From Verrucomicrobiales bacterium (GTDB taxonomy: Bacteria; Verrucomicrobiota; Verrucomicrobiia; Limisphaerales; UBA1100), in assembly GCA_005809105.1 (NCBI GenBank), contig SYLI01000020.1, forward strand, positions 1 to 60,936: a stretch of DNA of 60,936 nucleotides, written 5' to 3'. The notes under the pieces are model-generated. The model was not told the DNA's origin. It saw nothing but the letters and a program-made list of their open reading frames with translations, and did no database searches. Below, one piece after another: positions 1 through 60,936 of this stretch (the first letter of the stretch is position 1; every line of letters begins with the position of its first letter). Position numbers and translations under genes: made by a program.

Positions 1-287
1 GCGGTCGCAAGGGTGATGAGCATCCGGAAGACATCCTCGCGATGCTTCAAGTCGACTTTGAGTTCCGCCAGCGCCGCCGGCGGCAGACTGAAAATCAGGT
101 TCACGTAGAAGCCCGCGCTGACCTTCTTGTCCGTCACGCGCGCAAAGGCACGGCGATCAAGCTTCTGCTCAGCCTCGATCTTGCCGCCCAGCTTGATGAT
201 GGATTTCTTGGCCGACTCGATGGCCTTGAGAGCCCCATCGGCCTGGCCGGCGGTGTTCAGAATGATGAGTCCTTCGTAGCGTCTCAC
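1..287 (-). CDS. rpsF: 30S ribosomal protein S6, 3' end cut by window edge
   Basis: The reverse strand reads RRYEGLIILN at the start, followed by a KAIESAKKSIIKLGGKIEA segment, which is the hallmark N-terminus of ribosomal protein S6, a small-subunit protein that packs against S18. The start I chose is a GTG at 287, directly before RRYEGL; no in-frame ATG lies between it and the upstream gene. About 95 codons are visible and the C-terminus lies outside the window. It sits 37 nt downstream of pth, the usual pth-rpsF order seen in many bacteria, so co-transcription is likely. Confidence 0.88.
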   Translation of the reverse strand, partial: MRRYEGLIILNTAGQADGALKAIESAKKSIIKLGGKIEAEQKLDRRAFARVTDKKVSAGFYVNLIFSLPPAALAELKVDLKHREDVFRMLITLAT

Positions 288-324
288 TTCGTCGTTTATT
301 CGTTCGTTGTTGTCTCTTGCCGCA

Positions 325-906
325 CTAGCGGCCCTTCCCGTTGTAATCATTCATGGCAGCCTGGATGCCTCGCTTGAGCCAGCACTCCACCTGCTCCGCA
401 GCGCGTCCGACCGACCCTTCCAGCGTCATCCGTTCCTCGGCGGTGAACGAACCCAGCACGTGCGCGCTCAAGTTGCCACCCCCGGTGGGCCGGCCGATGC
501 CGATACGCTGGCGCGGGTAGTTTGTCGAGGCGACGTGCATCTCGACCGATTCCAACCCATGATGGCCACCGCTGCCGCCCTCGGGCAGCAGCCGAACCTC
601 GCCCAACGCAAGGTCGGCATCATCCACAACAATCAACAACCGGTCTAGCCCGATTTTGTAATAATCGGAGAGCGGCCCCACCGCCTCACCGCTGAGGTTC
701 ATGAAGGTCTGCGGCTGGCAGAGCAGCACGCGGCACCCCTCAAGGTCCGCCCTCGCCACGCGGGCAGAGAACCGCTTCTCCTCGGCCCATTGGGCGCTCC
801 ACCGACGCGCGAGCCCCTCCACCGCCAAGAACCCGGCGTTGTGCCGGGTGTTCGCGTAAGTGTCGCCCGGATTGCCCAAGCCGACGATAAGGCGCCAGGA
901 ATCCAT
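325..906 (-). CDS. pth: Peptidyl-tRNA hydrolase
   Basis: 193 residues, normal for bacterial Pth, which releases peptides from peptidyl-tRNAs that drop off stalled ribosomes. The motifs LIVGLGNPGDTYANTRHNAG (with catalytic His in TRHNAG), FMNLSGEAV and VVDDADLALG are all present, followed by GGHHGLES. The reading frame stays open upstream to 945, but the family N-terminus begins near WRLIVGLGNPG, so I chose ATG 906. It lies 48 nt after rplY and before rpsF, forming a translation-related operon with prs upstream. Confidence 0.95.
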   Translation of the reverse strand: MDSWRLIVGLGNPGDTYANTRHNAGFLAVEGLARRWSAQWAEEKRFSARVARADLEGCRVLLCQPQTFMNLSGEAVGPLSDYYKIGLDRLLIVVDDADLALGEVRLLPEGGSGGHHGLESVEMHVASTNYPRQRIGIGRPTGGGNLSAHVLGSFTAEERMTLEGSVGRAAEQVECWLKRGIQAAMNDYNGKGR

Positions 907-954
907 CGCATCCTGTGACGCGGCTTCGAGGCCGCGACAAGGCAATCAGGCCGG

Positions 955-1683
955 CTACTTGCCCTTGGCCTTGGCTTCGGGCGCTTTCTTGCCGTCGGCC
1001 TTCTTGGCATCCGCAGCGCCTTCGGCCTTGCCGGCCTCGGCTTTCGCGCCCGCGGCACCTGCCTCGCCCCCCTCGACGGGAGCCGCACCCTCGACCGCCA
1101 CGGCCTCGGTGGGCTTTGCCTCCTCGGCCTTGGGGATGGCAACAGAGAAGACAGCAAATCCGGGGTTCCCCAAGATTTCCACTCCGGCGGCCGGCTGGAT
1201 CTCACCAATGTGAATGGACTTGTCCACTTCCAAGCCGGTGACATCCACATGAATGATTTCGGGCAAATCCTTGGGAAGGGCGCGAACCTTGAGTTTAAAC
1301 ATCACGTGCTCAAGCACGCCGCCGCCGGTCTTGACGCCGACGGGCTCGCCCACGGCCTCGACGGGCACGGAGACGGTGACCTTTTCATCGGCGCGCACGG
1401 CGTGCAAATCGACGTGCAGGAACGAACCTGAGATGGGGTGGTGCTGCACTTCCTGCAGCAGCGCCAAGTGGCTGGCGCCTTGAAGCGACAAGTCCACCAG
1501 CACCGTCTCGGAGGTGGCGTGATGCACCAGGGTTTCCAGCGCCTTCTGATCCACCTCCACGGCGCGCGGGCTGCCTTCGCGCCCATAGAGCACGCCGGGC
1601 ACGCGCCCGCCGGCGCGAAGTTTCTTTACGGCGTTTCGCTTCGCAGCCGCGCGCGGAAATGCTTCCAATGCTACCGATTTCAT
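955..1683 (-). CDS. rplY: 50S ribosomal protein L25/general stress protein Ctc
   Basis: 242 residues of the two-domain TL5/Ctc form of L25, which binds 5S rRNA. Residues 1-95 give the 5S-binding domain (RVPGVLYGRE near residues 28-37), and about 96-190 form the C-terminal beta domain. The last 50 residues are a low-complexity Ala/Lys/Glu tail (repeated AGKAEG, KKADGKK types) that is longer than usual. The start is ATG 1683. It is 21 nt downstream of prs and upstream of pth, an arrangement seen in many bacteria. Confidence 0.93.
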   Translation of the reverse strand: MKSVALEAFPRAAAKRNAVKKLRAGGRVPGVLYGREGSPRAVEVDQKALETLVHHATSETVLVDLSLQGASHLALLQEVQHHPISGSFLHVDLHAVRADEKVTVSVPVEAVGEPVGVKTGGGVLEHVMFKLKVRALPKDLPEIIHVDVTGLEVDKSIHIGEIQPAAGVEILGNPGFAVFSVAIPKAEEAKPTEAVAVEGAAPVEGGEAGAAGAKAEAGKAEGAADAKKADGKKAPEAKAKGK

Positions 1684-1704
1684 CTGTTGTCTTCCTGGGT
1701 TGAC

Positions 1705-2646
1705 TTACACTCTCCCGCCCCCAAAAGAGAAGAGCGAGGTCACCGACGAATTGGTGTGGATCCGCTTGATTGCCTCCCCCAGCAAACCGGCCACCGACAA
1801 CGTCGTGATCTTCACTCCCTTGAATGAAGGGCGTGGGACACTATCAGTCGTGACCAACTCGTCAATATTGGAATTCTGGAGGCGCTTGACCGCCTGCTCG
1901 TTCAACACCGCGTGGCTCACACAGGCCAGGATGCGCCGCGCCCGCCGGCGCCGTAGCAGCTTGGCGGCGTTGACCAGCGTGCCGGCCGTCTCGGTCAGGT
2001 CATCGACCAGCAGCACGGTCTTGCCCGTAACGTTGCCAATGACCGTCATGCCCTCGACCTCGGTGTCGCTCTTGCGGCGCTTGGCCACAATCGCCAGATC
2101 GGCCTTTAACACCTGCGAATAGGCATGAGCCATCTTGAGCCCGCCCACATCGGGACTGACTACCGCCAGATTGCCCAGCTCGAGCTTGCGGAAATAGTCG
2201 AACATCACCGGTGCGGCGTAGAGGTGGTCCACCGGGATATCAAAGAAACCCTGGATCTGCTGTGCGTGCAGATCCATCGTCAGCACGCGGTTGGCGCCGG
2301 CGGCGACCAGCAGGTTGGCCACCAGCTTGGCGCTGATGGGCACGCGGGGCTGGTCCTTGCGGTCCTGCCGCGCGTAGGCGTAGAAGGGCAGCACCGCCGT
2401 GATGCGCGAGGCACTGGCGCGGCGCAGCGCATCGATCATGATGAAGAGTTCCATCAGGTGCTGGTTGCCGTTGGGCGCGCAGGATTGCACCACGAAGGTG
2501 TCCTCGCCCCGCACGTTCTCTTCGATCTTCACGAAGGTCTCGCCGTTGGGAAAGTCGCGCACGGTACACTCGCCCAGCGGCACACTGATACCCTGACAAA
2601 TAGCCTCGGCCAACGGCCGGTTGGATCTGCCTGAAAATATCTTCAC
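1705..2646 (-). CDS. prs: Ribose-phosphate pyrophosphokinase
   Basis: 313 residues, standard for class I PRPP synthetase, which makes PRPP from ribose 5-phosphate and ATP for nucleotide, His and Trp synthesis. Visible motifs: DFPNGET (31-37), YARQDRK (91-97), TMDLHAQQIQGFF (123-135), VSPDVGG (163-169) and the PRPP-binding loop VDDLTETAGT (214-223). The loop usually reads VDDMIDTAGT, so the second acidic residue is Glu rather than Asp. The start is GTG 2646. It begins an operon-like run prs-rplY-pth-rpsF and follows purE by 25 nt. Confidence 0.95.
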   Translation of the reverse strand: MKIFSGRSNRPLAEAICQGISVPLGECTVRDFPNGETFVKIEENVRGEDTFVVQSCAPNGNQHLMELFIMIDALRRASASRITAVLPFYAYARQDRKDQPRVPISAKLVANLLVAAGANRVLTMDLHAQQIQGFFDIPVDHLYAAPVMFDYFRKLELGNLAVVSPDVGGLKMAHAYSQVLKADLAIVAKRRKSDTEVEGMTVIGNVTGKTVLLVDDLTETAGTLVNAAKLLRRRRARRILACVSHAVLNEQAVKRLQNSNIDELVTTDSVPRPSFKGVKITTLSVAGLLGEAIKRIHTNSSVTSLFSFGGGRV

Positions 2647-2671
2647 AGGGAAACGGGTTTGCCTCGCGCTG

Positions 2672-3172
2672 TCAGCCTGTGGCGATGTCCTGGGTGGCCA
2701 CGCCCCGGGCGGTCTGCGCTGCGCGGAACGCCTCGTACGCCGCGCGGTGATGTGGGTGCTTGTTTCCTACAATGGCGGCCGCCAGCAGTGCCGCGTTGCG
2801 CGCGCCAGCCTTGCCCACGGCCAGCGTGCCAACCGGGACGCCTGCGGGCATCTGCACCATCGAGAGCAGCGAGTCCAGTCCGTCGAGCTTGGATTCCATC
2901 GGCACTCCCAGCACGGGCAACGCCGTGAACGCTGCCGCCACGCCCGCCAGATGCGCCGCGCCGCCCGCCGCGGCGATGATCACCTCCCGACCGCGCGAGG
3001 CGGCCGAGCGCGCCCAGTCATGCAGCAGATCGGGAGTTCGGTGAGCGGAAATGACTTTCGCTTCGCAAGGCACCCCCAGCTCGCCCAGCTGCGCCACGCA
3101 GTGCTGCATCACTTCCCAGTCGGAATGGCTGCCCATGATCACTCCCACCAGCGGTTGGTAACTCGCGCTCAT
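2672..3172 (-). CDS. purE: N5-carboxyaminoimidazole ribonucleotide mutase
   Basis: 166 residues of class I PurE, the mutase that converts N5-CAIR to CAIR in de novo purine synthesis. Conserved GSHSDW (14-19), SAHRTP (42-47, with the catalytic His), [10 protein letters not shown] (68-77) and PVLGVP (86-91) are all present. The start is ATG 3172. No purK is adjacent. It precedes prs by 25 nt, which links purine synthesis to PRPP supply if the genes are co-transcribed. Confidence 0.95.
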
Positions 3173-3270
3173 TTTGGAAAAACGGGAAGCGGCACGCTAG
3201 CGGAACGCCCCCTGCCCCGTCCAGTCCGGATTGCGGTGAGGCACGCGCCAGCCGGTGACCCATGACAAAG

Positions 3271-5349
3271 CTAACGCCCCCGGGCGCGATCCAGCGCGTC
3301 CAGCACGATGCCCGGGGTGAGCACCTCCGGCAGCGCCACCGGCGGCGACACGCCGTCGGCGGAATACACTAGCACCAGCGGCACGCCCGCGCGGTGGTGT
3401 CGCGCCAGCTCCTCGCGAATGGCGTCGCTCTTGCGATCGGTGAAGTCGGCCTTGAAGAGCGCCGCGCCCACCGACGCGAGCTTGCGACGCACGCGATCCA
3501 CCTCGATGCTCGTGCGCTTGTTCACCTTGCAGGTCAGGCACCAGTCGGCCGTGAAATCCACCAGCACCGGCCGCCTTTGCGCCCGCGCAGCCGCCACGGC
3601 CTCGGGGCTCCACGGCTTCCACTCCAGCCGGTCCTGAAAGACCACTAGGCAACCCGCGCCCAGCCCCAGCAACGCCAGGCACAGCACCGCGGCAAATCCA
3701 CGATGCCGTTGCCCGCGCTGGATGAACTCTCCGTACACCCATGCCGTCAATGCTAGCACCACCGTCATCAGGCCCAGCCGCAGTGTGCCGTTGTCAAAGT
3801 GAGGTGCCAGCAGAGTGAGCAGCCACACCGCCGCCGCGAGCATCGGGAAACCCATCGCCTGCTTGCACTGTTCCATCCACGGCCCGGGCGCGGGAAGCAG
3901 GCGCAGCCAGCGCGGTTGGAAACTCAAGAGCAGGTACGGCAGCGCCAGCCCAGCCGCCACGGCACTGAAGAAGGCCACCACCACCCAGGGCGGTTGCACG
4001 AACGCGACGCCCGCCGCCGCCGCCAGTCCCGGCGCGGTACAGGGCGTGGCCAGCGCCGTGGCCAGCATGCCGTTAAAGAATGAGCCGGCGTAGCCTTCGC
4101 GCCCCGCCAGGTCTCCCGCCCGGTTCATGGCGCCGGCACCCAGCATCACCTCGAAGACGCCAAAGAGATTGAGCGCCACCAGCGTCATCACCACCAGCAT
4201 CACCAGCAGAAACCCCGGATGCTGCATCTGCATCCCCCACGCGCCGCCACCCGCCTGGCGGGCGCCCAGCACCACGCCCGCCAGCACCAGCAGCGAAAAC
4301 CACACTCCCAGCGAATAGACCACACCATGTCTGCGAACGCGCGCAGGATCCTTTGTGCTCTGCTCGACAAATCCCAGGATCTTGAGCGAGATCACCGGCA
4401 GCACGCAGGGCATGATGTTGAGCAGCAGTCCTCCCAAAAACGCGCCTGCCACCATCATCAGCAGGGCGGCACCGCCCAGTACGGGGGCGGCCACTTTGTT
4501 GGAGTCGGCCGGCGGCGGCCCGACCTTCAACGCAACCTCCATGCCACGGGTCGCGTTGTCGGCCGCCTCCATTCGCACGACGCCGCCAAGGGTTTCGGGC
4601 CATGCCCCCGCGCGGACGCGCACGCGATGGGTGAAGGCGAAGGTGCCGTTGCCCAAGAGGCCATCGGCCGCAGGCTCCACCTCGAACTGTCCCGCAGCAT
4701 CAAGATACGGGAAGAAGGCTGCCTTGGAATCGGCGGCGAGCGCCGGAACGCGAAAGGTCAGCGGACGGCGACTGTCCTTTTCGGGGCCCGACCACCATGC
4801 GGCCAGCGGCGCGGCCGCAGGCTTTGGCCAAGTGCGCCTCGTGCGCTCAAAAAGCGGCGCATCCGCCGTGGCGGCCGTTGCACCTCCAACCTCAAGCGTT
4901 GCCTGCACCGACACTGTGCCAGGCACGCAGGTTTCGTGGCATTCCAGCCAGTCCACCTTGGCGCGAAGCGAGAGCGGCCCGAGCGGCACCCCTGCCGAAA
5001 CGGTCAGCGGCACCATCAGCATCACCTCGCGGTGGTACACATAGGTGGTGAGTTCCATCCAGGTGAGTTTCTCGGGCACCGGCCAGCGGATATCGCCGGC
5101 ACGGACGCCTGCGGGGAGTTGCCACTCGATCTTGGGCGCTTCGCCCGACTCGCCGTGGTTGCGCCAATAGATGTGCCAGTGGTTTGGAATGGTGAAGTGG
5201 ATGCCAGCCCACACGGTCTCGCTGGGCTTGGTGCCATTCTGCTCGAGCATGAGCCGCACCTGACTGCGGGCCGTAAGCGTGCTGAACACCTCCTGCGCCG
5301 GGGCGAGAAGCGGAAGCCACACTGCAAGCCAGCCAAGAATGCGTCGCAT
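3271..5349 (-). CDS. dsbD: Thiol:disulfide interchange protein DsbD-like, membrane
   Basis: 692 residues. A signal peptide (MRRILGWLAVWLPLLAPAQ) leads into a periplasmic alpha-like domain with CHETC, then about eight membrane segments with the transmembrane cysteine motifs MPCVLP and TPCTAP, and a C-terminal thioredoxin domain with WCLTCK near residue 603. This is the full DsbD electron-relay layout that moves reducing power from cytoplasmic thioredoxin to the periplasm. The frame stays open to 5916, but the upstream part covers the divergent iscA gene, so I chose ATG 5349, which gives a clean signal peptide. It could supply reductant to the lipid-anchored selenoprotein at 34 kb; that link is inference. 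Confidence 0.9.
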   Translation of the reverse strand: MRRILGWLAVWLPLLAPAQEVFSTLTARSQVRLMLEQNGTKPSETVWAGIHFTIPNHWHIYWRNHGESGEAPKIEWQLPAGVRAGDIRWPVPEKLTWMELTTYVYHREVMLMVPLTVSAGVPLGPLSLRAKVDWLECHETCVPGTVSVQATLEVGGATAATADAPLFERTRRTWPKPAAAPLAAWWSGPEKDSRRPLTFRVPALAADSKAAFFPYLDAAGQFEVEPAADGLLGNGTFAFTHRVRVRAGAWPETLGGVVRMEAADNATRGMEVALKVGPPPADSNKVAAPVLGGAALLMMVAGAFLGGLLLNIMPCVLPVISLKILGFVEQSTKDPARVRRHGVVYSLGVWFSLLVLAGVVLGARQAGGGAWGMQMQHPGFLLVMLVVMTLVALNLFGVFEVMLGAGAMNRAGDLAGREGYAGSFFNGMLATALATPCTAPGLAAAAGVAFVQPPWVVVAFFSAVAAGLALPYLLLSFQPRWLRLLPAPGPWMEQCKQAMGFPMLAAAVWLLTLLAPHFDNGTLRLGLMTVVLALTAWVYGEFIQRGQRHRGFAAVLCLALLGLGAGCLVVFQDRLEWKPWSPEAVAAARAQRRPVLVDFTADWCLTCKVNKRTSIEVDRVRRKLASVGAALFKADFTDRKSDAIREELARHHRAGVPLVLVYSADGVSPPVALPEVLTPGIVLDALDRARGR

Positions 5350-5439
5350 TGGCAGTGATGTTGCCAGAACCCCAAAGCCAGTAAAACGCCAAACTTGCAG
5401 GGGGTTGCCACGAGGCGGCTTGCGCCGTAGAGTCTTTCC

Positions 5440-5829
5440 ATGCTGGCCGATAAAATGGTGCCGAAGAACCTTGTGGCTGCGGGATTCCGCGTGGGCGACG
5501 AGCGCCTCGTGCGCCTCACAGCGCAGGCGGCCACGAAGGTTGCGGCGCTGCTGCAGCGGCAGGGCCGGCCACAAGGAGTGCTGCGCGTCGCGGTGATGGG
5601 CGGAGGGTGCAGCGGGTTGCAATACAAGATGGACCTTCAGGATGGGCCGGCGAACCGCGACATCCTGGTGGAAAGCGCGGGCGTGCGCGTGGTGGTTGAC
5701 CCCAAGAGTGCCCTTTACGTCACCGGCAGCGAGCTTGACTACAGCGACCAGCTCGAAAGTGCGGGCTTCAAGGTTCACAACCCCAATGCGGCCACCACCT
5801 GCAGCTGCGGCGAGAGCTTCAGCGCCTAA
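5440..5829 (+). CDS. iscA: Iron-sulfur cluster assembly protein, IscA/ErpA family
   Basis: 129 residues of the A-type carrier family that delivers Fe-S clusters to apoproteins. The three ligand cysteines are seen as GGGCSGLQY (mid-protein) and TCSCGESFS at the C-terminus. An N-terminal extension of about 20 residues (MLADKMVPKNLVAAG) is longer than usual; an internal ATG at 5455 is a possible later start. It is divergent from dsbD (90-nt gap) and lies 7 nt before the hscB-like gene, so the two are likely one operon. No iscS, iscU, hscA or fdx is next to it. Confidence 0.9.
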   Translation: MLADKMVPKNLVAAGFRVGDERLVRLTAQAATKVAALLQRQGRPQGVLRVAVMGGGCSGLQYKMDLQDGPANRDILVESAGVRVVVDPKSALYVTGSELDYSDQLESAGFKVHNPNAATTCSCGESFSA

Positions 5830-5836
5830 CCGGGCG

Positions 5837-6424
5837 ATGCAAGATTCCTTCGCCCTGCTGGGGGAGGCGCGCCGCCCGTGGCTGGATGTTGGTCTGCTCA
5901 AGGAATCATTCCTCAAGCAGTGTGCCCAAGCTCATCCGGACCGGTTCACCAGTCCCAAGGAGAAAGCCGCGGCACAATCCCGCTTTGCCGAGTTGAACGC
6001 GGCCCACGAAACGCTGCGAAGCACCAAGCGGCGCCTCCAGCACCTGCTGACCCTCGAGCGTGGCGTCAAGCCCTCCGACATCCACGACATCCCCGCGGCG
6101 CTGGCCGACGTGTTCGTGGAGATCATGGAACTGGTGCAGCGGGTCGATCGCTTTCTCGCCGCGCGCCAGTCGCTCCCTTCGGCCCTGCTCAAGGCCCGGG
6201 AGCAGGCCGCCGCTCTGGAATGGTGGGAGAAGGTCGAGGCGTTGCGTGCACGGCTCAATGCCCAGCAGCAGGCGCTGGACGCGAGCCTCCAGCAACTGTC
6301 CGTTTCCTGGCGCAATCCGACGCCTGAAATCTGGGAGAAAGTGGAGCAGGCTTATCACCAGGCCAGTTATCTTTCGCGATGGCGGGGACTGCTGCAGGAG
6401 CGCAGCCTGCGGCTGAGTCAGTGA
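5837..6424 (+). CDS. hscB: Fe-S protein assembly J-domain co-chaperone, HscB-like
   Basis: 195 residues. The N-terminal J domain has the HPD tripeptide at residues 33-35 within AHPDRF, and a C-terminal helical bundle rich in WW and Glu/Gln follows, as in HscB, which brings the IscU scaffold to HscA. The start is ATG 5837, 7 nt after the iscA stop, matching the family N-terminus (DSFALLGE). The frame is open upstream to 5642 but that portion is a shadow of iscA. Sequence is diverged from proteobacterial HscB, so a generic DnaJ-type role cannot be excluded. Confidence 0.8.
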   Translation: MQDSFALLGEARRPWLDVGLLKESFLKQCAQAHPDRFTSPKEKAAAQSRFAELNAAHETLRSTKRRLQHLLTLERGVKPSDIHDIPAALADVFVEIMELVQRVDRFLAARQSLPSALLKAREQAAALEWWEKVEALRARLNAQQQALDASLQQLSVSWRNPTPEIWEKVEQAYHQASYLSRWRGLLQERSLRLSQ

Positions 6425-6503
6425 AACATCTTCGAGTCCGTCGCCGTCATCCCCTTTGAAAATCATTGAATCCGACGGCGGATGGGATTATCCAATCCCC
6501 TTA

Positions 6504-6510
6504 AGAAGGA
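6504..6510 (+). promoter_or_regulatory. Ribosome binding site deciding the PQQ-protein start
   Basis: AGAAGGA lies 7 nt before ATG 6518, near ideal spacing, and too close to ATG 6512. It supports the start that gives the signal peptide. Confidence 0.55.
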
Positions 6511-6517
6511 CATGACT

Positions 6518-7741
6518 ATGCGTTTGATTCTCTCAGTTCTCACGGCCACGGCAGCTTTCCATGCATTTGCCGATGACTGGCCGACGTGGCGCGGCGTTAA
6601 TCGCGACGGCATCTCCAAGGAGGTGGGACTGCTCAAGCAATGGCCTGCTGATGGTCCCAATCTGGCATGGAAGGCAACGGGAGCGGGTGTGGGTTTCTCC
6701 AGCGTCAGCGTCGTTGGCGGACGCGTCTTCACGATGGGTGATGGCGACGATGCCAGCTACGTGCTTTGTTACAGCGCGGCGGATGGCAAGCCGGTGTGGA
6801 AGTCGCAGCCCGTCGGCAAGACAGGGGGCAGTTACAAGGGCACGCGATGCACGCCCACTGTGGATGGTGAGCTCGTGTACGCTCTTGGACAGTTTGGCGA
6901 CTTTGTCTGTTTGCGCGCGGCCGATGGCCGGGAAGTCTGGCGCAAGAGCCTTCAGAAGGACTTTGGCGGCAACTATTCGGGCTGGCAATACACCGAGTCG
7001 CCGCTGATCGATGGCGAGAAGGTGGTGTTCACCCCCGGTGGTCCGCGGGGCACGATCGTGGCGCTCAACAAGAAAACCGGCGCCCTGGTCTGGCAAAGCA
7101 AGGAATATAAGGATGGCGCGCACTACGCGTCCTTGATCGCGGTGAATCACGGGGGGCGCAGGCAGTACGTTCAGCTCACCGCACAGAGCGTCGCGGGAGT
7201 GGATGCAGAGACGGGCAACCTGCTCTGGCGGGCGGCGCGGCAGGGACAGACGGCCGTCATCCCCACTCCCATCTTCAGCAACGGGCATGTGTATGTCACC
7301 AGCGGCTACGGGGTCGGCTGCAATCTCTTCAAGGTCAGTGCCGAGAGTGCCACGTTCACCACCGAGCCCGTGTACAAGAACAAGGAGATGACCAACCATC
7401 ACGGCGGCGTCATCCTGTTGGGCGACCACCTTTACGGCTACTCCGATGGGCGCGGCTGGGTGTGCCAGGACTTCAAGTCGGGCGAACAGGTGTGGGCCAA
7501 CCCCGGCGTGGGTAAGGGTGCCATCGCCTATGCCGACGGCCATTTCTACTGCCGCAGCGAGGGCCGCGAAGGCAAGGTTGGGCTGATCGAAGCGACCTCC
7601 AAGGGGTACGTGGAGAAAGGCGGCTTCAAGCAGCCCGAGCGTTCGAAGGAGAGTGCATGGGCGCACCCGGTCATTGCCAACGGCAGGCTCTACCTGCGCG
7701 ACCAGGACATCCTGCTCTGCTACGACATCAAGGCGAAGTAG
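6518..7741 (+). CDS. Secreted PQQ-like beta-propeller repeat protein
   Basis: 407 residues. It has a signal peptide (MRLILSVLTATAAFHAFA) followed by DDWPTWRGVNRDGIS, the standard start of the quinoprotein-like propeller proteins that are abundant in Verrucomicrobiota and Planctomycetota. Repeats such as AADGKPVWKS, AADGREVWRK and KKTGALVWQS mark the beta-propeller blades. The start is decided by the ribosome site AGAAGGA at 6504-6510, which is 7 nt before ATG 6518 but only 1 nt before ATG 6512. No heme motif or membrane anchor is visible; substrate unknown, perhaps an outer/periplasmic dehydrogenase-like or binding protein. Its 3' end overlaps the convergent lipoprotein gene by 14 nt. Confidence 0.88.
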   Translation: MRLILSVLTATAAFHAFADDWPTWRGVNRDGISKEVGLLKQWPADGPNLAWKATGAGVGFSSVSVVGGRVFTMGDGDDASYVLCYSAADGKPVWKSQPVGKTGGSYKGTRCTPTVDGELVYALGQFGDFVCLRAADGREVWRKSLQKDFGGNYSGWQYTESPLIDGEKVVFTPGGPRGTIVALNKKTGALVWQSKEYKDGAHYASLIAVNHGGRRQYVQLTAQSVAGVDAETGNLLWRAARQGQTAVIPTPIFSNGHVYVTSGYGVGCNLFKVSAESATFTTEPVYKNKEMTNHHGGVILLGDHLYGYSDGRGWVCQDFKSGEQVWANPGVGKGAIAYADGHFYCRSEGREGKVGLIEATSKGYVEKGGFKQPERSKESAWAHPVIANGRLYLRDQDILLCYDIKAK

Positions 7742-8252
7742 GGGAACCGAGTTTTTCCTCGGGAGGGGCAACCGGCCCCCTGCCCTTGCGGAAGAAGGTT
7801 GCCCAGTATTCGAAGTAGTCGACCTCTTCGGTGGCTTCGTAGGGGATCTCGATCCCCTCCACCCTGCGGTATTTGCCATCCCTGTCGGTGATTCGCACAT
7901 TGTGCAGGCGGTGATACCGGGTGACACGGCGCGTGTGCGTCCCGTCAAACCGGCGGGAACTGAGCACCACATCGGAGCCGATTTTTCTCGCGAAGTCTTC
8001 AAGATCCCCTCTTACGGAAGTCTCCGTGACAAATCGGGACTGGCCAAGGCGCGTGGCGTTTTGATCCTGCGCCGCCGCCCTTGCGCTGTGATTCTCGAAA
8101 GGCACAGAGATGACTTGAACAGGCATCGAAGGGCTGCCCGTGCGGAGGTCGGAAGTGGGAACGTCCGGCTCGAAATGCTTTTCGTAGAGATTGACGCATC
8201 CCGTGCCGGCCAACGCCAACACGCCCATCCATGCGGCCAGGATGATTCTCAT
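7728..8252 (-). CDS. Putative lipoprotein of unknown function
   Basis: 174 residues. The N-terminus has a lipoprotein signal peptide with lipobox LAGTGC at residues 14-19 (Cys19 as anchor). The rest is hydrophilic, with a basic region rich in Arg and Tyr (RRVTRYHRLHNVRITDRDGKYRR); no known domain is recognised. It follows the UvrD-type helicase by 45 nt on the same strand and runs convergently into the propeller gene, overlapping it by 14 nt, so its transcription must stop within or beyond that gene. A role at the cell surface is inference. Confidence 0.72.
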   Translation of the reverse strand: MRIILAAWMGVLALAGTGCVNLYEKHFEPDVPTSDLRTGSPSMPVQVISVPFENHSARAAAQDQNATRLGQSRFVTETSVRGDLEDFARKIGSDVVLSSRRFDGTHTRRVTRYHRLHNVRITDRDGKYRRVEGIEIPYEATEEVDYFEYWATFFRKGRGPVAPPEEKLGSPTSP

Positions 8253-8297
8253 GCTCCTAGGCTACACTCTTCCGGAACAAAAGCCAGAGTGCCCCTC

Positions 8298-10304
8298 TCA
8301 CCCCAGCGACTCGCGCATCGCCGCGAACAAACCCTTGCCGGCATCCACCGCCACCGGCTCGGCTCCCTTTTGGTTCCAATCCTCCACCCACTGCGCTGGC
8401 AGATCCTGCAGGAAGCTCGACGGATGGCATGGCGTCAGTTGCCCGTATTTCTTGCGGGAGAGACAGTGCGTCACCACCAGCGTCTTCATGGCGCGTGTCA
8501 ACGCCACGTAGAAGAGCCGCCGCTCTTCATCCAGCGTGCCCTCGGCCTTGGCGCGACTGTGCGGCAGCAGCCCCTCTTCCACGCCCACCACGAACACATG
8601 GGGATACTCCAGCCCCTTGCAGCTGTGTGTCGTGATGAGCGTGACGACATCGCCGGCGGGTTCTTCCTCCGACTCCCGGTCGGCATCCAGCGTCAGATCC
8701 TCAAGGAACTTGAGGAGCCGGTCCATGGGGGCGGAATCCGGGCCATCCAAGGTTGCCACCAGGTCGTGCAGGTTGCGAACGCGGTTCTCCCCCGCTTCCG
8801 CCTCTTTCTCTCCGCGGCGCAGTTCGCCCGCGTAGTCGATCTCCGCCAGCCAAGCCTTCGACCATTGCGAAAGCGACACCGAGGGCGCCTCCAACGCTGC
8901 ACGGTGCCGCACGATAAGTTTTACAAATTCCTCCACCGCCGCTCCCGCGCGGGCAGGCAGTTGTGCACGAACCGCCTCCTGCTCCATGGCGCGCCACACC
9001 GAACAATTCGCGGCCTGGCTGGCCGCCAGCAGGCGCTCCATGGTTGCCTCGCTCAACCCGCGGGCAGGCACGTTGGCGATGCGCAGCAGGCTCGCGTCAT
9101 CGTTGGGGTTGAGAAACGTCTTGAGGTACGCCAGAAAGTCCCGGATTTCGCGCCGGTCAAAAAAACTCTGCCCGCCAACGAGACGATACCGCACGTCCGC
9201 CGCACGCAGCGCCGTCTCGAGCGGGCGTGATTGGATGTTGGTGCGGAAGAGAATGGCGTGATCGCGCCAGGGAATGCGCCGGGCCTGGCGTCGAAACTCG
9301 ATCTCCTCGACCACCGAGCGCGCCTCCACCTCCTCGTTCTCAAACGCCTGCAACCGGAGCTTCTCACCGGTCCCGTTGCGCGACCAAAGCCGCTTGGGCC
9401 GCCGGCGCACGTTGCGCGCGATCACCGCGTTGGCCGCCTCCAGAATCGCCGTGGTGGAACGGTAGTTTTCCTCCAGCTTGATGACGCGCGCCTCGGGGAA
9501 GTACTGCTCAAAATCCAGAAGGTTGGACACCTCTGCCCCGCGCCAGCCGTAGATGCTCTGGTCGTCATCCCCCACGGCGCAGAGGTTGCGATGCTGCGAC
9601 GCCAGCGCCTGCACCAGCTCAAATTGCGCGCGGTTGGTGTCCTGGTACTCGTCCACCATCACCCACTGGTGGCGTTCGCGGCATTCCCCCAGCGACTCGG
9701 GGAATTCCCTGAAGAGGCGCAGCACCAGCACCAGCAGGTCATCGAAATCCACCGCGTTTGCGGCGTGCAATGCGCCGTCGTACCGGCGGCGGATGTGCGC
9801 CGCCAGTTCGGCCGCATTGCCCGCTCCCGAGAGCAGCTCGGGCGAACCGCCGTTTTTGATGCGCGAGAGAAGTGAATGCACCTCGCGTGGATCCACTTTC
9901 GCGCCGTGGCCGCTGATGGCGCTTAAAACCTTGCGCACCACGCCCAGCTGCTCGGACTCGCTGTAGATGACAAAGTTTCGTTTGTAACCCAGCCGTTCGA
10001 TGTGGCGCCGCAAGATGCGAACGCAGAGTGAATGAAACGTGCACACCGTGGGCGACTGGCCGCTAGCCTTCACGGCAGGCGGCAGCAGCGCCGCCACGCG
10101 CTGGGCCATCTCGCGGGCGGCCTTGGTGGTGAAGGTGACGGCAAGAATGTTTTGGGCGGCGATGCCGCTATCCACCATGTGCGCCACGCGGTGCGTCAAG
10201 GTGCGGGTCTTGCCCGTGCCGGCTCCCGCCAGAATCAGCAGCGGCCCGCGCAACGTCCGAGCCGCCTCGCGTTGCTGGGGATTGAGTCCTGAAAGGTTGG
10301 CCAT
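8298..10304 (-). CDS. ATP-dependent DNA helicase, UvrD/PcrA/Rep superfamily 1
   Basis: 668 residues, the length of UvrD/Rep enzymes that unwind DNA 3' to 5' during repair and replication restart. Walker A AGAGTGKTRT is at 26-35, then VDEYQDTN, GDDDQSIYGWRGA (motif III), THSCKGLEY (motif V; the family usually has an Ala in place of the Cys) and ERRLFYVALTRA (motif VI). The frame is open to 10340, but MANLSGLNPQQREA is the family start, so ATG 10304 was chosen. Whether it is UvrD, PcrA or Rep cannot be decided from sequence alone. Confidence 0.93.
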   Translation of the reverse strand: MANLSGLNPQQREAARTLRGPLLILAGAGTGKTRTLTHRVAHMVDSGIAAQNILAVTFTTKAAREMAQRVAALLPPAVKASGQSPTVCTFHSLCVRILRRHIERLGYKRNFVIYSESEQLGVVRKVLSAISGHGAKVDPREVHSLLSRIKNGGSPELLSGAGNAAELAAHIRRRYDGALHAANAVDFDDLLVLVLRLFREFPESLGECRERHQWVMVDEYQDTNRAQFELVQALASQHRNLCAVGDDDQSIYGWRGAEVSNLLDFEQYFPEARVIKLEENYRSTTAILEAANAVIARNVRRRPKRLWSRNGTGEKLRLQAFENEEVEARSVVEEIEFRRQARRIPWRDHAILFRTNIQSRPLETALRAADVRYRLVGGQSFFDRREIRDFLAYLKTFLNPNDDASLLRIANVPARGLSEATMERLLAASQAANCSVWRAMEQEAVRAQLPARAGAAVEEFVKLIVRHRAALEAPSVSLSQWSKAWLAEIDYAGELRRGEKEAEAGENRVRNLHDLVATLDGPDSAPMDRLLKFLEDLTLDADRESEEEPAGDVVTLITTHSCKGLEYPHVFVVGVEEGLLPHSRAKAEGTLDEERRLFYVALTRAMKTLVVTHCLSRKKYGQLTPCHPSSFLQDLPAQWVEDWNQKGAEPVAVDAGKGLFAAMRESLG

Positions 10305-10381
10305 GGCGCCCGGGGAGTAAAGGCCACACACCCCACCCAAGCCAACCGCAAGTCATTCACAACCCCGGCACCGGCCCGGCG

Positions 10382-10876
10382 TCATGGCGGCGGGCACTGC
10401 AGGCTCTCTTTGAGGAACTGCTCCACATCCTTAAAGCGCGCCACGTTGTCTGGGTTAAGCGCCATGAGGGTCTGATGCGCCTCCAGACTGGTTTCGCCCA
10501 GTTGGCGCCGCGTGGGAGACTGTGCGGATTCCACCGGCTGCCAGTCGGTGCCCGGCGAGTCGGAGCCGGTGAGCATTTTGAAGAAGGACATGACTCCTAG
10601 GTTTTCAAGCTGGGACACGATGCGGACATTGGCGTTTCGCAGCTGGATGGGCTGTGCCGTCCGCTGGCTCAAGCTGGCCAGCACGCCCAGAAAGGTGCTG
10701 TCCATGTTCACACATTGGGTCAAATCGAGCAGGAGCGCACGTCCGGTCGCCTCGCAGCACCGGCCCGCCAGGGTCTTGAAATCCACGCTCACGTTGTATC
10801 CGGCCGGCCCGGCAATCCGCACGCAGACCACGTCGCCCGCAAGGGCCACTTGCATGGTGGTGTGTGGCAATTTCAT
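10382..10876 (-). CDS. STAS-domain protein, anti-sigma-factor antagonist type
   Basis: 164 residues. Residues 8-105 form a STAS domain with the phosphoacceptor context MDSTFLG (58-64; Ser60 is the expected phosphorylation site), followed by a C-terminal extension of about 55 residues with no clear domain. STAS antagonists bind anti-sigma kinases and are switched by phosphorylation of the Ser. Start ATG 10876 overlaps the holA stop by 4 nt (ATGA), so it is translated with holA. No RsbW-type kinase or PP2C phosphatase is present in the window, so its partner is unknown. Confidence 0.82.
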   Translation of the reverse strand: MKLPHTTMQVALAGDVVCVRIAGPAGYNVSVDFKTLAGRCCEATGRALLLDLTQCVNMDSTFLGVLASLSQRTAQPIQLRNANVRIVSQLENLGVMSFFKMLTGSDSPGTDWQPVESAQSPTRRQLGETSLEAHQTLMALNPDNVARFKDVEQFLKESLQCPPP

Positions 10877-12012
10877 GGCGAGGCGATCTGCACCAAGGTG
10901 TGCCGCAGCAGAAACGCATCATCGGAGGCGGTTGACACCAGCCGCCGGTTGCAGTCCAGCAGCAGTTCCAGCGCGCGCACCAGTTCCTTCTGGGTGTATT
11001 TGCGCGCCTGGGAGAGCGCCTTGAAAAGCACGTAGGGGTTGAGGGCCAGCGGATTTAATTTGGGCTCGGCGGGGAACGCGTCGGCGGGCACGCCTGCCAG
11101 TTGGGATTGGAAGGCCGTGTAGTCGGAGACGGGCCGCAGCCAGCCTGCGTCGAGCATCACGCGCACGAAGAGCAGCGCGCGCACCTTGCTGACAAGCCCG
11201 TACACCAGACCGATGCCAGACTTGTCAGTCCCCCGCTTCGCGGCCCACAGCTCCTCATCGAGCCGGTGCAGCATCGTCACCACCTTGCGCTCACCCAGCG
11301 CGTCGCCCAATGCAAAGGCCCGCGCATGGTGCCCGCGTGTGGCAACCGCCTCCACGTCGCCCCTCGTCACGAGCGCGCGGCCATGCGTGTACAGCGCAAG
11401 CTTCTCGCACTCGGTGGCGAGCGCGCGGGCGTCGGGCCCCACCCATTCGACCAGCCCGGCGAGCGTTTCCGGATCCATCTTGCGTCCCAGCGCCCTCAGC
11501 CGTGCCGCGGCGATCTCCCCTGCCCTGCCCTGCCAGTCGCGATCGTTCACGGTCAGCGCTGCGTGAACCTCCGTGTGTCCGAGTTTTTCCAGAGTCTTGA
11601 AGAGCACCTTGCGCCGGTCGACCTTTCCGGCACTGACGAGCAGCCTCACGTTGTCCCAAGGGAAGGCTTTGAGTTCCGCCGCCAGATCTGAGAGAAGATC
11701 GCCCAATCCCGCCGCCTGCGACACGCGGTCTTCGCCCAGGAAGTTGCAGGCTTTGAACCACACCACCTTCGCGCCCCCAAACATGGGCAGCGTCTGCAGT
11801 GCCTCGCGGAGCTTGACGAGCGCCTTGGCGGCCTCTTGCGCCGTGGCGGCCGTGGCGTCGATCATCTCGTGATCCATCCCGTCGGCGGCAGCACACCACG
11901 CCTTAAAAACCTGAGCGGCGCGCTGGGAGACGGCAAAGTCGTCGTCGCCATGAATGAGCGCCAACGGCGGTGCGGGGGCGGATGGGCTACTCTCCGGTTT
12001 CTTCGTTGGCAC
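10873..12012 (-). CDS. holA: DNA polymerase III delta subunit
   Basis: 379 residues. The N-terminal region carries the conserved LALIHGDDDFAV segment and KVVWFKACNFL, and the arrangement of LLVSAGKVDRRKVLFKTLEK and the C-terminal helical domain match the clamp-loader delta subunit, which opens the beta clamp. The start is GTG 12012, and its N-terminus overlaps the bifunctional nuclease gene by 26 nt. It is followed by the STAS gene with an ATGA overlap. Sequence conservation in this family is low, but pattern and length fit. Confidence 0.85.
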   Translation of the reverse strand: MPTKKPESSPSAPAPPLALIHGDDDFAVSQRAAQVFKAWCAAADGMDHEMIDATAATAQEAAKALVKLREALQTLPMFGGAKVVWFKACNFLGEDRVSQAAGLGDLLSDLAAELKAFPWDNVRLLVSAGKVDRRKVLFKTLEKLGHTEVHAALTVNDRDWQGRAGEIAAARLRALGRKMDPETLAGLVEWVGPDARALATECEKLALYTHGRALVTRGDVEAVATRGHHARAFALGDALGERKVVTMLHRLDEELWAAKRGTDKSGIGLVYGLVSKVRALLFVRVMLDAGWLRPVSDYTAFQSQLAGVPADAFPAEPKLNPLALNPYVLFKALSQARKYTQKELVRALELLLDCNRRLVSTASDDAFLLRHTLVQIASP

Positions 12013-12445
12013 CTTGATTGATCTGGTCGAAAAATTGGCTCATGTCCTCCACGGCCTCAAAGAGCGCGCTTTGGACGTAGATGGGCACTTTCTGGCTTGT
12101 CGCGATAGCCAGGCAGTCGCTGGGCCTGGCATCCAATTCGACCAGCTTGGTGCCCAGTTCGTTTTGCTGCTTGAGAATGAGGCGCGCGTAGTAGGTGGAC
12201 TCCTTGAGCTCGGTGATGACCACCCGTTCGACAGTGACGTCCAGCCCCTTGAAGATCGTGGCGATGAGGTCGTGCGTCAGCGGCCGTTCCTTGGGCTGTC
12301 CACGCAGGAACATGCCGATGATGGTCGCCATCGAGTTTTCAACCTGGATGACGAACACCTTGTTGTCGTTGCCCAAGAAGATCGCCGCACCGCTGCTCGC
12401 CGGCAGGATGCCACGAATCTGGACTGGGACGACTTCCTTTTTCAC
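11987..12445 (-). CDS. Bifunctional nuclease (BFN/DUF151) family protein
   Basis: 152 residues of the BFN family (DUF151). It shows VFVIQVENSMATIIG and HDLIATIFKGLDVTVERVVITEL, then ELDARPSDCLAIATSQKVPIYV (written here in two parts: ELDARPSDCLAI and ATSQKVPIYV), which carry the conserved Arg-Pro-Ser-Asp block. Members have been described with nuclease activity in plants and bacteria. The start is GTG 12445. It overlaps holA by 26 nt, so the two are probably one operon. Confidence 0.85.
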   Translation of the reverse strand: MKKEVVPVQIRGILPASSGAAIFLGNDNKVFVIQVENSMATIIGMFLRGQPKERPLTHDLIATIFKGLDVTVERVVITELKESTYYARLILKQQNELGTKLVELDARPSDCLAIATSQKVPIYVQSALFEAVEDMSQFFDQINQGANEETGE

Positions 12446-12452
12446 TGCTTCT

Positions 12453-12481
12453 AGTTTACTCGGCCGCCGTCAAAATTTCAA
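12453..12481 (-). promoter_or_regulatory. Sigma-70-like promoter candidate before the BFN gene
   Basis: On the minus strand TTGAAA at 12481-12476 and TAAACT at 12458-12453 are separated by 17 nt. A start site about 7 nt after the -10 would fall right at the GTG 12445, which would make the messenger almost leaderless. The match is good at -35 and moderate at -10. Confidence 0.35.
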
Positions 12482-12530
12482 GCGGCCTTCCCTTCTCTTA
12501 TTAAACGGCCAATCGGGCCCCCTTCTTGAC

Positions 12531-13064
12531 ATGGAAATCAACATTGTCACCCGCTCGGCCCGTGGGGCAGGATGGGGCGTGGATTGCCGGGGGAAAGTCC
12601 TTTCTGCTGACACGCTGCCGGCGTGGCGTGCGGCGCTGCGGTCTGCGGGAAAACGGCTTGCCGTCACCAACGGCTGTTTTGACATCCTGCATGCCGGCCA
12701 CGTGAACTATCTAGAGGCCGCCCGCAATCAGGCCGACGCGCTGTTGGTGGGCCTCAATAGCGACGAGTCCGTGCGGCAACTCAAAGGCCACGGGCGCCCC
12801 GTTCAGTCCCAGGCCGACCGCGCCACGGTGCTGGCGGCACTGTCGGCCGTGGACGCCGTGTTTGTGTTTGGCGAAACCCGCGCCACGCAGTTTCTGGAGC
12901 TGGCCGAGCCCGACGTGTACGTGAAGGGCGGCGACTATCAAGTGGACCAACTGCCCGCCGAGGAGCGCGCCGTGGCGCAACGACTCGGCAGCCAGATTAT
13001 CGTGCTGGGCCACGTGCCCGGCCGCTCTGCCAGCGATCTGGCGCGCAAGATTGCCGCGCTCTAA
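12531..13064 (+). CDS. rfaE2: Heptose 1-phosphate adenylyltransferase (RfaE domain II)
   Basis: 177 residues of the stand-alone nucleotidyltransferase domain of HldE. NGCFDILHAGH (47-57) is the nucleotide-binding His motif, GLNSDESV at 74-81 and VKGGDY further on complete the family signature, and GRSASDL near the C-terminus fits. It activates heptose phosphates for ADP-heptose, a lipopolysaccharide inner-core precursor, suggesting an outer membrane with LPS. The N-terminus is about 20 residues longer than usual; GTG 12579, preceded by a purine-rich stretch, is an alternative start (giving VDCRGKVLSADTL). Its kinase partner is elsewhere. Confidence 0.88.
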   Translation: MEINIVTRSARGAGWGVDCRGKVLSADTLPAWRAALRSAGKRLAVTNGCFDILHAGHVNYLEAARNQADALLVGLNSDESVRQLKGHGRPVQSQADRATVLAALSAVDAVFVFGETRATQFLELAEPDVYVKGGDYQVDQLPAEERAVAQRLGSQIIVLGHVPGRSASDLARKIAAL

Positions 13065-13071
13065 TTCCCCT

Positions 13072-13099
13072 TTGACAGAGTTCGCGCGCGCAGTAGGGT
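13072..13099 (+). promoter_or_regulatory. Sigma-70-like promoter candidate before secreted P/G-rich gene
   Basis: A perfect TTGACA sits at 13072-13077 and TAGGGT at 13094-13099, 16 nt apart, 6 nt before ATG 13106. The -10 is only a partial match. Confidence 0.35.
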
Positions 13100-13105
13100 A
13101 CCTTC

Positions 13106-13720
13106 ATGAAAATTCATCCGTTGCTTCCTGCCCTTCTGCTGGCGTCAACCCTGCCGCTCGCCGCGCAAAATCGGCCTGTCGCGGCTCCTTTAGCCCCCAC
13201 TGTAGTTTCCCAGCCCGCGATTGTCAGGCCTGCGCTAGGCGCGCCCGGTATTGCGCCCGGATTCTTTGGCGGCGGAGCCGAACCGGGGTTTGTACCTCCC
13301 GGCCAGCCTGGTCAGGATGAGCCCATGCCCTTCGATCCAGGCATCGAATTTCCCCAACCGGGTCGCTACACGCTCATCACCTCGCAAATCCAACCCGCCG
13401 GCAAGGCTCAGCCGCAGACCGTGGTGCTGAAGCTGGACACGTCAACCGGCCAGGTATGGGTGCTTCAAGCCGAGGACGTGCCTGCGCGCGGCAACCTCCC
13501 CGCCAGCACGGTTCTCAAGTTTGTCGCGGTCATCGACCAGCAAGCACCGGGGCAACCCGCTGGCGGGTTTGTACCTCCTCCGGGCGGCGGCTTTGCGCCT
13601 CCGGGAGGATTTGGTGGCGGAGGAATCGGAGGGGGAGTCGTGCCACAGCCCTTCCCACTGCCTGATCGCGCGCCAAGGCCGCCGCAGACGGCCCCTGCCC
13701 CGCCAACGCCCAGGTTATAG
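13106..13720 (+). CDS. Secreted proline/glycine-rich protein, unknown
   Basis: 204 residues. A signal peptide (MKIHPLLPALLLASTLPLAAQ) leads into a Pro/Ala/Gly-rich mature chain. A central folded-looking segment (PGRYTLITSQIQ to VLKFVAVIDQ, about residues 86-146) is flanked by low-complexity GGG, PPGGG and FGGGG runs. No recognised domain. Similar small disordered secreted proteins are common in this phylum. It lies 41 nt after the heptose gene and has a hairpin-like terminator downstream, so it may be a single transcription unit. Confidence 0.75.
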   Translation: MKIHPLLPALLLASTLPLAAQNRPVAAPLAPTVVSQPAIVRPALGAPGIAPGFFGGGAEPGFVPPGQPGQDEPMPFDPGIEFPQPGRYTLITSQIQPAGKAQPQTVVLKLDTSTGQVWVLQAEDVPARGNLPASTVLKFVAVIDQQAPGQPAGGFVPPPGGGFAPPGGFGGGGIGGGVVPQPFPLPDRAPRPPQTAPAPPTPRL

Positions 13721-13743
13721 CGGTTGGCCATTAATTCTGGGAG

Positions 13744-13767
13744 CCACGCCAGAGCGTGGTGTGTTTT
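13744..13767 (+). terminator. Candidate intrinsic terminator
   Basis: CCACGC-CAGA-GCGTGG forms a perfect 6-bp hairpin (13744-13759) followed by TGTGTTTT. It lies between the secreted Pro/Gly-rich gene and guaB, both on the plus strand. The U-tract is short and mixed, so confidence is moderate. Confidence 0.45.
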
Positions 13768-13806
13768 CCACCTTGAATCGTTGGGCGTGCTTTTGCATGC
13801 TCGGTC

Positions 13807-15363
13807 ATGGCGGAGCCCCATCCCACCGACTCTCAGTTTTACAAGCCAGCCGAAGGGTTCTTTCCGGCGCACGCGCATCTGGCGCTGACGTACGATGACG
13901 TGACGCTGGCCACGTTGTACTCGGACATCCTGCCTCGCAGCACCACTCTCGAAACGGTGCTGGCCGAGGGCTTGAAACTCAATCTGCCGATCGTCTCGGC
14001 CGACATGGACACCGTCACCGAGTCGCCCATGGCCATCGCCATGGCCCTCAACGGCGGTTTGGGCCTGATCCACTACAACATGACCGAGCAGGAGCAGGTG
14101 CGCGAAGTGGCGCGGGTGAAGAACCATGTCCACGGATTGATTCAGGAGCCCGCGTCCGTCTCGCCCGCACTGCACATCGGCGATGTGCTTCGGATGGTGG
14201 AGATGGGCAAGCACGACTTCAGCACGTTCCCGGTGGTCAATCAGCGCGGCAAGCTGGTCGGCCTGCTTCCGGGCAGCGTTCTCAAGCCTCGATACGCCTC
14301 CCGGCGCGTGACCGACGTGGCCATCCCGCGCAAGGATGTCCACACCATCAATGAATCGGCTCTGGAACCCGACCCCATCGCGAGCGCCGACCGCTTTTTC
14401 ACCGAACATCCCGGCATCAACAAACTGCTCGTCGTGGACCGGCACGACCGGCTGCGCGGCCTGTTCACCCTGAGCGACGTCGACCGCATTGTTCAGGAGA
14501 AGAAGGCCCAGTTCAAACCCGCGCGAGACACGGCGTTTCGGCTGGTGTGCGGCGCCGCCCTCGCCGCCCCGCGCGATGCGACCGGCGAACTGGACCGGCG
14601 GCGAATCCGCGCGCAGGTGAATCACCTGGTGCAGCATGGGGTGGATGTGGTGGCCGTCTCCACCGCTCACGGCCACACGCGCGGCGTGGGCGAAACGGTG
14701 CGAACCATCCGCCAAGCCCAGCCCGGCTTGCCCATCATTGCCGGCAACGTCACCTCCGCCGAGGCTGTGGAGTTTCTGGCAAAGTGCGGCGCCAACATCA
14801 TCAAGGTGGGGCAAGGCCCCGGATCCATCTGCACCACGCGCGTCGTCGCAGGTGTGGGAATCCCCCAGATGACGGCGCTCTATGCAGCATCACGCGCGGC
14901 TGCCAAGGCGAACGTTACGCTGCTGGCCGACGGGGGCATCGTTAAAAGCGGCGACATTGTGAAGGCGCTCACGCTTGCCCACGGCGTGGTGTGCGGTGGG
15001 CTTCTGGCCGGCTGCACAGAGGCACCCGGCCAGATCATGGAGATTGGCGGCAAACTCTATAAACAGTACCGCGGGATGGGCAGCCTCTCCGCCATGCAAG
15101 CCGGCAGCGCCAGCCGGTACGGCCACGGAAAGGGCACTACGCAAAAGGTGGCGGCCGAGGGCGTGGAGGCGCTGAAGGAAGTGGCCGGCCCGGTGGATCA
15201 GCTGCTCAGCCAGATCATCGGCGGCATCCAGTCGGGGATGGGATATCTGGGCGCGGCCAATCTTGCCGAACTGCGCAAGAAGGCGCGCTACGTCCGCGTC
15301 AGTGCTGCCGGCCAGCGTGAAGCCGGGACGCATGACGTGCTGGAGATTAAGCCCGGCCACTAG
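13807..15363 (+). CDS. guaB: IMP dehydrogenase-family protein with atypical active-site residues
   Basis: 518 residues with two CBS domains (about 110-230) inside a TIM barrel, as in IMPDH, which makes XMP from IMP. The catalytic loop GPGSICTTR (Cys342), [16 protein letters not shown] and the mobile-flap Arg-Tyr at 437-438 are retained. Four positions differ from the usual family: Ser285 in [10 protein letters not shown] where an Asp that contacts NAD is normal, Gln336 in VGQGPGS where Ile is normal, Gly398 where a phosphate-binding Ser is usual, and EGVEAL in place of EGIEGR. Start ATG 13807. Most likely IMPDH; a shifted substrate or cofactor preference is possible. Confidence 0.85.
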
Positions 15364-15394
15364 CCCACGAGCCGAGGCGCAGCGATGAACGCGG

Positions 15395-15625
15395 CTAGAA
15401 TTCTACAAAGCCGTTGAGATCGCCGCACTGCGGACAACGCGAGTGATCCACGTCCTCGTCGTCCGTGTACACGTACTGGCACTGACCGCAGCGGAACACA
15501 CGGTCGCGGCTTGAGCGCGGCTCGAAGGATCCGCGCCGACCACGCCCGATCCACGCAAAGACCGCCAACACGGCCAAGGACGCCGCAACCGCCACCACGA
15601 TGATTTCCTGTGGTGCCAGGCTCAT
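15395..15625 (-). CDS. Small membrane protein with C-terminal zinc ribbon
   Basis: 76 residues. A single N-terminal membrane helix (EIIVVAVAASLAVLAVFAW) is followed by a short basic stretch and a CGQC...CPQC pair of CxxC motifs, typical of a zinc ribbon or rubredoxin-like knuckle. Start ATG 15625 overlaps the TonB-like gene stop by 4 nt, placing it at the end of the exbB-exbD-tonB-like operon. Not recognised as a named family; a metal-binding accessory role in the membrane is inference. Confidence 0.7.
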   Translation of the reverse strand: MSLAPQEIIVVAVAASLAVLAVFAWIGRGRRGSFEPRSSRDRVFRCGQCQYVYTDDEDVDHSRCPQCGDLNGFVEF

Positions 15626-16431
15626 TGTGGCAGCACGGTGCGCAAAGGCAGCGGATGCTCCAGGGCATTGGTCACGCCTGCGGCCAGCGTGTGCCATCGG
15701 AACACGAAATGGCCCGTGTCATGGACGCTCGTCGAGTTCCCCGCGCCGGCGGAATCCGAGGGGCGAAAGCGAAACCCTTCCGCCATCCTCAATGCCGCCT
15801 CATCGGCTGCGGCCATTCCGCTGGATTGCAAGAGCCTCGCCTCGCGAGTCCAGCCCGCGGAATCCACCACCAGTTGCACGACGCTGGACCGCAGGATCTG
15901 CGCGTTGGTCCACGACGCCAGCGATAGTGGATCGAGCAGTGGTCGGTGGGCCAAGGCACCCGTTGCCTCCCACTCCGACTTTGAACGGAGCACGAGGGGA
16001 TTGGCCGTCACCAGCGGGAACCCTGGCACCGGCCGTTCCCAGATGTGGGGGAGTTGGATGCGGTTTGTGCGAAGGTACTCGGAGAGAGTCTGCCCCACGG
16101 TGGACGCGTTAAATTCCAGCCACTCATCCTTGGGCTCCCAACGGTACGGTTGATGCGGGAACGTCGTGTTGGTCAGCCAAGCGGCAGAGAAACCGCGCGG
16201 GTGAGGCAGCGCCAGCCATGCGGGGTCTTCGGTCGCCAGCGCCTCCAGCGCGGCCGCGTCCATGGGGGTTCCCGACAGGAGCAGCAAGGCCGACGCCCCA
16301 GTTTTTGAGGGAGGAGGCCCTGGACGTGACAGCCATAAAATCAGCCCCACGAATAACCCGGCGACGACCAGCAGGCGCAGCATCCACCAACGGGGCGGAC
16401 GCCGCAGCGGATCGGCCGATGGGACGCTCAT
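15622..16431 (-). CDS. TonB-like C-terminal domain protein, single membrane anchor
   Basis: 269 residues. An N-terminal anchor helix (about 18-34, LRLLVVAGLFVGLILWL) is followed by a long linker and, near 185-225, a TonB_C-like segment (VVQLVVDSAGWTREARLLQSSG then DEAALRMAEGFRFRP). TonB-type proteins carry energy from ExbB-ExbD to outer-membrane transporters. The N-terminal Pro-rich spacer typical of TonB is short. It overlaps exbD by 4 nt upstream and the zinc-ribbon gene downstream. The match is by pattern, so it is less certain than ExbB/ExbD. Confidence 0.65.
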   Translation of the reverse strand: MSVPSADPLRRPPRWWMLRLLVVAGLFVGLILWLSRPGPPPSKTGASALLLLSGTPMDAAALEALATEDPAWLALPHPRGFSAAWLTNTTFPHQPYRWEPKDEWLEFNASTVGQTLSEYLRTNRIQLPHIWERPVPGFPLVTANPLVLRSKSEWEATGALAHRPLLDPLSLASWTNAQILRSSVVQLVVDSAGWTREARLLQSSGMAAADEAALRMAEGFRFRPSDSAGAGNSTSVHDTGHFVFRWHTLAAGVTNALEHPLPLRTVLPQ

Positions 16432-16838
16432 GGCTGCCTCGCCGGGAAGAGCGCGGGACGCGTTCCCAGAACCACGGACTTGACGCCAGCGGCGCGGGCC
16501 AGCTGGGCAATCTGAAGGACGCGGTCGTAGGGCACCGATCGGTCAACCAGCAGCACCACGGTGGTCTGGTGAAGATCCGGCAGCGTTTTAAGTTCGGCAC
16601 GGAGTTCGTCCGCGGCCAGTTTTCGATTGTGAAGGTAGAACACGCCTCCGGCGGCAAGCGCCACCGCCACCGAAGGGCCGCTCAAGCTGATGGCCGATGG
16701 CCCGCCGGCGGCGGGGAGTTCCACCGTCAGTCCCGGCGCGCGTTCCAGCGCGAAGAAGAGCATCAGGAACATCACAACCGCCCACGGTGCTGCGTCGGGC
16801 AAGGTGCTGCGCAACCGGTGTGTGCGCCGGAATTTCAT
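16428..16838 (-). CDS. ExbD/TolR-family biopolymer transport protein
   Basis: 136 residues. One membrane helix (AAPWAVVMFLMLFFAL, about 16-31) and a C-terminal periplasmic alpha/beta domain (VVLLVDRSVPYDRVLQIAQLA) match ExbD/TolR, the proton-channel partner of ExbB. In ExbD the Asp at the head of the helix is essential; here the aligned position appears to be Ala, and Asp15 lies a few residues earlier. ATGA overlaps join it to ExbB-like and TonB-like genes on both sides. Confidence 0.75.
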   Translation of the reverse strand: MKFRRTHRLRSTLPDAAPWAVVMFLMLFFALERAPGLTVELPAAGGPSAISLSGPSVAVALAAGGVFYLHNRKLAADELRAELKTLPDLHQTTVVLLVDRSVPYDRVLQIAQLARAAGVKSVVLGTRPALFPARQP

Positions 16839-17548
16839 CCGCCGGCCTTTTCCTGCGGCGGTGACGAGCGTAGTTCACCCACGAGTTGCAGTGCCTCCAG
16901 CGAGCTCTTTTCCATGTCCAGCACCAGCCCACCCACTTCGTTCACCAGATAATTGTATCCGACATGGCAGGGCACTCCCACGGCCAGCCCCAGCGCGGCC
17001 GGCACGAGCGACTGCGCAAACTGGGTGCGCAGGTCGGTCACCACATCCAACGACATGAAGCCCAGCACGGTGCCCAGCAATCCCATGAGCGGCGCGATCT
17101 GCGAGAGCGTGGCCAACACCCAAAGGTGCCGCTCCAGTCGCGCGGTCTCTGCCGAGCCCATCTGTTCCAAGAGCTCCTTGAGTTCAGCACGGCCGCGCTC
17201 CCGCTGCAGCACTGCTTCGCGCACCAGCCGGGCGGCGGGGCTGGGCGTCGCCTCGCAAATGGAAATGGCCTCCACCAGATTGCGTTGGCGCAGCACATTG
17301 CGCAGTCCGCCAATGAACTCGGTGGTGTTGATCTGAACGCGGTGGTAGTGCAGGTAGCGCTGCAAAAAAACAACCACTCCCAGCGCCGCCGCAAGCAGGA
17401 GCAGCACCGACATGGGATTACCCAGCAGCTCGGGCAAGCGGGACGGTCCTGGCGGCGTGCCGGTGCCATTGCCACCGCAGGCGGTCAGCATCGTCATGGC
17501 GGTGATCCACACCGCGCACCCCGCCCGTCTCCATTCTTTCTGATCCAT
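16835..17548 (-). CDS. ExbB/TolQ/MotA-type proton channel protein
   Basis: 237 residues. After a basic start there is a hydrophobic segment ending in MLTACGGNG, which looks like a lipoprotein signal, then an ExbB core with helices near 45-62, 143-165 and 180-205 (LSQIAPLMGLLGTVLGFMSL is the classic MotA/TolQ/ExbB motif). Start ATG 17548 preferred over TTG 17557. It begins the operon exbB-exbD-tonB-like-zinc ribbon, each joined by 4-nt overlaps. The extra N-terminal lipobox-like segment is unusual for ExbB. Confidence 0.8.
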   Translation of the reverse strand: MDQKEWRRAGCAVWITAMTMLTACGGNGTGTPPGPSRLPELLGNPMSVLLLLAAALGVVVFLQRYLHYHRVQINTTEFIGGLRNVLRQRNLVEAISICEATPSPAARLVREAVLQRERGRAELKELLEQMGSAETARLERHLWVLATLSQIAPLMGLLGTVLGFMSLDVVTDLRTQFAQSLVPAALGLAVGVPCHVGYNYLVNEVGGLVLDMEKSSLEALQLVGELRSSPPQEKAGG

Positions 17549-17655
17549 GCCGTTCAACCGCGGCGTTATAGCTGGTTTGGCAAAGACCTTCCAACGCCAA
17601 ATGCCGTGCGTAGTTTCCCCTTTGCATCGCGGCAGACACGCGATAATCGTTTCGC

Positions 17656-18033
17656 ATGCAGCCCGACCAGCTCCGTGAACTCTTCCGAATGCAACAGGCG
17701 CTCAACGAGCGCATCGGCGTGAACACCGCCGGAATGGGAGAGGAGGAGAAGACCCGCTGGCTGCTTAACTACACGCGCGCCATGCAGCAGGAGCTCGCCG
17801 AGCTGACCGACAGTGTGCCTTGGAAGTGGTGGGCCAAGTACCAGAAGTTTGATGAACAAAATGCCCGCGTGGAAGTGGTGGACCTCTTCCATTTTCTCAT
17901 CAGCATGGCGCAGGTGCTGGGCATGAGTGCCGACGACGTGTTTGCAGCCTACATCAAAAAGAACGAGGTCAATTTCAAGCGGCAGGAGACCGGCTACAAA
18001 GAGAAAGACCACGCGGACTCCAAGCACATCTAA
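17656..18033 (+). CDS. Dimeric dUTP diphosphatase-like protein (all-alpha NTP-PPase)
   Basis: 125 residues. The helices with MQQELAELTDSVPWKWWAKYQ and ARVEVVDLFHFLISMA match the dimeric dUTPase/MazG-like fold, whose Glu/Asp residues bind Mg2+ and cleave dUTP to dUMP and PPi. Start ATG 17656. It lies 3 nt before hpt and is likely co-transcribed with hpt-moaD-moaE. Substrate (dUTP versus other NTPs) is inferred from the family only. Confidence 0.8.
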   Translation: MQPDQLRELFRMQQALNERIGVNTAGMGEEEKTRWLLNYTRAMQQELAELTDSVPWKWWAKYQKFDEQNARVEVVDLFHFLISMAQVLGMSADDVFAAYIKKNEVNFKRQETGYKEKDHADSKHI

Positions 18034-18036
18034 CGC

Positions 18037-18618
18037 ATGGGAGGTGCCGCAACATCCCGCATACCCGCGCACCTGAAAGGCGAGCTTGAGTGCGTGCTGA
18101 TCAGCAAGGCGCAGCTCCGCCGGCGCGTGAGGGAGCTGGCACAACGCATCACGCGCGAGTTCACCGGGCGCGACCTTGTGGTCGTGTCGGTACTCAACGG
18201 CACCGTGCTCTTCCTAGCCGACCTCATCCGGCAGGTTCCCCTGGCGCTGAGGCTGGACTTTATCGGGGTGTCCAGTTATCGCGGGCGCACGGCTCCGGGC
18301 GCCTTGGTATTCACCAAGGCGCTGCGTTTGGATGTGCGCCATCGCGATGTGTTGCTGGTCGATGACATCCTCGACACGGGGCAAACCCTCCGTTGCGTGC
18401 TGGCCCGTCTTAAGCGCCTGCGTCCCCGACGGATTCGCGTGTGTGTGCTGCTGAAGAAGCGGACGCAGCGCGCAGCGCGTGTCCGCGCGCACTACGTCGG
18501 GTTTGAAATCCCCGACCGCTTCGTGGTGGGCTACGGGCTGGACTTTGCCGAGCGCTACCGCAACCTGCCCTTCGTGGGCGTGCTGCGATCCGATCTCTGC
18601 CACGGAGACCCATCATGA
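18037..18618 (+). CDS. hpt: Hypoxanthine phosphoribosyltransferase
   Basis: 193 residues. VVVSVLNGTVLFLADL and the PRPP-binding loop LLVDDILDTGQTL are the HPRT signature, and FVVGYGLDFAERYRNLPFVG matches the C-terminal base-binding region. It salvages hypoxanthine and guanine to nucleotides. The start is ATG 18037; the N-terminal 20 residues are longer than usual. It overlaps moaD by 4 nt. Confidence 0.93.
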   Translation: MGGAATSRIPAHLKGELECVLISKAQLRRRVRELAQRITREFTGRDLVVVSVLNGTVLFLADLIRQVPLALRLDFIGVSSYRGRTAPGALVFTKALRLDVRHRDVLLVDDILDTGQTLRCVLARLKRLRPRRIRVCVLLKKRTQRAARVRAHYVGFEIPDRFVVGYGLDFAERYRNLPFVGVLRSDLCHGDPS

Positions 18619-18860
18619 GGGTGCGCGTTCTCTTCTGGTCTTACTTTCGCGATCTGGCCGGTGGCGACGAAATTATGGAAGTCCTTTCCCCCGGCGCGAC
18701 GATCGCGCAACTTCTGGAGCAGCTGCACCGCCGCATCCCACGTCTCGCGGCCCTTCAAAAATCCACCCTGATTGCCGTGGGGATGGATTACCAAGACAAG
18801 GACTATGTGTTGAAGGATGGCGACGAAGTCTCGCTCTTCCCGCCCGTTCAAGGGGGCTGA
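18615..18860 (+). CDS. moaD: Molybdopterin synthase small subunit MoaD
   Basis: 81 residues of ubiquitin fold ending in Gly-Gly, the C-terminus that is thiocarboxylated to donate sulfur to the molybdopterin precursor. MRVRVLFWSYFRDLAGG and DGDEVSLFPPVQGG fit. Start ATG 18615 overlaps hpt by 4 nt. Together with moaE (2-nt gap) it forms molybdopterin synthase. Confidence 0.9.
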   Translation: MRVRVLFWSYFRDLAGGDEIMEVLSPGATIAQLLEQLHRRIPRLAALQKSTLIAVGMDYQDKDYVLKDGDEVSLFPPVQGG

Positions 18861-18861
18861 C

Positions 18862-19254
18862 ATGCGCCGCACCATCCTTCTGACACGCGACCCAATTTCC
18901 GAACTGTGGGGAATGCCCGATGTGGCGCCATCGACGGCGATGGGTGCCATCGTAAATTTCCACGGCGTGGTGCGCGCCACCGAGGCCGGCGAACCAATCG
19001 TCGCCATTGAGTACGAGGCTCACGAACCCATGGCGGTGCATCAATTTGGCCTGCTCATGAACCGAGTCGAACAGAACTGGCCGCAGGTTGAGTCGGTGAG
19101 CGTCGTGCACCGCCTGGGCCGCGTCGAGGCGGGCGAGGTGTCGGTGTGGGTGGTCGTGGTGGCGCCCCACCGCGCGGAGGCATTTGCCGCGTGCCAATTT
19201 CTCATCGACGAGATGAAGCAGACAGTTCCGATCTGGAAACGAATTCTCCGGTAG
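18862..19254 (+). CDS. moaE: Molybdopterin synthase catalytic subunit MoaE
   Basis: 130 residues. VNFHGVVRATEAGEPIVAIEYEAHEPMA matches MoaE, shown here in parts as VNFHGVVRATEAG and AIEYEAHEPMA; the C-terminus QTVPIWKRI also fits, with the conserved active-site Lys (IWK). The frame is open to 18817, but that overlaps moaD; ATG 18862, one base after the moaD stop, gives the normal length. Other moco genes (moaA, moaC, moeA) are not in the window. Confidence 0.9.
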   Translation: MRRTILLTRDPISELWGMPDVAPSTAMGAIVNFHGVVRATEAGEPIVAIEYEAHEPMAVHQFGLLMNRVEQNWPQVESVSVVHRLGRVEAGEVSVWVVVVAPHRAEAFAACQFLIDEMKQTVPIWKRILR

Positions 19255-19265
19255 GCCCAAAACGC

Positions 19266-20024
19266 CTACAAATCCAGCTCGATGCCCACCGGGCAATGAT
19301 CCGACCCCATCACATCGCGCTGGATGAACGCCCGCTTCAGCGCAGGCCGCAGCCTCTGGCTGATCAGAAAGTAGTCAATGCGCCAGCCCACATTGCGTGC
19401 GCGCGCGCCACTCATCTGGCTCCACCACGTGTAGTGCCCGCCGCCCGATTCAAATTCGCGAAACGTGTCCACAAATCCAGCTTGGACCAGCGCATCGAAT
19501 CCACCGCGCTCCTCCACAGTGAATCCGTGGTTGCGAACATTCGCCTTGGGGTTCGCGAGGTCTCGCGCCTGGTGCGCCACATTGAAGTCGCCGCACACCA
19601 CCACGGGCTTGCGACGATCCAGCCGCCGGAGGTGCGCAAGAAATTCTAGGTCCCATTTCTGGCGGTACGGCAGGCGGGCAAGACTGCGCTGCGAATTGGG
19701 GACGTACGCGTTGACGAGGAAGAACTCAGGAAGTTCCACCGTCAGCACACGCCCCTCGCAGTCATCGGTGGCAATCCCCATGCCGCGTGTCACCTTTCGG
19801 GGCGTCTCCCTTAAAAAGGTCACCACGCCCGAGTAGCCACGCTTCTCGGCGCAGTGCCAGTGCGTCTGATAACCCTGCGGCCACGGAGTGCCTTCCACCT
19901 CCTCCGGCAACGCGCGCGCCTCTTGGACGCAGAGGACATCGGGCCGCCCCGCCGCAAGCCAGTCGCCAAATCCCTTGCGCAACGCCGAGCGCAGCCCATT
20001 CACATTCCACGAGATGAACCGCAC
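19266..20024 (-). CDS. xthA: Exodeoxyribonuclease III (AP endonuclease)
   Basis: 252 residues of the ExoIII/APE1 fold. RFISWNVNGLRSA, CVQEARA, NAYVPNSQ, CGDFNVAH and a final SDHCPV contain the metal-binding and catalytic residues (Asn, Glu, Tyr, Asp-Asn, Asp-His). It cuts at abasic sites. The frame is open to 20162, but GTG 20024 starts the family N-terminus and lies 1 nt after the purU stop (TGACGTG), so translation coupling with purU is likely. Confidence 0.9.
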   Translation of the reverse strand: MRFISWNVNGLRSALRKGFGDWLAAGRPDVLCVQEARALPEEVEGTPWPQGYQTHWHCAEKRGYSGVVTFLRETPRKVTRGMGIATDDCEGRVLTVELPEFFLVNAYVPNSQRSLARLPYRQKWDLEFLAHLRRLDRRKPVVVCGDFNVAHQARDLANPKANVRNHGFTVEERGGFDALVQAGFVDTFREFESGGGHYTWWSQMSGARARNVGWRIDYFLISQRLRPALKRAFIQRDVMGSDHCPVGIELDL

Positions 20025-20025
20025 G

Positions 20026-20868
20026 TCACGCCAGCTCCACCACGCCCCAATGCACGTCGAGTCGCCGGGTGAGGAAGAGTCGCACCGCCCGCACCAGCGT
20101 GCGCGCCTCCAATTTCTGTCCCTGCGCGATGATTTCCTGCAGAGACAATCCCGGACGCACACGAAAGGTGTCCTGCGCGATGATGGGCCCTTCGTCCAGA
20201 TGCATGCTGACGAAGTGCGCTGTCACTCCCACAATCTTCACGCCGTGCTCGTATGCCTGCCGATAAGCCTGGGGCCCCGGAAAGCTGGGCAGCAACGAGG
20301 GATGGATGTTGATGATCCGGTTTTTGTAGCGCCACACGAAGTCTGGCGAGAGGATTTTCATAAACCGCGCCAGCACCACAAAATCTGCCTCGTGCCGCTC
20401 CAGTGCCGCCAGCGCCCGCTTCTCGGCGCGAACCCGATCCGTCCACGGCACATGCACGAAGGGCAACCCGGCATTTCGCGCCACCGGTTCCAAATCGCCG
20501 TGGTTGCCCATCACCACCACCGGCTCGCACTGCGCCATCACCGATTTCGCCGCCAGAATTGCCTCCAGACAATGGGGCTCACGCGTGACCATGATGGCCA
20601 TGCGTCGGCGGCGGCCCGGATCGGTGTGGCGGAAAGTGATCTCCATTCCCAGCGCGCGGCCCAGCCGCTTCAGGCCTTGTTGCAAGAGCTGCGGCTGAAA
20701 CTGAGTGGGGCGCCAGCTGGCCTGCAGGGTCATGCTGAACTGGCCGCGGGTCACCTGCTCTTCCATCGCCTCAATGTTGGCGTGCTGTTGAAAGAGAAAC
20801 TGGGTTACCCGCGCAATGACACCTGAGCGATCGCGGCCGATCACGGTGACGGTGGCAAATCGCCTCAT
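20026..20868 (-). CDS. purU: Formyltetrahydrofolate deformylase
   Basis: 280 residues. An N-terminal ACT domain (ATVTVIGRDRSGVIARVT) is followed by a formyltransferase domain with NIHPSLLPSFPG and GVTAHFVSMHLDEGPII, where the active-site Asn-His-Asp residues lie. PurU hydrolyses 10-formyl-THF to formate and THF. ATG 20868 is the family start; the open frame that runs on to 22263 is antisense to the MFS gene. It shares its promoter region with the divergent MFS gene. Confidence 0.93.
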   Translation of the reverse strand: MRRFATVTVIGRDRSGVIARVTQFLFQQHANIEAMEEQVTRGQFSMTLQASWRPTQFQPQLLQQGLKRLGRALGMEITFRHTDPGRRRRMAIMVTREPHCLEAILAAKSVMAQCEPVVVMGNHGDLEPVARNAGLPFVHVPWTDRVRAEKRALAALERHEADFVVLARFMKILSPDFVWRYKNRIINIHPSLLPSFPGPQAYRQAYEHGVKIVGVTAHFVSMHLDEGPIIAQDTFRVRPGLSLQEIIAQGQKLEARTLVRAVRLFLTRRLDVHWGVVELA

Positions 20869-20991
20869 GGGGGGGCGAGTAGGCCACAGCGCAACGCGGC
20901 GGCGCAATGCGATTCTTGTCTCACAGCGATGGCCAACGCCCGTGTGCAATGTGCTTGTTTGCCACCCGGGAAACCGGCATATACACGCGCC

Positions 20992-22491
20992 ATGAGCGCT
21001 GCCGCCACCCCGGGATCCCTGTCGCCCCGGCATCAGGTTCTCATCATCGTCATCGCCAGCATCGGATTTCTCTTTGACACCTACGAGTTGCTGATGACCC
21101 CGCTCGTGGCCGCGCCGGCCATCGCCGAGCTGCTGAAGGTGCCGCAGAACAATCCGCTCGTGACCGAATGGGTGGGCCGGCTGCTCTGGATCGCCGCGCT
21201 CTGCGGCGGTGTGTTCGGGCTGGCAGGCGGCTGGCTTGTGGACCGCTTTGGCCGCAAGTCCATCATGGCCGCGAGCATCTTCCTCTACTCGGCAGCGCCC
21301 TTCTGCGCCGCCTATTCCACAACCCTGCCCTGGTTCGTCACCTTCCGCAGCCTGACCTTCATCGGCGTCTGCGTTGAATTCGTCGCGGCCATCACGTGGC
21401 TCGCCGAAGTGTTCGAGGACAAGAAACAGCGTGAGAAGTGGCTTGGCATCACGCAGGCCTTTGCGTCGCTGGGCGGCGTGCTCGTCACCCTCACCAGCAT
21501 CTGGATCAGCAAACACTTGGCCGAACTGCCCGCGCTCGGCTTGCCGGCGAGCCTCGGCTCGGACGCCCCCAGCTCGTGGCGTTTCCTGCTGCTGACCGGC
21601 CTGCTGCCCGCCCTGCCCATCGCGCTCCTGCTGCCATTCGTGCCCGAATCGAAGGTGTGGAAAGACCGCCGTGCCGCCGGCACGCTCAAGCGCCCGAGCT
21701 TCGGCGCGCTGTTCGCCCCGGAACTGCGCCGCGTTACACTCGTCACCGCCGCGCTCTCGGCCTGCGCCTACGGCATCGCGTTTGGTGCGCTGCAGGTCAC
21801 CGTCGCGCGCGTCACGCCCGGCCTGCCGGAATTGAAGGAACAGGCCAAGGCTCTTGCACCGTTGCGCAAAGAGGCTGAGCAGTTGAACAAACAATTGAAC
21901 GCATTGCCGACCGACGATCCGGCCCGCAAAGAGGTGCTGGCGAAGATCAAAGGGAATTTCGTCCAGCAAAAGCCGATCAACGAGGACGTGAAAAAGATGG
22001 CGGACAAGGTTCAGTTCCGGCAGGAGATGGGCGGGCTCGTGGGACGCGTGCTGCTGGCCATATTGCTCATCGTCGGCCTTAGCCGCGTAAAACTGCTGCG
22101 CGTCTTCCAGATGCCGGCACTGGTGATGCTGCCGCTCACCTACTTCTACATGTTCCCGCAAGGAGGCGATGCGTTCCTGTGGGCCTACGCAGTCTGCGGC
22201 CTGCTGACCGTCGCGCAGTTCAGCTACTTCGGCGAATATCTGCCCAAGGTCTTCCCGCTGCATCTGCGCGGCACAGGCGGCAGTTTTGCCACCAACGTTG
22301 GGGGACGCATGATCGGCACCAGCATGGCGTTCGTGACCACCAGCTTGGTCGCACCGTGGCTTGCGGGTTCAGGACCGTTGATGCCCCTGCACGTCGCCAA
22401 GGCCGCCGGCATCGTCGCCACCACCATCGCCGTGTTGAGCCTGACGATCGGGTTGTTGCTGCCCGAGCCTAAAGAGAGCGCGGAGTCCTGA
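20992..22491 (+). CDS. MFS transporter with long periplasmic loop 7-8
   Basis: 499 residues and about 12 membrane helices of the major facilitator superfamily. LLQPRHQV-like start is followed by FDTYELL, GGWLVDRFGRKSIM (loop 2-3 signature, with D-RFGRK) and PLHLRGTGGSFATNVGGRMIG in the second half. Between TM7 (VTAALSACAYGIAFGAL) and TM8 (VGRVLLAILLIVGL) is a roughly 70-residue charged helical segment (EAEQLNKQLNALP, EVLAKIKG) that MFS proteins usually lack. ATG 20992 chosen over the upstream 20929 start because it gives the short family N-terminus. The substrate is unknown; its neighbour is a lactate permease. Confidence 0.88.
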   Translation: MSAAATPGSLSPRHQVLIIVIASIGFLFDTYELLMTPLVAAPAIAELLKVPQNNPLVTEWVGRLLWIAALCGGVFGLAGGWLVDRFGRKSIMAASIFLYSAAPFCAAYSTTLPWFVTFRSLTFIGVCVEFVAAITWLAEVFEDKKQREKWLGITQAFASLGGVLVTLTSIWISKHLAELPALGLPASLGSDAPSSWRFLLLTGLLPALPIALLLPFVPESKVWKDRRAAGTLKRPSFGALFAPELRRVTLVTAALSACAYGIAFGALQVTVARVTPGLPELKEQAKALAPLRKEAEQLNKQLNALPTDDPARKEVLAKIKGNFVQQKPINEDVKKMADKVQFRQEMGGLVGRVLLAILLIVGLSRVKLLRVFQMPALVMLPLTYFYMFPQGGDAFLWAYAVCGLLTVAQFSYFGEYLPKVFPLHLRGTGGSFATNVGGRMIGTSMAFVTTSLVAPWLAGSGPLMPLHVAKAAGIVATTIAVLSLTIGLLLPEPKESAES

Positions 22492-22493
22492 AG

Positions 22494-22589
22494 ATGACGG
22501 CGTCCGCCTGCTGCATAGCGCTGGTGGCAGCTCCCGACAAACGGACGGCGCGCCGCTATCTCCAGTGGATCGCGACCAGCGTCGCATGA
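22494..22589 (+). CDS. Possible 31-aa ORF coupled to the lactate permease
   Basis: Starts at ATG 22494, 2 nt after the MFS stop, and its TGA overlaps the permease ATG (ATGA at 22586-22589). It reads MTASACCIALVAAPDKR at the start, with a Cys-Cys pair and an Arg-rich middle. No ribosome site is evident. It could be a coupling leader, but it may be chance in GC-rich DNA. Confidence 0.35.
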   Translation: MTASACCIALVAAPDKRTARRYLQWIATSVA

Positions 22590-24244
22590 GCTGGCTTCAA
22601 CATTACGACCCATTGGGCAATTCGCTGCTCTCCACGGTTGTGGCGGCGCTGCCAATCGTGGTGTTGCTGGGCGCGATCGCGTGGCTGGAAATCCGCATCC
22701 ATCTCGCGGCGCTGCTCGGACTCGCGGTCGCACTCGTCGTAGCACTCGCGGCGTATCACATGCCTCTCAAAGCGGCGGCCGCGACCACGATCTACGGTGC
22801 GGCGTTTGGCCTCTTTCCCATTGGCTGGATCATCCTCAACCTCATTTTCCTTTATCAGCTCACCGTGGAGAAGGGTCTCTTCGATGTGCTGCGCCGCGGT
22901 CTGGCGCACCTGGCACCCGATCCGCGCGTGCAGCTCATCTTCATCGCGTTTTCGTTTGGCGCCTTCTTCGAGGGTGCCGCGGGCTTTGGCACGCCCGTCG
23001 CGGTCACCTCGGCAATCCTCATCCAGCTCGGATTCAAGCCCCTTCAGGCCGCTGGGCTCTCACTCATCGCAAACACCGCGCCCGTGGCCTACGGCGCGCT
23101 GGGCACACCCATCATTGCGCTCTCGGGTGTCACGGGGCTGGATCTGCACAAGCTCTCGGCCATGGTCGGCCGCCAACTGCCCTTCTTCTCGCTGCTGGTC
23201 CCTTTCTGGGTGGTCTGGGCCTTTGCCGGATGGCGCGGCATGCTGGGAGTTTGGCCAGCGGCTTTGACGGCGGGCGCGGCATTCGCCCTGCCGCAGTTTC
23301 TCGTGTCCAACTTTCACGGCCCCTGGCTCGTGGATATCGTCGCGTCGGTCTGTTCGATGCTGGGAGTGATGGCCCTACTGCGATTCTGGAAGCCGCGCGA
23401 TGCGTGGCGCCCAGCCGGGGTGTCCTCCGCGACATCCCCCGCGCCTGCCGCCGCGCCCGATCCGGTGCTCATGCGGCGCGCAATAATGCCGTGGCTCTTG
23501 CTAAGCTTGCTGGTTTTTGTGTGGGGCGTGCCGGCAGTAAAGAAGCAGCTCGACGCCCTCTCTTCGCCCAAATTTGAAGTGCCGGGATTGCACAACCTCA
23601 CCATCCGCACTTTCCCCGTCGTTCCCAAGCCCACGCCAGAAAAACCCACCAAGCCGGAGGAAGCGATCTTCAAGCTCAACTGGCTCTCGGCAACAGGCAC
23701 AGGAATCCTGGCGGCGGCGCTGCTCGCAGGCGCACTCATGGGATTTGGCGCACGCGAGTTGGCGCGCATCTATTGTGAAACGCTTTGGCGGGTGCGTTTC
23801 TCATTGGTCACCATCGCGGCGATGCTGGCACTGGGCTATGTCACCAAATACTCCGGTACCGACGCCACGCTTGGACTGGCACTCGCGCAAACGGGCGTGG
23901 CCTATCCCTTCTTTGGCACGCTGCTGGGCTGGCTTGGCGTCGCACTCACTGGCAGCGACACGGCCAGCAACGTGCTTTTTGGCAGCCTGCAAAAGATCAC
24001 CGCCGAGCAGACCGGCGTGAGCCCCGTGCTGATGTGCGCGGCCAACAGCTCAGGTGGCGTGATGGGCAAGATGGTGGACGCGCAGAGCATCGTCGTGGCC
24101 AGCACCGCGACGGGGTGGTACGGTCATGAGGGAAGCATCCTGCGCTACGTTTTCTTCCACAGCATCGCGCTGGCCGTGCTGGTGGGCCTGCTCGTCTTCC
24201 TGCAGGCGCGCGTCGCGCCCTTTACGAGCATGGTCTTGCCTTAG
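22586..24244 (+). CDS. lldP: L-lactate permease family transporter
   Basis: 552 residues with about 13 membrane segments. FEGAAGFGTPVAVTSAI, PVAYGALGTP and a late GWLGVALTGSDTASNVLFGSLQ (partly quoted) with SSGGVMGKMVDAQSIVVA are the LctP/LldP signature. It would import lactate with protons. The chosen start is ATG 22586; an upstream GTG 22565 is a possible alternative. It follows the MFS gene and may be in one unit. Its 3' end overlaps the convergent DJ-1 gene by 4 nt. Confidence 0.92.
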   Translation: MSWLQHYDPLGNSLLSTVVAALPIVVLLGAIAWLEIRIHLAALLGLAVALVVALAAYHMPLKAAAATTIYGAAFGLFPIGWIILNLIFLYQLTVEKGLFDVLRRGLAHLAPDPRVQLIFIAFSFGAFFEGAAGFGTPVAVTSAILIQLGFKPLQAAGLSLIANTAPVAYGALGTPIIALSGVTGLDLHKLSAMVGRQLPFFSLLVPFWVVWAFAGWRGMLGVWPAALTAGAAFALPQFLVSNFHGPWLVDIVASVCSMLGVMALLRFWKPRDAWRPAGVSSATSPAPAAAPDPVLMRRAIMPWLLLSLLVFVWGVPAVKKQLDALSSPKFEVPGLHNLTIRTFPVVPKPTPEKPTKPEEAIFKLNWLSATGTGILAAALLAGALMGFGARELARIYCETLWRVRFSLVTIAAMLALGYVTKYSGTDATLGLALAQTGVAYPFFGTLLGWLGVALTGSDTASNVLFGSLQKITAEQTGVSPVLMCAANSSGGVMGKMVDAQSIVVASTATGWYGHEGSILRYVFFHSIALAVLVGLLVFLQARVAPFTSMVLP

Positions 24245-24810
24245 AGTTGCGGCTGCGGCCGCCCCAAGCTCCGGAAGATGTCACGGTAAAAATCGGCGTG
24301 GCTCTCCCAGGTTTGCGCCGTCACCCAATTCCGATCCACGACACTCTGCCGGTCCACCCAGCGCGCGCCTGCGGCGATGACTTCGCTTCGCACATTCCGA
24401 TAGCAGGTCACCGTGCGGCCTGACATGAGGCCCGCCGCCGCGAGGATCTGCACGCCGTGGCAGATGGCGAAAATGCCCCGCCCAGCCCGCTCCATCACCT
24501 GCACGATGCGGATGAGGTGCGCATCATGGCGGAGAAATTCGGGCGCGCGCCCGCCAATCAGCACCACGGCTGCGTACTGGGCGGGGCGCACCTGACGTAG
24601 TGCCAAGTGCGCTTGAATCCGGTAGCCGGGCTTCTCGACGTACGTGTTCCAGTCCGGGTCAAAGTCGTGCAACACAGCGTGCAGCACCTTGCGCTTGGAA
24701 GCGGCGATGACGGGCTGGCAACCCGCCTCGGCGAAGCGATGCACCGCGTAGAGGATTTCAAACGACTCGCCGGAGTCGTCGGTCACGATCAGGATTTTGG
24801 GTTTGGCCAT
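24241..24810 (-). CDS. DJ-1/PfpI family protein
   Basis: 189 residues. A nucleophile-elbow cysteine in AICHGVQILAAAG (Cys with the following His), GGRAPEFLR and a Glu earlier in the fold (PKILIVTDDSGESFEILYAV) match the DJ-1/PfpI class of glutamine-amidotransferase-like enzymes, which include proteases, chaperones and glyoxalases. Start ATG 24810. Located 19 nt before the quinone oxidoreductase end on the same strand (downstream of it). Activity cannot be told from sequence alone. Confidence 0.85.
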   Translation of the reverse strand: MAKPKILIVTDDSGESFEILYAVHRFAEAGCQPVIAASKRKVLHAVLHDFDPDWNTYVEKPGYRIQAHLALRQVRPAQYAAVVLIGGRAPEFLRHDAHLIRIVQVMERAGRGIFAICHGVQILAAAGLMSGRTVTCYRNVRSEVIAAGARWVDRQSVVDRNWVTAQTWESHADFYRDIFRSLGRPQPQL

Positions 24811-24829
24811 GCGGGGAGCGAGTCAGTTT

Positions 24830-25822
24830 TCAAATCTTCAGCACAATTTTCCCGGAGAGTGTGCCGGCGTGCCGCAGGGTGTTGTCCTCCTGCAATTGAT
24901 GCGCGTCGGCCGCCAAGTCCAGCGGCATCACGCGCCCGATGTTCGCACACAACCGGCCCCCGGCGAGCCAGCGGTTGATGTCGTCGGCGCAAATCCGTTG
25001 CTCGGCCGGTGTGGCATTGAACTTGGCAAACCCGTGAAGTTCGCAGTCCTTGACGTAGAACGGGCCGACGGGAAATTGCGGCCGCGCCTCGCGCCCCGCC
25101 ATTAACACCATGCGCCCGCGCCGCGCCAAAAGGCTGATGGCCCAGTCAAAATCCGTTTCGCGCCGCGTCTCCCACAGAACCTCGACCCCTTCCGGCGCCA
25201 GCGCCTTGACTCGCGCAGCCACATCCTCGCTGCGATAATCCACCGCGTCGTCCGCGCCCAGTTCCCGGCACCTTGCCACGTTGGCCGCGCCGCCCGCCAC
25301 GGCGATCACCCGCGCACCCGCCGCCTTGGCCATCTGCACCACCACCGACCCCACGCCACCCGCGCCACCATTGACCAGAACCGTCTCGCCCGGCTGCAGC
25401 CGCGCCCGCCTGAATAGGCCCAGATGAGCCGTGATGCCCACCAGCGCCGACGCCGCGGCCGCCTCATCGGGCACGCCCTGCGGCGTTGGATAGAGCCAGT
25501 GAGCCTCCACACAGGCCAGCTCGGATGTGGTTCCCTGGCGGCCGAACAGCCCCTGATTGCTGCCCCAAACGCGCTCACCCACACGAACGCCGCTCACACC
25601 CTCACCGATGGCCTCCACCACTCCGGCCAGATCAGACCCAATGATGTAAGGCTTGGGCAGATTCATCGCCACGGCACCCGACCGAATGTAGGTGTCGATG
25701 GGGTTCACCGAGGCCGCCTTCACGCGCACCAACACCGAGCCATGCACCAATGCCGGCTCTGCGATGTCACCCACGCGAATCTGGCTGGGGGCTCCTGTGT
25801 GTTCGATGTAGGCCGCTTTCAT
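24830..25822 (-). CDS. Quinone oxidoreductase-like MDR protein
   Basis: 330 residues of the medium-chain dehydrogenase/reductase family without the zinc ligands: GVGERV-type loop, nucleotide fold GGAGGVGSVVVQMAKAAGA and the QOR-like AAAASALVGITAHLG. These NAD(P)H-dependent enzymes reduce quinones or enones. ATG 25822 (MKAAYIEHTG) is the family start; the frame to 25972 overlaps the Gfo/Idh/MocA gene. It follows that gene by 16 nt, so they are probably one operon with DJ-1. Confidence 0.88.
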   Translation of the reverse strand: MKAAYIEHTGAPSQIRVGDIAEPALVHGSVLVRVKAASVNPIDTYIRSGAVAMNLPKPYIIGSDLAGVVEAIGEGVSGVRVGERVWGSNQGLFGRQGTTSELACVEAHWLYPTPQGVPDEAAAASALVGITAHLGLFRRARLQPGETVLVNGGAGGVGSVVVQMAKAAGARVIAVAGGAANVARCRELGADDAVDYRSEDVAARVKALAPEGVEVLWETRRETDFDWAISLLARRGRMVLMAGREARPQFPVGPFYVKDCELHGFAKFNATPAEQRICADDINRWLAGGRLCANIGRVMPLDLAADAHQLQEDNTLRHAGTLSGKIVLKI

Positions 25823-25838
25823 GGGATTTAGTGTCCTG

Positions 25839-26864
25839 TCAGGAGGCAAGCGATACGGCGCGTCCGGTGCGCGCCGAACGCACTCCGGCGGCAAGAATCT
25901 CCTGTGCCTCGAGTCCAGCCTGCGCGCTGCACAACGGAAGGAAGGCTTCGCCCGATTGCAGTGCGGCGACAAAATGCGCCACAGGGTGCCGCAGGTGCGC
26001 GGGCAGCGTTGGCACGCGAACCGGTCGCCCCAAGGGATGCGCCGCCGTGGCGTGCAGCAGCCGGCCCTCCGGACCCGGCTCCACCCACAGCGTGCCGCGT
26101 TCCCCGTACAGGAATGTGGAGTACGCCGTCATCTTATCGATCTGCGTCCAACTGGCCTCGGCCATCGCCAGCGCCCGCGGATAACGCATCAAGAGCACCG
26201 CGTTGTCATCAGGCACAAGGTCGCGCTTGCAAAGACGCCCTGCGGCGGCCATCACGCTCTGGGGCCGCCCCAGCACCTCGCGCGCAATCACGGCGCCGTA
26301 GCAGCAGTAATCCACCAAGGCACCACCCCCGTTCCGATGTGGGTCATAAAGCCACTCACAAAAGTGCCGGCTCGCCCCCATCTCGCGCGGGCCACAGTGC
26401 GCCGCACGATATCGCGTCTGCCACACGTGGCCGATGGCACCCTCTCGCGCCATTTTCAGCGCGTGCTGAAATGCCGGCCACCAAGCGATGGGCCAGTTCA
26501 CCATGAGGCGCGCCCGCGCCTTCTGCGCGGCGCGGAGTAGTGCCCGGGCACCGGCGACATCTGCGGCCAGCGGCTTCTCGATGAGCACATGAAGCCCGCG
26601 CCGCAGGGCAGCAACGCCCGCCGCCACCCCACCGCGATTGTCGCCATAGATGAGGACCGCGTCGAGCTGCTCCTCGCGCAGCAAAGAACGGTAGTCCGTG
26701 TAGGTGGCGCATCCGTACTCGCGCGCGATACGCCGCCGCAGTGGCGCGAGGGGTTCGGCGGCCGCCACCAAGCGCGCCTGGGCCGATTGAGCCAGCCAAG
26801 GCAGATTGTCCCAGATATGGTCGTGAGTGAGGCCGATGACGCCAATGTTCAATTTCGGAGGCAT
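25839..26864 (-). CDS. Gfo/Idh/MocA family oxidoreductase, cytoplasmic
   Basis: 341 residues. Rossmann start LNIGVIGLTHDHIWD is followed by VLIEKPLAADVAGA, the EKP motif with the catalytic Lys, and a C-terminal GFO_IDH_MocA_C-type domain (GGGALVDYCCYGAVI). No Tat signal, so it should act in the cytoplasm, unlike the paralog at 34 kb. Substrate unknown, probably a polyol or sugar derivative. ATG 26864 was preferred over 26894. It is followed by the quinone oxidoreductase. Confidence 0.88.
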   Translation of the reverse strand: MPPKLNIGVIGLTHDHIWDNLPWLAQSAQARLVAAAEPLAPLRRRIAREYGCATYTDYRSLLREEQLDAVLIYGDNRGGVAAGVAALRRGLHVLIEKPLAADVAGARALLRAAQKARARLMVNWPIAWWPAFQHALKMAREGAIGHVWQTRYRAAHCGPREMGASRHFCEWLYDPHRNGGGALVDYCCYGAVIAREVLGRPQSVMAAAGRLCKRDLVPDDNAVLLMRYPRALAMAEASWTQIDKMTAYSTFLYGERGTLWVEPGPEGRLLHATAAHPLGRPVRVPTLPAHLRHPVAHFVAALQSGEAFLPLCSAQAGLEAQEILAAGVRSARTGRAVSLAS

Positions 26865-26931
26865 GAGTGGGGGGACATTGAAAGCGTCGTCCAAGGCTCA
26901 GTCAACCTTTTGAGACAAGCGCCCGCGCGTG

Positions 26932-27828
26932 TTAGCGGATGTAGATCTCATCACCGGCCTCGCGTTGAGAGGGGCGCGTGAGGTTCTCATTCACGGTTTT
27001 CTGGATGCCCCCATTCGACGCCGCGTGCGCCACCATGGCCTGCCGCAAAGAGGTGTCGTTGCGCGCGCCCGCACTGCCATCGCATAGCAGCACCTGCCCC
27101 TGTCCGGGCAGCAGTCCCGCCATGACATGCCAATCGTGGCGGTTGGGATTGGGCTCGCCCACTCCCAAAAAATGGTGGCGTTCGGCTCGATCGGCGCGCA
27201 GCGCGCAACCTAGAAAGCCATTCCACTCAGGCAGGGTTGGGCCGCTGGGATACTCATGCTGGTAACCCGGATCGCCCTCCCAATTGCGAGTTAACGCCAG
27301 CATCGCGGAGGGCCGCAGATCGTCCCCGCCCAGATGCACCGCATAGCTCAGCGCCTTGTGGCTCATGTAAAAGTGGAACCCGTCAAACTTGCGCCCAAAG
27401 CCGCCGAACACTCCCTGCCGGCTTTCGGCGTCATTGTGCTGCACCACATCGGGGTCGCACGGCGAGGCCAGGGTACGCGCGCTGCCCAGTTGCAGGCGCA
27501 GTTCGGGAAGCAGGAAGAGGAAGCGCACGTCAAAGCCGTGGTGGAAGCCGGTGTGGCCGGCGCCAAAGAGCTTGAACCAGATGGCCTCGGACGCGCCGCG
27601 TGTCAGGAGCCACGGCATCCGATTGTCGTGATCCACTGCGAAGCCTTTGAATGCACTTCCCAGCTGCTTCAAGTTGTTGACGCAGCCAATCCGGTTGGCG
27701 CGCAGCTTGGACTTTGTGAGCGTGGGCAGGAGCAGTCCCGCTAGAAGCGCGATCACAAGGATGACCACCAGCAATTCTACGAGCGTAAACGCTCTGCATC
27801 GGGCCGGTGACGTGAGGCAGAACTGCAT
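26932..27828 (-). CDS. Prepilin-like protein with type IV pilin methylation motif
   Basis: 298 residues. After a short leader, the prepilin peptidase motif and helix AFTLVELLVVILVIALLAGLLL (given in part: AFTLVELLVVILVIALL) is followed by KLRANRIGCVNNLKQLGSAF, the usual form of the numerous secreted pseudopilin-type proteins in Planctomycetota and Verrucomicrobiota. The C-terminal part contains ALTRNWEGDP and LLCDGSAG. ATG 27828 with a GGGAG ribosome site was chosen over GTG 27849. Function unknown; presented at the cell surface by a type II-like system if processed. Confidence 0.85.
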   Translation of the reverse strand: MQFCLTSPARCRAFTLVELLVVILVIALLAGLLLPTLTKSKLRANRIGCVNNLKQLGSAFKGFAVDHDNRMPWLLTRGASEAIWFKLFGAGHTGFHHGFDVRFLFLLPELRLQLGSARTLASPCDPDVVQHNDAESRQGVFGGFGRKFDGFHFYMSHKALSYAVHLGGDDLRPSAMLALTRNWEGDPGYQHEYPSGPTLPEWNGFLGCALRADRAERHHFLGVGEPNPNRHDWHVMAGLLPGQGQVLLCDGSAGARNDTSLRQAMVAHAASNGGIQKTVNENLTRPSQREAGDEIYIR

Positions 27829-27935
27829 GGGCTCCCTTTCAGACTGCACTCAATCCGGCGGATTTTCAATCCTGCAGAGGCAGCGCAAAATCGCCGCGTT
27901 GAATTGCGTCGGCGAATGCAGCACACTCCACGCCC

Positions 27936-29063
27936 ATGAAAACCACCGCCGCCGTGCTGCGCCAGATGGAGTGCCCGCGCCCTTACGCGCAGTCGCGGCC
28001 GATGGCAATCGAAGAGCTGGAACTGCCCGCGCCCGCACCTGACGAAGTGTTGGTGGAGGTGAAAGGCGCCGGTCTGTGCCATTCAGATTTGTCGGTCATC
28101 AATGGCTCGCGCCCGCGCCCCATGCCGATGGTGCTGGGCCACGAAGCCAGCGGCATCGTCCGCGAAGTCGGCGCGCAGGTGCGTGGCTTCAAGGCCGACG
28201 ATCATGTGATCTTTACCTTCATCCCTGGCTGCGGCACCTGCCGCTTCTGCCAGACGGGCCGGCCCTCGTTGTGCGAGCCGGGCATGCTCGCCAACACCGC
28301 CGGCACCCTCATGAACGGCGCGCGACGATTCACGGGGAGAGGCTCCCAGCCCTACTTCCACCACTGCGGCGTCTCTGGCTATTCGCAGTACACCCTAGTG
28401 ATGCCCGGTTCACTGGTGAAGGTGGACCGCCATCTGCCCTTCGAACACGCCACACTCTTTGGCTGCGCGGTGATGACTGGCGCCGGCGCGGTGATGAACA
28501 CGGCGCGCGTGCAGCCTGGGCAGAGCGTGGCGGTGTTTGGGCTGGGCGGCGTGGGCCTAAGCGCGGTGCTGGGCGCGCGTGCGTGCGGCGCGTGGCCGCT
28601 CATCGCGGTCGACTTGCTCAAGCACAAGCTGGACTTGGCGCTCGAACTGGGCGCCACGCACACCGTGAATGCTGGCGAATGCGACCCCGTTGCCGCCATT
28701 AAAGACCTCACTCGCGGCGGCGTGGAGGTGGCCATCGAGAGCGTGGGCAGCGCCGTCGTGCTGGCGCAGGCGTATCACGCCACGCAACGGGGCGGCACGA
28801 CGATTGCCATTGGCCTGCCGGATCCCAAGGCGCAATTTTCGGTGCCCGCCGTGACACTGAGCGCCGAAGAAAAGACCGTGCGCGGTTCCTATCAGGGCTC
28901 GTGCGTTCCGGGCCGCGATATTCCCCGGTTCATCGAACTCTTCCGTGCGGGGCGCCTGCCAGTGGACCGGCTGCTCAGCCGGGTGATCACACTGGAACAA
29001 ATCAACGAGGGTTTCGACGCACTCGCGCAGGGCGATGTTGCCCGGCAGGTAATCCGGTTTTAG
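27936..29063 (+). CDS. Zinc-dependent alcohol dehydrogenase, MDR family
   Basis: 375 residues. AGLCHSDL (catalytic Zn Cys), LGHEASGIV (His), GCGTCRFCQTGRPSLC (structural Zn: four Cys) and the Rossmann GLGGVGLSAVLGA are all present. It likely oxidises a primary or glutathione-linked alcohol; the specific substrate is unknown. Start ATG 27936. Divergent from the prepilin-like gene (107-nt gap). Confidence 0.92.
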   Translation: MKTTAAVLRQMECPRPYAQSRPMAIEELELPAPAPDEVLVEVKGAGLCHSDLSVINGSRPRPMPMVLGHEASGIVREVGAQVRGFKADDHVIFTFIPGCGTCRFCQTGRPSLCEPGMLANTAGTLMNGARRFTGRGSQPYFHHCGVSGYSQYTLVMPGSLVKVDRHLPFEHATLFGCAVMTGAGAVMNTARVQPGQSVAVFGLGGVGLSAVLGARACGAWPLIAVDLLKHKLDLALELGATHTVNAGECDPVAAIKDLTRGGVEVAIESVGSAVVLAQAYHATQRGGTTIAIGLPDPKAQFSVPAVTLSAEEKTVRGSYQGSCVPGRDIPRFIELFRAGRLPVDRLLSRVITLEQINEGFDALAQGDVARQVIRF

Positions 29064-29085
29064 GGCTGCCGCGCACCAAGACGCT

Positions 29086-30039
29086 CTAGCCTGCCACCAT
29101 GTGATTGTGCAGGACGCCGATGCGTTCGATGGCCGCCTCCATCTTGTCGCCGGCCTTGAGGTAGGTTCCGGTGGCGTGGCCGACACCGGCAGGAGTGCCG
29201 GTGGAAATGATGTCACCGGGCTCCAACGTCACGAAGGAGGAGAGGAATTCAATCACGGCCGCCACCGGGAAAATCTGCAGACTGGTGTTGGAATCTTGCT
29301 TCGTCACGCCATTGAGCTTGAGGGTGAGGCGCAGTGTTTGGGGATTGGTGATGGCGTCGGCCGACGCAATGCAGGGGCCGGCGGGGCAGAACCCATCGTG
29401 CCACTTGCCGTGTTGCCAGTCGAAGAATGTGTCTTTGGGGCGCACCTGCCGCCGGGGGTTGGGACGGAATTCGCGGTCGGAAATGTCATTGACCACCATG
29501 TAACCAGCCACGTGTGAGAGCGCGTTGGCTTCCTTCACGGCGTGCGCGCGCTTGCCGATGACGACGGCCAGCTCGCATTCCCAGTCCACATGATTGGGCG
29601 AAACTTTGGGGATGACGATGGGCGCACCCGAAGAGCTGAGCGTGGTGCTGGCGGGTTTTGTAAAGACATACGGAAACGTCCGGCCCCGTTCCACCGCCGT
29701 GCCCCCACCTTCCTCGATGTGCTTGGCGTAATTTCCCGCCAAGAGAAGCAGCTTGTTGGGCCGGGGCACTGGCGTCAGCAGGCGCACGCCTGAGGTGGAC
29801 ACGCCGCATGCCGCGCGGCCGTCAGGGTTGGCCTCAAGCCATGTGCCCACGACTCGGGCGGCCTCGTGCTCCGCGCCTCCGGGAAGGTAACGCAAGAGGT
29901 CGTCGCTGATGGAAAGCGCCGGCGGTTTGCCCGTTCCCTTGCCCTGCGCTCCTGCGGCCCGTTCCAAGGGGACGATCTGATCGTCGAAGTAAAACCCGGC
30001 CTGCGCCTTTCCCTGATGTTCGTACCGACAGATTCTCAT
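29086..30039 (-). CDS. Fumarylacetoacetate hydrolase family protein
   Basis: 317 residues. The C-terminal FAH fold shows KPAST, VDWECELAVVIGKRAH, VVNDISDRE and TLEPGDIISTGTPAGVG, which hold the metal-binding Glu and Asp residues. The family includes hydratases and decarboxylases in aromatic catabolism. ATG 30039 with AGGAAGG upstream is preferred over GTG 30045. It faces the alcohol dehydrogenase with a 22-nt gap. Substrate not evident. Confidence 0.9.
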   Translation of the reverse strand: MRICRYEHQGKAQAGFYFDDQIVPLERAAGAQGKGTGKPPALSISDDLLRYLPGGAEHEAARVVGTWLEANPDGRAACGVSTSGVRLLTPVPRPNKLLLLAGNYAKHIEEGGGTAVERGRTFPYVFTKPASTTLSSSGAPIVIPKVSPNHVDWECELAVVIGKRAHAVKEANALSHVAGYMVVNDISDREFRPNPRRQVRPKDTFFDWQHGKWHDGFCPAGPCIASADAITNPQTLRLTLKLNGVTKQDSNTSLQIFPVAAVIEFLSSFVTLEPGDIISTGTPAGVGHATGTYLKAGDKMEAAIERIGVLHNHMVAG

Positions 30040-30085
30040 GGGCACCTTCCTAGAATGGCAGCGCCGACGCCGTGCGGCGTACGCG

Positions 30086-30706
30086 CTATTTTTTCTTGTA
30101 CGCGTCCAGCCACAACTTCGCGCGCTGCTCGGTTTGGGTCTTCTCTTCCGCCGTCAAAAGCGTATGCATGCGAGGCGCGAAAGTCTTGGCCTCCTTGTTT
30201 CCCAGCCCCATGGCGATGGTGTACCAGTAGAATGCATTGGTGTAGTCGCGCTTGGGTAGCCCTTTCTGGTTGTAGTAGATTTCAGCCAGATTGAGCTGGG
30301 CTTCGATGTGCCCCTTCTGCGCGGCCTTGGTGTACCATTCCATCGCCAGCTTGGGGTCGATGCCGATGCCCAGCCCCCGCTCGTACATCCATCCCACATT
30401 GGCCTCGGCCAGCACGTTGCCCTGCGCGGCGGCTTTCTGGTACGCCTTCAGGGCCTCGGCAAAATCGCGCCCCGTGCCCATGCCCTGATAATGCAGTTCG
30501 CCCAGCTCCAGTTGTGCCAGGGCGTCGCCTTTCTCGGCCGCAATTTTGGTTTGCTCAAACTTCGCCTTGGCCGCGAGCACGGCGGGATCGGGAGGAGGCG
30601 GCGCCTTTGTCGGCGGAGCTTTGGGCTGCGCCCAAAGGGCGGCCAGGGGCAGCATGAGTAGGAGCGCGCAAAGGGAGAATCGAATCAGGATGGCGTTGTA
30701 CGTCAT
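30086..30706 (-). CDS. Secreted Sel1-like repeat protein
   Basis: 206 residues. A signal peptide (ending near AALWAQPKAPP) and Pro-rich spacer are followed by Sel1/TPR-like repeats: DALAQLELGELHYQGMG, NVLAEANVGWMYERGLG, HIEAQLNLAEIYYNQKG and a fourth ending in MGLGNKEA. Sel1 repeats make protein-protein contacts. ATG 30706 gives the signal peptide. It lies 46 nt before the FAH gene, downstream of the secreted 162-aa gene. Confidence 0.82.
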   Translation of the reverse strand: MTYNAILIRFSLCALLLMLPLAALWAQPKAPPTKAPPPPDPAVLAAKAKFEQTKIAAEKGDALAQLELGELHYQGMGTGRDFAEALKAYQKAAAQGNVLAEANVGWMYERGLGIGIDPKLAMEWYTKAAQKGHIEAQLNLAEIYYNQKGLPKRDYTNAFYWYTIAMGLGNKEAKTFAPRMHTLLTAEEKTQTEQRAKLWLDAYKKK

Positions 30707-30770
30707 GACAAGTGGTGGTCTGACCTTGGGCGGCGTCGCGACATTCACGCGAACCGGGCCGGGTTTGGGA

Positions 30771-31259
30771 TCATTCAAATTTGAGGGTGAGGGTGATGGC
30801 GTCGCCAGCGAGAGCGCCCAGCAGCAGGGGCTTGTCGGCATCCATGAGGGCGCTTCCGGAGAGCTGCCCCATCCTTCGCGAGCCATCCACCTTGTCCAAG
30901 TGGTTGGTTGAAATGAGAAAATGGACACGCACCTTGCGCGCTTCGCCTTCGGGCAGCACCTCGCCGCTGAGGGTCAGGTGCGACTCGGCGTCCATGCTGC
31001 TGCGTTCACTGCGCGACTGGAATGCGCCGCCTGCCGTCACCACCTCGTGCACGGCCGATTCGTTTGCGCCCACCTTGAAGCGCAGGCGGACGGTCTTTCC
31101 CAAGTGCACAAGTTTGGGCTGCTTGTCGCTGCCCGATGGCTGCGAGGGCCGCGACTCGGCCGAGAGGGTCAATTGGAAATGCCTCGGAGACGGAGGCTCT
31201 GCGTCTGCCAAGACCAGCGTCATGGGCAGTGCCAGGAACATCGCCATCGGAATTCTCAT
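30771..31259 (-). CDS. Secreted protein of unknown function
   Basis: 162 residues. A signal peptide (MRIPMAMFLALPMTLVLADA) precedes an all-beta-looking chain (SVRLRFKVGANESAVHEV, ESHLTLSGEVL, ITLTLKFE). No family recognised; the only cue is the export signal. Start ATG 31259. It is downstream of the zinc-ribbon protein gene and upstream of the Sel1 gene, with 64-nt gaps or less. Confidence 0.7.
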   Translation of the reverse strand: MRIPMAMFLALPMTLVLADAEPPSPRHFQLTLSAESRPSQPSGSDKQPKLVHLGKTVRLRFKVGANESAVHEVVTAGGAFQSRSERSSMDAESHLTLSGEVLPEGEARKVRVHFLISTNHLDKVDGSRRMGQLSGSALMDADKPLLLGALAGDAITLTLKFE

Positions 31260-31302
31260 GAGCGCAAAAATAACCCGCGCCGGCGCGGTGGCAAGCGGCA
31301 AG

Positions 31303-31968
31303 TCAGTCGCGCCACTCGGTCTTCGCGGGAGCCGCACCCGGCACGGCGGCGGCGCGGCGATGCACCACGAGCACGCCATAGTCCACCAGCTTGTCGTCGC
31401 GATCCATGTAGCTGATGGGCGTGATGCTCACGATGTTCTCGGTGCCCACCTCCTCCAGAAAATCGGTGACGGTCTGATCGAAGAGATCTTTTCCCGACGA
31501 GCGGTAGTCGACGTGGCGGAAGGTGCGAATCGCCATCCTCATGTTCGGGCGCGCCCCGTTGCTTCGGGCAACCGGTGCGGCGACACGTTGGGCGGCTTGC
31601 TGAGGCACTGGCTGCGTCCGTTGTTGTACAGGATTGGGAGTGCGCGTCTGGGCGGCGGCCGGCTTGGGGAAGACAAAAACAGGATCGACCTGCGGGGCCG
31701 GCGCAGCAGCGGCCGTCTCTTTGAGCGGCACAGGAGCAGGCTCGGTTTGAGCCGCCGGTGATGGCGACTTCATGATCTCGGCTTCGGCGACCGTTGGAAG
31801 GATGTACTCCAGACCGCAGCCCTCAGGCCCCGGACAGACTAGAAATCCCCTCGCGTCGCGTTCCCAGAATTCACGCAGCGTCGCCTCGTCCACTTCCGCA
31901 TCCACCCCACAGTGGGGGCAGTCAAAGCGGAAGACTTCATCTTCCCATCTTGCATTGACGCATTTCAT
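31303..31968 (-). CDS. Protein with N-terminal zinc-ribbon-like domain, unknown
   Basis: 221 residues. Residues 16-52 hold CPHCG and CPGPEGCG, a likely zinc-binding C2-C2 arrangement; 65-140 is a Pro/Ala/Gln-rich linker; the C-terminal 80 residues (RMAIRTFRHVDYRSSGKDLF, then EEVGTENIVSITPISY and DYGVLVVHRR) look like a compact alpha/beta domain that I cannot name. No signal peptide. Start ATG 31968 gives the ribbon. Lies 91 nt downstream of the DUF1501 gene. Confidence 0.72.
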   Translation of the reverse strand: MKCVNARWEDEVFRFDCPHCGVDAEVDEATLREFWERDARGFLVCPGPEGCGLEYILPTVAEAEIMKSPSPAAQTEPAPVPLKETAAAAPAPQVDPVFVFPKPAAAQTRTPNPVQQRTQPVPQQAAQRVAAPVARSNGARPNMRMAIRTFRHVDYRSSGKDLFDQTVTDFLEEVGTENIVSITPISYMDRDDKLVDYGVLVVHRRAAAVPGAAPAKTEWRD

Positions 31969-32059
31969 GACGAGCCTGCGTACGAAGATTGCGCGGAAGC
32001 TACTGAATTTCGTGATGGATGACCAGCCGAATCTCTCTGGCCGTGTCCCCAGACGCTGA

Positions 32060-33439
32060 TCAGGCCCCGCGCAATTCGGCGATGGGCTGGCCCCTCGGCA
32101 GAATCGGGACGGGACGGCCTTGAAAATCGGGAAGGGCCACGTGCCCCGCGTCAATCCCCAGGTGCCGGTAAATCGTGGCAAGAAAGTCGCCCGGTTCCAC
32201 GCGGCGCTCGGCCACCTGCTCACCGCGTGCGTCGGACGCGCCGATGATGCCGCCGGTCTGGATGCCGCCGCCGGACCAGAGATTGGTGAAGGCGCTGGGC
32301 CAGTGGTCGCGCCCGGGCTGCACCACGCCCTCGGGCGCGCTGGCCACGCCGCCGCCGCTGCTGGCCACGCGCGTGATGCGCGGCGTGCGCCCGAACTCGC
32401 CGGACACCACCACGAGCACACGCCGGTCAAGGCCGCGCTGATACACATCCTCGATGAGGGCGCTGACGGCCTGGTCCACGACGGGCATGCGAAACTTGAG
32501 CGCGTCAAAAATATGGTGGTTCACCGCATGATCGTCCCAGTTGGCCACGCGCCCGCAGAGCGGGCCGTCGAGCACGCTGGTGACAATGTCCACGCCCGCC
32601 TCCACCAGTCGCCGTGCGAGCAGCAGCTGCTGCCCCCATCGGTTGCGCCCGTAGCGGTCGCGCAACGCGGCCGGTTCACCGCCAAGATCAAACGCCCGCC
32701 GCGCCTCCGGACGCGTCAGCAGATGCAGGGCCTGCGCCTCGAATTGGTCCAGCGTCCGCATCGCGCCGGCGCCATCCACGGCGCGGTCCAGCCGGTCGAG
32801 CTTGGTCTTGAGATCCACCCGTCCCTCCAGCCGGCGCGCTTGGGCATCGTCACCCAGCCCGATGTTGGGCACCTCGAAGTCCGGCGTATTCGGATCGCCG
32901 TGCACGAGAAATGGCCCGTGGCCTTCGCCCACATAAGCGGCACCCGCGATGCCAAATCCGTCGTATTGCGTCACGCCATTCACGCCAATGTAATTGGGAA
33001 GCGCGGGGGCGGGCTGGCGGCGCAGGAGGTTGGCCACCGTCATCCAATCGGGAAAAACCGGCTTGCGCTTGTCCTGAGGGTCGATGTCGCCGGTCAGCAT
33101 CTGCAGCGAGCCGGCCGGGTGACCACCGCCGGTGTGCGTCATTGATCGAACCAAAGTGAATTTGTCGGCCACACGGGCCAGACCCGGCAGCAATTCGGTC
33201 AGCTGCAATCCCGGCACCCGGGTGCTGATGGCGCGGAATGGACTGCGAAATTCGCTGGGTGCATCGGGCTTGGGGTCGAAGGTGTCCAGGTGCGAGCAGC
33301 CGCCGCGCAGCCACACGAGAATGACGGCAGTGCGGGCGGCAGCGCCGGACCCGGAGGCCGCGCGCAGCCGCAGTGCATCCGGCAGTGAAAGGCCTGCAAA
33401 GCCTCCCAGTCCCACGCGCATGAATTCGCGCCGTCTCAT
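32060..33439 (-). CDS. DUF1501 family protein with Tat signal
   Basis: 459 residues. MRRREFMRVGLGGFAGLSL is a twin-arginine-type export signal, followed by TAVILVWLRGGCSHLDTFDP and VVVSGEFGRTPRI, the DUF1501 signature (a sulfatase/phosphatase-like fold that is common and expanded in this phylum). Start ATG 33439 overlaps the deiodinase-like gene stop by 4 nt. No known substrate. Export and membership of this overlap-linked operon suggest that it works on the same periplasmic material as its neighbours. Confidence 0.88.
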   Translation of the reverse strand: MRRREFMRVGLGGFAGLSLPDALRLRAASGSGAAARTAVILVWLRGGCSHLDTFDPKPDAPSEFRSPFRAISTRVPGLQLTELLPGLARVADKFTLVRSMTHTGGGHPAGSLQMLTGDIDPQDKRKPVFPDWMTVANLLRRQPAPALPNYIGVNGVTQYDGFGIAGAAYVGEGHGPFLVHGDPNTPDFEVPNIGLGDDAQARRLEGRVDLKTKLDRLDRAVDGAGAMRTLDQFEAQALHLLTRPEARRAFDLGGEPAALRDRYGRNRWGQQLLLARRLVEAGVDIVTSVLDGPLCGRVANWDDHAVNHHIFDALKFRMPVVDQAVSALIEDVYQRGLDRRVLVVVSGEFGRTPRITRVASSGGGVASAPEGVVQPGRDHWPSAFTNLWSGGGIQTGGIIGASDARGEQVAERRVEPGDFLATIYRHLGIDAGHVALPDFQGRPVPILPRGQPIAELRGA

Positions 33440-34068
33440 GGTTTTGGTGAAAAGGTCTCCAGCCACTCGCGCGCCGCGCGGATTCCCTCAGGGAACCCAC
33501 GTGGCCCGGGCGCGGCTTTGACCACGATGCGCCCGTCAACATTCACGACATACACGCGGTCGGGCCAGGCGGCGTACTGGCGATTCACCACGTTATCCAT
33601 GCCATCCACGAGTGCGGGCAGGGTGAGTTTCAATGCCGAACAGGCCTGCGCCGCCACCTTCACGCGCTCACCATAGGTGCGGGGATCGCGAATTTCAATG
33701 CCGGCACGGTCGTTCAACCCCATGCGCCAGCCATCGGTGGGATGCGCCTCCCGGATGTACACCAAGAAGAACGCCGCGCGGTGTCCATGCTCGCGGTACA
33801 TGCTTTCAAGGGCGCCAACCTGGGCCCGGAAAGGCGGTCACGTGTAGCTGCCAAACACCAGTACCACGGGGCGATCGCCCTTGAACTGTGAAAGTCGCAC
33901 GGTGCGGCCACCATCAAGCGGCCTGAGCGCGAAGTCGGGCGCGGCATCGCCCACGAAAAGCCGGTCCGGTTCTCGGAGAGGCGCAGTGGATTGAGACTGT
34001 GAAGGGGTCGCACAGGCCGCCAGAAGCGCCGTCGCTCCCGCCAGCAGCATGGCGATGGCGCGCGTCAT
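33436..34068 (-). CDS. Iodothyronine deiodinase-like lipoprotein with in-frame UGA (candidate selenocysteine)
   Basis: Read through an in-frame UGA at 33838-33840 it gives 210 residues. A lipoprotein signal with LAAC (Cys19) is followed by a thioredoxin-like domain: VGDAAPDFALRPLDGG, PVVLVFGSYT-Sec77-PPFRAQVG, then VYIREAHPTDGW with the deiodinase Glu-His pair, and a C-terminal region (DRVYVVNVDGRIV, GPRGFPEG) like the family. Sec/Cys is expected at exactly this place. Upstream and downstream frames both end in correct ATGA overlaps with the neighbours, so it is one gene, not a frameshift. A SECIS-like hairpin follows the UGA. Family members cleave carbon-halogen bonds or act as peroxiredoxin-like redox enzymes; the actual substrate here is unknown. 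No selA/B/C/D seen in the window. Confidence 0.88.
33803..33833 (-). promoter_or_regulatory. Bacterial SECIS-like hairpin after the UGA
   Basis: After the UGA (33840-33838) the RNA can pair CUUUC (33833-33829) with GAAAG (33807-33803) and GGGC plus CC with GG, a bulged C, and GCCC in the upper stem, leaving the apical loop AGGUU at 33821-33817. The loop begins 16 nt after the UGA and has a G in its first two bases, within the range reported for bacterial SECIS elements, and resembles the AGGUCU loop of E. coli fdhF. It lies in the coding sequence, as bacterial SECIS elements do. Confidence 0.72.
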
Positions 34069-35435
34069 GCCAGTCTCCACGGCGCGCGACTCGGGCGGTT
34101 GAGCATCCACTGCGCGGCGGGATTGCCCAGCACCTGCTCCCGCGCAGGATCCCACCGCAAGTCCTGCCTGAGCAACATGGCGATGTTGCCCAGATGGGCA
34201 ACGGTGATGGACCGGTGGGCCTGCTCGCATGGCGCCACGCACTCTTTGCGGGAGCGGACGCAGTCGATGAAATTGCGGAAGTGATTCTCGCTAGCTTCAA
34301 GACGCACGTCCTTTTCGCCGAAGGTTTCGGTGAGCAGCACCTTGGGTTCGGCCTCGATGCCGCCGCGCCGAACAAAGACCCAGCCCTCAGTCCCTTCAAA
34401 TCGCACGCCGTTGGGAAATTTGTCGGACACCACCATCACGGCGCCGTTGGCATACACGGCCTCGAAATGAAACTCCGTCGCGGTGTTCCACAATTCGTCG
34501 GGAGGAAACACGCCCTTCGCATTGCGGATCTCCACGGGACCGGTGTGCTCCATTCCCATGCCCCATTGAGCGATGTCGGGATGGTGCCCGCCCCAGTCGG
34601 TGACTTGTCCGCCCGAATAGTCGTAGATCCAGCGGAAGTTCACGTGGCAGCGCGCCGGCGCGTAGGGCGCCTCGGGCGCCGGCCCCAACCAGAGGTTGTA
34701 ATTGAATCCCTCGGGTACGGGCTCAGCCTTCTTGCGGTCGCCCGTCTTGCCAAAGTCCGGCCGGCCGGGCGGCAGGCCCACCTTCACGGTGTTCACCTTG
34801 CCGATGCGCCCGTTGCGCACCAGTTCGCAGGCGTGGCGGAAATTGCGGTCTGAGCGCTGCTGGCTGCCGGTCTGGAACACCCGCTGGGCGCGCTTGACCG
34901 CGTCACTCATGAGCCGCCCCTCGCTCACCGTCAGCGACAGGGGTTTCTGGCAGTAGATGTCCTTGCCCGCAGCGGCCGCCGCCACCGTCAGAAACGCGTG
35001 CCAATGGTCGGGGGTGGCGATTTCAACGGCGTCCACTCCCTTGTCGGCCAGCACCTCGCGGAAATCCTCGCGCGCGGCGCAACCCCGAAATTCTCCCTTG
35101 GCGCGCTGCTGGGTGTAAAACTTGTCCACCAGCTTGCGCGCAGGCTCGCGGCCGCGCACCGTACCATTCCAATAGCCGGGGCCTTCGCGGTTCACGTCGC
35201 ACACGGCCACCACCTGCACGCGCTCGTCCTTGAGAAACTGTTGCAAGTCACCCGTGCCCTGATTGCCCACGCCGATGAACGCCATCGCCACCCGGTTGCT
35301 GGGCGCCACATGGCCGCCACGCCCCAGCACCGAAGAGGGCACGATGAGTGGTGCCGCGGCGAAGCCCACGGCGCGCCTCAAAAACTTGCGACGGGCGATG
35401 CCCGGGCTTTGGGAGGTTGGGTTGGGTGAATTCAT
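34065..35435 (-). CDS. Gfo/Idh/MocA oxidoreductase with Tat signal
   Basis: 456 residues. A twin-arginine signal (ARRKFLRRAVGFAAAPLIVP) precedes a Rossmann domain (FIGVGNQGTGDLQQF) with VEIATPDHWH and CQKPLSLTVSEG (catalytic Lys in QKP), then the C-terminal domain with DWGGHHPDIAQWGMG. This is the exported Gfo/Idh/MocA subtype with cofactor bound before export. ATG 35435 gives the Tat leader. It overlaps the MORN gene and the deiodinase-like gene by 4 nt each. Substrate unknown, likely a sugar or polyol derivative. Confidence 0.9.
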   Translation of the reverse strand: MNSPNPTSQSPGIARRKFLRRAVGFAAAPLIVPSSVLGRGGHVAPSNRVAMAFIGVGNQGTGDLQQFLKDERVQVVAVCDVNREGPGYWNGTVRGREPARKLVDKFYTQQRAKGEFRGCAAREDFREVLADKGVDAVEIATPDHWHAFLTVAAAAAGKDIYCQKPLSLTVSEGRLMSDAVKRAQRVFQTGSQQRSDRNFRHACELVRNGRIGKVNTVKVGLPPGRPDFGKTGDRKKAEPVPEGFNYNLWLGPAPEAPYAPARCHVNFRWIYDYSGGQVTDWGGHHPDIAQWGMGMEHTGPVEIRNAKGVFPPDELWNTATEFHFEAVYANGAVMVVSDKFPNGVRFEGTEGWVFVRRGGIEAEPKVLLTETFGEKDVRLEASENHFRNFIDCVRSRKECVAPCEQAHRSITVAHLGNIAMLLRQDLRWDPAREQVLGNPAAQWMLNRPSRAPWRLA

Positions 35436-36001
35436 CGTGCACCGCCGTTGGGTTTCCAGTGATTCAAAACCTTCTGCTCGCCATTGGACGACCACTCGCG
35501 GTGGCGCATTTCCGTCCCTTGCTTGAACTTTCGCTCGCTGCGAAGGCTGCCGTCCTCATACCACGTCGTGTACAGCCCGTGCAGATGGTCGTCCTTGAAC
35601 ACCGCCTCGGATCGTTTCCGGCCATCGGGATAGTACACCGCGTGCGGGCCGTGGCGCAGCCCCTTCCGGTATTGCACCTCGATCTGGAGTCGCCCGTCCT
35701 CATACCACACGCAGTGCGCACCGTGGCGCACGCCGCGCCGGTAGGTCACGACCGAATGCTTCTGCCCGCCCGGATGCCACCAGGTCTCCTCGCCGTGAAG
35801 CTGGCCCGAGCGAAAGCGGCCCTCGAGGGACTTGCTTCCGTCTGGAAAAAACTCCGTCGCCGTCCCGTTGAAGGGCTTCGATTGTCCCTGAACATAGGCC
35901 AGAGCGCCGTCTTGATACTGGGGAAATCGCCCGCCTGCCGCATCGCGCCACTCGATCTGCGAGTAACGCACGGCACTGGATCTCGCGTGAGCGGCTGTCA
36001 T
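35432..36001 (-). CDS. MORN-type repeat protein (toxin-antitoxin YwqK-like family)
   Basis: 189 residues with about six copies of a G-x-(H)G-x3-Y-x-DG-type repeat, such as RSGQLHGEETWWHPGG, YRRGVRHGAHCVWYEDG and YRKGLRHGPHAVYYPDG. MORN_2-type repeats form a beta-hairpin sheet; some relatives are listed as antitoxins, but there is no toxin beside it. No signal peptide is clear. The gene is the first of the overlap-linked operon leading to Gfo/Idh/MocA, the selenoprotein and DUF1501. Its role is unknown. Confidence 0.8.
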   Translation of the reverse strand: MTAAHARSSAVRYSQIEWRDAAGGRFPQYQDGALAYVQGQSKPFNGTATEFFPDGSKSLEGRFRSGQLHGEETWWHPGGQKHSVVTYRRGVRHGAHCVWYEDGRLQIEVQYRKGLRHGPHAVYYPDGRKRSEAVFKDDHLHGLYTTWYEDGSLRSERKFKQGTEMRHREWSSNGEQKVLNHWKPNGGAR

Positions 36002-36126
36002 GGTTCCAAAACGCTATCGCACCGGCGCGCGCTTGGCAATGCCTTGACTGGCCCGAGCGCGGCGATGGCAGTCCATCGCACAAAAAGGATTTGGGCCACG
36101 CAGCGCTTTTCCCTAAGTTAGCACGC

Positions 36127-37092
36127 ATGGCACCCGCGCACCGCATCGTGGTTTTGGATGGTCACACGCTTAATCCCGGCGACCTCAACTGGGAGGGGCT
36201 GGCGGCGCTGGGGACGTTGAAGGTGTACGAGCGTACGCCGCCGGCGCAGGTGGTGGAACGCGCCGCCGACGCCGACATCGTCTTCACCAACAAGACGCCT
36301 CTGGATGCCGCGACCCTACTGGCGCTGCCACGGCTGCGGTTTATCGGCGTGCTTGCCACCGGTTACAATGTGGTGGACGTGGCGGCCGCGCGCGCTAGGG
36401 GCGTGCCCATCTGCAACGTACCCGATTATGGCACGGCGTCGGTGGCGCAGATGGTGATGGCGCTGCTGCTGGAGCTGGCGCAACACGTGGGACACCACGC
36501 GCAGTCGGTGGCCAATGGCGGCTGGAGCCGTTGTCCTGATTTCTGCTACTGGGATCGCCCGCTCTTGGAACTCGATGGCCGCACGCTGGGCATTGTTGGC
36601 TTTGGGCGCATCGGCGAAGCCGTGGCCCACCGCGCGAGAGCCTTCGGCATGACCATCCGTGCGCACACGCGCACACCCCGGCAGTTTCCCGGCGTGGAGT
36701 TCGTGAATCTGGACACCCTCTTTGCCGAATCGGATGTAGTGAGCCTGCACTGCCCGCTCACCGATGCCAATCGCGGCATGGTGAATGCCGCGCGCCTCCG
36801 GCAGATGAAGCCCACGGCTCTGTTTCTCAACACGGCCCGTGGGCCGCTGGTGGATGAGGTGGCACTGGCCGATGCCTTAAATCAGGAACGCATCGCCGGC
36901 GCGGCGCTGGACGTGCTTTCGGTGGAGCCGCCGACTGCCGGCAACCCCCTGCTCTCTGCGCGCCACTGCCTCATCACCCCACACATCGGCTGGGCAACCC
37001 GCGCGGCGCGAGCGCGCCTCATGGACATTGCCGTGGCCAACCTGCGCGCCTTCCTCGCGGGCAAGCCGCAAAACGTTGTTGGCGCCACATGA
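36127..37092 (+). CDS. D-2-hydroxyacid dehydrogenase (glycerate/phosphoglycerate type)
   Basis: 321 residues. GIVGFGRIGEAVAHRARAFG is the NAD-binding fold, LNTARGPLVDEVALADAL and the C-terminal PHIGWATRAAR carry the catalytic Arg, Glu and His of the family. The N-terminus MAPAHRIVVLDGHTLNPGDL is typical of glycerate dehydrogenases. ATG 36127 was chosen over 36091 for that reason. It overlaps the DUF1801 gene by 4 nt. Confidence 0.9.
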   Translation: MAPAHRIVVLDGHTLNPGDLNWEGLAALGTLKVYERTPPAQVVERAADADIVFTNKTPLDAATLLALPRLRFIGVLATGYNVVDVAAARARGVPICNVPDYGTASVAQMVMALLLELAQHVGHHAQSVANGGWSRCPDFCYWDRPLLELDGRTLGIVGFGRIGEAVAHRARAFGMTIRAHTRTPRQFPGVEFVNLDTLFAESDVVSLHCPLTDANRGMVNAARLRQMKPTALFLNTARGPLVDEVALADALNQERIAGAALDVLSVEPPTAGNPLLSARHCLITPHIGWATRAARARLMDIAVANLRAFLAGKPQNVVGAT

Positions 37093-37691
37093 AGAACACC
37101 TCGGCGCAAGTCGACGCCTACATTGCGGCCGCCGCGCCCTTCGCGCAGCCCATTTTAAGGAAGTTACGTCAACTCTATCACCAGGCATGTCCGGAAATTG
37201 AGGAGACTCTCAAGTGGGGCGCGCCAACCTTCATGCATCGCGGGATTGTCGGAGGCATGGCTGCATTTAAGAAGCACGCCTATTTTGGTTTTTGGAAGGC
37301 GAAGCTCATGCGCGATCCGCACGGGCTCTTTCGGCGCAGGAGCCGCTCGTCATTCAACGCCGACCAGCTGACCGACGTCTCAGAGCTGCCAAGCGACGCC
37401 ATCCTGCTCGCTTACATTCGCCAGGCGGTGAAGCTCAACGCCGATGGCGTGCCGCTGCCTCGCACCAAGGCGCGCGCATCGCGGCCCGTGAAAGTGCCTC
37501 CAGACTTTCGCAAGGTGCTTGCGGCGCATCCAAAGGCGAAGGCGGTGTTTGACGCGTTCTCGCCCAGCTGCCGGCGCGAGTACGTGGAGTGGATCACCGA
37601 GGCCAAGCGGGAGGAAACCCGCCAGCGGCGCATCGCCAACGCGCTAGAATGGCTGGCCGAGGGCAAAGAGCGAAACTGGAAATACCAGTAG
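37089..37691 (+). CDS. DUF1801/YdeI-like protein
   Basis: 200 residues. The N-terminal DUF1801 fold (QPILRKLRQLYHQACPEIEETLKWGAPTF in parts, with the conserved EETLKWG) is followed by a C-terminal YdeI/OmpD-associated domain ending in WLAEGKERNWKYQ. The family has an iron-sulfur-scaffold-like fold of unknown activity. It overlaps the preceding dehydrogenase by 4 nt and ends 15 nt before the convergent M14-like gene. Confidence 0.82.
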   Translation: MKNTSAQVDAYIAAAAPFAQPILRKLRQLYHQACPEIEETLKWGAPTFMHRGIVGGMAAFKKHAYFGFWKAKLMRDPHGLFRRRSRSSFNADQLTDVSELPSDAILLAYIRQAVKLNADGVPLPRTKARASRPVKVPPDFRKVLAAHPKAKAVFDAFSPSCRREYVEWITEAKREETRQRRIANALEWLAEGKERNWKYQ

Positions 37692-37706
37692 CCCCTCCCC
37701 TTCGCC

Positions 37707-38429
37707 TCACACCGACTGCAGCCCCGCGCGCACACCGGCGCACAATGCCGCGACGCGCGTTTCCATCGGGAAGTCCGAAGGCGATTCCAACGTGAAGCAC
37801 CGGGAGCTGCCGTTCATCACCAGCCAAAATGCCTCGGGCCACTGGGGGCGCAACTCCGGATCCAAGTCGGGCCTGATGAGCCCCGCATCGGCTGGCCGGC
37901 CGTCAATCACCGGCGAAGTGTCGATGGGGCACACGGCCGACACCGCCGCCAGCATCGCGCGCGAGGGTGCCGGTGCTCCGCCCGGATTGAGCTCGTAAAG
38001 GTAAAAACCCTTCGCCTCCCAGTCCTCGTGAAGCCCGAAGGTCCAGTCAAAGCGCGGCCGCTGCCGCAGCCACGCCACGTGCGCGGCAATCTCTGGCGTC
38101 CGCGGCTGCCGATAATCCCGGTTCAAGTCCACGCCAAGCGCGTTCTCTCTTGTGCCGGCGGGGAATCCCGTCGGGTTCAGGCACGGACAACACCAGACCT
38201 CGGCGTGGGGCGGCCAAGGATTTTCCGCCAGCAGCCGCCGTAGGGCGAGCGGCCCGGCGGGTTCGTCACCGTGGATACCAGCGCTGATGTAAATGCGCAC
38301 GGGTTCGCGCTCCGGATTCGCCGGCGCGCGGTGAAGGGTCAGCAGTTCGCCGCCCGCGCCGAATGGCAGCGGCTGTGAGTGCCATCTGTGCCGCGTCGCC
38401 TCCTCGCGCACTCCAGAGAGCACGCTCAC
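37707..38429 (-). CDS. M14-family carboxypeptidase/amidase-like protein
   Basis: 240 residues. HGDEPAG (zinc His and Glu), VDLNRDYRQP and a later LHED motif with FTLES (catalytic Glu) match M14/succinylglutamate desuccinylase-type zinc hydrolases, close in style to murein peptide amidase. The start is GTG 38429; the frame is open upstream but has no ATG, GTG or TTG, so a non-standard start cannot be excluded. It follows the propeller gene on the same strand. Confidence 0.82.
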   Translation of the reverse strand: MSVLSGVREEATRHRWHSQPLPFGAGGELLTLHRAPANPEREPVRIYISAGIHGDEPAGPLALRRLLAENPWPPHAEVWCCPCLNPTGFPAGTRENALGVDLNRDYRQPRTPEIAAHVAWLRQRPRFDWTFGLHEDWEAKGFYLYELNPGGAPAPSRAMLAAVSAVCPIDTSPVIDGRPADAGLIRPDLDPELRPQWPEAFWLVMNGSSRCFTLESPSDFPMETRVAALCAGVRAGLQSV

Positions 38430-38497
38430 GATATCAATCCGCTCGCCGCGATAACCGCCGCGATTCTGGAAAAGAGGCTGCAGGTTGTGAGCGCGGC

Positions 38498-39463
38498 CTA
38501 CTTGCGGTTGAAACGGTGCACGCGGCCGACCGAACTGTACTCGGCCACGAACACGTCGCCCGCGGCGTTAAACGCAACTCCGTGCGGTGCCGTCACGATG
38601 CCCGGGCGCCACTTGGCCGGCGGCGTGGCGTTGGTGCCCACCTCACTCTTCTCGGTATTGAGCCCCAGTTTGGCAACGACGCGGCCGGCCTTGTCGATCA
38701 CGCTGACGTTGCCCTTGATTTCACCGACGAGGGCGAAGTCGCCCTGCACGGTGATGGCCGCGGGCGCGAGGAGGTCCTTGGCCACGACACCCAGAAACTC
38801 GCCCTCCGTGGAGAGATGCACCACGCGCATCGCCTCGCGGTCGCAGCAGATGATTCTCGGCGGATCAAAGCGCGTGTCCACGGCGATCTTGTGCAGCGTG
38901 GTGAAGTTGTAAGGCGCCTTCTTTCCGCCGAACGACTTGAGGTGTTTGCCCGACTTGTCAAACCGGTGGACGTAGCTGGTGGAGTAGCCGTCGGTGACAT
39001 ACCAATCGCCGTTGGGCGCGATGTCCATTCCCGTCAGCCGCACGAAGGGCTTGCCATCCTTGTCCTTGTTCTTGAATTCGTCGGGGATGGCCGACGCCGG
39101 AATTTCCAGCACCTTCTCGCCGGCCAGAGTGAGCTTGAGGATGGTTTGCCCGCCCAGACGGGGGCCGTAGATGAATTCGCCATCCGCCTGCGTCTTGATG
39201 ACAAACCCGTGGAAGTCGCTCGGCGCATTGGGAATATTTCGCCGCCACCTTCCTTCCGAGTCATACACCTGCAGCGCCGCCTTGGGATCCATGACGCTCA
39301 CGTAAACTTCGCCCGCGGCGCTCACGGCGATGTCGCCGTGCATATTGCCCAGCTGCGGGCGTGCGGCGGGGAGCTCCAGCCAGTCGGGCACGGCCGTGTA
39401 TTGCACGGGCGCGGCGACAAGCAGCATGGGAATGAGTAGCAGGGCAAGGCAGGTTCGTTTCAT
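38498..39463 (-). CDS. Secreted NHL/SMP-30-like beta-propeller protein
   Basis: 321 residues. A signal peptide (MKRTCLALLLIPMLLVAAP) is followed by repeats like GEVYVSVMDPKAALQVYDSEG, DWYVTDGYSTSYVHRFDKSG and GDVFVAEYSSVGRVHRFNR, typical NHL propeller blades. Ligand or substrate unknown. ATG 39463 was chosen for the signal peptide; the frame to 39553 runs into bioB. It lies between bioB and the M14-like gene. Confidence 0.83.
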   Translation of the reverse strand: MKRTCLALLLIPMLLVAAPVQYTAVPDWLELPAARPQLGNMHGDIAVSAAGEVYVSVMDPKAALQVYDSEGRWRRNIPNAPSDFHGFVIKTQADGEFIYGPRLGGQTILKLTLAGEKVLEIPASAIPDEFKNKDKDGKPFVRLTGMDIAPNGDWYVTDGYSTSYVHRFDKSGKHLKSFGGKKAPYNFTTLHKIAVDTRFDPPRIICCDREAMRVVHLSTEGEFLGVVAKDLLAPAAITVQGDFALVGEIKGNVSVIDKAGRVVAKLGLNTEKSEVGTNATPPAKWRPGIVTAPHGVAFNAAGDVFVAEYSSVGRVHRFNRK

Positions 39464-39537
39464 GGCGTGGTGTGAACTCCCCTCACCGGACAACGAACGG
39501 GGCGGGCTGTCAACGCCGCAGTGAGCCTTCCGCCACT

Positions 39538-40536
39538 TCAGCAGGCGGCGCAAGGTGCGGGCGCTCTCGCGGGATCAGTCGCTGGCGCGGCCTGCGCGGG
39601 GTCGGGGGCCTGTGCCTCCAATCCCAGATCACGCAGCAACGCGCGATCCTGATCGGCCTGCGGATTGGGGGTGGTCAGCAACTTCTCTCCATAGAAAAGC
39701 GAGTTGGCGCCGGCGAAGAAGCACAGCGCCTGCGCCTCGCGACTCAGCGAATAGCGGCCCGCGCTTAAGCGCACTTTTGTGCGCGGCATGGCGATGCGCG
39801 CCAGGGCAATGACGCGCACCAGTTCGAACACGTCCACCGGCGCGTGCGATTCCATCGGCGTGCCCGCCACGGGCATGAGCAGGTTGATGGGCACGCTCTC
39901 GGGTTGCGGATTAAACTGGCTGAGCACCTCGAGCATCCGCAGCCGGTCTACCACCGACTCGCCCAACCCAAGGATACCCCCGCAGCACACGCTCATCCCT
40001 GCGTCCTGCGCGTGGCGAATCGTGCGAAGCCGGTCGTCAAAGCTGTGGGTCGAGACGACGCTGGGGTAATGCTCCGGCGACGTGTCGATGTTGTGGTTGT
40101 ACGCCGTGACGCCCGCGGCCTTGAGCGCGCGCGCCTCCGGGGCGCCCAACTCGCCCAGTGTGACGCAGACCTCCATGCCCAAAGTTGACACCCCGCGCAC
40201 GATGTCCAGCACCTCCTCGAATTTCTGAGAGCCCTCTTTTACACCCTTCCATGCAGCGCCCATGCAGAAGCGGGTGGATCCATCTTCTCTGGCCTCACGC
40301 GCGCGCGCCATCACTTCATCTCTGGCGATGAGTGGGCTGGCAGCCACGCCGGTGCGGTAGTGCGCACTCTGCGCGCAGTAGCCGCAATCCTCGCTGCATC
40401 CGCCGGTCTTGATGGAGAGCAGCGTGCAGAGTTGCACCTCGCGATCCGGCCAGTGCGCCGCATGCACCGCGCGGGCGCGCTCCATGAGATCGAAGAGAGG
40501 CAGCGCGTGGAGTTGCTCAAGTTTGGTGTAGTCCAT
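39538..40536 (-). CDS. bioB: Biotin synthase
   Basis: 332 residues. CSEDCGYCAQS holds the radical-SAM CxxxCxxC cluster ligands, and TRFCMGAAWKG, YNHNIDTSPEHYP and RLSAGRYSLSRE complete the BioB signature. It inserts sulfur into dethiobiotin. The last 28 residues are an Ala/Pro/Cys-rich tail (ending PAPCAAC) not usual in BioB. Start ATG 40536. No other bio gene is adjacent. Confidence 0.93.
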   Translation of the reverse strand: MDYTKLEQLHALPLFDLMERARAVHAAHWPDREVQLCTLLSIKTGGCSEDCGYCAQSAHYRTGVAASPLIARDEVMARAREAREDGSTRFCMGAAWKGVKEGSQKFEEVLDIVRGVSTLGMEVCVTLGELGAPEARALKAAGVTAYNHNIDTSPEHYPSVVSTHSFDDRLRTIRHAQDAGMSVCCGGILGLGESVVDRLRMLEVLSQFNPQPESVPINLLMPVAGTPMESHAPVDVFELVRVIALARIAMPRTKVRLSAGRYSLSREAQALCFFAGANSLFYGEKLLTTPNPQADQDRALLRDLGLEAQAPDPAQAAPATDPARAPAPCAAC

Positions 40537-40656
40537 GATGGCACCTGCGCGCGAAGGGGGAGCCTATCGCGTCAACCCATTCCCTCGCGCCGGTTGACAG
40601 GATAGTGCGCCCGCCTTTGGGGAGGCAAGACATTGCTCTGAACGCGGGGCACCGCC

Positions 40657-41106
40657 TCAGAGTGAAAGGTGAAGGCCCGGTGCCAGACTTTCGGTGTAGG
40701 GATTGACCTCGAACCTGCCGACCTCCAACCGGCGCAGCCAGTCGTCGATGAGAGCCCCTGTGGCCACCACATCCAATTGCCAATGATGCACGGGATATTT
40801 GAGGAGGTTGGCCTGTGAGAGCCGAAGGAGCGCCGCCGCCGGCCGCAGCCGGTGCAGGGGCTTTCGAAAGGTTTTAGAAAGGTGCCTTTGCAGATGAACA
40901 AACGCGCCAGCCAACTGGATCAGCCCTTTGAAAAAATCGCCATCGGCCCCATGCCGGTCTTTGAGCCACAGCGCCTCGAGCACGTCATGGGCCTCGTAAT
41001 ACTGCCGCCGGTTAAAGCAGGCGAAATACGCCAGGTAATGTGCGTCGAGCGACTGCCCCCGAAGCCCGTCCAGTAGCGCGGCAATCCTCGGGTTTTTGCT
41101 GCTCAC
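40657..41106 (-). CDS. DUF309 family protein
   Basis: 149 residues. FNRRQYYEAHDVLEALWLK and GLIQLAGAFVHLQRH are the DUF309 signature (helical bundle, conserved Glu-His). Function unknown. The frame stays open upstream and overlaps parB; a GTG at 41106 gives a compact start (SSKNPRIAALL), while ATG 41154 is also possible. It is divergent from parB with a 65-nt gap. Confidence 0.75.
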   Translation of the reverse strand: MSSKNPRIAALLDGLRGQSLDAHYLAYFACFNRRQYYEAHDVLEALWLKDRHGADGDFFKGLIQLAGAFVHLQRHLSKTFRKPLHRLRPAAALLRLSQANLLKYPVHHWQLDVVATGALIDDWLRRLEVGRFEVNPYTESLAPGLHLSL

Positions 41107-41171
41107 GCCCCGAAGTTTGGTGTGAGTGACTAGAATTTGACAACCTAAACCCATGCACCCAGTGTTTTGGC

Positions 41172-42101
41172 ATGTCGAGAACCGGCTTGGGACGTGGACT
41201 AGGGGCGCTGCTGGGGCCAGCGCCCGTGGTCGTCGCCGCGCCGTCCACCGCAGGCGCGCCCGCCCCCGGCGAGCCGGCCTCCGCATCCCCGAACGATCCG
41301 CGCGTGCTGCAGATTTCCCTGGGGCGCGTGATGCCCTGCCCCACGCAGCCGCGCAAGGACTTTGACCGCGCAGCCTTGGAGGAATTAGCCGCATCGGTCC
41401 GCGAGCAAGGCATCGTCCAGCCGCTGCTCGTCCGGCCAGCGGGGTCAGACTTTGAACTCATCGCCGGCGAACGCCGCTGGCGCGCCGCCCAAATGGCCGG
41501 CCTTAAAACCGTCCCGGTCATCGTGCGCGAGGCCAGCAACGCGCAGATGCTTGAATTGGCCTTGGTGGAAAATCTGCAGCGCGAGGATCTCAATGCCATC
41601 GAGCAAGCGCAGGGTTTTGGGCTGCTCATCGAGGCGTTCTCGCTGACTCAGGAACAGGCTGCCTTGCGTGTCGGCAAAAGCCGCGAAGCCGTCGCCAACG
41701 CGCTGCGCCTGCTCAAACTTGATGACGAGGTGCAGGCGCTGGTGCGTTCGGGCCAGCTTTCGGTGGGGCACGCCAAGGTGATCCTCACCCTGCCCGCAGG
41801 CGAGCCGCAACGTCGCGCCGCGCGCGAGGTGATGGAGCAATCGCTTTCGGTGCGGCGCACGGAGGCTCTGATCGAACGGCTTCGCAAGACAGCCGTGGGC
41901 GTAGCCCCGGGCCTAGTGCCCGTGCCCGCGCCCGCCGCAACGGCGGTGCATGTGCGCGCGCTCGAACAACGACTCCAAGAGGCCCTGGGCACACAGGTGT
42001 CTCTGAGCTACCGGCGCGGGAAGGGATCGGTCAACATCCGCTTCTACAGCGACGAGGATTTGGAACGGCTGCTGCTCCGGCTCGGAGTGGCCGCGGAGTA
42101 A
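41172..42101 (+). CDS. parB: ParB/RepB/Spo0J chromosome partition protein
   Basis: 309 residues. MSRTGLGRGLGALLG is the standard N-terminus; PRKDFDRAALEELAASV, GERRWRAAQMAGL and VENLQREDLNAIEQA make up the ParB core and CTPase motif, and SREAVANALRLLKL is the DNA-binding helix. It spreads from parS to direct chromosome segregation. No parA/soj is adjacent and no parS is evident in the window. It is followed by def with 7 nt. Confidence 0.93.
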   Translation: MSRTGLGRGLGALLGPAPVVVAAPSTAGAPAPGEPASASPNDPRVLQISLGRVMPCPTQPRKDFDRAALEELAASVREQGIVQPLLVRPAGSDFELIAGERRWRAAQMAGLKTVPVIVREASNAQMLELALVENLQREDLNAIEQAQGFGLLIEAFSLTQEQAALRVGKSREAVANALRLLKLDDEVQALVRSGQLSVGHAKVILTLPAGEPQRRAAREVMEQSLSVRRTEALIERLRKTAVGVAPGLVPVPAPAATAVHVRALEQRLQEALGTQVSLSYRRGKGSVNIRFYSDEDLERLLLRLGVAAE

Positions 42102-42108
42102 GTCCCCC

Positions 42109-42696
42109 ATGGTTCTTCCCATTGCCTACTACGGGAATCCCGTGCTGCGCCGTGACGGCGACCGGGTGGAGTGCATCACACCGGAATTGGAGCAGCTCAT
42201 CGGCGACATGTTTGAGACCATGGCCGCGCACTCAGGCATTGGGCTGGCGGCGCAACAAGTGGGCCGTGCGCTGCAGCTTAGCGTGATTGACATTCGACCT
42301 GCCACCGAGCGGCCCAGCACGGCCGAGCGCGACGGCGTGCCGGTGGACCCGGCCGACTTGATGCCGCTCGTGCTCATCAATCCGGAGGTGACGCCCCTGC
42401 CGGATGCCGGGGAGGAAAGCGGCAGTGAAGGGTGTTTAAGTTTTCCTGAGGTGTACGGCCCCATCGTGCGTCCGGAGCGCGTGGCGGTGAAGGCCACGGG
42501 TGCCAAAGGCGAGAAGGTAGAGTTTGTCTGCGGCGGCCTGCTGGCGCGTTGCGTCCAGCATGAGTGCGACCACCTGCGCGGGATCCTGTTCATCGACCGG
42601 ATGGACGCGCAGACCAAGAAGGAGCTCAAGGAGGACATCTACCGCATCCAGCAGGAGACCAAGGCGGCGCAGCGCCGCGCCCGGTACGAGGCCTGA
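42109..42696 (+). CDS. def: Peptide deformylase
   Basis: 195 residues. GIGLAAQQVG (motif 1), EGCLSFP (Cys ligand) and HECDHLRG (zinc His and Glu) are the three PDF motifs. It removes the N-formyl group from new proteins. Start ATG 42109. Downstream of parB; a C-terminal Lys/Arg/Glu helix (KKELKEDIYRIQQETKAAQR in part) is longer than some forms. It ends 6 nt from the convergent rpoN stop. Confidence 0.95.
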   Translation: MVLPIAYYGNPVLRRDGDRVECITPELEQLIGDMFETMAAHSGIGLAAQQVGRALQLSVIDIRPATERPSTAERDGVPVDPADLMPLVLINPEVTPLPDAGEESGSEGCLSFPEVYGPIVRPERVAVKATGAKGEKVEFVCGGLLARCVQHECDHLRGILFIDRMDAQTKKELKEDIYRIQQETKAAQRRARYEA

Positions 42697-42702
42697 GGGC
42701 GG

Positions 42703-44220
42703 CTAGTAGACGCGGCGCATGTTGGAGGAGAGAATCCCCAGTTCGTCCCGGTACTTGGCGATGGTTCGGCGCGCAATCTTCACGTTGCGCTCGCCCAAGA
42801 GCTTGGTCAGCTGCTCGTCTGAAAGGGGGCTGGCCTTGGGCTCGTTCGCCACCAGTTCTGAAATCATTTGCTTCACACTGGCGTTGGACATGTCCTCGCC
42901 GCTGGAAGTCTTGATGCCGCCCGTGAAAAAGTAGCGCATCTCAAAGAGACCCTGAGGCGTTTGGATGTACTTGCCGGAGACGGCGCGGCTCACGGTGGTC
43001 TCGTGCACGCCCACGGCCTCGGCGATCTCCGACATCGTCATGGGCTTGAGATGGCTCACCCCTTCGTCCATGAACTCCCGCTGGCGGCGCACGATTTGCC
43101 GTGCGATTTTCAGAATGGTGTCCTGGCGCTGGTGGATGCTTTTAAGCAGGAACTTGCCGTCGCGGATCTTGGCGCGGATGTACTCGCGCACATCCTTGGA
43201 ATTGCGCGCCTGCGCCAGCAGGTCTTTGTAGGAGTTGCTGATTCGAATCTGGGGCAAGTCGGCGCGGTTGGAGACCACGACGTATTCGCCATCCTTCCAT
43301 TCCACGTTCGCCTCGGGCAGAACAAAGTGGTCGTCATTGGGCAGGAAGGCGCTGCCGGGGCGCGGATCGAGTCCGGCGATGTTTTCCGCCGCATCCTGAA
43401 TCTCATCAATCTCCACGCCCAAGGAGCGCGCAATCTCCGGGAAGCGCCGGCGCCCCAGCGCGTCCATGTGCTTGTCCACAACCCGGTATTCGAGCGAACT
43501 GATGCGGCCGCCGCGCTCCAACTGCAAGAGCAGGCATTCGCGCAGGTCCAACGCGCCCACACCGGGTGGATCGAAGGAGCGAATGACGGAGAGCACCTCC
43601 TCGATGAGGTCGCGATTGTGCCCGGTGGACTGCGCCAATTCCTCCACGCCCGCCTGCAGATAGCCGTGGTCGTCGAGATTGCCGATGATGAGCTCAGCCA
43701 CCGTCTGTTCGGCCGGGTCCAGGTCGCTTAGGTGCGCCTGCTCCAGCAGGTGGTCGCGCAGCGAGGCACTGGCCGTGAGCGAGTCGAACATGAACCGGCG
43801 CCGCTCCTCATCATCGGGTGTCGCGCGATTGAGAGTCTGTGTTTGGCCACCATTGAAATGCTCGCGCCATTCCTCGCTCAGTTCGGCCAGCCGCTCCACT
43901 TCCGCATGAAAGTCATCCACGTGTTCGCCGGGGCTTTCGGCCGAGGGATCCACCGTCGTCACCGTCGCCGCATCGGCCGCATCGGCTTCGCTGGCCTTGG
44001 CAGAGGGGGATTCGTCGCCCGAGTCTGACACCTCGGCCGTGCCCGACTCGTCGGAGGCCATCTCCTCCAACACCGGGTTTTCCTGCAGCTCCTTGTTGAT
44101 GAGGGCGCGCAAATCCAACAAGGGCGCCTGCAGAATCGCCAGCGACTGCTGCATCTGCGGCGACATGATCTGCACCTGCGCCTGTCGCTGGCCTAGTTGC
44201 AGTCTGGGTTCCATCGCCAT
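42703..44220 (-). CDS. rpoN: RNA polymerase sigma-54 factor
   Basis: 505 residues. The Gln-rich region I (LQLGQRQAQVQIMSPQMQQS) is followed by an acidic, Ala-rich region II (about 50-105), the core-binding region and, near the C-terminus, the HTH (VHETTVSRAVSGKYI) and RpoN box ARRTIAKYRDELGI. It directs transcription from -24/-12 promoters with AAA+ activators. ATG 44220 was chosen; the frame to 44358 is low-likelihood. A sigma-54-like site in its upstream region faces the other way. Confidence 0.95.
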   Translation of the reverse strand: MAMEPRLQLGQRQAQVQIMSPQMQQSLAILQAPLLDLRALINKELQENPVLEEMASDESGTAEVSDSGDESPSAKASEADAADAATVTTVDPSAESPGEHVDDFHAEVERLAELSEEWREHFNGGQTQTLNRATPDDEERRRFMFDSLTASASLRDHLLEQAHLSDLDPAEQTVAELIIGNLDDHGYLQAGVEELAQSTGHNRDLIEEVLSVIRSFDPPGVGALDLRECLLLQLERGGRISSLEYRVVDKHMDALGRRRFPEIARSLGVEIDEIQDAAENIAGLDPRPGSAFLPNDDHFVLPEANVEWKDGEYVVVSNRADLPQIRISNSYKDLLAQARNSKDVREYIRAKIRDGKFLLKSIHQRQDTILKIARQIVRRQREFMDEGVSHLKPMTMSEIAEAVGVHETTVSRAVSGKYIQTPQGLFEMRYFFTGGIKTSSGEDMSNASVKQMISELVANEPKASPLSDEQLTKLLGERNVKIARRTIAKYRDELGILSSNMRRVY

Positions 44221-44268
44221 GTTGGGTGCCCCGATGATTCCGTGTCGGCCGCGGCAAGGCAAGCGCAA

Positions 44269-44284
44269 TGGCACGCCTCCTGCT
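44269..44284 (+). promoter_or_regulatory. Sigma-54 (-24/-12) promoter candidate
   Basis: TGGCACG-CCTC-CTGCT matches the consensus TGGCACG-N4-TTGCW with one mismatch, and its GG (44270-44271) and GC (44282-44283) are exactly 10 nt apart. It points toward the MBL-fold gene that starts at 44433 and away from rpoN. A -24/-12 match could be chance in GC-rich DNA. Confidence 0.45.
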
Positions 44285-44432
44285 TTAGCGGACCGCCAGG
44301 GTTCGTGTGGGGACGGCTCAAATATAGCGCGCCCCGGTGGACTTGCAACACGCGCCACGTTGCCCTAGCGGGTTGTGAATGAAATTGGTTTGTCGCGTGG
44401 ACAGCCCGGTGAATAGTGTCCAGTCCTAAGTT

Positions 44433-45239
44433 GTGGGGGAAGTCCGGTTCACCATTCTGGCCAGCGGTTCGGCGGGCAACGCCGCTTACGTCGAGAGCGA
44501 TCAAACGCGTGTCTTGGTGGACTGCGGGCTAAGCGCCAGCCAGATTCGGCGGCGCTTGGCGACCATCGGCCGCAGCCCGGAGCGCCTGGATGCCATTCTC
44601 ATCACGCACGAACATTCCGACCACATTCTTGGGCTCAAGACACTTGCAGGGTCAATGGGCATCCCCATCTACTGCAATCGCCTCACGGGCGAGGAAACCG
44701 CGCGCACCCTGGAGGCACGCCTCAATTTCCGCATCTTCGAAACGGGAGCCAGCTTTGAGGTGGGCGAGTTTGGCGTGGACACGTTTTCCATCCCTCACGA
44801 TGCCATGGATCCATCGGGGTTCCTCCTGCACACGCCTGCCGGTCAGATCGGGTTTCTGACCGACTTGGGCCATACCAATCGCATGATCGCCCACCGGTTG
44901 CGTGCCGTGAACGTGCTGGTATTGGAAGCCAATCACGACATCAAGATGCTTCAGGAGGATTTGCGAAGGCCCTGGTCGCTCAAGCAAAGGATTCTGGGAC
45001 GGCACGGGCACCTCTCCAATAATGCGGCTGCAGAGTTTGCAGAACAAATCGTTCACGGCGACTTGCGCCAGATCTACTGCGCGCATCTGAGCCGCGAATG
45101 CAATTCACCGGAATTGGCGAGGGCCACGTTGCTGGGCAAATTAGAATCGATCGGGGCAAATCACGTTGCATTGACGGTGGCAGGCCAAACGGACGTTTGT
45201 CCCACCCTTTGCCTTCCCCCCTGCCTTAGCCTCAAATAA
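44433..45239 (+). CDS. MBL-fold metal-dependent hydrolase, YycJ/WalJ-like
   Basis: 268 residues. FTILASGSAGNAAYVE, ITHEHSDH (metal ligands) and SIPHDAMDPSGF with LTDLGH match the YycJ/WalJ group of metallo-beta-lactamase-fold proteins, thought to be double-strand-specific nucleases or cell-wall linked. Start is GTG 44433, directly before the family start (EVRFTIL). It lies 212 nt from rpoN in the opposite direction; a sigma-54-like site is in between. Confidence 0.88.
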   Translation: MGEVRFTILASGSAGNAAYVESDQTRVLVDCGLSASQIRRRLATIGRSPERLDAILITHEHSDHILGLKTLAGSMGIPIYCNRLTGEETARTLEARLNFRIFETGASFEVGEFGVDTFSIPHDAMDPSGFLLHTPAGQIGFLTDLGHTNRMIAHRLRAVNVLVLEANHDIKMLQEDLRRPWSLKQRILGRHGHLSNNAAAEFAEQIVHGDLRQIYCAHLSRECNSPELARATLLGKLESIGANHVALTVAGQTDVCPTLCLPPCLSLK

Positions 45240-45245
45240 TTAATA

Positions 45246-45317
45246 ATGAAGACATTTCTATTGCGGACAACCCTTTTGTTGGTAGTGTCCGTGCAACTCA
45301 ACCCGGAAAACCTGTAG
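45246..45317 (+). CDS. Possible 23-aa hydrophobic peptide ORF
   Basis: ATG 45246 to TAG 45317. The peptide begins MKTFLLRTTLLLVVSV and looks like a bare signal peptide or small membrane peptide. No clear ribosome site; may be a remnant or chance. It sits between the MBL gene and the first beta-hydroxyacid dehydrogenase gene. Confidence 0.25.
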   Translation: MKTFLLRTTLLLVVSVQLNPENL

Positions 45318-45351
45318 ATCAAGAGACGTCTCAGTCCGTTAACTGGTTACA

Positions 45352-45366
45352 GGCTTTTTCAAAGCC
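45352..45366 (+). other. Hairpin directly before the first dehydrogenase gene
   Basis: GGCTTT-TTC-AAAGCC, a perfect 6-bp stem, with outer GGTT/AACC arms, ends 5 nt before ATG 45372 and would cover the usual ribosome-site position. A 10-bp palindrome GAGACGTCTC lies upstream at 45323-45332. A role in control of the gene is inference. Confidence 0.4.
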
Positions 45367-45371
45367 AACCT

Positions 45372-46289
45372 ATGGGTGAACGAATCGGAATCGTTGGAGT
45401 GGGCCGGATGGGCTCAAACATTGCCCGCCGGCTCAAGGACTGCGGCTTCACCATCGCGGCCGTCAACGACGTCAATGTGGACGCTGCCAAGTCGCTGGCA
45501 CACGAGTTGGGCGCCCCCTATTACTCGGAGCTCCCCCAAGTCACCAAGCATGCGGATGTGATCATCACCGTGGTCAGCGATGACAAGGCGATGAAGCACA
45601 TCTTCCATGACACGGGCAGCCTGCTGGCTCGCGCCAAGGGAAGGCTTTTTATCAACTGCGCCACCGTCTCCCCCGACACGCACGTCAAAATCGAACATTG
45701 GGCCGAGCAGCACGAAGCCATGACTCTGGAGGCTTGCATGGCCTCCAGCATCACCCAGGCGCGCAATGGCACCTTGTACCTCATGTGCGGAGGCAAGCTC
45801 GAGGCGTTTAACCGCGCCAAGCCCATCTTGGATCGCCTTTCCATCACCAACCGCTACATCGGCTCCGCCGGCACCGCCGCGCAAGTCAAGGCGCTGGTCA
45901 ACATGGTGATGAACATCAACACCGCGGCTTTGGCTGAAGGCATGGGTCTGGCGGAGTCGCTGGGCATCAACCTTTCCATGTTGCGCGAGGTGTTCAGCCA
46001 GACGGGCGCCAGCTCGCGTGTGCTTGAAACCGATGGCGAAGACATGCAGAACCATGAGCACAGTTGTCATTTTTCTGCGGAGCACGCCGCCAAGGACTGC
46101 GGCATCGCCGTCAAGTTGTCCGAAGAGATTGGTCTCAAATTGCCGCTGGCGCGCACCACGCAAAAGCAGTTTGAGCGCATGAAGGCACTCGACTTGGGCC
46201 ACCTGGACAAGTCGGGAGTTGCCGAGATGACTTTCAAGCACGGCAAGTATCACACCTTGCGCCAAGCCGACGACGACAAGGAATCTTAA
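45372..46289 (+). CDS. NAD(P)-dependent beta-hydroxyacid dehydrogenase family, copy 1
   Basis: 305 residues. IGIVGVGRMGSNIARRL is the dinucleotide fold, FINCATVSPDTH the substrate-site block, and AAQVKALVNMVMN contains the catalytic Lys with Asn four residues on. The substrate motif is EACMASSITQARNGTLYLM where the family normally has a D-x-P-V-S-G-G block, so the substrate is likely different from 3-hydroxyisobutyrate or tartronate semialdehyde. Copy 2 is at 46855. Start ATG 45372. Confidence 0.88.
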   Translation: MGERIGIVGVGRMGSNIARRLKDCGFTIAAVNDVNVDAAKSLAHELGAPYYSELPQVTKHADVIITVVSDDKAMKHIFHDTGSLLARAKGRLFINCATVSPDTHVKIEHWAEQHEAMTLEACMASSITQARNGTLYLMCGGKLEAFNRAKPILDRLSITNRYIGSAGTAAQVKALVNMVMNINTAALAEGMGLAESLGINLSMLREVFSQTGASSRVLETDGEDMQNHEHSCHFSAEHAAKDCGIAVKLSEEIGLKLPLARTTQKQFERMKALDLGHLDKSGVAEMTFKHGKYHTLRQADDDKES

Positions 46290-46360
46290 TAGCAGAAATA
46301 ATTCGTCGCCCGAAAGGGATTCTCCCATTCCCTAGGGGCATGTTGCACCCCCCGCAGGGG

Positions 46361-46699
46361 CACCCGGGTCTGGGTATGCTTCACCCCTGCGTGGGTAAGG
46401 GGGTTCCACCCGGCAAACGACCCATGATTGCCCCGGCGCAGCCGGACCCGGGTTGGGGTATGCTTCACCCCGGCGTGGGTAAGGGGGTTCCACCCGGCAA
46501 ACGACGACATGATTGCCCCGGCGCAGCCGGACCCGGGTTGGGGTATGCTTCACCCCGGCGTGGGTAAGGGGGTTCCACCCGGCAAACGACCCATGATTGC
46601 CCCGGCGCAGCCGGACCCACGTCCGGGTATGCTTCACCCCTGCGTGGGTAAGGGGGTTCCACCCGGCAATCGACCCATGATTGCCCCGGCGCAGCCGGC
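46361..46699. repeat. Four-copy 84/85-bp tandem repeat
   Basis: Copies begin at GGGTATGCTTCACCC at about 46372, 46456, 46541 and 46625, so the period is 84, 85 and 84 bp; the copies are almost identical. Each unit contains GGGGT-N7-ACCCC-type and CCGGC-GCA-GCCGG hairpin arms. The single-base insertion in the second copy shifts any reading frame, which speaks against a coding role. The stretch 46290-46360 before it holds no gene; nothing else visible there. Confidence 0.9.
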
Positions 46700-46854
46700 G
46701 GGTGGTAACTCTCGGCAACCTCGCGGCGTCTGCGTGCGCAATTGTATGAGGGTACCAATACAGAAGAGCCACATGAGAAATGAATGAACGGTTTGAATGA
46801 GGATTAGTCATTCGATGTCCAACTCGGCTCGTAAGTGGTTTTAGGAGGGAAAGC
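46700..46854. other. Non-coding spacer before the second dehydrogenase gene
   Basis: No gene seen. It ends in a strong ribosome site AGGAGGG (46843-46849), 5 nt before GTG 46855, deciding that start. No clear promoter is visible. Confidence 0.6.
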
Positions 46855-47781
46855 GTGGAACAAGAACAAAACAAGGGAAGTGTGAAAATTGGATTTGTGG
46901 GTGTCGGCCGCATGGGCGCCAATATTGCGCGGCGCCTCAGAGACTGCGGCTATGTCATCAGTATGGTGTACGACACGCGCACGCAAATGGCACAGGAACT
47001 GGCAGCAGAACTGCACTGTGCAGCGACGGACAACCTGAGCGAAGTCACCCGTCAATCGGATGTCATCTTCACCGTGGTTTCGGATGATGCCGCCATGCGT
47101 GCCATCTTTCGCGGCGGCCTGCTGAAAGGGGCCAAGGGCAAGCTCTTCATCAATTGCGCCACACTGAGCCCCGAAGTGCATGTCTGGGCGCAGGAAAAAT
47201 GCGCCGCCAAGAAAGCGCAGGCGCTGGAAGCGTGCATGGCTTCGAGCATCACCCAGGCGCGCAACGGCACGCTCTATCTCATGTGCGGCGGGACCGCCGA
47301 AGCCTTCGAGCGCGCCCGGCCCTTGCTGCACACGCTCAGCGATGAGGGTAAACTGCTTCGCCACATTGGAGCCGCGGGACAGGCCGCACGGGTCAAGGCG
47401 CTGGTCAACATGGTGATGAATATCAACACCGCTGGACTGGCCGAAGGGCTGGGGTTGGGCGATGCGCTGGGTCTGGATTTGGGAATGCTGCGCGAAGTCT
47501 TTTCTCAAACCGGAGCCAACTCACGCGTGCTGCAAACCGACGGCGAGGACATGCAGAAGCGCGACCACTCGTGCTATTTCTCCGCGTCGCATGCCAGCAA
47601 GGATTCGGGCATTGCGCTCAAGCTGGCGCGACATCAAAAGCTGAACCTGCCGCTGGCGGCCGCCACCAAGCGGCAGTACGACCGGATGACACGCGAAGGG
47701 TTGGGGGAACTCGACAAGTCAGGCATTGCCGAACTCACCTTCCGTGGACGGCACTCCGAGAAGGTCAACGGTAAGGCTTAG
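46855..47781 (+). CDS. NAD(P)-dependent beta-hydroxyacid dehydrogenase family, copy 2
   Basis: 308 residues, clearly paralogous to copy 1: GFVGVGRMGANIARRLRDCGY, FINCATLSPEVH, EACMASSITQARNGTLYLMCGG in part, ARVKALVNMVMNINTA and SQTGANSRVLQTDGEDM are shared. The N-terminal eight residues are longer. Start GTG 46855 with AGGAGGG. The catalytic Lys/Asn are kept, and the unusual MASS substrate motif is the same, so both act on similar substrates. Divergence in other positions argues against a recent duplication. Confidence 0.9.
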   Translation: MEQEQNKGSVKIGFVGVGRMGANIARRLRDCGYVISMVYDTRTQMAQELAAELHCAATDNLSEVTRQSDVIFTVVSDDAAMRAIFRGGLLKGAKGKLFINCATLSPEVHVWAQEKCAAKKAQALEACMASSITQARNGTLYLMCGGTAEAFERARPLLHTLSDEGKLLRHIGAAGQAARVKALVNMVMNINTAGLAEGLGLGDALGLDLGMLREVFSQTGANSRVLQTDGEDMQKRDHSCYFSASHASKDSGIALKLARHQKLNLPLAAATKRQYDRMTREGLGELDKSGIAELTFRGRHSEKVNGKA

Positions 47782-47796
47782 CCCTGCCCTACAGGC

Positions 47797-48708
47797 TTAC
47801 GTCGCCTTCACCCATCGCTGCGCCGCCAGCGCGGCGAGGAAGAGCGCGAGAAACGTGAGTGCCGCCTCTCTCGGGGCGTGTACCAGCGACACCATGTTGA
47901 CCAGCACCATCCCCGCCAGGAGCGCCCCCACGGTGCGGCCCGGTTGCGGTGGCGACTGCCAGTAGGTGCTGCGGATACTTCGCAGGATCCAAAGCGCCAG
48001 GATCGCGCTGGCCACGACGCCCGATTCGCGATGCACCCCGCCATTGTGCAGCAGCGTCACCGCCACGGGTGAGATCAGCATCAGGCACGGCCACCGCGGG
48101 GAAACACCCTCCACGCTTTCGCCCTTGGCGATGCAGCTTAGTCCCCCCACGTAGAGTGCGAGCACCAAGGCACTCCACACCGCCAGCCCGGCAACGGGGC
48201 TTTGAAAGAACGGCGTCGGATCGTCGGCGCAGGCGTGCGCGTGGGACGCGGCCAGCAGCAGGAGGAAGAACCGGCAGGCCGCCATCAGCACCCAGGACCA
48301 CGCGAGGTGCTTGTGCGCAAGATCGTAGAGGAAGATGCAGTTAAACAAGAGGAGCGCCAGCACGGCCGACGTGCCGCCGGGAAGCGCCAGACCAAACAAC
48401 CCGGCCGCGAGAAGCCCGATGGCCGCGCGCCACACGGTGCGCTCGGCAATGGCGCCAGAGGGAATGGGGCGTTCGGGCCGGTGGCGGCGATCCCATGCCG
48501 CGTCGCAGGCATCGTTGAGAAACATGCCACCCAGATAAATGAGCGTAGCGCCGACCAGCAGCAGGCCCAACGCCGCCGTGTCGATGTCGTCCATGCGGAT
48601 GTCGCCCATCCCCAGCAGCCATCCCGCCATGCAGTTGCTCCACACCGTGGGCAGGTTGGACACGCGGCCAAGGTCGAGCAGTGCGCGAGCGGTTTTCACC
48701 TTAAACAT
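47797..48708 (-). CDS. UbiA-type prenyltransferase, EboC-like
   Basis: 303 residues, about nine membrane helices. RVSNLPTVWSNCMAGWLLG and GGMFLNDACDAAWDRRHRPERPIPSG (in part: NDACDAAWD with the Asp-rich motif, then RPERPIPSG) match UbiA-like proteins, and the placement beside EboE and EboB matches EboC. Start ATG 48708 is decided by the basic N-terminus KVKTARALLDLGR and overlaps the EboE-like stop by 8 nt. Its role in the ebo system is thought to be in export or modification of metabolites; the substrate is unknown. Confidence 0.82.
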   Translation of the reverse strand: MFKVKTARALLDLGRVSNLPTVWSNCMAGWLLGMGDIRMDDIDTAALGLLLVGATLIYLGGMFLNDACDAAWDRRHRPERPIPSGAIAERTVWRAAIGLLAAGLFGLALPGGTSAVLALLLFNCIFLYDLAHKHLAWSWVLMAACRFFLLLLAASHAHACADDPTPFFQSPVAGLAVWSALVLALYVGGLSCIAKGESVEGVSPRWPCLMLISPVAVTLLHNGGVHRESGVVASAILALWILRSIRSTYWQSPPQPGRTVGALLAGMVLVNMVSLVHAPREAALTFLALFLAALAAQRWVKAT

Positions 48709-49882
48709 CCAAGGGTTTGATGCCGCGAGCGGCCCATTGCGCACAAGTCCACTCGTACTCCCGCACGAGCTGATCCACCACGTCGCCCGACTTGAGTTCC
48801 TCCGGCATCACCTCCCAAGTGTACGTCTCCATCTCAAAATGCGAGCACATTTGCGGCGCGGCCGCCACGGCGTCGAGCACGCCTAGGAGATGACCGGCCG
48901 TGTTGCCAAATTGGGGCGTGGGCGCGCTGTGCAGGGGGATGTGGAAGTGGATGCGCCATTCTTCGTCGGGAGAAGGCGCCTGCGCCGCGGCCGCTTCCAA
49001 GGCGAGATCCAGATCCTTGAAGCGTCGTAACCGGCCATCGGCTGTGCGCGCAACGACCTGGTGGAAGTACACGCCTTCGGCAAACTCCGCCAATGCCGCG
49101 CGCGCCTCAGCCGTGGGCACCACACAAAGCGCATTGCTCAGGTGGATTTTGCTGAGCCGGATGCGATGATCACGCAGGCGGGCCAGTGCCGCGGGCGCTT
49201 CCTCAAATTCCACGCCCAAGTGGCAGCAGTCGTAGTTGACGCCCAGGTGAGCGTCCAGCCGGTCATCACCGGGCCGATCCTCCCGAAGCTGGCAAAAAAA
49301 CTCGGCCGTCTCCTCCGTGGTCTCCAGATGGCACAGGGGTTCGGGCTCCAAACCCAGATGCAGCATGCGCCCCGTGGCACGGCTGACGCGTTCGATGTGC
49401 TCGACGCAGTGCCAGAGTTGCGCACGCGCCCCGGCAATCTGCGCGGCGCTTCGATCAAATCCCTTGAACGTGACGGGCACGGTGCTGACGCTGCCCTCGA
49501 CGCCTTGGGGTACGATTTGCCCCAGCAAGTCAAAGAGCAGATTGGTGTACTCCAGCCGCTCAGGCGCAGTCCAGTCGGGCGCATAAACCTGTTCCTTCAC
49601 GCGGCCGCCGTGGAACCGGCCATAGGGGAATCCGTTGATCGTGAAAACGTAGCACTGCTCGCGGTCGAGCCAATGGCGAAACGCCTTGAGTGTGGAAGGG
49701 TCGCTCAGCTCGCGCGCGGCGTCGGCGCCCAGCCTTAACCCAATCGCATAGGACTTGCCCGGCGACACGCGGTCGCGCACCGCCAGCGTGTGGCGTTGCA
49801 GCGAATCGAAGGTTTGCGCCCACGATTCGCCCCGGTGGATGTTGGTGCAGTAGGCCAGGTGCAGGCCATGGGAAAGTCTCAT
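48701..49882 (-). CDS. TIM-barrel xylose-isomerase-like protein, EboE-like
   Basis: 393 residues. LSHGLHLAYCTNIHRGESW is the EboE N-terminus, followed by TINGFPYGRFHG, GLEPEPLCHLE, VNYDCCHLGVEFE and HFHIPLHSAP, which contain the metal-binding Glu, Asp and His residues of the sugar-isomerase/AP-endonuclease TIM-barrel fold. Start ATG 49882, 3 nt after the EboB-like stop. The protein is named for metabolite traffic in the ebo literature. Confidence 0.85.
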   Translation of the reverse strand: MRLSHGLHLAYCTNIHRGESWAQTFDSLQRHTLAVRDRVSPGKSYAIGLRLGADAARELSDPSTLKAFRHWLDREQCYVFTINGFPYGRFHGGRVKEQVYAPDWTAPERLEYTNLLFDLLGQIVPQGVEGSVSTVPVTFKGFDRSAAQIAGARAQLWHCVEHIERVSRATGRMLHLGLEPEPLCHLETTEETAEFFCQLREDRPGDDRLDAHLGVNYDCCHLGVEFEEAPAALARLRDHRIRLSKIHLSNALCVVPTAEARAALAEFAEGVYFHQVVARTADGRLRRFKDLDLALEAAAAQAPSPDEEWRIHFHIPLHSAPTPQFGNTAGHLLGVLDAVAAAPQMCSHFEMETYTWEVMPEELKSGDVVDQLVREYEWTCAQWAARGIKPLDV

Positions 49883-49885
49883 GGC

Positions 49886-50695
49886 CTAGGCGGCGGGCAG
49901 CCTGAACTTGGGGCACTGGCCCATGAACTGCGCGGGGTTTTGAAACACCACCTTGTCCACCTCTTCGGCCGTCCAACCACGCCGGCGCATCTCCAGCGCC
50001 GTTCGCGGCACGGCCAGCGGGATGCTCACGCCCCAGTCGCAGGCGCTGTTCATCCAGATGCGCTCCTGCCCGTAGAGGTCGAGCAAATCGATGGCGCGTG
50101 CTGGCGAACATTTGCTCTCCGGATAGAGCGTCATGCCGGCCCAGAACCCCGCATCCAACACCCGGCGGCAGGTGTGTTCCTCCACGTGGTCAATGATGCA
50201 ACGCTCGGGCCGGATGCGGCGGTCGCCGCGCAGCACGTCCATGATGAGATTCGTCCCTTTAAGTTTGTCTTCGAGATGCGGGGTGTGAACGAGGATGAGT
50301 GAGTTCGTGCGCGCCGCCAAATCCACGTGCAGCTCCAGCACCCTGACCTCGTTGCGCGAATTCTTGTTGAGGCCAATCTCGCCGATGCCCAGCACGTTGG
50401 GGCGATCCAGAAACTGCGGGATGATGGCCAGCACATCCTTCGCCAGTGCCACGTCCTCCGATTCCTTGGGGTTGATGCAAAGCCACGAATAGTGGGCCAT
50501 CCCGAATTTCGCCGCGCGCTGGGGCTCATAGTCGGTGAGCTGGCAAAAGTAATCGTGAAACCCGTTGACCGACGAGCGGTCGAAGCCCGCCCAGAATGCC
50601 GGCTCGCACACGGCTGCGCAGCCGGCCGTGGCCATGTCCCGATAGTCGTCGGTCGTGCGGCTCACCATGTGACCGTGCGGTTCGATGTAACGCAT
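49886..50695 (-). CDS. TatD-family hydrolase, EboB-like
   Basis: 269 residues. MRYIEPHGHMVSRTTDDY holds the metal-binding HxH, followed by GIGEIGLNKNS (Glu), HTPHLEDKLKGT and IIDHVEEHT (His), and MNSACDWGVSIP (Asp), the amidohydrolase-fold TatD set. EboB is the TatD-like gene in ebo clusters. Start ATG 50695. Order small protein - EboB - EboE - EboC matches a co-transcribed block. Confidence 0.85.
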   Translation of the reverse strand: MRYIEPHGHMVSRTTDDYRDMATAGCAAVCEPAFWAGFDRSSVNGFHDYFCQLTDYEPQRAAKFGMAHYSWLCINPKESEDVALAKDVLAIIPQFLDRPNVLGIGEIGLNKNSRNEVRVLELHVDLAARTNSLILVHTPHLEDKLKGTNLIMDVLRGDRRIRPERCIIDHVEEHTCRRVLDAGFWAGMTLYPESKCSPARAIDLLDLYGQERIWMNSACDWGVSIPLAVPRTALEMRRRGWTAEEVDKVVFQNPAQFMGQCPKFRLPAA

Positions 50696-50716
50696 GGCAG
50701 AAGTAACGGAGAAATC

Positions 50717-50980
50717 CTACCGGCCAGGCCAAGCACCGCAGGCACCCTTGCCGTGCGCCTTGGCAATGGGCCGGGTCGTGGGATCGCTCAAGGAAAGCAG
50801 AACGCGCTCGGCGCGGCCCGGCCCGCGGCGTCCGAGCGCCTTCAGCGCGGTGCGGAAGGCGGCATGACGGAAATCCGCGCCTCCCTCGGCGCGGTCGACA
50901 CGGTCGAGAAATGCGGCGATGTCGATGAGCTTGTGTCGCGCATCGATGAAATACTGGTCGAGAACCTGCTGGCGGGTCAT
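50717..50980 (-). CDS. 87-aa protein of unknown function next to EboB
   Basis: Starts ATG 50980 with MTRQQVLDQYFIDARHKLIDI; helical N-terminal region (FLDRVDRAEG) and a conserved-looking SDPTTRPIAKAHGKGACGA near the C-terminus. No family recognised. It lies 21 nt before the EboB-like gene on the same strand, so it is likely the first gene of the ebo-like block. Not the EboD cyclase, which is much longer. Confidence 0.65.
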   Translation of the reverse strand: MTRQQVLDQYFIDARHKLIDIAAFLDRVDRAEGGADFRHAAFRTALKALGRRGPGRAERVLLSLSDPTTRPIAKAHGKGACGAWPGR

Positions 50981-51101
50981 GATGGGGTCGCGTTCACATT
51001 CGGCGGCGCGCTGCTGGCAGGGATTATTGTGAATAACGCGCGCCTGCGCAAGCCAGCAGCGTCCTTGACGCTTTTTGAGCGCGTGTGATTAACTTTGCCC
51101 C

Positions 51102-51111
51102 AAGGAGGAGG
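51102..51111 (+). promoter_or_regulatory. Strong ribosome binding site for the FmdB-type gene
   Basis: AAGGAGGAGG at 51102-51111 is 8 nt before ATG 51120, an almost ideal Shine-Dalgarno match. Confidence 0.6.
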
Positions 51112-51119
51112 TTGCAAAA

Positions 51120-51455
51120 ATGCCGACGTACGAGTACGCCTGCGCCAAGTGCGGGAAGGATTTTGAATTGCGGCAGTCCATCAAGGCTGCGCCGCTCACC
51201 ACCTGCCCCAAGGAACAATGCCGGCAAGCCAAGTGGGGCAAGGGCCGCGTCAAGCGCCTGCTGGGAACCGGCGGCGGAATCATCTTTAAGGGCAGCGGTT
51301 TTTACGGCACCGACTACCGCAGCGCCAGCTACCAGGCGGGCGCGAAGAAGGACTCCGCCACCTCCTCCGCCGACACCGCCAAACCCTCAACTCCGGCAGT
51401 AAAGGAATCCAAGTCCGATTCCACCAAACCTGCGGCGGGTGCCAAGAAAGCATGA
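51120..51455 (+). CDS. FmdB-family zinc ribbon protein
   Basis: 111 residues. MPTYEYACAKCGKDFEL is the classic FmdB zinc-ribbon start with CxxC, followed by TTCPKEQC and RVKRLLGTGGGIIFKGSGFYGTDYR (in part). The C-terminal 40 residues are Ser/Ala/Lys/Pro-rich and disordered. Strong AAGGAGGAGG site 8 nt upstream. It overlaps the next gene by 4 nt. Divergent from the ebo-like block. Function in the family is not well defined. Confidence 0.88.
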   Translation: MPTYEYACAKCGKDFELRQSIKAAPLTTCPKEQCRQAKWGKGRVKRLLGTGGGIIFKGSGFYGTDYRSASYQAGAKKDSATSSADTAKPSTPAVKESKSDSTKPAAGAKKA

Positions 51456-52846
51456 TCCGATGGCTCCACCATTTCGCGAGGGCAGCCTTCGTGCGCGGCC
51501 TGCATCAAGGCGGATGGGGCGTTGCGCTTGCATTCACCCAATCGGGCATCCTTCACGGCGCGGTGGTGTTGCCGGCCGACCGGTCGCTTCTCAGCACCTC
51601 CAAACAATTCATCGTCAGCTCCTCCGTCGTCCGGCCGGCTCCGAACACATTTGAGCCCGTCCACTCCGCCACCAACACCATCACGCTCACACCCGGCCGC
51701 GTGGTGATTCTAGCCGAACGGATCAAGACCCTCTACCTGCGCCTCTTGGGCACCACCGACCAGTGGAGCGGCCAGATTCGGCTGCACCTTGCGCCCGCCG
51801 GTGCCGCGCCCGCCGTGCCTGAATTCCAGCGCACGCTCTACCAGGACGGCTGGCAGTACCAGGTCACCCTGCCCGAGCGGATGGCCGCAGTGGACGCCAT
51901 CCGCGTGATGGTCGACGTGCTGCTTGAGGAAACGGCGCAGCGCTACAGCCGCCGCGCCACGGAGATTCCACTGTGGCTGCGCGTCGGGATGGCCGAAATG
52001 ATCTGGGCCAGCGACGGCGCCTCGCTCACCTCGCCCGCCAATGTGCCCGTGGTGTTTGACACCCTGCACCCCGATCCCTTCGGCGAGGCGCGCGCCCTCC
52101 TGCAGATCCATACGCCCTACACCTTTGGCGATCTCAGCCTGCCCGCACGGCGGCAGCTTGCGGGCGAAGGCTGGCATGTCTTCCGCGCCTGCGCCCATGT
52201 GCTCACGGCGGAGCTTCTGTTGCGTCCCGACGGGCCCGCGCAGATGCGCGAATTTCTTCGCCAGCTGCCGCGCTACCGCAACAGCGAGCTCGCCTTCCTC
52301 ACCGCCTTCCGGTTTGAAAACATGCTGGCGGTTGAAAAGTGGTGGACGGTGGTTCAGGCGCAGTTTCGCAGCCGCGACCGATTCCGCCGCTGGTCTACCC
52401 CTCTGAGCATCAAGCGGCTCGAGGAGGTGCTGATGCTGGAAACCCCCAAGGCGGCCCGGCCGCAGCGCCTGCAGCAGGTGGTGGGTGAGTTAAAGCTGGG
52501 CGACCAAAAATCGCGGCTGGTGCAGGTGCTCTTCCAGCTTCGCGCCCTCCAGGTCAACGCGCCGCCGACACTGGTCAAGTTGATCAACGACTACCACGAC
52601 GCGATCTTAAACTACCATCAACAGCGGGGGCTGGACAGCCTGAGTCCGGCCGCCGCATTGGAGACCTCCCGAGAGGACATCATCCTCACCAACCTGCGCT
52701 CCCAGCTTGATCGGCTGGACACTATCCTAGTGGACATCAGCCTAGTGGGTGAAACCGGCCCGGCTTTGGGAAAGACCGCGGCAGCCGATCCCCCGCCAGT
52801 CCGCCCACCCTTTGGCCTTCCTGCCAAGCTGCCCCAGCTGCCCTGA
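51452..52846 (+). CDS. Unknown protein, degenerate peptidase-MA-like
   Basis: 464 residues. It has a fairly hydrophobic N-terminus (possibly a signal) and a central segment LLEETAQRYSRRATEIPLWLRVGMAEMIW that resembles the region where gluzincin peptidases have HEL(T)H and then P-WLxEG-A; here the His residues are replaced, so it would be inactive. I split it as LLEETAQRY and IPLWLRVGMAEMIW. The C-terminus is helical, with a Pro-rich tail. ATG 51452 overlaps fmdB. Best treated as unknown. Confidence 0.7.
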   Translation: MIRWLHHFARAAFVRGLHQGGWGVALAFTQSGILHGAVVLPADRSLLSTSKQFIVSSSVVRPAPNTFEPVHSATNTITLTPGRVVILAERIKTLYLRLLGTTDQWSGQIRLHLAPAGAAPAVPEFQRTLYQDGWQYQVTLPERMAAVDAIRVMVDVLLEETAQRYSRRATEIPLWLRVGMAEMIWASDGASLTSPANVPVVFDTLHPDPFGEARALLQIHTPYTFGDLSLPARRQLAGEGWHVFRACAHVLTAELLLRPDGPAQMREFLRQLPRYRNSELAFLTAFRFENMLAVEKWWTVVQAQFRSRDRFRRWSTPLSIKRLEEVLMLETPKAARPQRLQQVVGELKLGDQKSRLVQVLFQLRALQVNAPPTLVKLINDYHDAILNYHQQRGLDSLSPAAALETSREDIILTNLRSQLDRLDTILVDISLVGETGPALGKTAAADPPPVRPPFGLPAKLPQLP

Positions 52847-52903
52847 TCGCCCTTGAGTTGGGGCTCCTTGACACCCGCTTCGCTCCACCTATCATCGCTA
52901 CCC

Positions 52904-54160
52904 ATGTCCGCCGCATCCGGGCACGCCGAGGCATCCGCTGGCAACTCCACTTCGCACGAATACAAGGCGTTCCTTGCCACGCCGCGCGGCGCGTGGGCGC
53001 AGGTGTCTGACGCGGACTGGAACGACTGGCGCTGGCAGCTTAAACACCGCGTCACCACGCTGGCCCAGTTGGAGAAACTGCTGCCCACGCTCACACCCGA
53101 GGAACGCGCCGGGGTTCAATTGGCAGGCTCCAAGCTGGCGATGGCCATCACGCCGCATTTCTTTGGCCTCATCCATCCCGACGATCCGCGCTGCCCCATC
53201 CGCCGACAGGTCGTCCCCCGCATCGAGGAATCCACCGTCCGATCATGGGAACTCTCCGACCCCTGCGGCGAGGACTCGCACTCGCCCGTGCCTGGCATTG
53301 TTCACCGCTACCCGGACCGGGTGCTCTTTCTGGTCACCGACCGCTGCGCGGCCTACTGCCGCTACTGTACGCGCTCCAGGCTGGTGAGTAATGCGGCCGG
53401 TTACGATTTCCAACCGGACTTTGACCAGCAGATTGACTACATCGCCCGCACGCCCGCCGTGCGCGATGTGTTGCTCTCCGGCGGTGATCCCCTGCTCCTG
53501 TCGGACGACAAGCTAGAAAGCCTGCTCTCGCGGTTGCGCGCTATTCCCCATCTGGAGTTCCTGCGTATCGGCACGCGCATTCCCATTTTCCTGCCGCAAC
53601 GCATCACGGAGAGCCTCTGCGCAATGCTGCGCAAGTTTCATCCACTCTTCATCAGCATTCACGCCAATCACCCGCGCGAGCTGACTCTTGAAGTGCGCGA
53701 TGCGCTGATCGGGCTGGCGGACGCGGGCATTCCTCTGGGGAACCAGTCGGTGCTGCTGCGCCATGTCAACGACGATGCGGCCGTGATGCGCGCGCTGGTT
53801 CAGAAGCTGCTCCTGTGCCGCGTCCGTCCCTACTATCTTTATCAGTGCGATCCCATCACCGGCTCGGCCCACCTGCGCGCCAGTGTGCGGCGCGGGCTGG
53901 AATTGATGGAGGGCCTGCGCGGACACACCACCGGTTACGCCGTGCCGCAGTATGTGATCGACGCGCCAGGAGGCGGCGGCAAGGTGCCGGTGAATCCTGA
54001 GTATGTGCTCAGCCGCAACGCCGACCGTGTGGTGATTCGCAATTTTGAAGGCAGGGTCTTTGAGTACATCGAAGGCGCCGGCCAGCCCATTCCCATCAAA
54101 CCCAGTGAAGCCTTTGAGGCGCCGAAAACGCCCGAACCCTCGCGCGTGCGCCGGATGTGA
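52904..54160 (+). CDS. kamA: Lysine 2,3-aminomutase
   Basis: 418 residues. CAAYCRYCTR is the radical-SAM cluster, GNQSVLLRHVND, RPYYLYQCDPITGSAH and VIDAPGGGGKVPVNP contain the aspartates that bind the substrate amino group and the PLP lysine (GGGGK). All three sets are retained, so L-lysine conversion to beta-lysine is likely rather than EpmB-type EF-P modification. Start ATG 52904. It is followed by a serine hydrolase; no acetyltransferase (AblB) is adjacent. Confidence 0.92.
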   Translation: MSAASGHAEASAGNSTSHEYKAFLATPRGAWAQVSDADWNDWRWQLKHRVTTLAQLEKLLPTLTPEERAGVQLAGSKLAMAITPHFFGLIHPDDPRCPIRRQVVPRIEESTVRSWELSDPCGEDSHSPVPGIVHRYPDRVLFLVTDRCAAYCRYCTRSRLVSNAAGYDFQPDFDQQIDYIARTPAVRDVLLSGGDPLLLSDDKLESLLSRLRAIPHLEFLRIGTRIPIFLPQRITESLCAMLRKFHPLFISIHANHPRELTLEVRDALIGLADAGIPLGNQSVLLRHVNDDAAVMRALVQKLLLCRVRPYYLYQCDPITGSAHLRASVRRGLELMEGLRGHTTGYAVPQYVIDAPGGGGKVPVNPEYVLSRNADRVVIRNFEGRVFEYIEGAGQPIPIKPSEAFEAPKTPEPSRVRRM

Positions 54161-54182
54161 AACGCCTCCCCCACCCTGCCCT

Positions 54183-55367
54183 ATGAAGCTCAACACCCCA
54201 CACTCCCCTCGTCGGCTCGCTTGGGCGATGTTGACCGCGCTGACGGCACTTTTGATCTGCGCGGCAGGTGAGAAGCCAATTCATGCAGCCCCCGCGCCCT
54301 CCATCCCGGCACAACTCCAGCCCTTCGTGGACCGGGGGGAACTTGCCGGTGCGGTGGCTGTGGTGGCCGGCAAGGATCAGGTGCTGGCGGTGCATGCCGT
54401 GGGCTTTGCCGATGTCACTGCAAAGCGCCCCATGAAGACCGACGCGGTTTTCTGGATCGCCTCGCAGTCCAAGCCCATCACGGGCGTGGCCCTCATGATA
54501 CTCGTGGACGAGGGCAAGTTGAGCCTCGATGATCCGGTGGCCAAGTATCTGCCCGAATTCAAGGAAGTGATGGTAGCCAACGGCAACGAGGCGCCGCTCC
54601 GCCCCACGCATGCCATCACCGTGCGTGAAGTGATGTGCCACACGAGCGGCATGCCCTTCAAGTCGGCTGCCGAAACGCCCACGCTCGACGCATTGCCGCT
54701 GCGTGAGGCGGTGCTCAGCTACGCCAAGACTCCGCTTTTGCAGCAGCCGGGCACCAAGTACGTCTACTCCAACGCCGGCATCAACACCGGCGCGCGCATT
54801 GTTGAGGTGATCAGCAAGCAGAGCTTTGAAGCGTTCATGGATGAACGCCTCTTCCAGCCGCTGGGGATGAAGGACACCACGTTCTGGCCCAACGCAGCGC
54901 AGATGGCGCGCCTCGCCACGCCGCACCGGCCCAACGCCGCGAAGACCGCGCTCGAAACCACGCGCATCTCGCAGATGCAATATCCGCTGGAGAATCGCAA
55001 GGGCCGGTATCCGATGCCTGCGGGTGGGCTCTTTTCCACCGGGGCGGACGTCGCCCGTCTTTGCCGCATGGTGCTTAATGGGGGCGAGCTTGACGGCAAG
55101 CGCTACCTCTCTGCCGCCGCCGTGAAGCAGATGACCAGCCGGCAGACCCCCGCCGCGCTCAAGGAGAGCTACGGCGTCGGTTGGGCCGTGACGGGTGCGA
55201 GCCATGGCCACGGCGGCGCGCTTGCCACGAACATGTCAATCGACCCGCAGCGCGGCATTATCACCATCTGGCTCGTGCAGCACGCGGGATTTGTGGGCGA
55301 TGGCGCAAAGGCGCAGGGTGTGTTTCGGCAGGCGGCCGAGGCGCAGTTTGGCGCCAAATCGCGCTGA
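54183..55367 (+). CDS. Secreted serine hydrolase, class C beta-lactamase family
   Basis: 394 residues. A signal peptide (ending ICAAGEKPIHA) is followed by IASQSKPITGVA (the SxxK nucleophile motif S-Q-S-K), YVYSNAGINT (YSN) and SHGHGGALA (HGG in the KTG position). The family contains beta-lactamases, esterases and D-amino-acid peptidases; no evidence for real beta-lactamase activity. ATG 54183; 16-nt gap to nth. The frame open to 54045 overlaps kamA. Confidence 0.86.
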   Translation: MKLNTPHSPRRLAWAMLTALTALLICAAGEKPIHAAPAPSIPAQLQPFVDRGELAGAVAVVAGKDQVLAVHAVGFADVTAKRPMKTDAVFWIASQSKPITGVALMILVDEGKLSLDDPVAKYLPEFKEVMVANGNEAPLRPTHAITVREVMCHTSGMPFKSAAETPTLDALPLREAVLSYAKTPLLQQPGTKYVYSNAGINTGARIVEVISKQSFEAFMDERLFQPLGMKDTTFWPNAAQMARLATPHRPNAAKTALETTRISQMQYPLENRKGRYPMPAGGLFSTGADVARLCRMVLNGGELDGKRYLSAAAVKQMTSRQTPAALKESYGVGWAVTGASHGHGGALATNMSIDPQRGIITIWLVQHAGFVGDGAKAQGVFRQAAEAQFGAKSR

Positions 55368-55383
55368 CGCCCCCTCGCGCCAG

Positions 55384-56031
55384 ATGCCCCGCGAATCCAT
55401 CGCTGCCAAGTCGTCGCGACTGGGACGCATCCTGATCACACTGCGGGGCGCCTATCCTGATGCTCACTGTGAGCTGGGCCATGCCGATCCGCTGCAACTG
55501 CTCGTCGCTACCATCCTCTCCGCGCAGTGCACCGACAAGCAGGTGAATACCGTCACCCCCGGCCTGTTTAACAAATACCGCTCGGCGGCCGACTACGCGG
55601 CTGCACCTCCAGCAGAATTCGAGCAGGACATTCGCCGCATCGGTCTCTTCCGCACCAAGGCAAAGAACATCCAGGCCGCCTGCCGGATGATGGCGCAACA
55701 CCACGGCGGTGAAGTGCCGCGAAGCATGGGCGCGCTGCTTGAGCTGCCCGGTGTGGGCCGCAAGACGGCCAATGTGGTGCTGGGGAATGCCTTTGGAATC
55801 AACGAGGGCATCGTGGTGGACACCCACGTGGCGCGGCTCTCGGCAAGATTAAGGCTGGCCAGCTCTTCGAGTCCGGAACTCATCGAGAAGGCACTCATGA
55901 AAATCGTGCCTCGCGATCTTTGGGCTCAGTTGAGCCACTGGCTCATCTGGCATGGCCGCCGACGCTGTGGCGCCCGCCGCCCCGACTGTGCAGGCTGCGA
56001 GCTGCGCGTCCTCTGCCCCTCCGCCGCGTGA
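55384..56031 (+). CDS. nth: Endonuclease III
   Basis: 215 residues. LSAQCTDKQVN contains the catalytic Lys, LPGVGRKTANVVLG is the helix-hairpin-helix, VVDTHVARLS has the catalytic Asp, and the C-terminal C-x6-C-x2-C-x5-C cluster motif (CGARRPDCAGCELRVLC) is complete. It removes oxidised pyrimidines. ATG 55384 gives normal length; the frame to 55195 overlaps the serine hydrolase. Overlaps the lipoate-ligase-like gene by 4 nt (GTGA). Confidence 0.94.
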   Translation: MPRESIAAKSSRLGRILITLRGAYPDAHCELGHADPLQLLVATILSAQCTDKQVNTVTPGLFNKYRSAADYAAAPPAEFEQDIRRIGLFRTKAKNIQAACRMMAQHHGGEVPRSMGALLELPGVGRKTANVVLGNAFGINEGIVVDTHVARLSARLRLASSSSPELIEKALMKIVPRDLWAQLSHWLIWHGRRRCGARRPDCAGCELRVLCPSAA

Positions 56032-56690
56032 ACACGTGGTTGCTGCTTTCTTCCGGGCCTGCCGACGGCGCGTTTAACATGGCGCTCGACGAAGCGCTTC
56101 TTGAGACCGCTGCAATCCGGGCCTGCGCTGTCCTACGCGCCTATGAATGGACTCATGCCTGCGCCACCTTTGGCTACGGTCAGCGGCACGCGGATGCGGC
56201 AGCCGCCACGCCCCTGCGCCCGCTCATCCGCCGCATTTCCGGCGGAGGCGTGGTGCCGCATGGAGCCGACTGGACCTATAGCCTCACCTTCCCGCCGGAT
56301 CATCCCTGGGCCGCAATGACGGCCGCAGAGAGCTACCAACAATTGCACACATGGCTTCGCGATGCGCTGGCCGCGATGGGCCTGCCAACGACTCTGGCCG
56401 ACGACTGCCGCCGTCCGCGTCAGGGCGAGTGTTTCGCGGGGCATGAACGGCATGATCTGCTCTGGCGCGGCCAGAAGATTGCGGGCGCCGCGCAGCGACG
56501 TAATCGCATGGGGCTTCTCATCCAGGGCTCCCTTCAGCCACAGCTCTCCTGGTGCCGCCCCGATTGGATTGGCGCGATGCAGTCGGTCTCAAGCGGGAAC
56601 TGGCGCGTGATGGAGAATCCACCCCTGGCGCGCGCGAGAGAGCTGGCTCAAATTAAGTATGCCACGGCCGCACATCAGCAACGCCTCTAG
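56028..56690 (+). CDS. Lipoate/biotin-protein ligase A family protein
   Basis: 220 residues. RRISGGGVVPHG is the LplA/LipM nucleotide-binding loop and GQKIAGAAQRRNRMG contains the catalytic Lys, with QGSLQPQLSW after it. It is shorter than full LplA, as in LipL/LipM-type octanoyltransferases, so it could be octanoyl transferase or ligase. GTG 56028 is used, overlapping the nth stop. Ends 20 nt from the convergent mnmA. Confidence 0.85.
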   Translation: MNTWLLLSSGPADGAFNMALDEALLETAAIRACAVLRAYEWTHACATFGYGQRHADAAAATPLRPLIRRISGGGVVPHGADWTYSLTFPPDHPWAAMTAAESYQQLHTWLRDALAAMGLPTTLADDCRRPRQGECFAGHERHDLLWRGQKIAGAAQRRNRMGLLIQGSLQPQLSWCRPDWIGAMQSVSSGNWRVMENPPLARARELAQIKYATAAHQQRL

Positions 56691-56709
56691 CGACGCCTTT
56701 AGGGGTGCG

Positions 56710-57795
56710 CTAGCGTCCTATCCAGCCGCCTCCCAGCACGAGGTCGTCCTGATAAAACACGCAGGCCTGTCCCGGGGCGATGGCGCGCTGAGGCTCCAGC
56801 AGGCGCACCTGCGCTCTGCCGCCGGCACCCGGCGTGATTTGCGCCCGTGCGCCAGCGTGGTTGTAGCGGATCTTCACCGTGGCCTCGACCGTCTCCGGCG
56901 GCTGCTCAAAGGCGATCCAGTTGCAGCGTTCCACGGCGAACTCTTCGCGCTCCAGCTCTGATTCTGTGCCCACGATGACACGGTTGCCGGGCGCGTCCAG
57001 CTCCAGCACATACCACGGGCCCGGCGCGGCGATTCGCAGCCCCTTGCGCTGACCGACGGTGTAAAACTCCACGCCATCGTGCTCGCCCAGTTTGCGGCCG
57101 TGTGCGTCCACAATGTCGCCCCGGTGACGGGCGGCCAGCCCTGCCTTCTCTAAAAAGCCGCCGTAGTCGTTGTCGGGCACGAAACAGATCTCCATGCTCT
57201 CCTCCTTGTCGGCGGTCTTTAAGTTGCAATCACGGGCCACCTGGCGCGTGTCCGACTTGGTACGGTCACCCAGCGGGAACAGAGCCCGGGCCAGCTGATC
57301 CTGGCGCAGGGAGAAGAGAAAGTAGCTCTGATCCTTGCGTGCATCGCGTCCGCGATGCAGCAGCGTGCGCCCGGTGGCGGCGCAGCGCGAGGTGCGCGCA
57401 AAGTGGCCCGTGGCCACGTAACGCGCGCCCAATTGATCGGCACGCGTGACCAGCCGGCCAAACTTGAGCTTCTCATTGCACATCACGCAGGGGTTGGGCG
57501 TGCGGCCGGCGCGGTACTCGTCGGCAAAGTATTGGATCACGTGCCGCTGAAATTCGGCCGCCTCGTCCACGAGGTAGTAGGGAATGCCCAAACTGTGCGC
57601 CACGGCCCGCGCGTCCATCACCGCCTGCGGCCCGCAGCACTTGTCCTCCGCCCGTGAGACGCAGTCCTGCGGCCAGAGCTTGAGTGTGACGCCAATGACT
57701 TCGTAGCCCTGCTCCAAAAGCAGCGCCCCGGCGGCGGAGGAGTCCACCCCGCCGCTCATGCCCAGCATCACCCGCGTCTTGTCGCCGCCGGTCAT
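56710..57795 (-). CDS. mnmA: tRNA-specific 2-thiouridylase
   Basis: 361 residues. MLGMSGGVDSSAAG is the PP-loop, NPCVMCNEKLKF contains the first catalytic Cys, GHFARTSR and DARKDQSYFLFSL are the family blocks, and MEICFVP holds the second Cys. It makes s2U34 in tRNA. Start ATG 57795 overlaps the ACT gene by 4 nt. Confidence 0.95.
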   Translation of the reverse strand: MTGGDKTRVMLGMSGGVDSSAAGALLLEQGYEVIGVTLKLWPQDCVSRAEDKCCGPQAVMDARAVAHSLGIPYYLVDEAAEFQRHVIQYFADEYRAGRTPNPCVMCNEKLKFGRLVTRADQLGARYVATGHFARTSRCAATGRTLLHRGRDARKDQSYFLFSLRQDQLARALFPLGDRTKSDTRQVARDCNLKTADKEESMEICFVPDNDYGGFLEKAGLAARHRGDIVDAHGRKLGEHDGVEFYTVGQRKGLRIAAPGPWYVLELDAPGNRVIVGTESELEREEFAVERCNWIAFEQPPETVEATVKIRYNHAGARAQITPGAGGRAQVRLLEPQRAIAPGQACVFYQDDLVLGGGWIGR

Positions 57796-58196
57796 GCGCC
57801 CGTGCCGCAGTTAAGAGCCTTGAGGGCCTTGCGTGCGTTGTCCACTCGCAGTACGAGCAGGCCCTTGCGCGAGCCCGGAGGGGTGGCGCAGTAGAGGTAC
57901 TCGATGTTCACCTTCGCCTTCGCAAGCCTGCCGGTGATGGACGCCAGGCTGCCGGCCTTGTTATCCCCCTCCACCAGCAGCACTTCATCGTCCACGACCA
58001 GCGCGCCGTATTCCTCAAAAATCTCAACCGCCCGCTGCGGGTCGCTGACGACCATGCGCACGACGCTGTGGTCAATGGTGTCGCTGGTGGCGATGGCGAG
58101 GATGTTGATGCGGGCCTGGGCCAGCGCCTGGCAGACTCGCGTGAGTGTGCCGGGGCGGTTGTCGAGAAAGATGGCGAGTTGCTTGGCGATTTCCAT
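57792..58196 (-). CDS. ACT-domain regulatory protein
   Basis: 134 residues with two tandem ACT-like segments: LAIFLDNRPGTLTRVCQALAQ at the start and GSLASITGRLAKAKVNIEYLY later. ACT pairs bind amino acids; stand-alone members are often regulators. Start ATG 58196. Overlap with mnmA by 4 nt; 72-nt gap from gltD. The ligand is unknown. Confidence 0.85.
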   Translation of the reverse strand: MEIAKQLAIFLDNRPGTLTRVCQALAQARINILAIATSDTIDHSVVRMVVSDPQRAVEIFEEYGALVVDDEVLLVEGDNKAGSLASITGRLAKAKVNIEYLYCATPPGSRKGLLVLRVDNARKALKALNCGTGA

Positions 58197-58268
58197 GGCG
58201 GCCTCCGGTTGGGTTAGCGCAAACCTAGCATGGCGATGGCGCGCGCGCCAGCCCGCACACCTTTTGTC

Positions 58269-59852
58269 TTAGGCCCCCGCCAAAGCGCTGCCCTGCGTGA
58301 TGCCCGGAGCCGGAAGCAGGCTTTTGCCCATGAGAAACTGGTCGATGGACCGGGCGGCACCCCGGCCTTCGTTAATGGCCCAGACCACAAGAGACTGCCC
58401 GCGGCGGCAATCGCCCGCGGCAAACACGCCCTCCACGCTGGTGGCGAACCGGCCATGCGCCGCCTTGAAAGTGATCCAGTTTCCGCGCGGGTTTTCCGTC
58501 TGCACGCCGAGCATCCCGCCCACCTCAAGTTCGGGGCCCACGAAACCCGTCGCCAACAGAACAAGGCTGGCCGGCCACTCCTTCTCTGTGCCGGCGATTT
58601 CCGTCCACGGCGCGCCGCCCTTGATGGGCCGGGACCAGTCGATCTCGACGGTCTTCACCGCCTTCACGCAGCCGGTGTTGTCACCCACGAATTCCTTGGC
58701 GAGAATCTGGTACACACGCGGGTCGCTGCCAAACTTTGCCTTGGCTTCCGAGTGCGAGTAATCGAGACGGTAAACGCGCGGCCATTGGGGCCAGGGATTG
58801 TTGGGGGCGCGCGCGTCAGGGGGGCGGTCGAGCAGCTCGAAATTGACCAGACTGCGGCAGCCATGCCGCAGCGCCGTGCCGATGCAGTCGGCGCCGGTGT
58901 CGCCGCCGCCAATCACAATCACGTCGCGGTCGCGTGCGGACGTATAGGCGCCGTCAGCGAAATCCGAATCGAGCTGGCTCTTGGCACTGCGCGTCAGAAA
59001 GTCCATCGCGAAGTCAATGCCGCTCAGCGAGCGGCCCGGATTTTTCGCCGTGGGATCAAAGGGCTTGGTTGCGCCCGTGGCCAACAGCAGCGCGTCGTAG
59101 TCCTCGATTAGTTTGGCGGGGTCGATATACTGCACGGGGCAGCCGCGCTCCTCCATGATCTGCGTCATGTGCCCGCGGGCGAATGACTCCTTCTTGCCGA
59201 CGTGCGCGCAGGTCACGAAGGTGACACCCGCTGCACGCAGGAGGTTGACGCGGCGGTCCACCACCGACTTGTCGAGCTTCATGTTCGGGATGCCGTACAT
59301 CAAGAGGCCGCCAATCCGGTCGGCGCGTTCGTACACCGTCACCTCGTGGCCCGCCTTATTGAGCTGATCGGCGGCCGACAATCCAGCAGGTCCCGAACCC
59401 ACGATGGCCACGCGATGGCCAGTGCGTTGCGCGGGGGTTTGTGGCGAAACCCAGCCTTCGGCAAACGCGCGGTCAATGATGCTGTTCTCAATGTTCTTGA
59501 TGGTGACTGGCGGATTGGTGATGCCCAGCACGCAGGCGCCCTCGCACGGCGCCGGGCACACCCGGCCCGTGAATTCGGGAAAGTTGTTTGTCTTGTGCAG
59601 CCGGTCCACCGCCTCGCGCCAGCGGTTCTGAAAGACGAGGTGGTTCCATTCCGGGATGAGGTTGTCGATGGGGCAGCCGCTGGCCGACTGGCAGAAAGGC
59701 ACGCCGCAGTCCATGCAGCGCGCGCCCTGAGTCTCCAGTTGGCCGGCCTCGGGCTGCGCGCCGATTTCACCGTAGTCCTTGAGGCGCGCCAAGGCGTCGC
59801 GGTAAGGCACCGCCTTGCGCTCAAATTCTATGAATCCGGTTGGCTTGCCCAT
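58269..59852 (-). CDS. gltD: Glutamate synthase small subunit
   Basis: 527 residues. Four-Cys cluster motifs ([27 protein letters not shown]) at the N-terminus, then [14 protein letters not shown] (FAD), [13 protein letters not shown] (NADPH) and [16 protein letters not shown] (C-terminal FAD/NAD). It passes electrons to GltB. ATG 59852 was chosen; it lies 25 nt after gltB. Confidence 0.95.
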
Positions 59853-59877
59853 CGTGATATTTCCGGCTGCCAGCGCG

Positions 59878-60936
59878 CTAGGCCACCAGCTCCCTTTCGC
59901 GCTGCCGACGCTCGGTGAGCACACGCTTGTAATCGAGGGGCATCACTTTTACAAACTGGCGCAGGGCGGTGTCCCAGTCCTTGAGAAGCGCCTGCGCCAC
60001 GGTCGAACCCGTGTAGGCGGCGTGCTCGGCCACCAATGCCTTGAGCTCATGGGCATCCTCCGGTTCGGTCACAGGCTCAAGCGCGACCATCTCAGCGTTG
60101 CAGTTGGGCCCAAACCGTTTGAGCGGATCCCAGACATAGGCCACCCCGCCGGACATGCCTGCGGCAAAGTTGCGGCCGGTGGGGCCCAGAATCACGGCGC
60201 GGCCGCCAGTCATATATTCGCATCCATGGTCGCCCACGCCTTCGATCACGGCCTGCGCGCCGCTGTTGCGCACGCAGAATCGCTCGGCGGCACGCCCCCG
60301 GAAAAATGCCTTGCCGCTGGTGGCACCGTAGAGGCAGACGTTGCCGATGAGAATGTTGTCCTCGGCCTTGAAGGTGGAGGCCTTTGGGGGATAGATCACG
60401 ATCCGCCCGCCGGAGAGCCCCTTGCCGACATAGTCGTTGGCGTCGCCTTCCAGCTCGATGCTCACGCCCTTTGCCAGAAAGGCACCCAAGCTCTGCCCCG
60501 CCGAGCCGTGAAATCTGAGCCGCACGGTGTCGTCGGGCAGAAGGTCGGCCCCGTGCGCCTTGGCAATCTCGTTACTAAGAATGGCACCCACCGTACGATT
60601 GATATTGCAGATGGGAAGCTCGATGTCCACGCGGCGCCCGGCCTCGAGTGCGGGGCGCGCGCGCTCCACGAGCTGATGGTCGAGCGCCTGTTCCAAACCG
60701 TGGTCCTGCTTCTGAGTGCAGTAAGTGCCCACGCCAGGATGCGGTTTCTCAATGGGCGTGAGGATGGAACTCAAGTCAATGCCGTCGGCCTTCCAGTGCG
60801 CGATCGCACCCTTCATCTCCAGGCAGTCGACGCGGCCCACCATTTCGTTGAGGGTGCGAAATCCAAGCTGTGCCATGATGAGCCGCGCATCCTCGGCCAC
60901 ATGGAAGAAGTAGTTGACGACGTGCTCGGGCTGGCC
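59878..60936 (-). CDS. gltB: Glutamate synthase large subunit, C-terminal part (window edge)
   Basis: The visible part continues past 60936. It reads [11 protein letters not shown] at the very end of the window, then [13 protein letters not shown] and the C-terminal GXGXG beta-helix: [58 protein letters not shown] (parts). It makes glutamate from glutamine and 2-oxoglutarate with GltD. The stop is TAG 59878-59880. Confidence 0.94.

Follow-up and report, generated by a model that had tools for sequence, protein, structure and literature searches.

A gene on the minus strand at 33436..34068 of the window (the whole stretch of DNA analysed, 60,936 nt from a Verrucomicrobiales bacterium) encodes a deiodinase-like protein whose reading frame is interrupted by a single in-frame UGA. 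On the basis of sequence comparison, we hold with high confidence the joint claim that this UGA, at codon 77, is decoded as selenocysteine and that the product belongs to the T4_deiodinase (PF00837) family. The product is very probably a selenoenzyme of this family with a thioredoxin fold, predicted to be lipid-anchored and extracytoplasmic. A standard ORF caller would divide the gene at the TGA, and automatic annotation would cut it in two and lose its active site. For work on the deiodinase active site, the family can serve as a compact bacterial model, and its natural Sec/Cys pairs provide a means to test why selenium is used, together with a clear covarying bacterial SECIS. The substrate, if found, would bear on the origin of the animal thyroid-hormone enzymes.

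Gene Structure and Junctions

When the window is read with TGA as U, the frame 34068..33436 (minus strand) comprises 210 codons, and its sole interruption is the TGA at codon 77 (33838..33840, minus strand), giving a protein of 210 aa with Sec77. The context of Sec77 is GSYT-U-PPF, with PVVLVFGSYT before U and PPFRAQVG after it, followed by VYIREAHPTDGW. The initial annotation had described a continuous deiodinase-like frame broken by this TGA without naming a strand; the description is borne out on the minus strand, and the translated plus strand of 33436-34068 shows nothing similar to a deiodinase-like protein. ATGA overlaps with both neighbours had also been described, and the coordinates agree. 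The start ATG (34068) shares ATGA with the stop of the upstream Gfo/Idh/MocA oxidoreductase gene, which ends at 34065, and the selenoprotein stop (33438..33436) shares ATGA with a possible start ATG of the downstream DUF1501 gene (33439). Because of these overlaps at both ends, the read-through frame fits the gene row, and neither half alone does.

When the window was scanned roughly by composition with TGA read through, three other places emerged as putative candidates, judged by composition only, at 1429 (plus), 38376 (plus), and 28083 (minus).

Selenocysteine and Cysteine Forms

The expectation that homologs carry Cys or Sec at residue 77 agrees with the alignment of 45 bacterial homologs from Verrucomicrobiota and Planctomycetota, collected with a motif requiring U or C at this column; 31 of them have TGA there and 14 have Cys. 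A profile search that did not impose the U/C requirement found exactly one TGA in 19 of the 23 matches above cut-off. A 72%-identical protein from a member of the same genus (G144) is the nearest relative and has the same TGA; its contig is present twice in the data set (also as L019) and was counted once. The TGA-bearing homologs come from three families within the order, from other families in the phylum, and from Planctomycetota, the last sampled with 20 loci. At least four changes are required on the tree to account for the exchange between Sec and Cys.

The presence of SelA follows the two forms. It was found in 16 of 17 TGA-form genomes of the order, the exception being a 50%-complete bin, and in none of the three Cys-form genomes, against a background of 91/293; the 17 cases come mostly from one family and are not independent. 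Neighbouring paralog pairs are also present on Planctomycetota contigs (L037:3686-4168 and 5001-5465; L022:3647-4108 and 5001-5471), and the L022 pair consists of one Sec form and one Cys form.

SECIS Hairpin

A bacterial-type SECIS hairpin lies at 33810..33827 (minus strand), as judged by folding, synonymous recodings, and covariation in Sec homologs. It consists of the 5′ arm GGGCCC (33827-33822), the loop AGGUU (33821-33817), and the 3′ arm GGCGCCC (33816-33810) with one bulged C. Counted from the U of UGA, nucleotides 14-19 form pairs with 25-30 (in this gene 25-31, owing to one bulge), and the small apical loop A20-G21-x-x-U24, at nucleotides 20-24, holds a G. The initial annotation had placed a hairpin with loop AGGUU 16 nt after the UGA. 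Its position is correct, the stem lying 10 nt and the loop 16 nt downstream; the gene's own hairpin (−10.4 kcal/mol) gives p = 0.20 against synonymous recodings and a z of −0.9 to −1.1 on single-sequence folding, and the signal comes from the family. Since single-sequence folding is indecisive, comparative tests were used.

All 15 Sec homologs of the same hairpin type pair in the identical register. The mean Z against synonymous recodings is −2.84 for the GP[FY]R Sec forms (n = 11) and −1.01 for the PPF Sec forms (n = 4), compared with −0.05 at the same place in the Cys forms (n = 14). Among 16 Sec sequences, the covariation score of the hairpin is 0.328 versus 0.153 for shuffles, none of 500 shuffles being as high; shifting the pairing partner by one column lowers the score, and three pairs are changed on both sides. 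Covariation at the hairpin place in 13 Cys homologs is nothing clearly above shuffles. Nothing supports a role of the hairpin in Sec insertion more strongly than this control, which uses the same protein family and the same place. The EF-hand-type relatives described below have a different hairpin slightly further downstream, with a weaker signal. An Rfam search for SECIS gave no match by gathering score or E-value, and the covarying SECIS of this clade may be a new detail.

Selenocysteine Machinery and the Reading of the UGA Codon

A search for selA, selB, selD, and tRNA-Sec, which the initial annotation had proposed, detected all four in a cluster. On one contig of the source genome the order is selC, selD, selA, a transglutaminase-like gene, and selB. 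The tRNA-Sec scores 67.5 bits and has the anticodon tca according to ARAGORN, SelB carries the SelB-wing_3 domain, and SelA and SelD are also present. The transglutaminase-like gene (PF01841, 80.7 bits; G000 contig C46, L018:7055-8014, minus strand), located between selA and selB, overlaps each of them by 4 nt. The Sec operon of planctomycete strain P2 has been reported to contain a transglut_core gene, a structure that its authors found in no other known genome (PMC4807772).

The TGA could be an ordinary nonsense codon, owing to a pseudogene or to a sequencing or assembly error, as might be suggested by an ORF that a standard caller would split and by a lone internal stop, the assembly being a draft in 106 contigs. 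This is highly improbable in view of the TGA at the same column in 31 homologs, the intact frame on both sides, and a covarying hairpin confined to the Sec forms; an error in sequencing is, by this comparison, very unlikely because other genomes share the TGA, including that of the 72%-identical protein from the same genus. A reassigned UGA in the source genome, read for example as Trp or Gly, would likewise keep the frame open. Its probability is lower still, since the selenoprotein gene and the gene upstream of it both end in TGA, within regular ATGA junctions, the residue alternates with Cys alone in homologs, and tRNA-Sec (tca) is present along with selA, selB, and selD. All three alternatives (a pseudogene, an error in sequencing, and a reassigned codon) were rejected on the conserved TGA, the TGA/Cys column, the hairpin covariation, and the normal TGA stops. 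The Sec reading proposed in the initial annotation is supported by comparison, and tests of selA/B/C/D, the homolog column, and the conserved TGA gave no refutation.

Family, Fold, and Active Site

Assignment to the deiodinase-like family, as first proposed from the sequence, is backed by Pfam, a PDB sequence search, and a fold search. The Pfam T4_deiodinase model matches residues 35-205 with 106 bits (curated cut-off 27), and the AhpC-TSA and Redoxin families are also above cut-off, ranked behind it. The NCBIfam model NF038285, 'deiodinase family protein', gives 201.7 bits, which is under its cut-off of 250; the match is restricted to 178-332 of a model 347 long, and all 35 aligned relatives match it too. 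By sequence, mouse DIO3 (E 1.5e-20) and mouse DIO2 (E 1.3e-19) rank first in the PDB. An AlphaFold2 model obtained with 35 aligned relatives (pLDDT 90.3, pTM 0.83) has mouse DIO2 and DIO3 as its top two PDB fold matches, followed by ResA-type redoxins.

The features of iodothyronine deiodinases are present, namely GSxT-U-PPF and the Tyr, Glu, His, and Trp of the substrate loop. Residues F72, G73, T76, U/C77, F100, Y104, E107, A108, H109, and R135 are invariant with mouse DIO2 and DIO3, and R171 is conserved wherever the alignment column is filled. The relatives that share the UPPF motif (the UPPF clade) keep Y104, E107, H109, P110, D112, G113, and W114 of the deiodinase-specific loop, of which W114, at the position of Dio2-Trp167, is lost in the EF-hand relatives. 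In animal deiodinases, a proton relay has been proposed that involves the Ser/Thr preceding Sec, a Tyr, a Glu, and two His, and the loop takes part in binding the substrate (PMC11592359, PMC9141512). The second relay His (DIO1 His174, Dio2 His182) is replaced here by Pro129, and it is retained in four relatives (L072_4908, L083, L037_3820, and L085).

A helix Cys at about 138-144 is found in 43 of the 45 bacterial sequences and corresponds here to Cys143. The loci L047 and L055, which are GSCTC-PPF Cys forms, are without the helix Cys and have instead Cys75, two residues before the catalytic residue. In human DIO1, a link between Cys124 and the catalytic residue has been demonstrated (Cys124-Sec126; PMC9141512), and the Cys of L047 and L055 resembles the arrangement of animal DIO1 and DIO3. 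This pattern of conservation suggests that every member may have a resolving thiol, at one or the other of the two positions.

In sister genera (L046, L049-L054, and L056-L060), the frames are longer, at about 310-375 aa, and have EF-hand-like repeats before the deiodinase domain. These EF-hand-type relatives carry the motif TUGPFS; Pfam EF-hand matches were checked in L080, which is the same gene as L049.

Gene Row and Predicted Membrane Anchoring

The translation begins with a putative signal peptide, MTRAIAMLLAGATALLAAC (34012..34068, minus strand), which includes a putative lipobox and a predicted lipid-modified Cys19. The lipobox LLAAC, read from the translation, comprises residues 15-19, and a lipobox-like stretch also occurs in the G144 and G242 relatives. 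The gene belongs to a conserved row on the minus strand whose first member encodes a MORN_2-repeat protein (35432..36001). It is followed by the upstream Gfo/Idh/MocA oxidoreductase gene (34065..35435), the selenoprotein gene, and the downstream DUF1501 gene (32060..33439). The row is kept in G144, of the same genus, and in G242, of another genus in the same family; it was not found in the other loci examined. Both large neighbours have a twin-arginine-like start, and the Pfam TAT_signal model matches the G144 oxidoreductase. From these starts the gene row looks extracytoplasmic, which agrees with the lipobox of the selenoprotein. Neither neighbour gene indicates a substrate.

On G242 contig 109, two tandem deiodinase-like selenoprotein genes (L072:2691-3230 and 3388-3909) lie between Gfo/Idh and DUF1501, one copy having the relay His (H129) and the other Pro. 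An EF-hand-type deiodinase-like gene is placed between two same-strand DUF1501 genes in G238 (L077, 1947-3302 and 5422-5910, with a DUF1501 match at 6840-8243), and thus the link with DUF1501 recurs outside the UPPF clade.

Proposed Mechanism and Substrate

Decoding of UGA77 by SelB and tRNA-Sec, directed by the hairpin just downstream, would yield the full-length protein of 210 aa. The selenolate of Sec could then attack an electrophilic atom of the substrate, either an aryl halogen or the oxygen of a peroxide, with the substrate possibly held beneath the EAHPTDGW loop as in animal deiodinases. The oxidised Sec might be re-reduced through a selenenyl-sulfide with the helix Cys143, as the conservation of this Cys suggests, and the last reduction step would be carried out by an outside thiol system. 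Much lower confidence is attached to the substrate and the resolving Cys than to Sec decoding and family membership.

A real selenoprotein could also work as a peroxiredoxin-like or ResA-like thiol or peroxide reductase without dehalogenase activity, and this is nearly an even prospect. AhpC-TSA and Redoxin above cut-off, the ResA structures as next-best folds, and the loss of the relay His are all consistent with such a role, and the authors of the Sargasso Sea study likewise proposed a redox role outside thyroid hormone metabolism (PMC1088965). On the other hand, the EAHPTDGW loop is conserved between this protein and DIO2 and DIO3, as are the Tyr, Glu, His, and Arg found throughout the family, and deiodinase structures outrank all redoxins in the fold search. 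Dehalogenation of a halogenated aromatic and reduction of the peroxide or thiol type appear roughly equally probable. Dehalogenation is slightly favoured, since the UPPF clade has kept every one of the loop residues specific to deiodinases.

In a tree without long-branched rows, animal DIO2 and DIO3 group with the UPPF clade on a branch supported at 97/84. Alternative placements are compatible with the data (p-AU 0.17 and 0.097), and a very long branch leads to the animals; the link between this clade and animals is treated as a lead. Their place on a common side of that branch, together with the shared GSxT-U-PPF and loop, is the basis for a further reading, which we consider rather unlikely, that the Verrucomicrobiota UPPF clade is the bacterial lineage nearest animal deiodinases and a true extracytoplasmic reductive dehalogenase, so that the chemistry of the animal enzyme would predate thyroid hormone.

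Comparison with Known Systems

Bacterial deiodinase-like selenoproteins have been described since 2005, when Sec and Cys forms with a bacterial SECIS were reported in Sargasso Sea data (PMC1088965). In the GOS analysis of 2008, 22 Sec deiodinase-like sequences were found, and its table gives no motif for the family (PMC2398784). Reviews of 2022 and 2026 include a deiodinase-like protein with the motif UxxC (PMC9312934, PMC13188914), and an NCBIfam model exists. The claim to novelty is accordingly weaker than the initial annotation had it, and the lipid-anchored form in an oxidoreductase/DUF1501 operon, which it saw as apparently undescribed, is new at most with respect to this clade, to the way the protein is anchored, and to the gene row. 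Searches of open-access papers found none that deals with this clade of Verrucomicrobiota. The animal-type UPPF active site and the helix Cys that possibly re-reduces Sec are details that may be new.

The present protein resembles the known bacterial deiodinase-like selenoproteins in its PF00837 domain, in the occurrence of Sec or Cys forms, and in its bacterial SECIS. It differs from the entry in the reviews in having UPPF without Cys at +3, a predicted lipid anchor, and the MORN-Gfo/Idh-DUF1501 row. The UxxC motif occurs in none of the aligned sequences, the other Sec relatives having UGP[FY]; as the 2008 table gives no motif, UxxC may not be defining for the bacterial family. With NF038285, the whole domain matches, although the score is below the cut-off.

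The thioredoxin fold, GSxT-U-PPF, the Y/E/H/P/D/G/W of the substrate loop, and the conserved Arg are shared with animal DIO1-3 (mouse DIO3, 4tr3; DIO2, 9h48). N-terminal membrane anchoring, which a transmembrane segment provides in the animal enzymes, is likewise predicted here, through a lipoprotein anchor. The differences are an identity of 31% in the fold alignment, Pro129 in place of the relay His, and Tyr75, with no proximal Cys; nor would the bacterial host be expected to contain thyroid hormone. The protein shares with ResA the thioredoxin fold and, by prediction, the character of an extracytoplasmic redox protein, and with peroxiredoxins the thioredoxin fold. Compared with both, the sequence match is confined to the N-terminal part, and EAHPTDGW constitutes a deiodinase-specific insertion.
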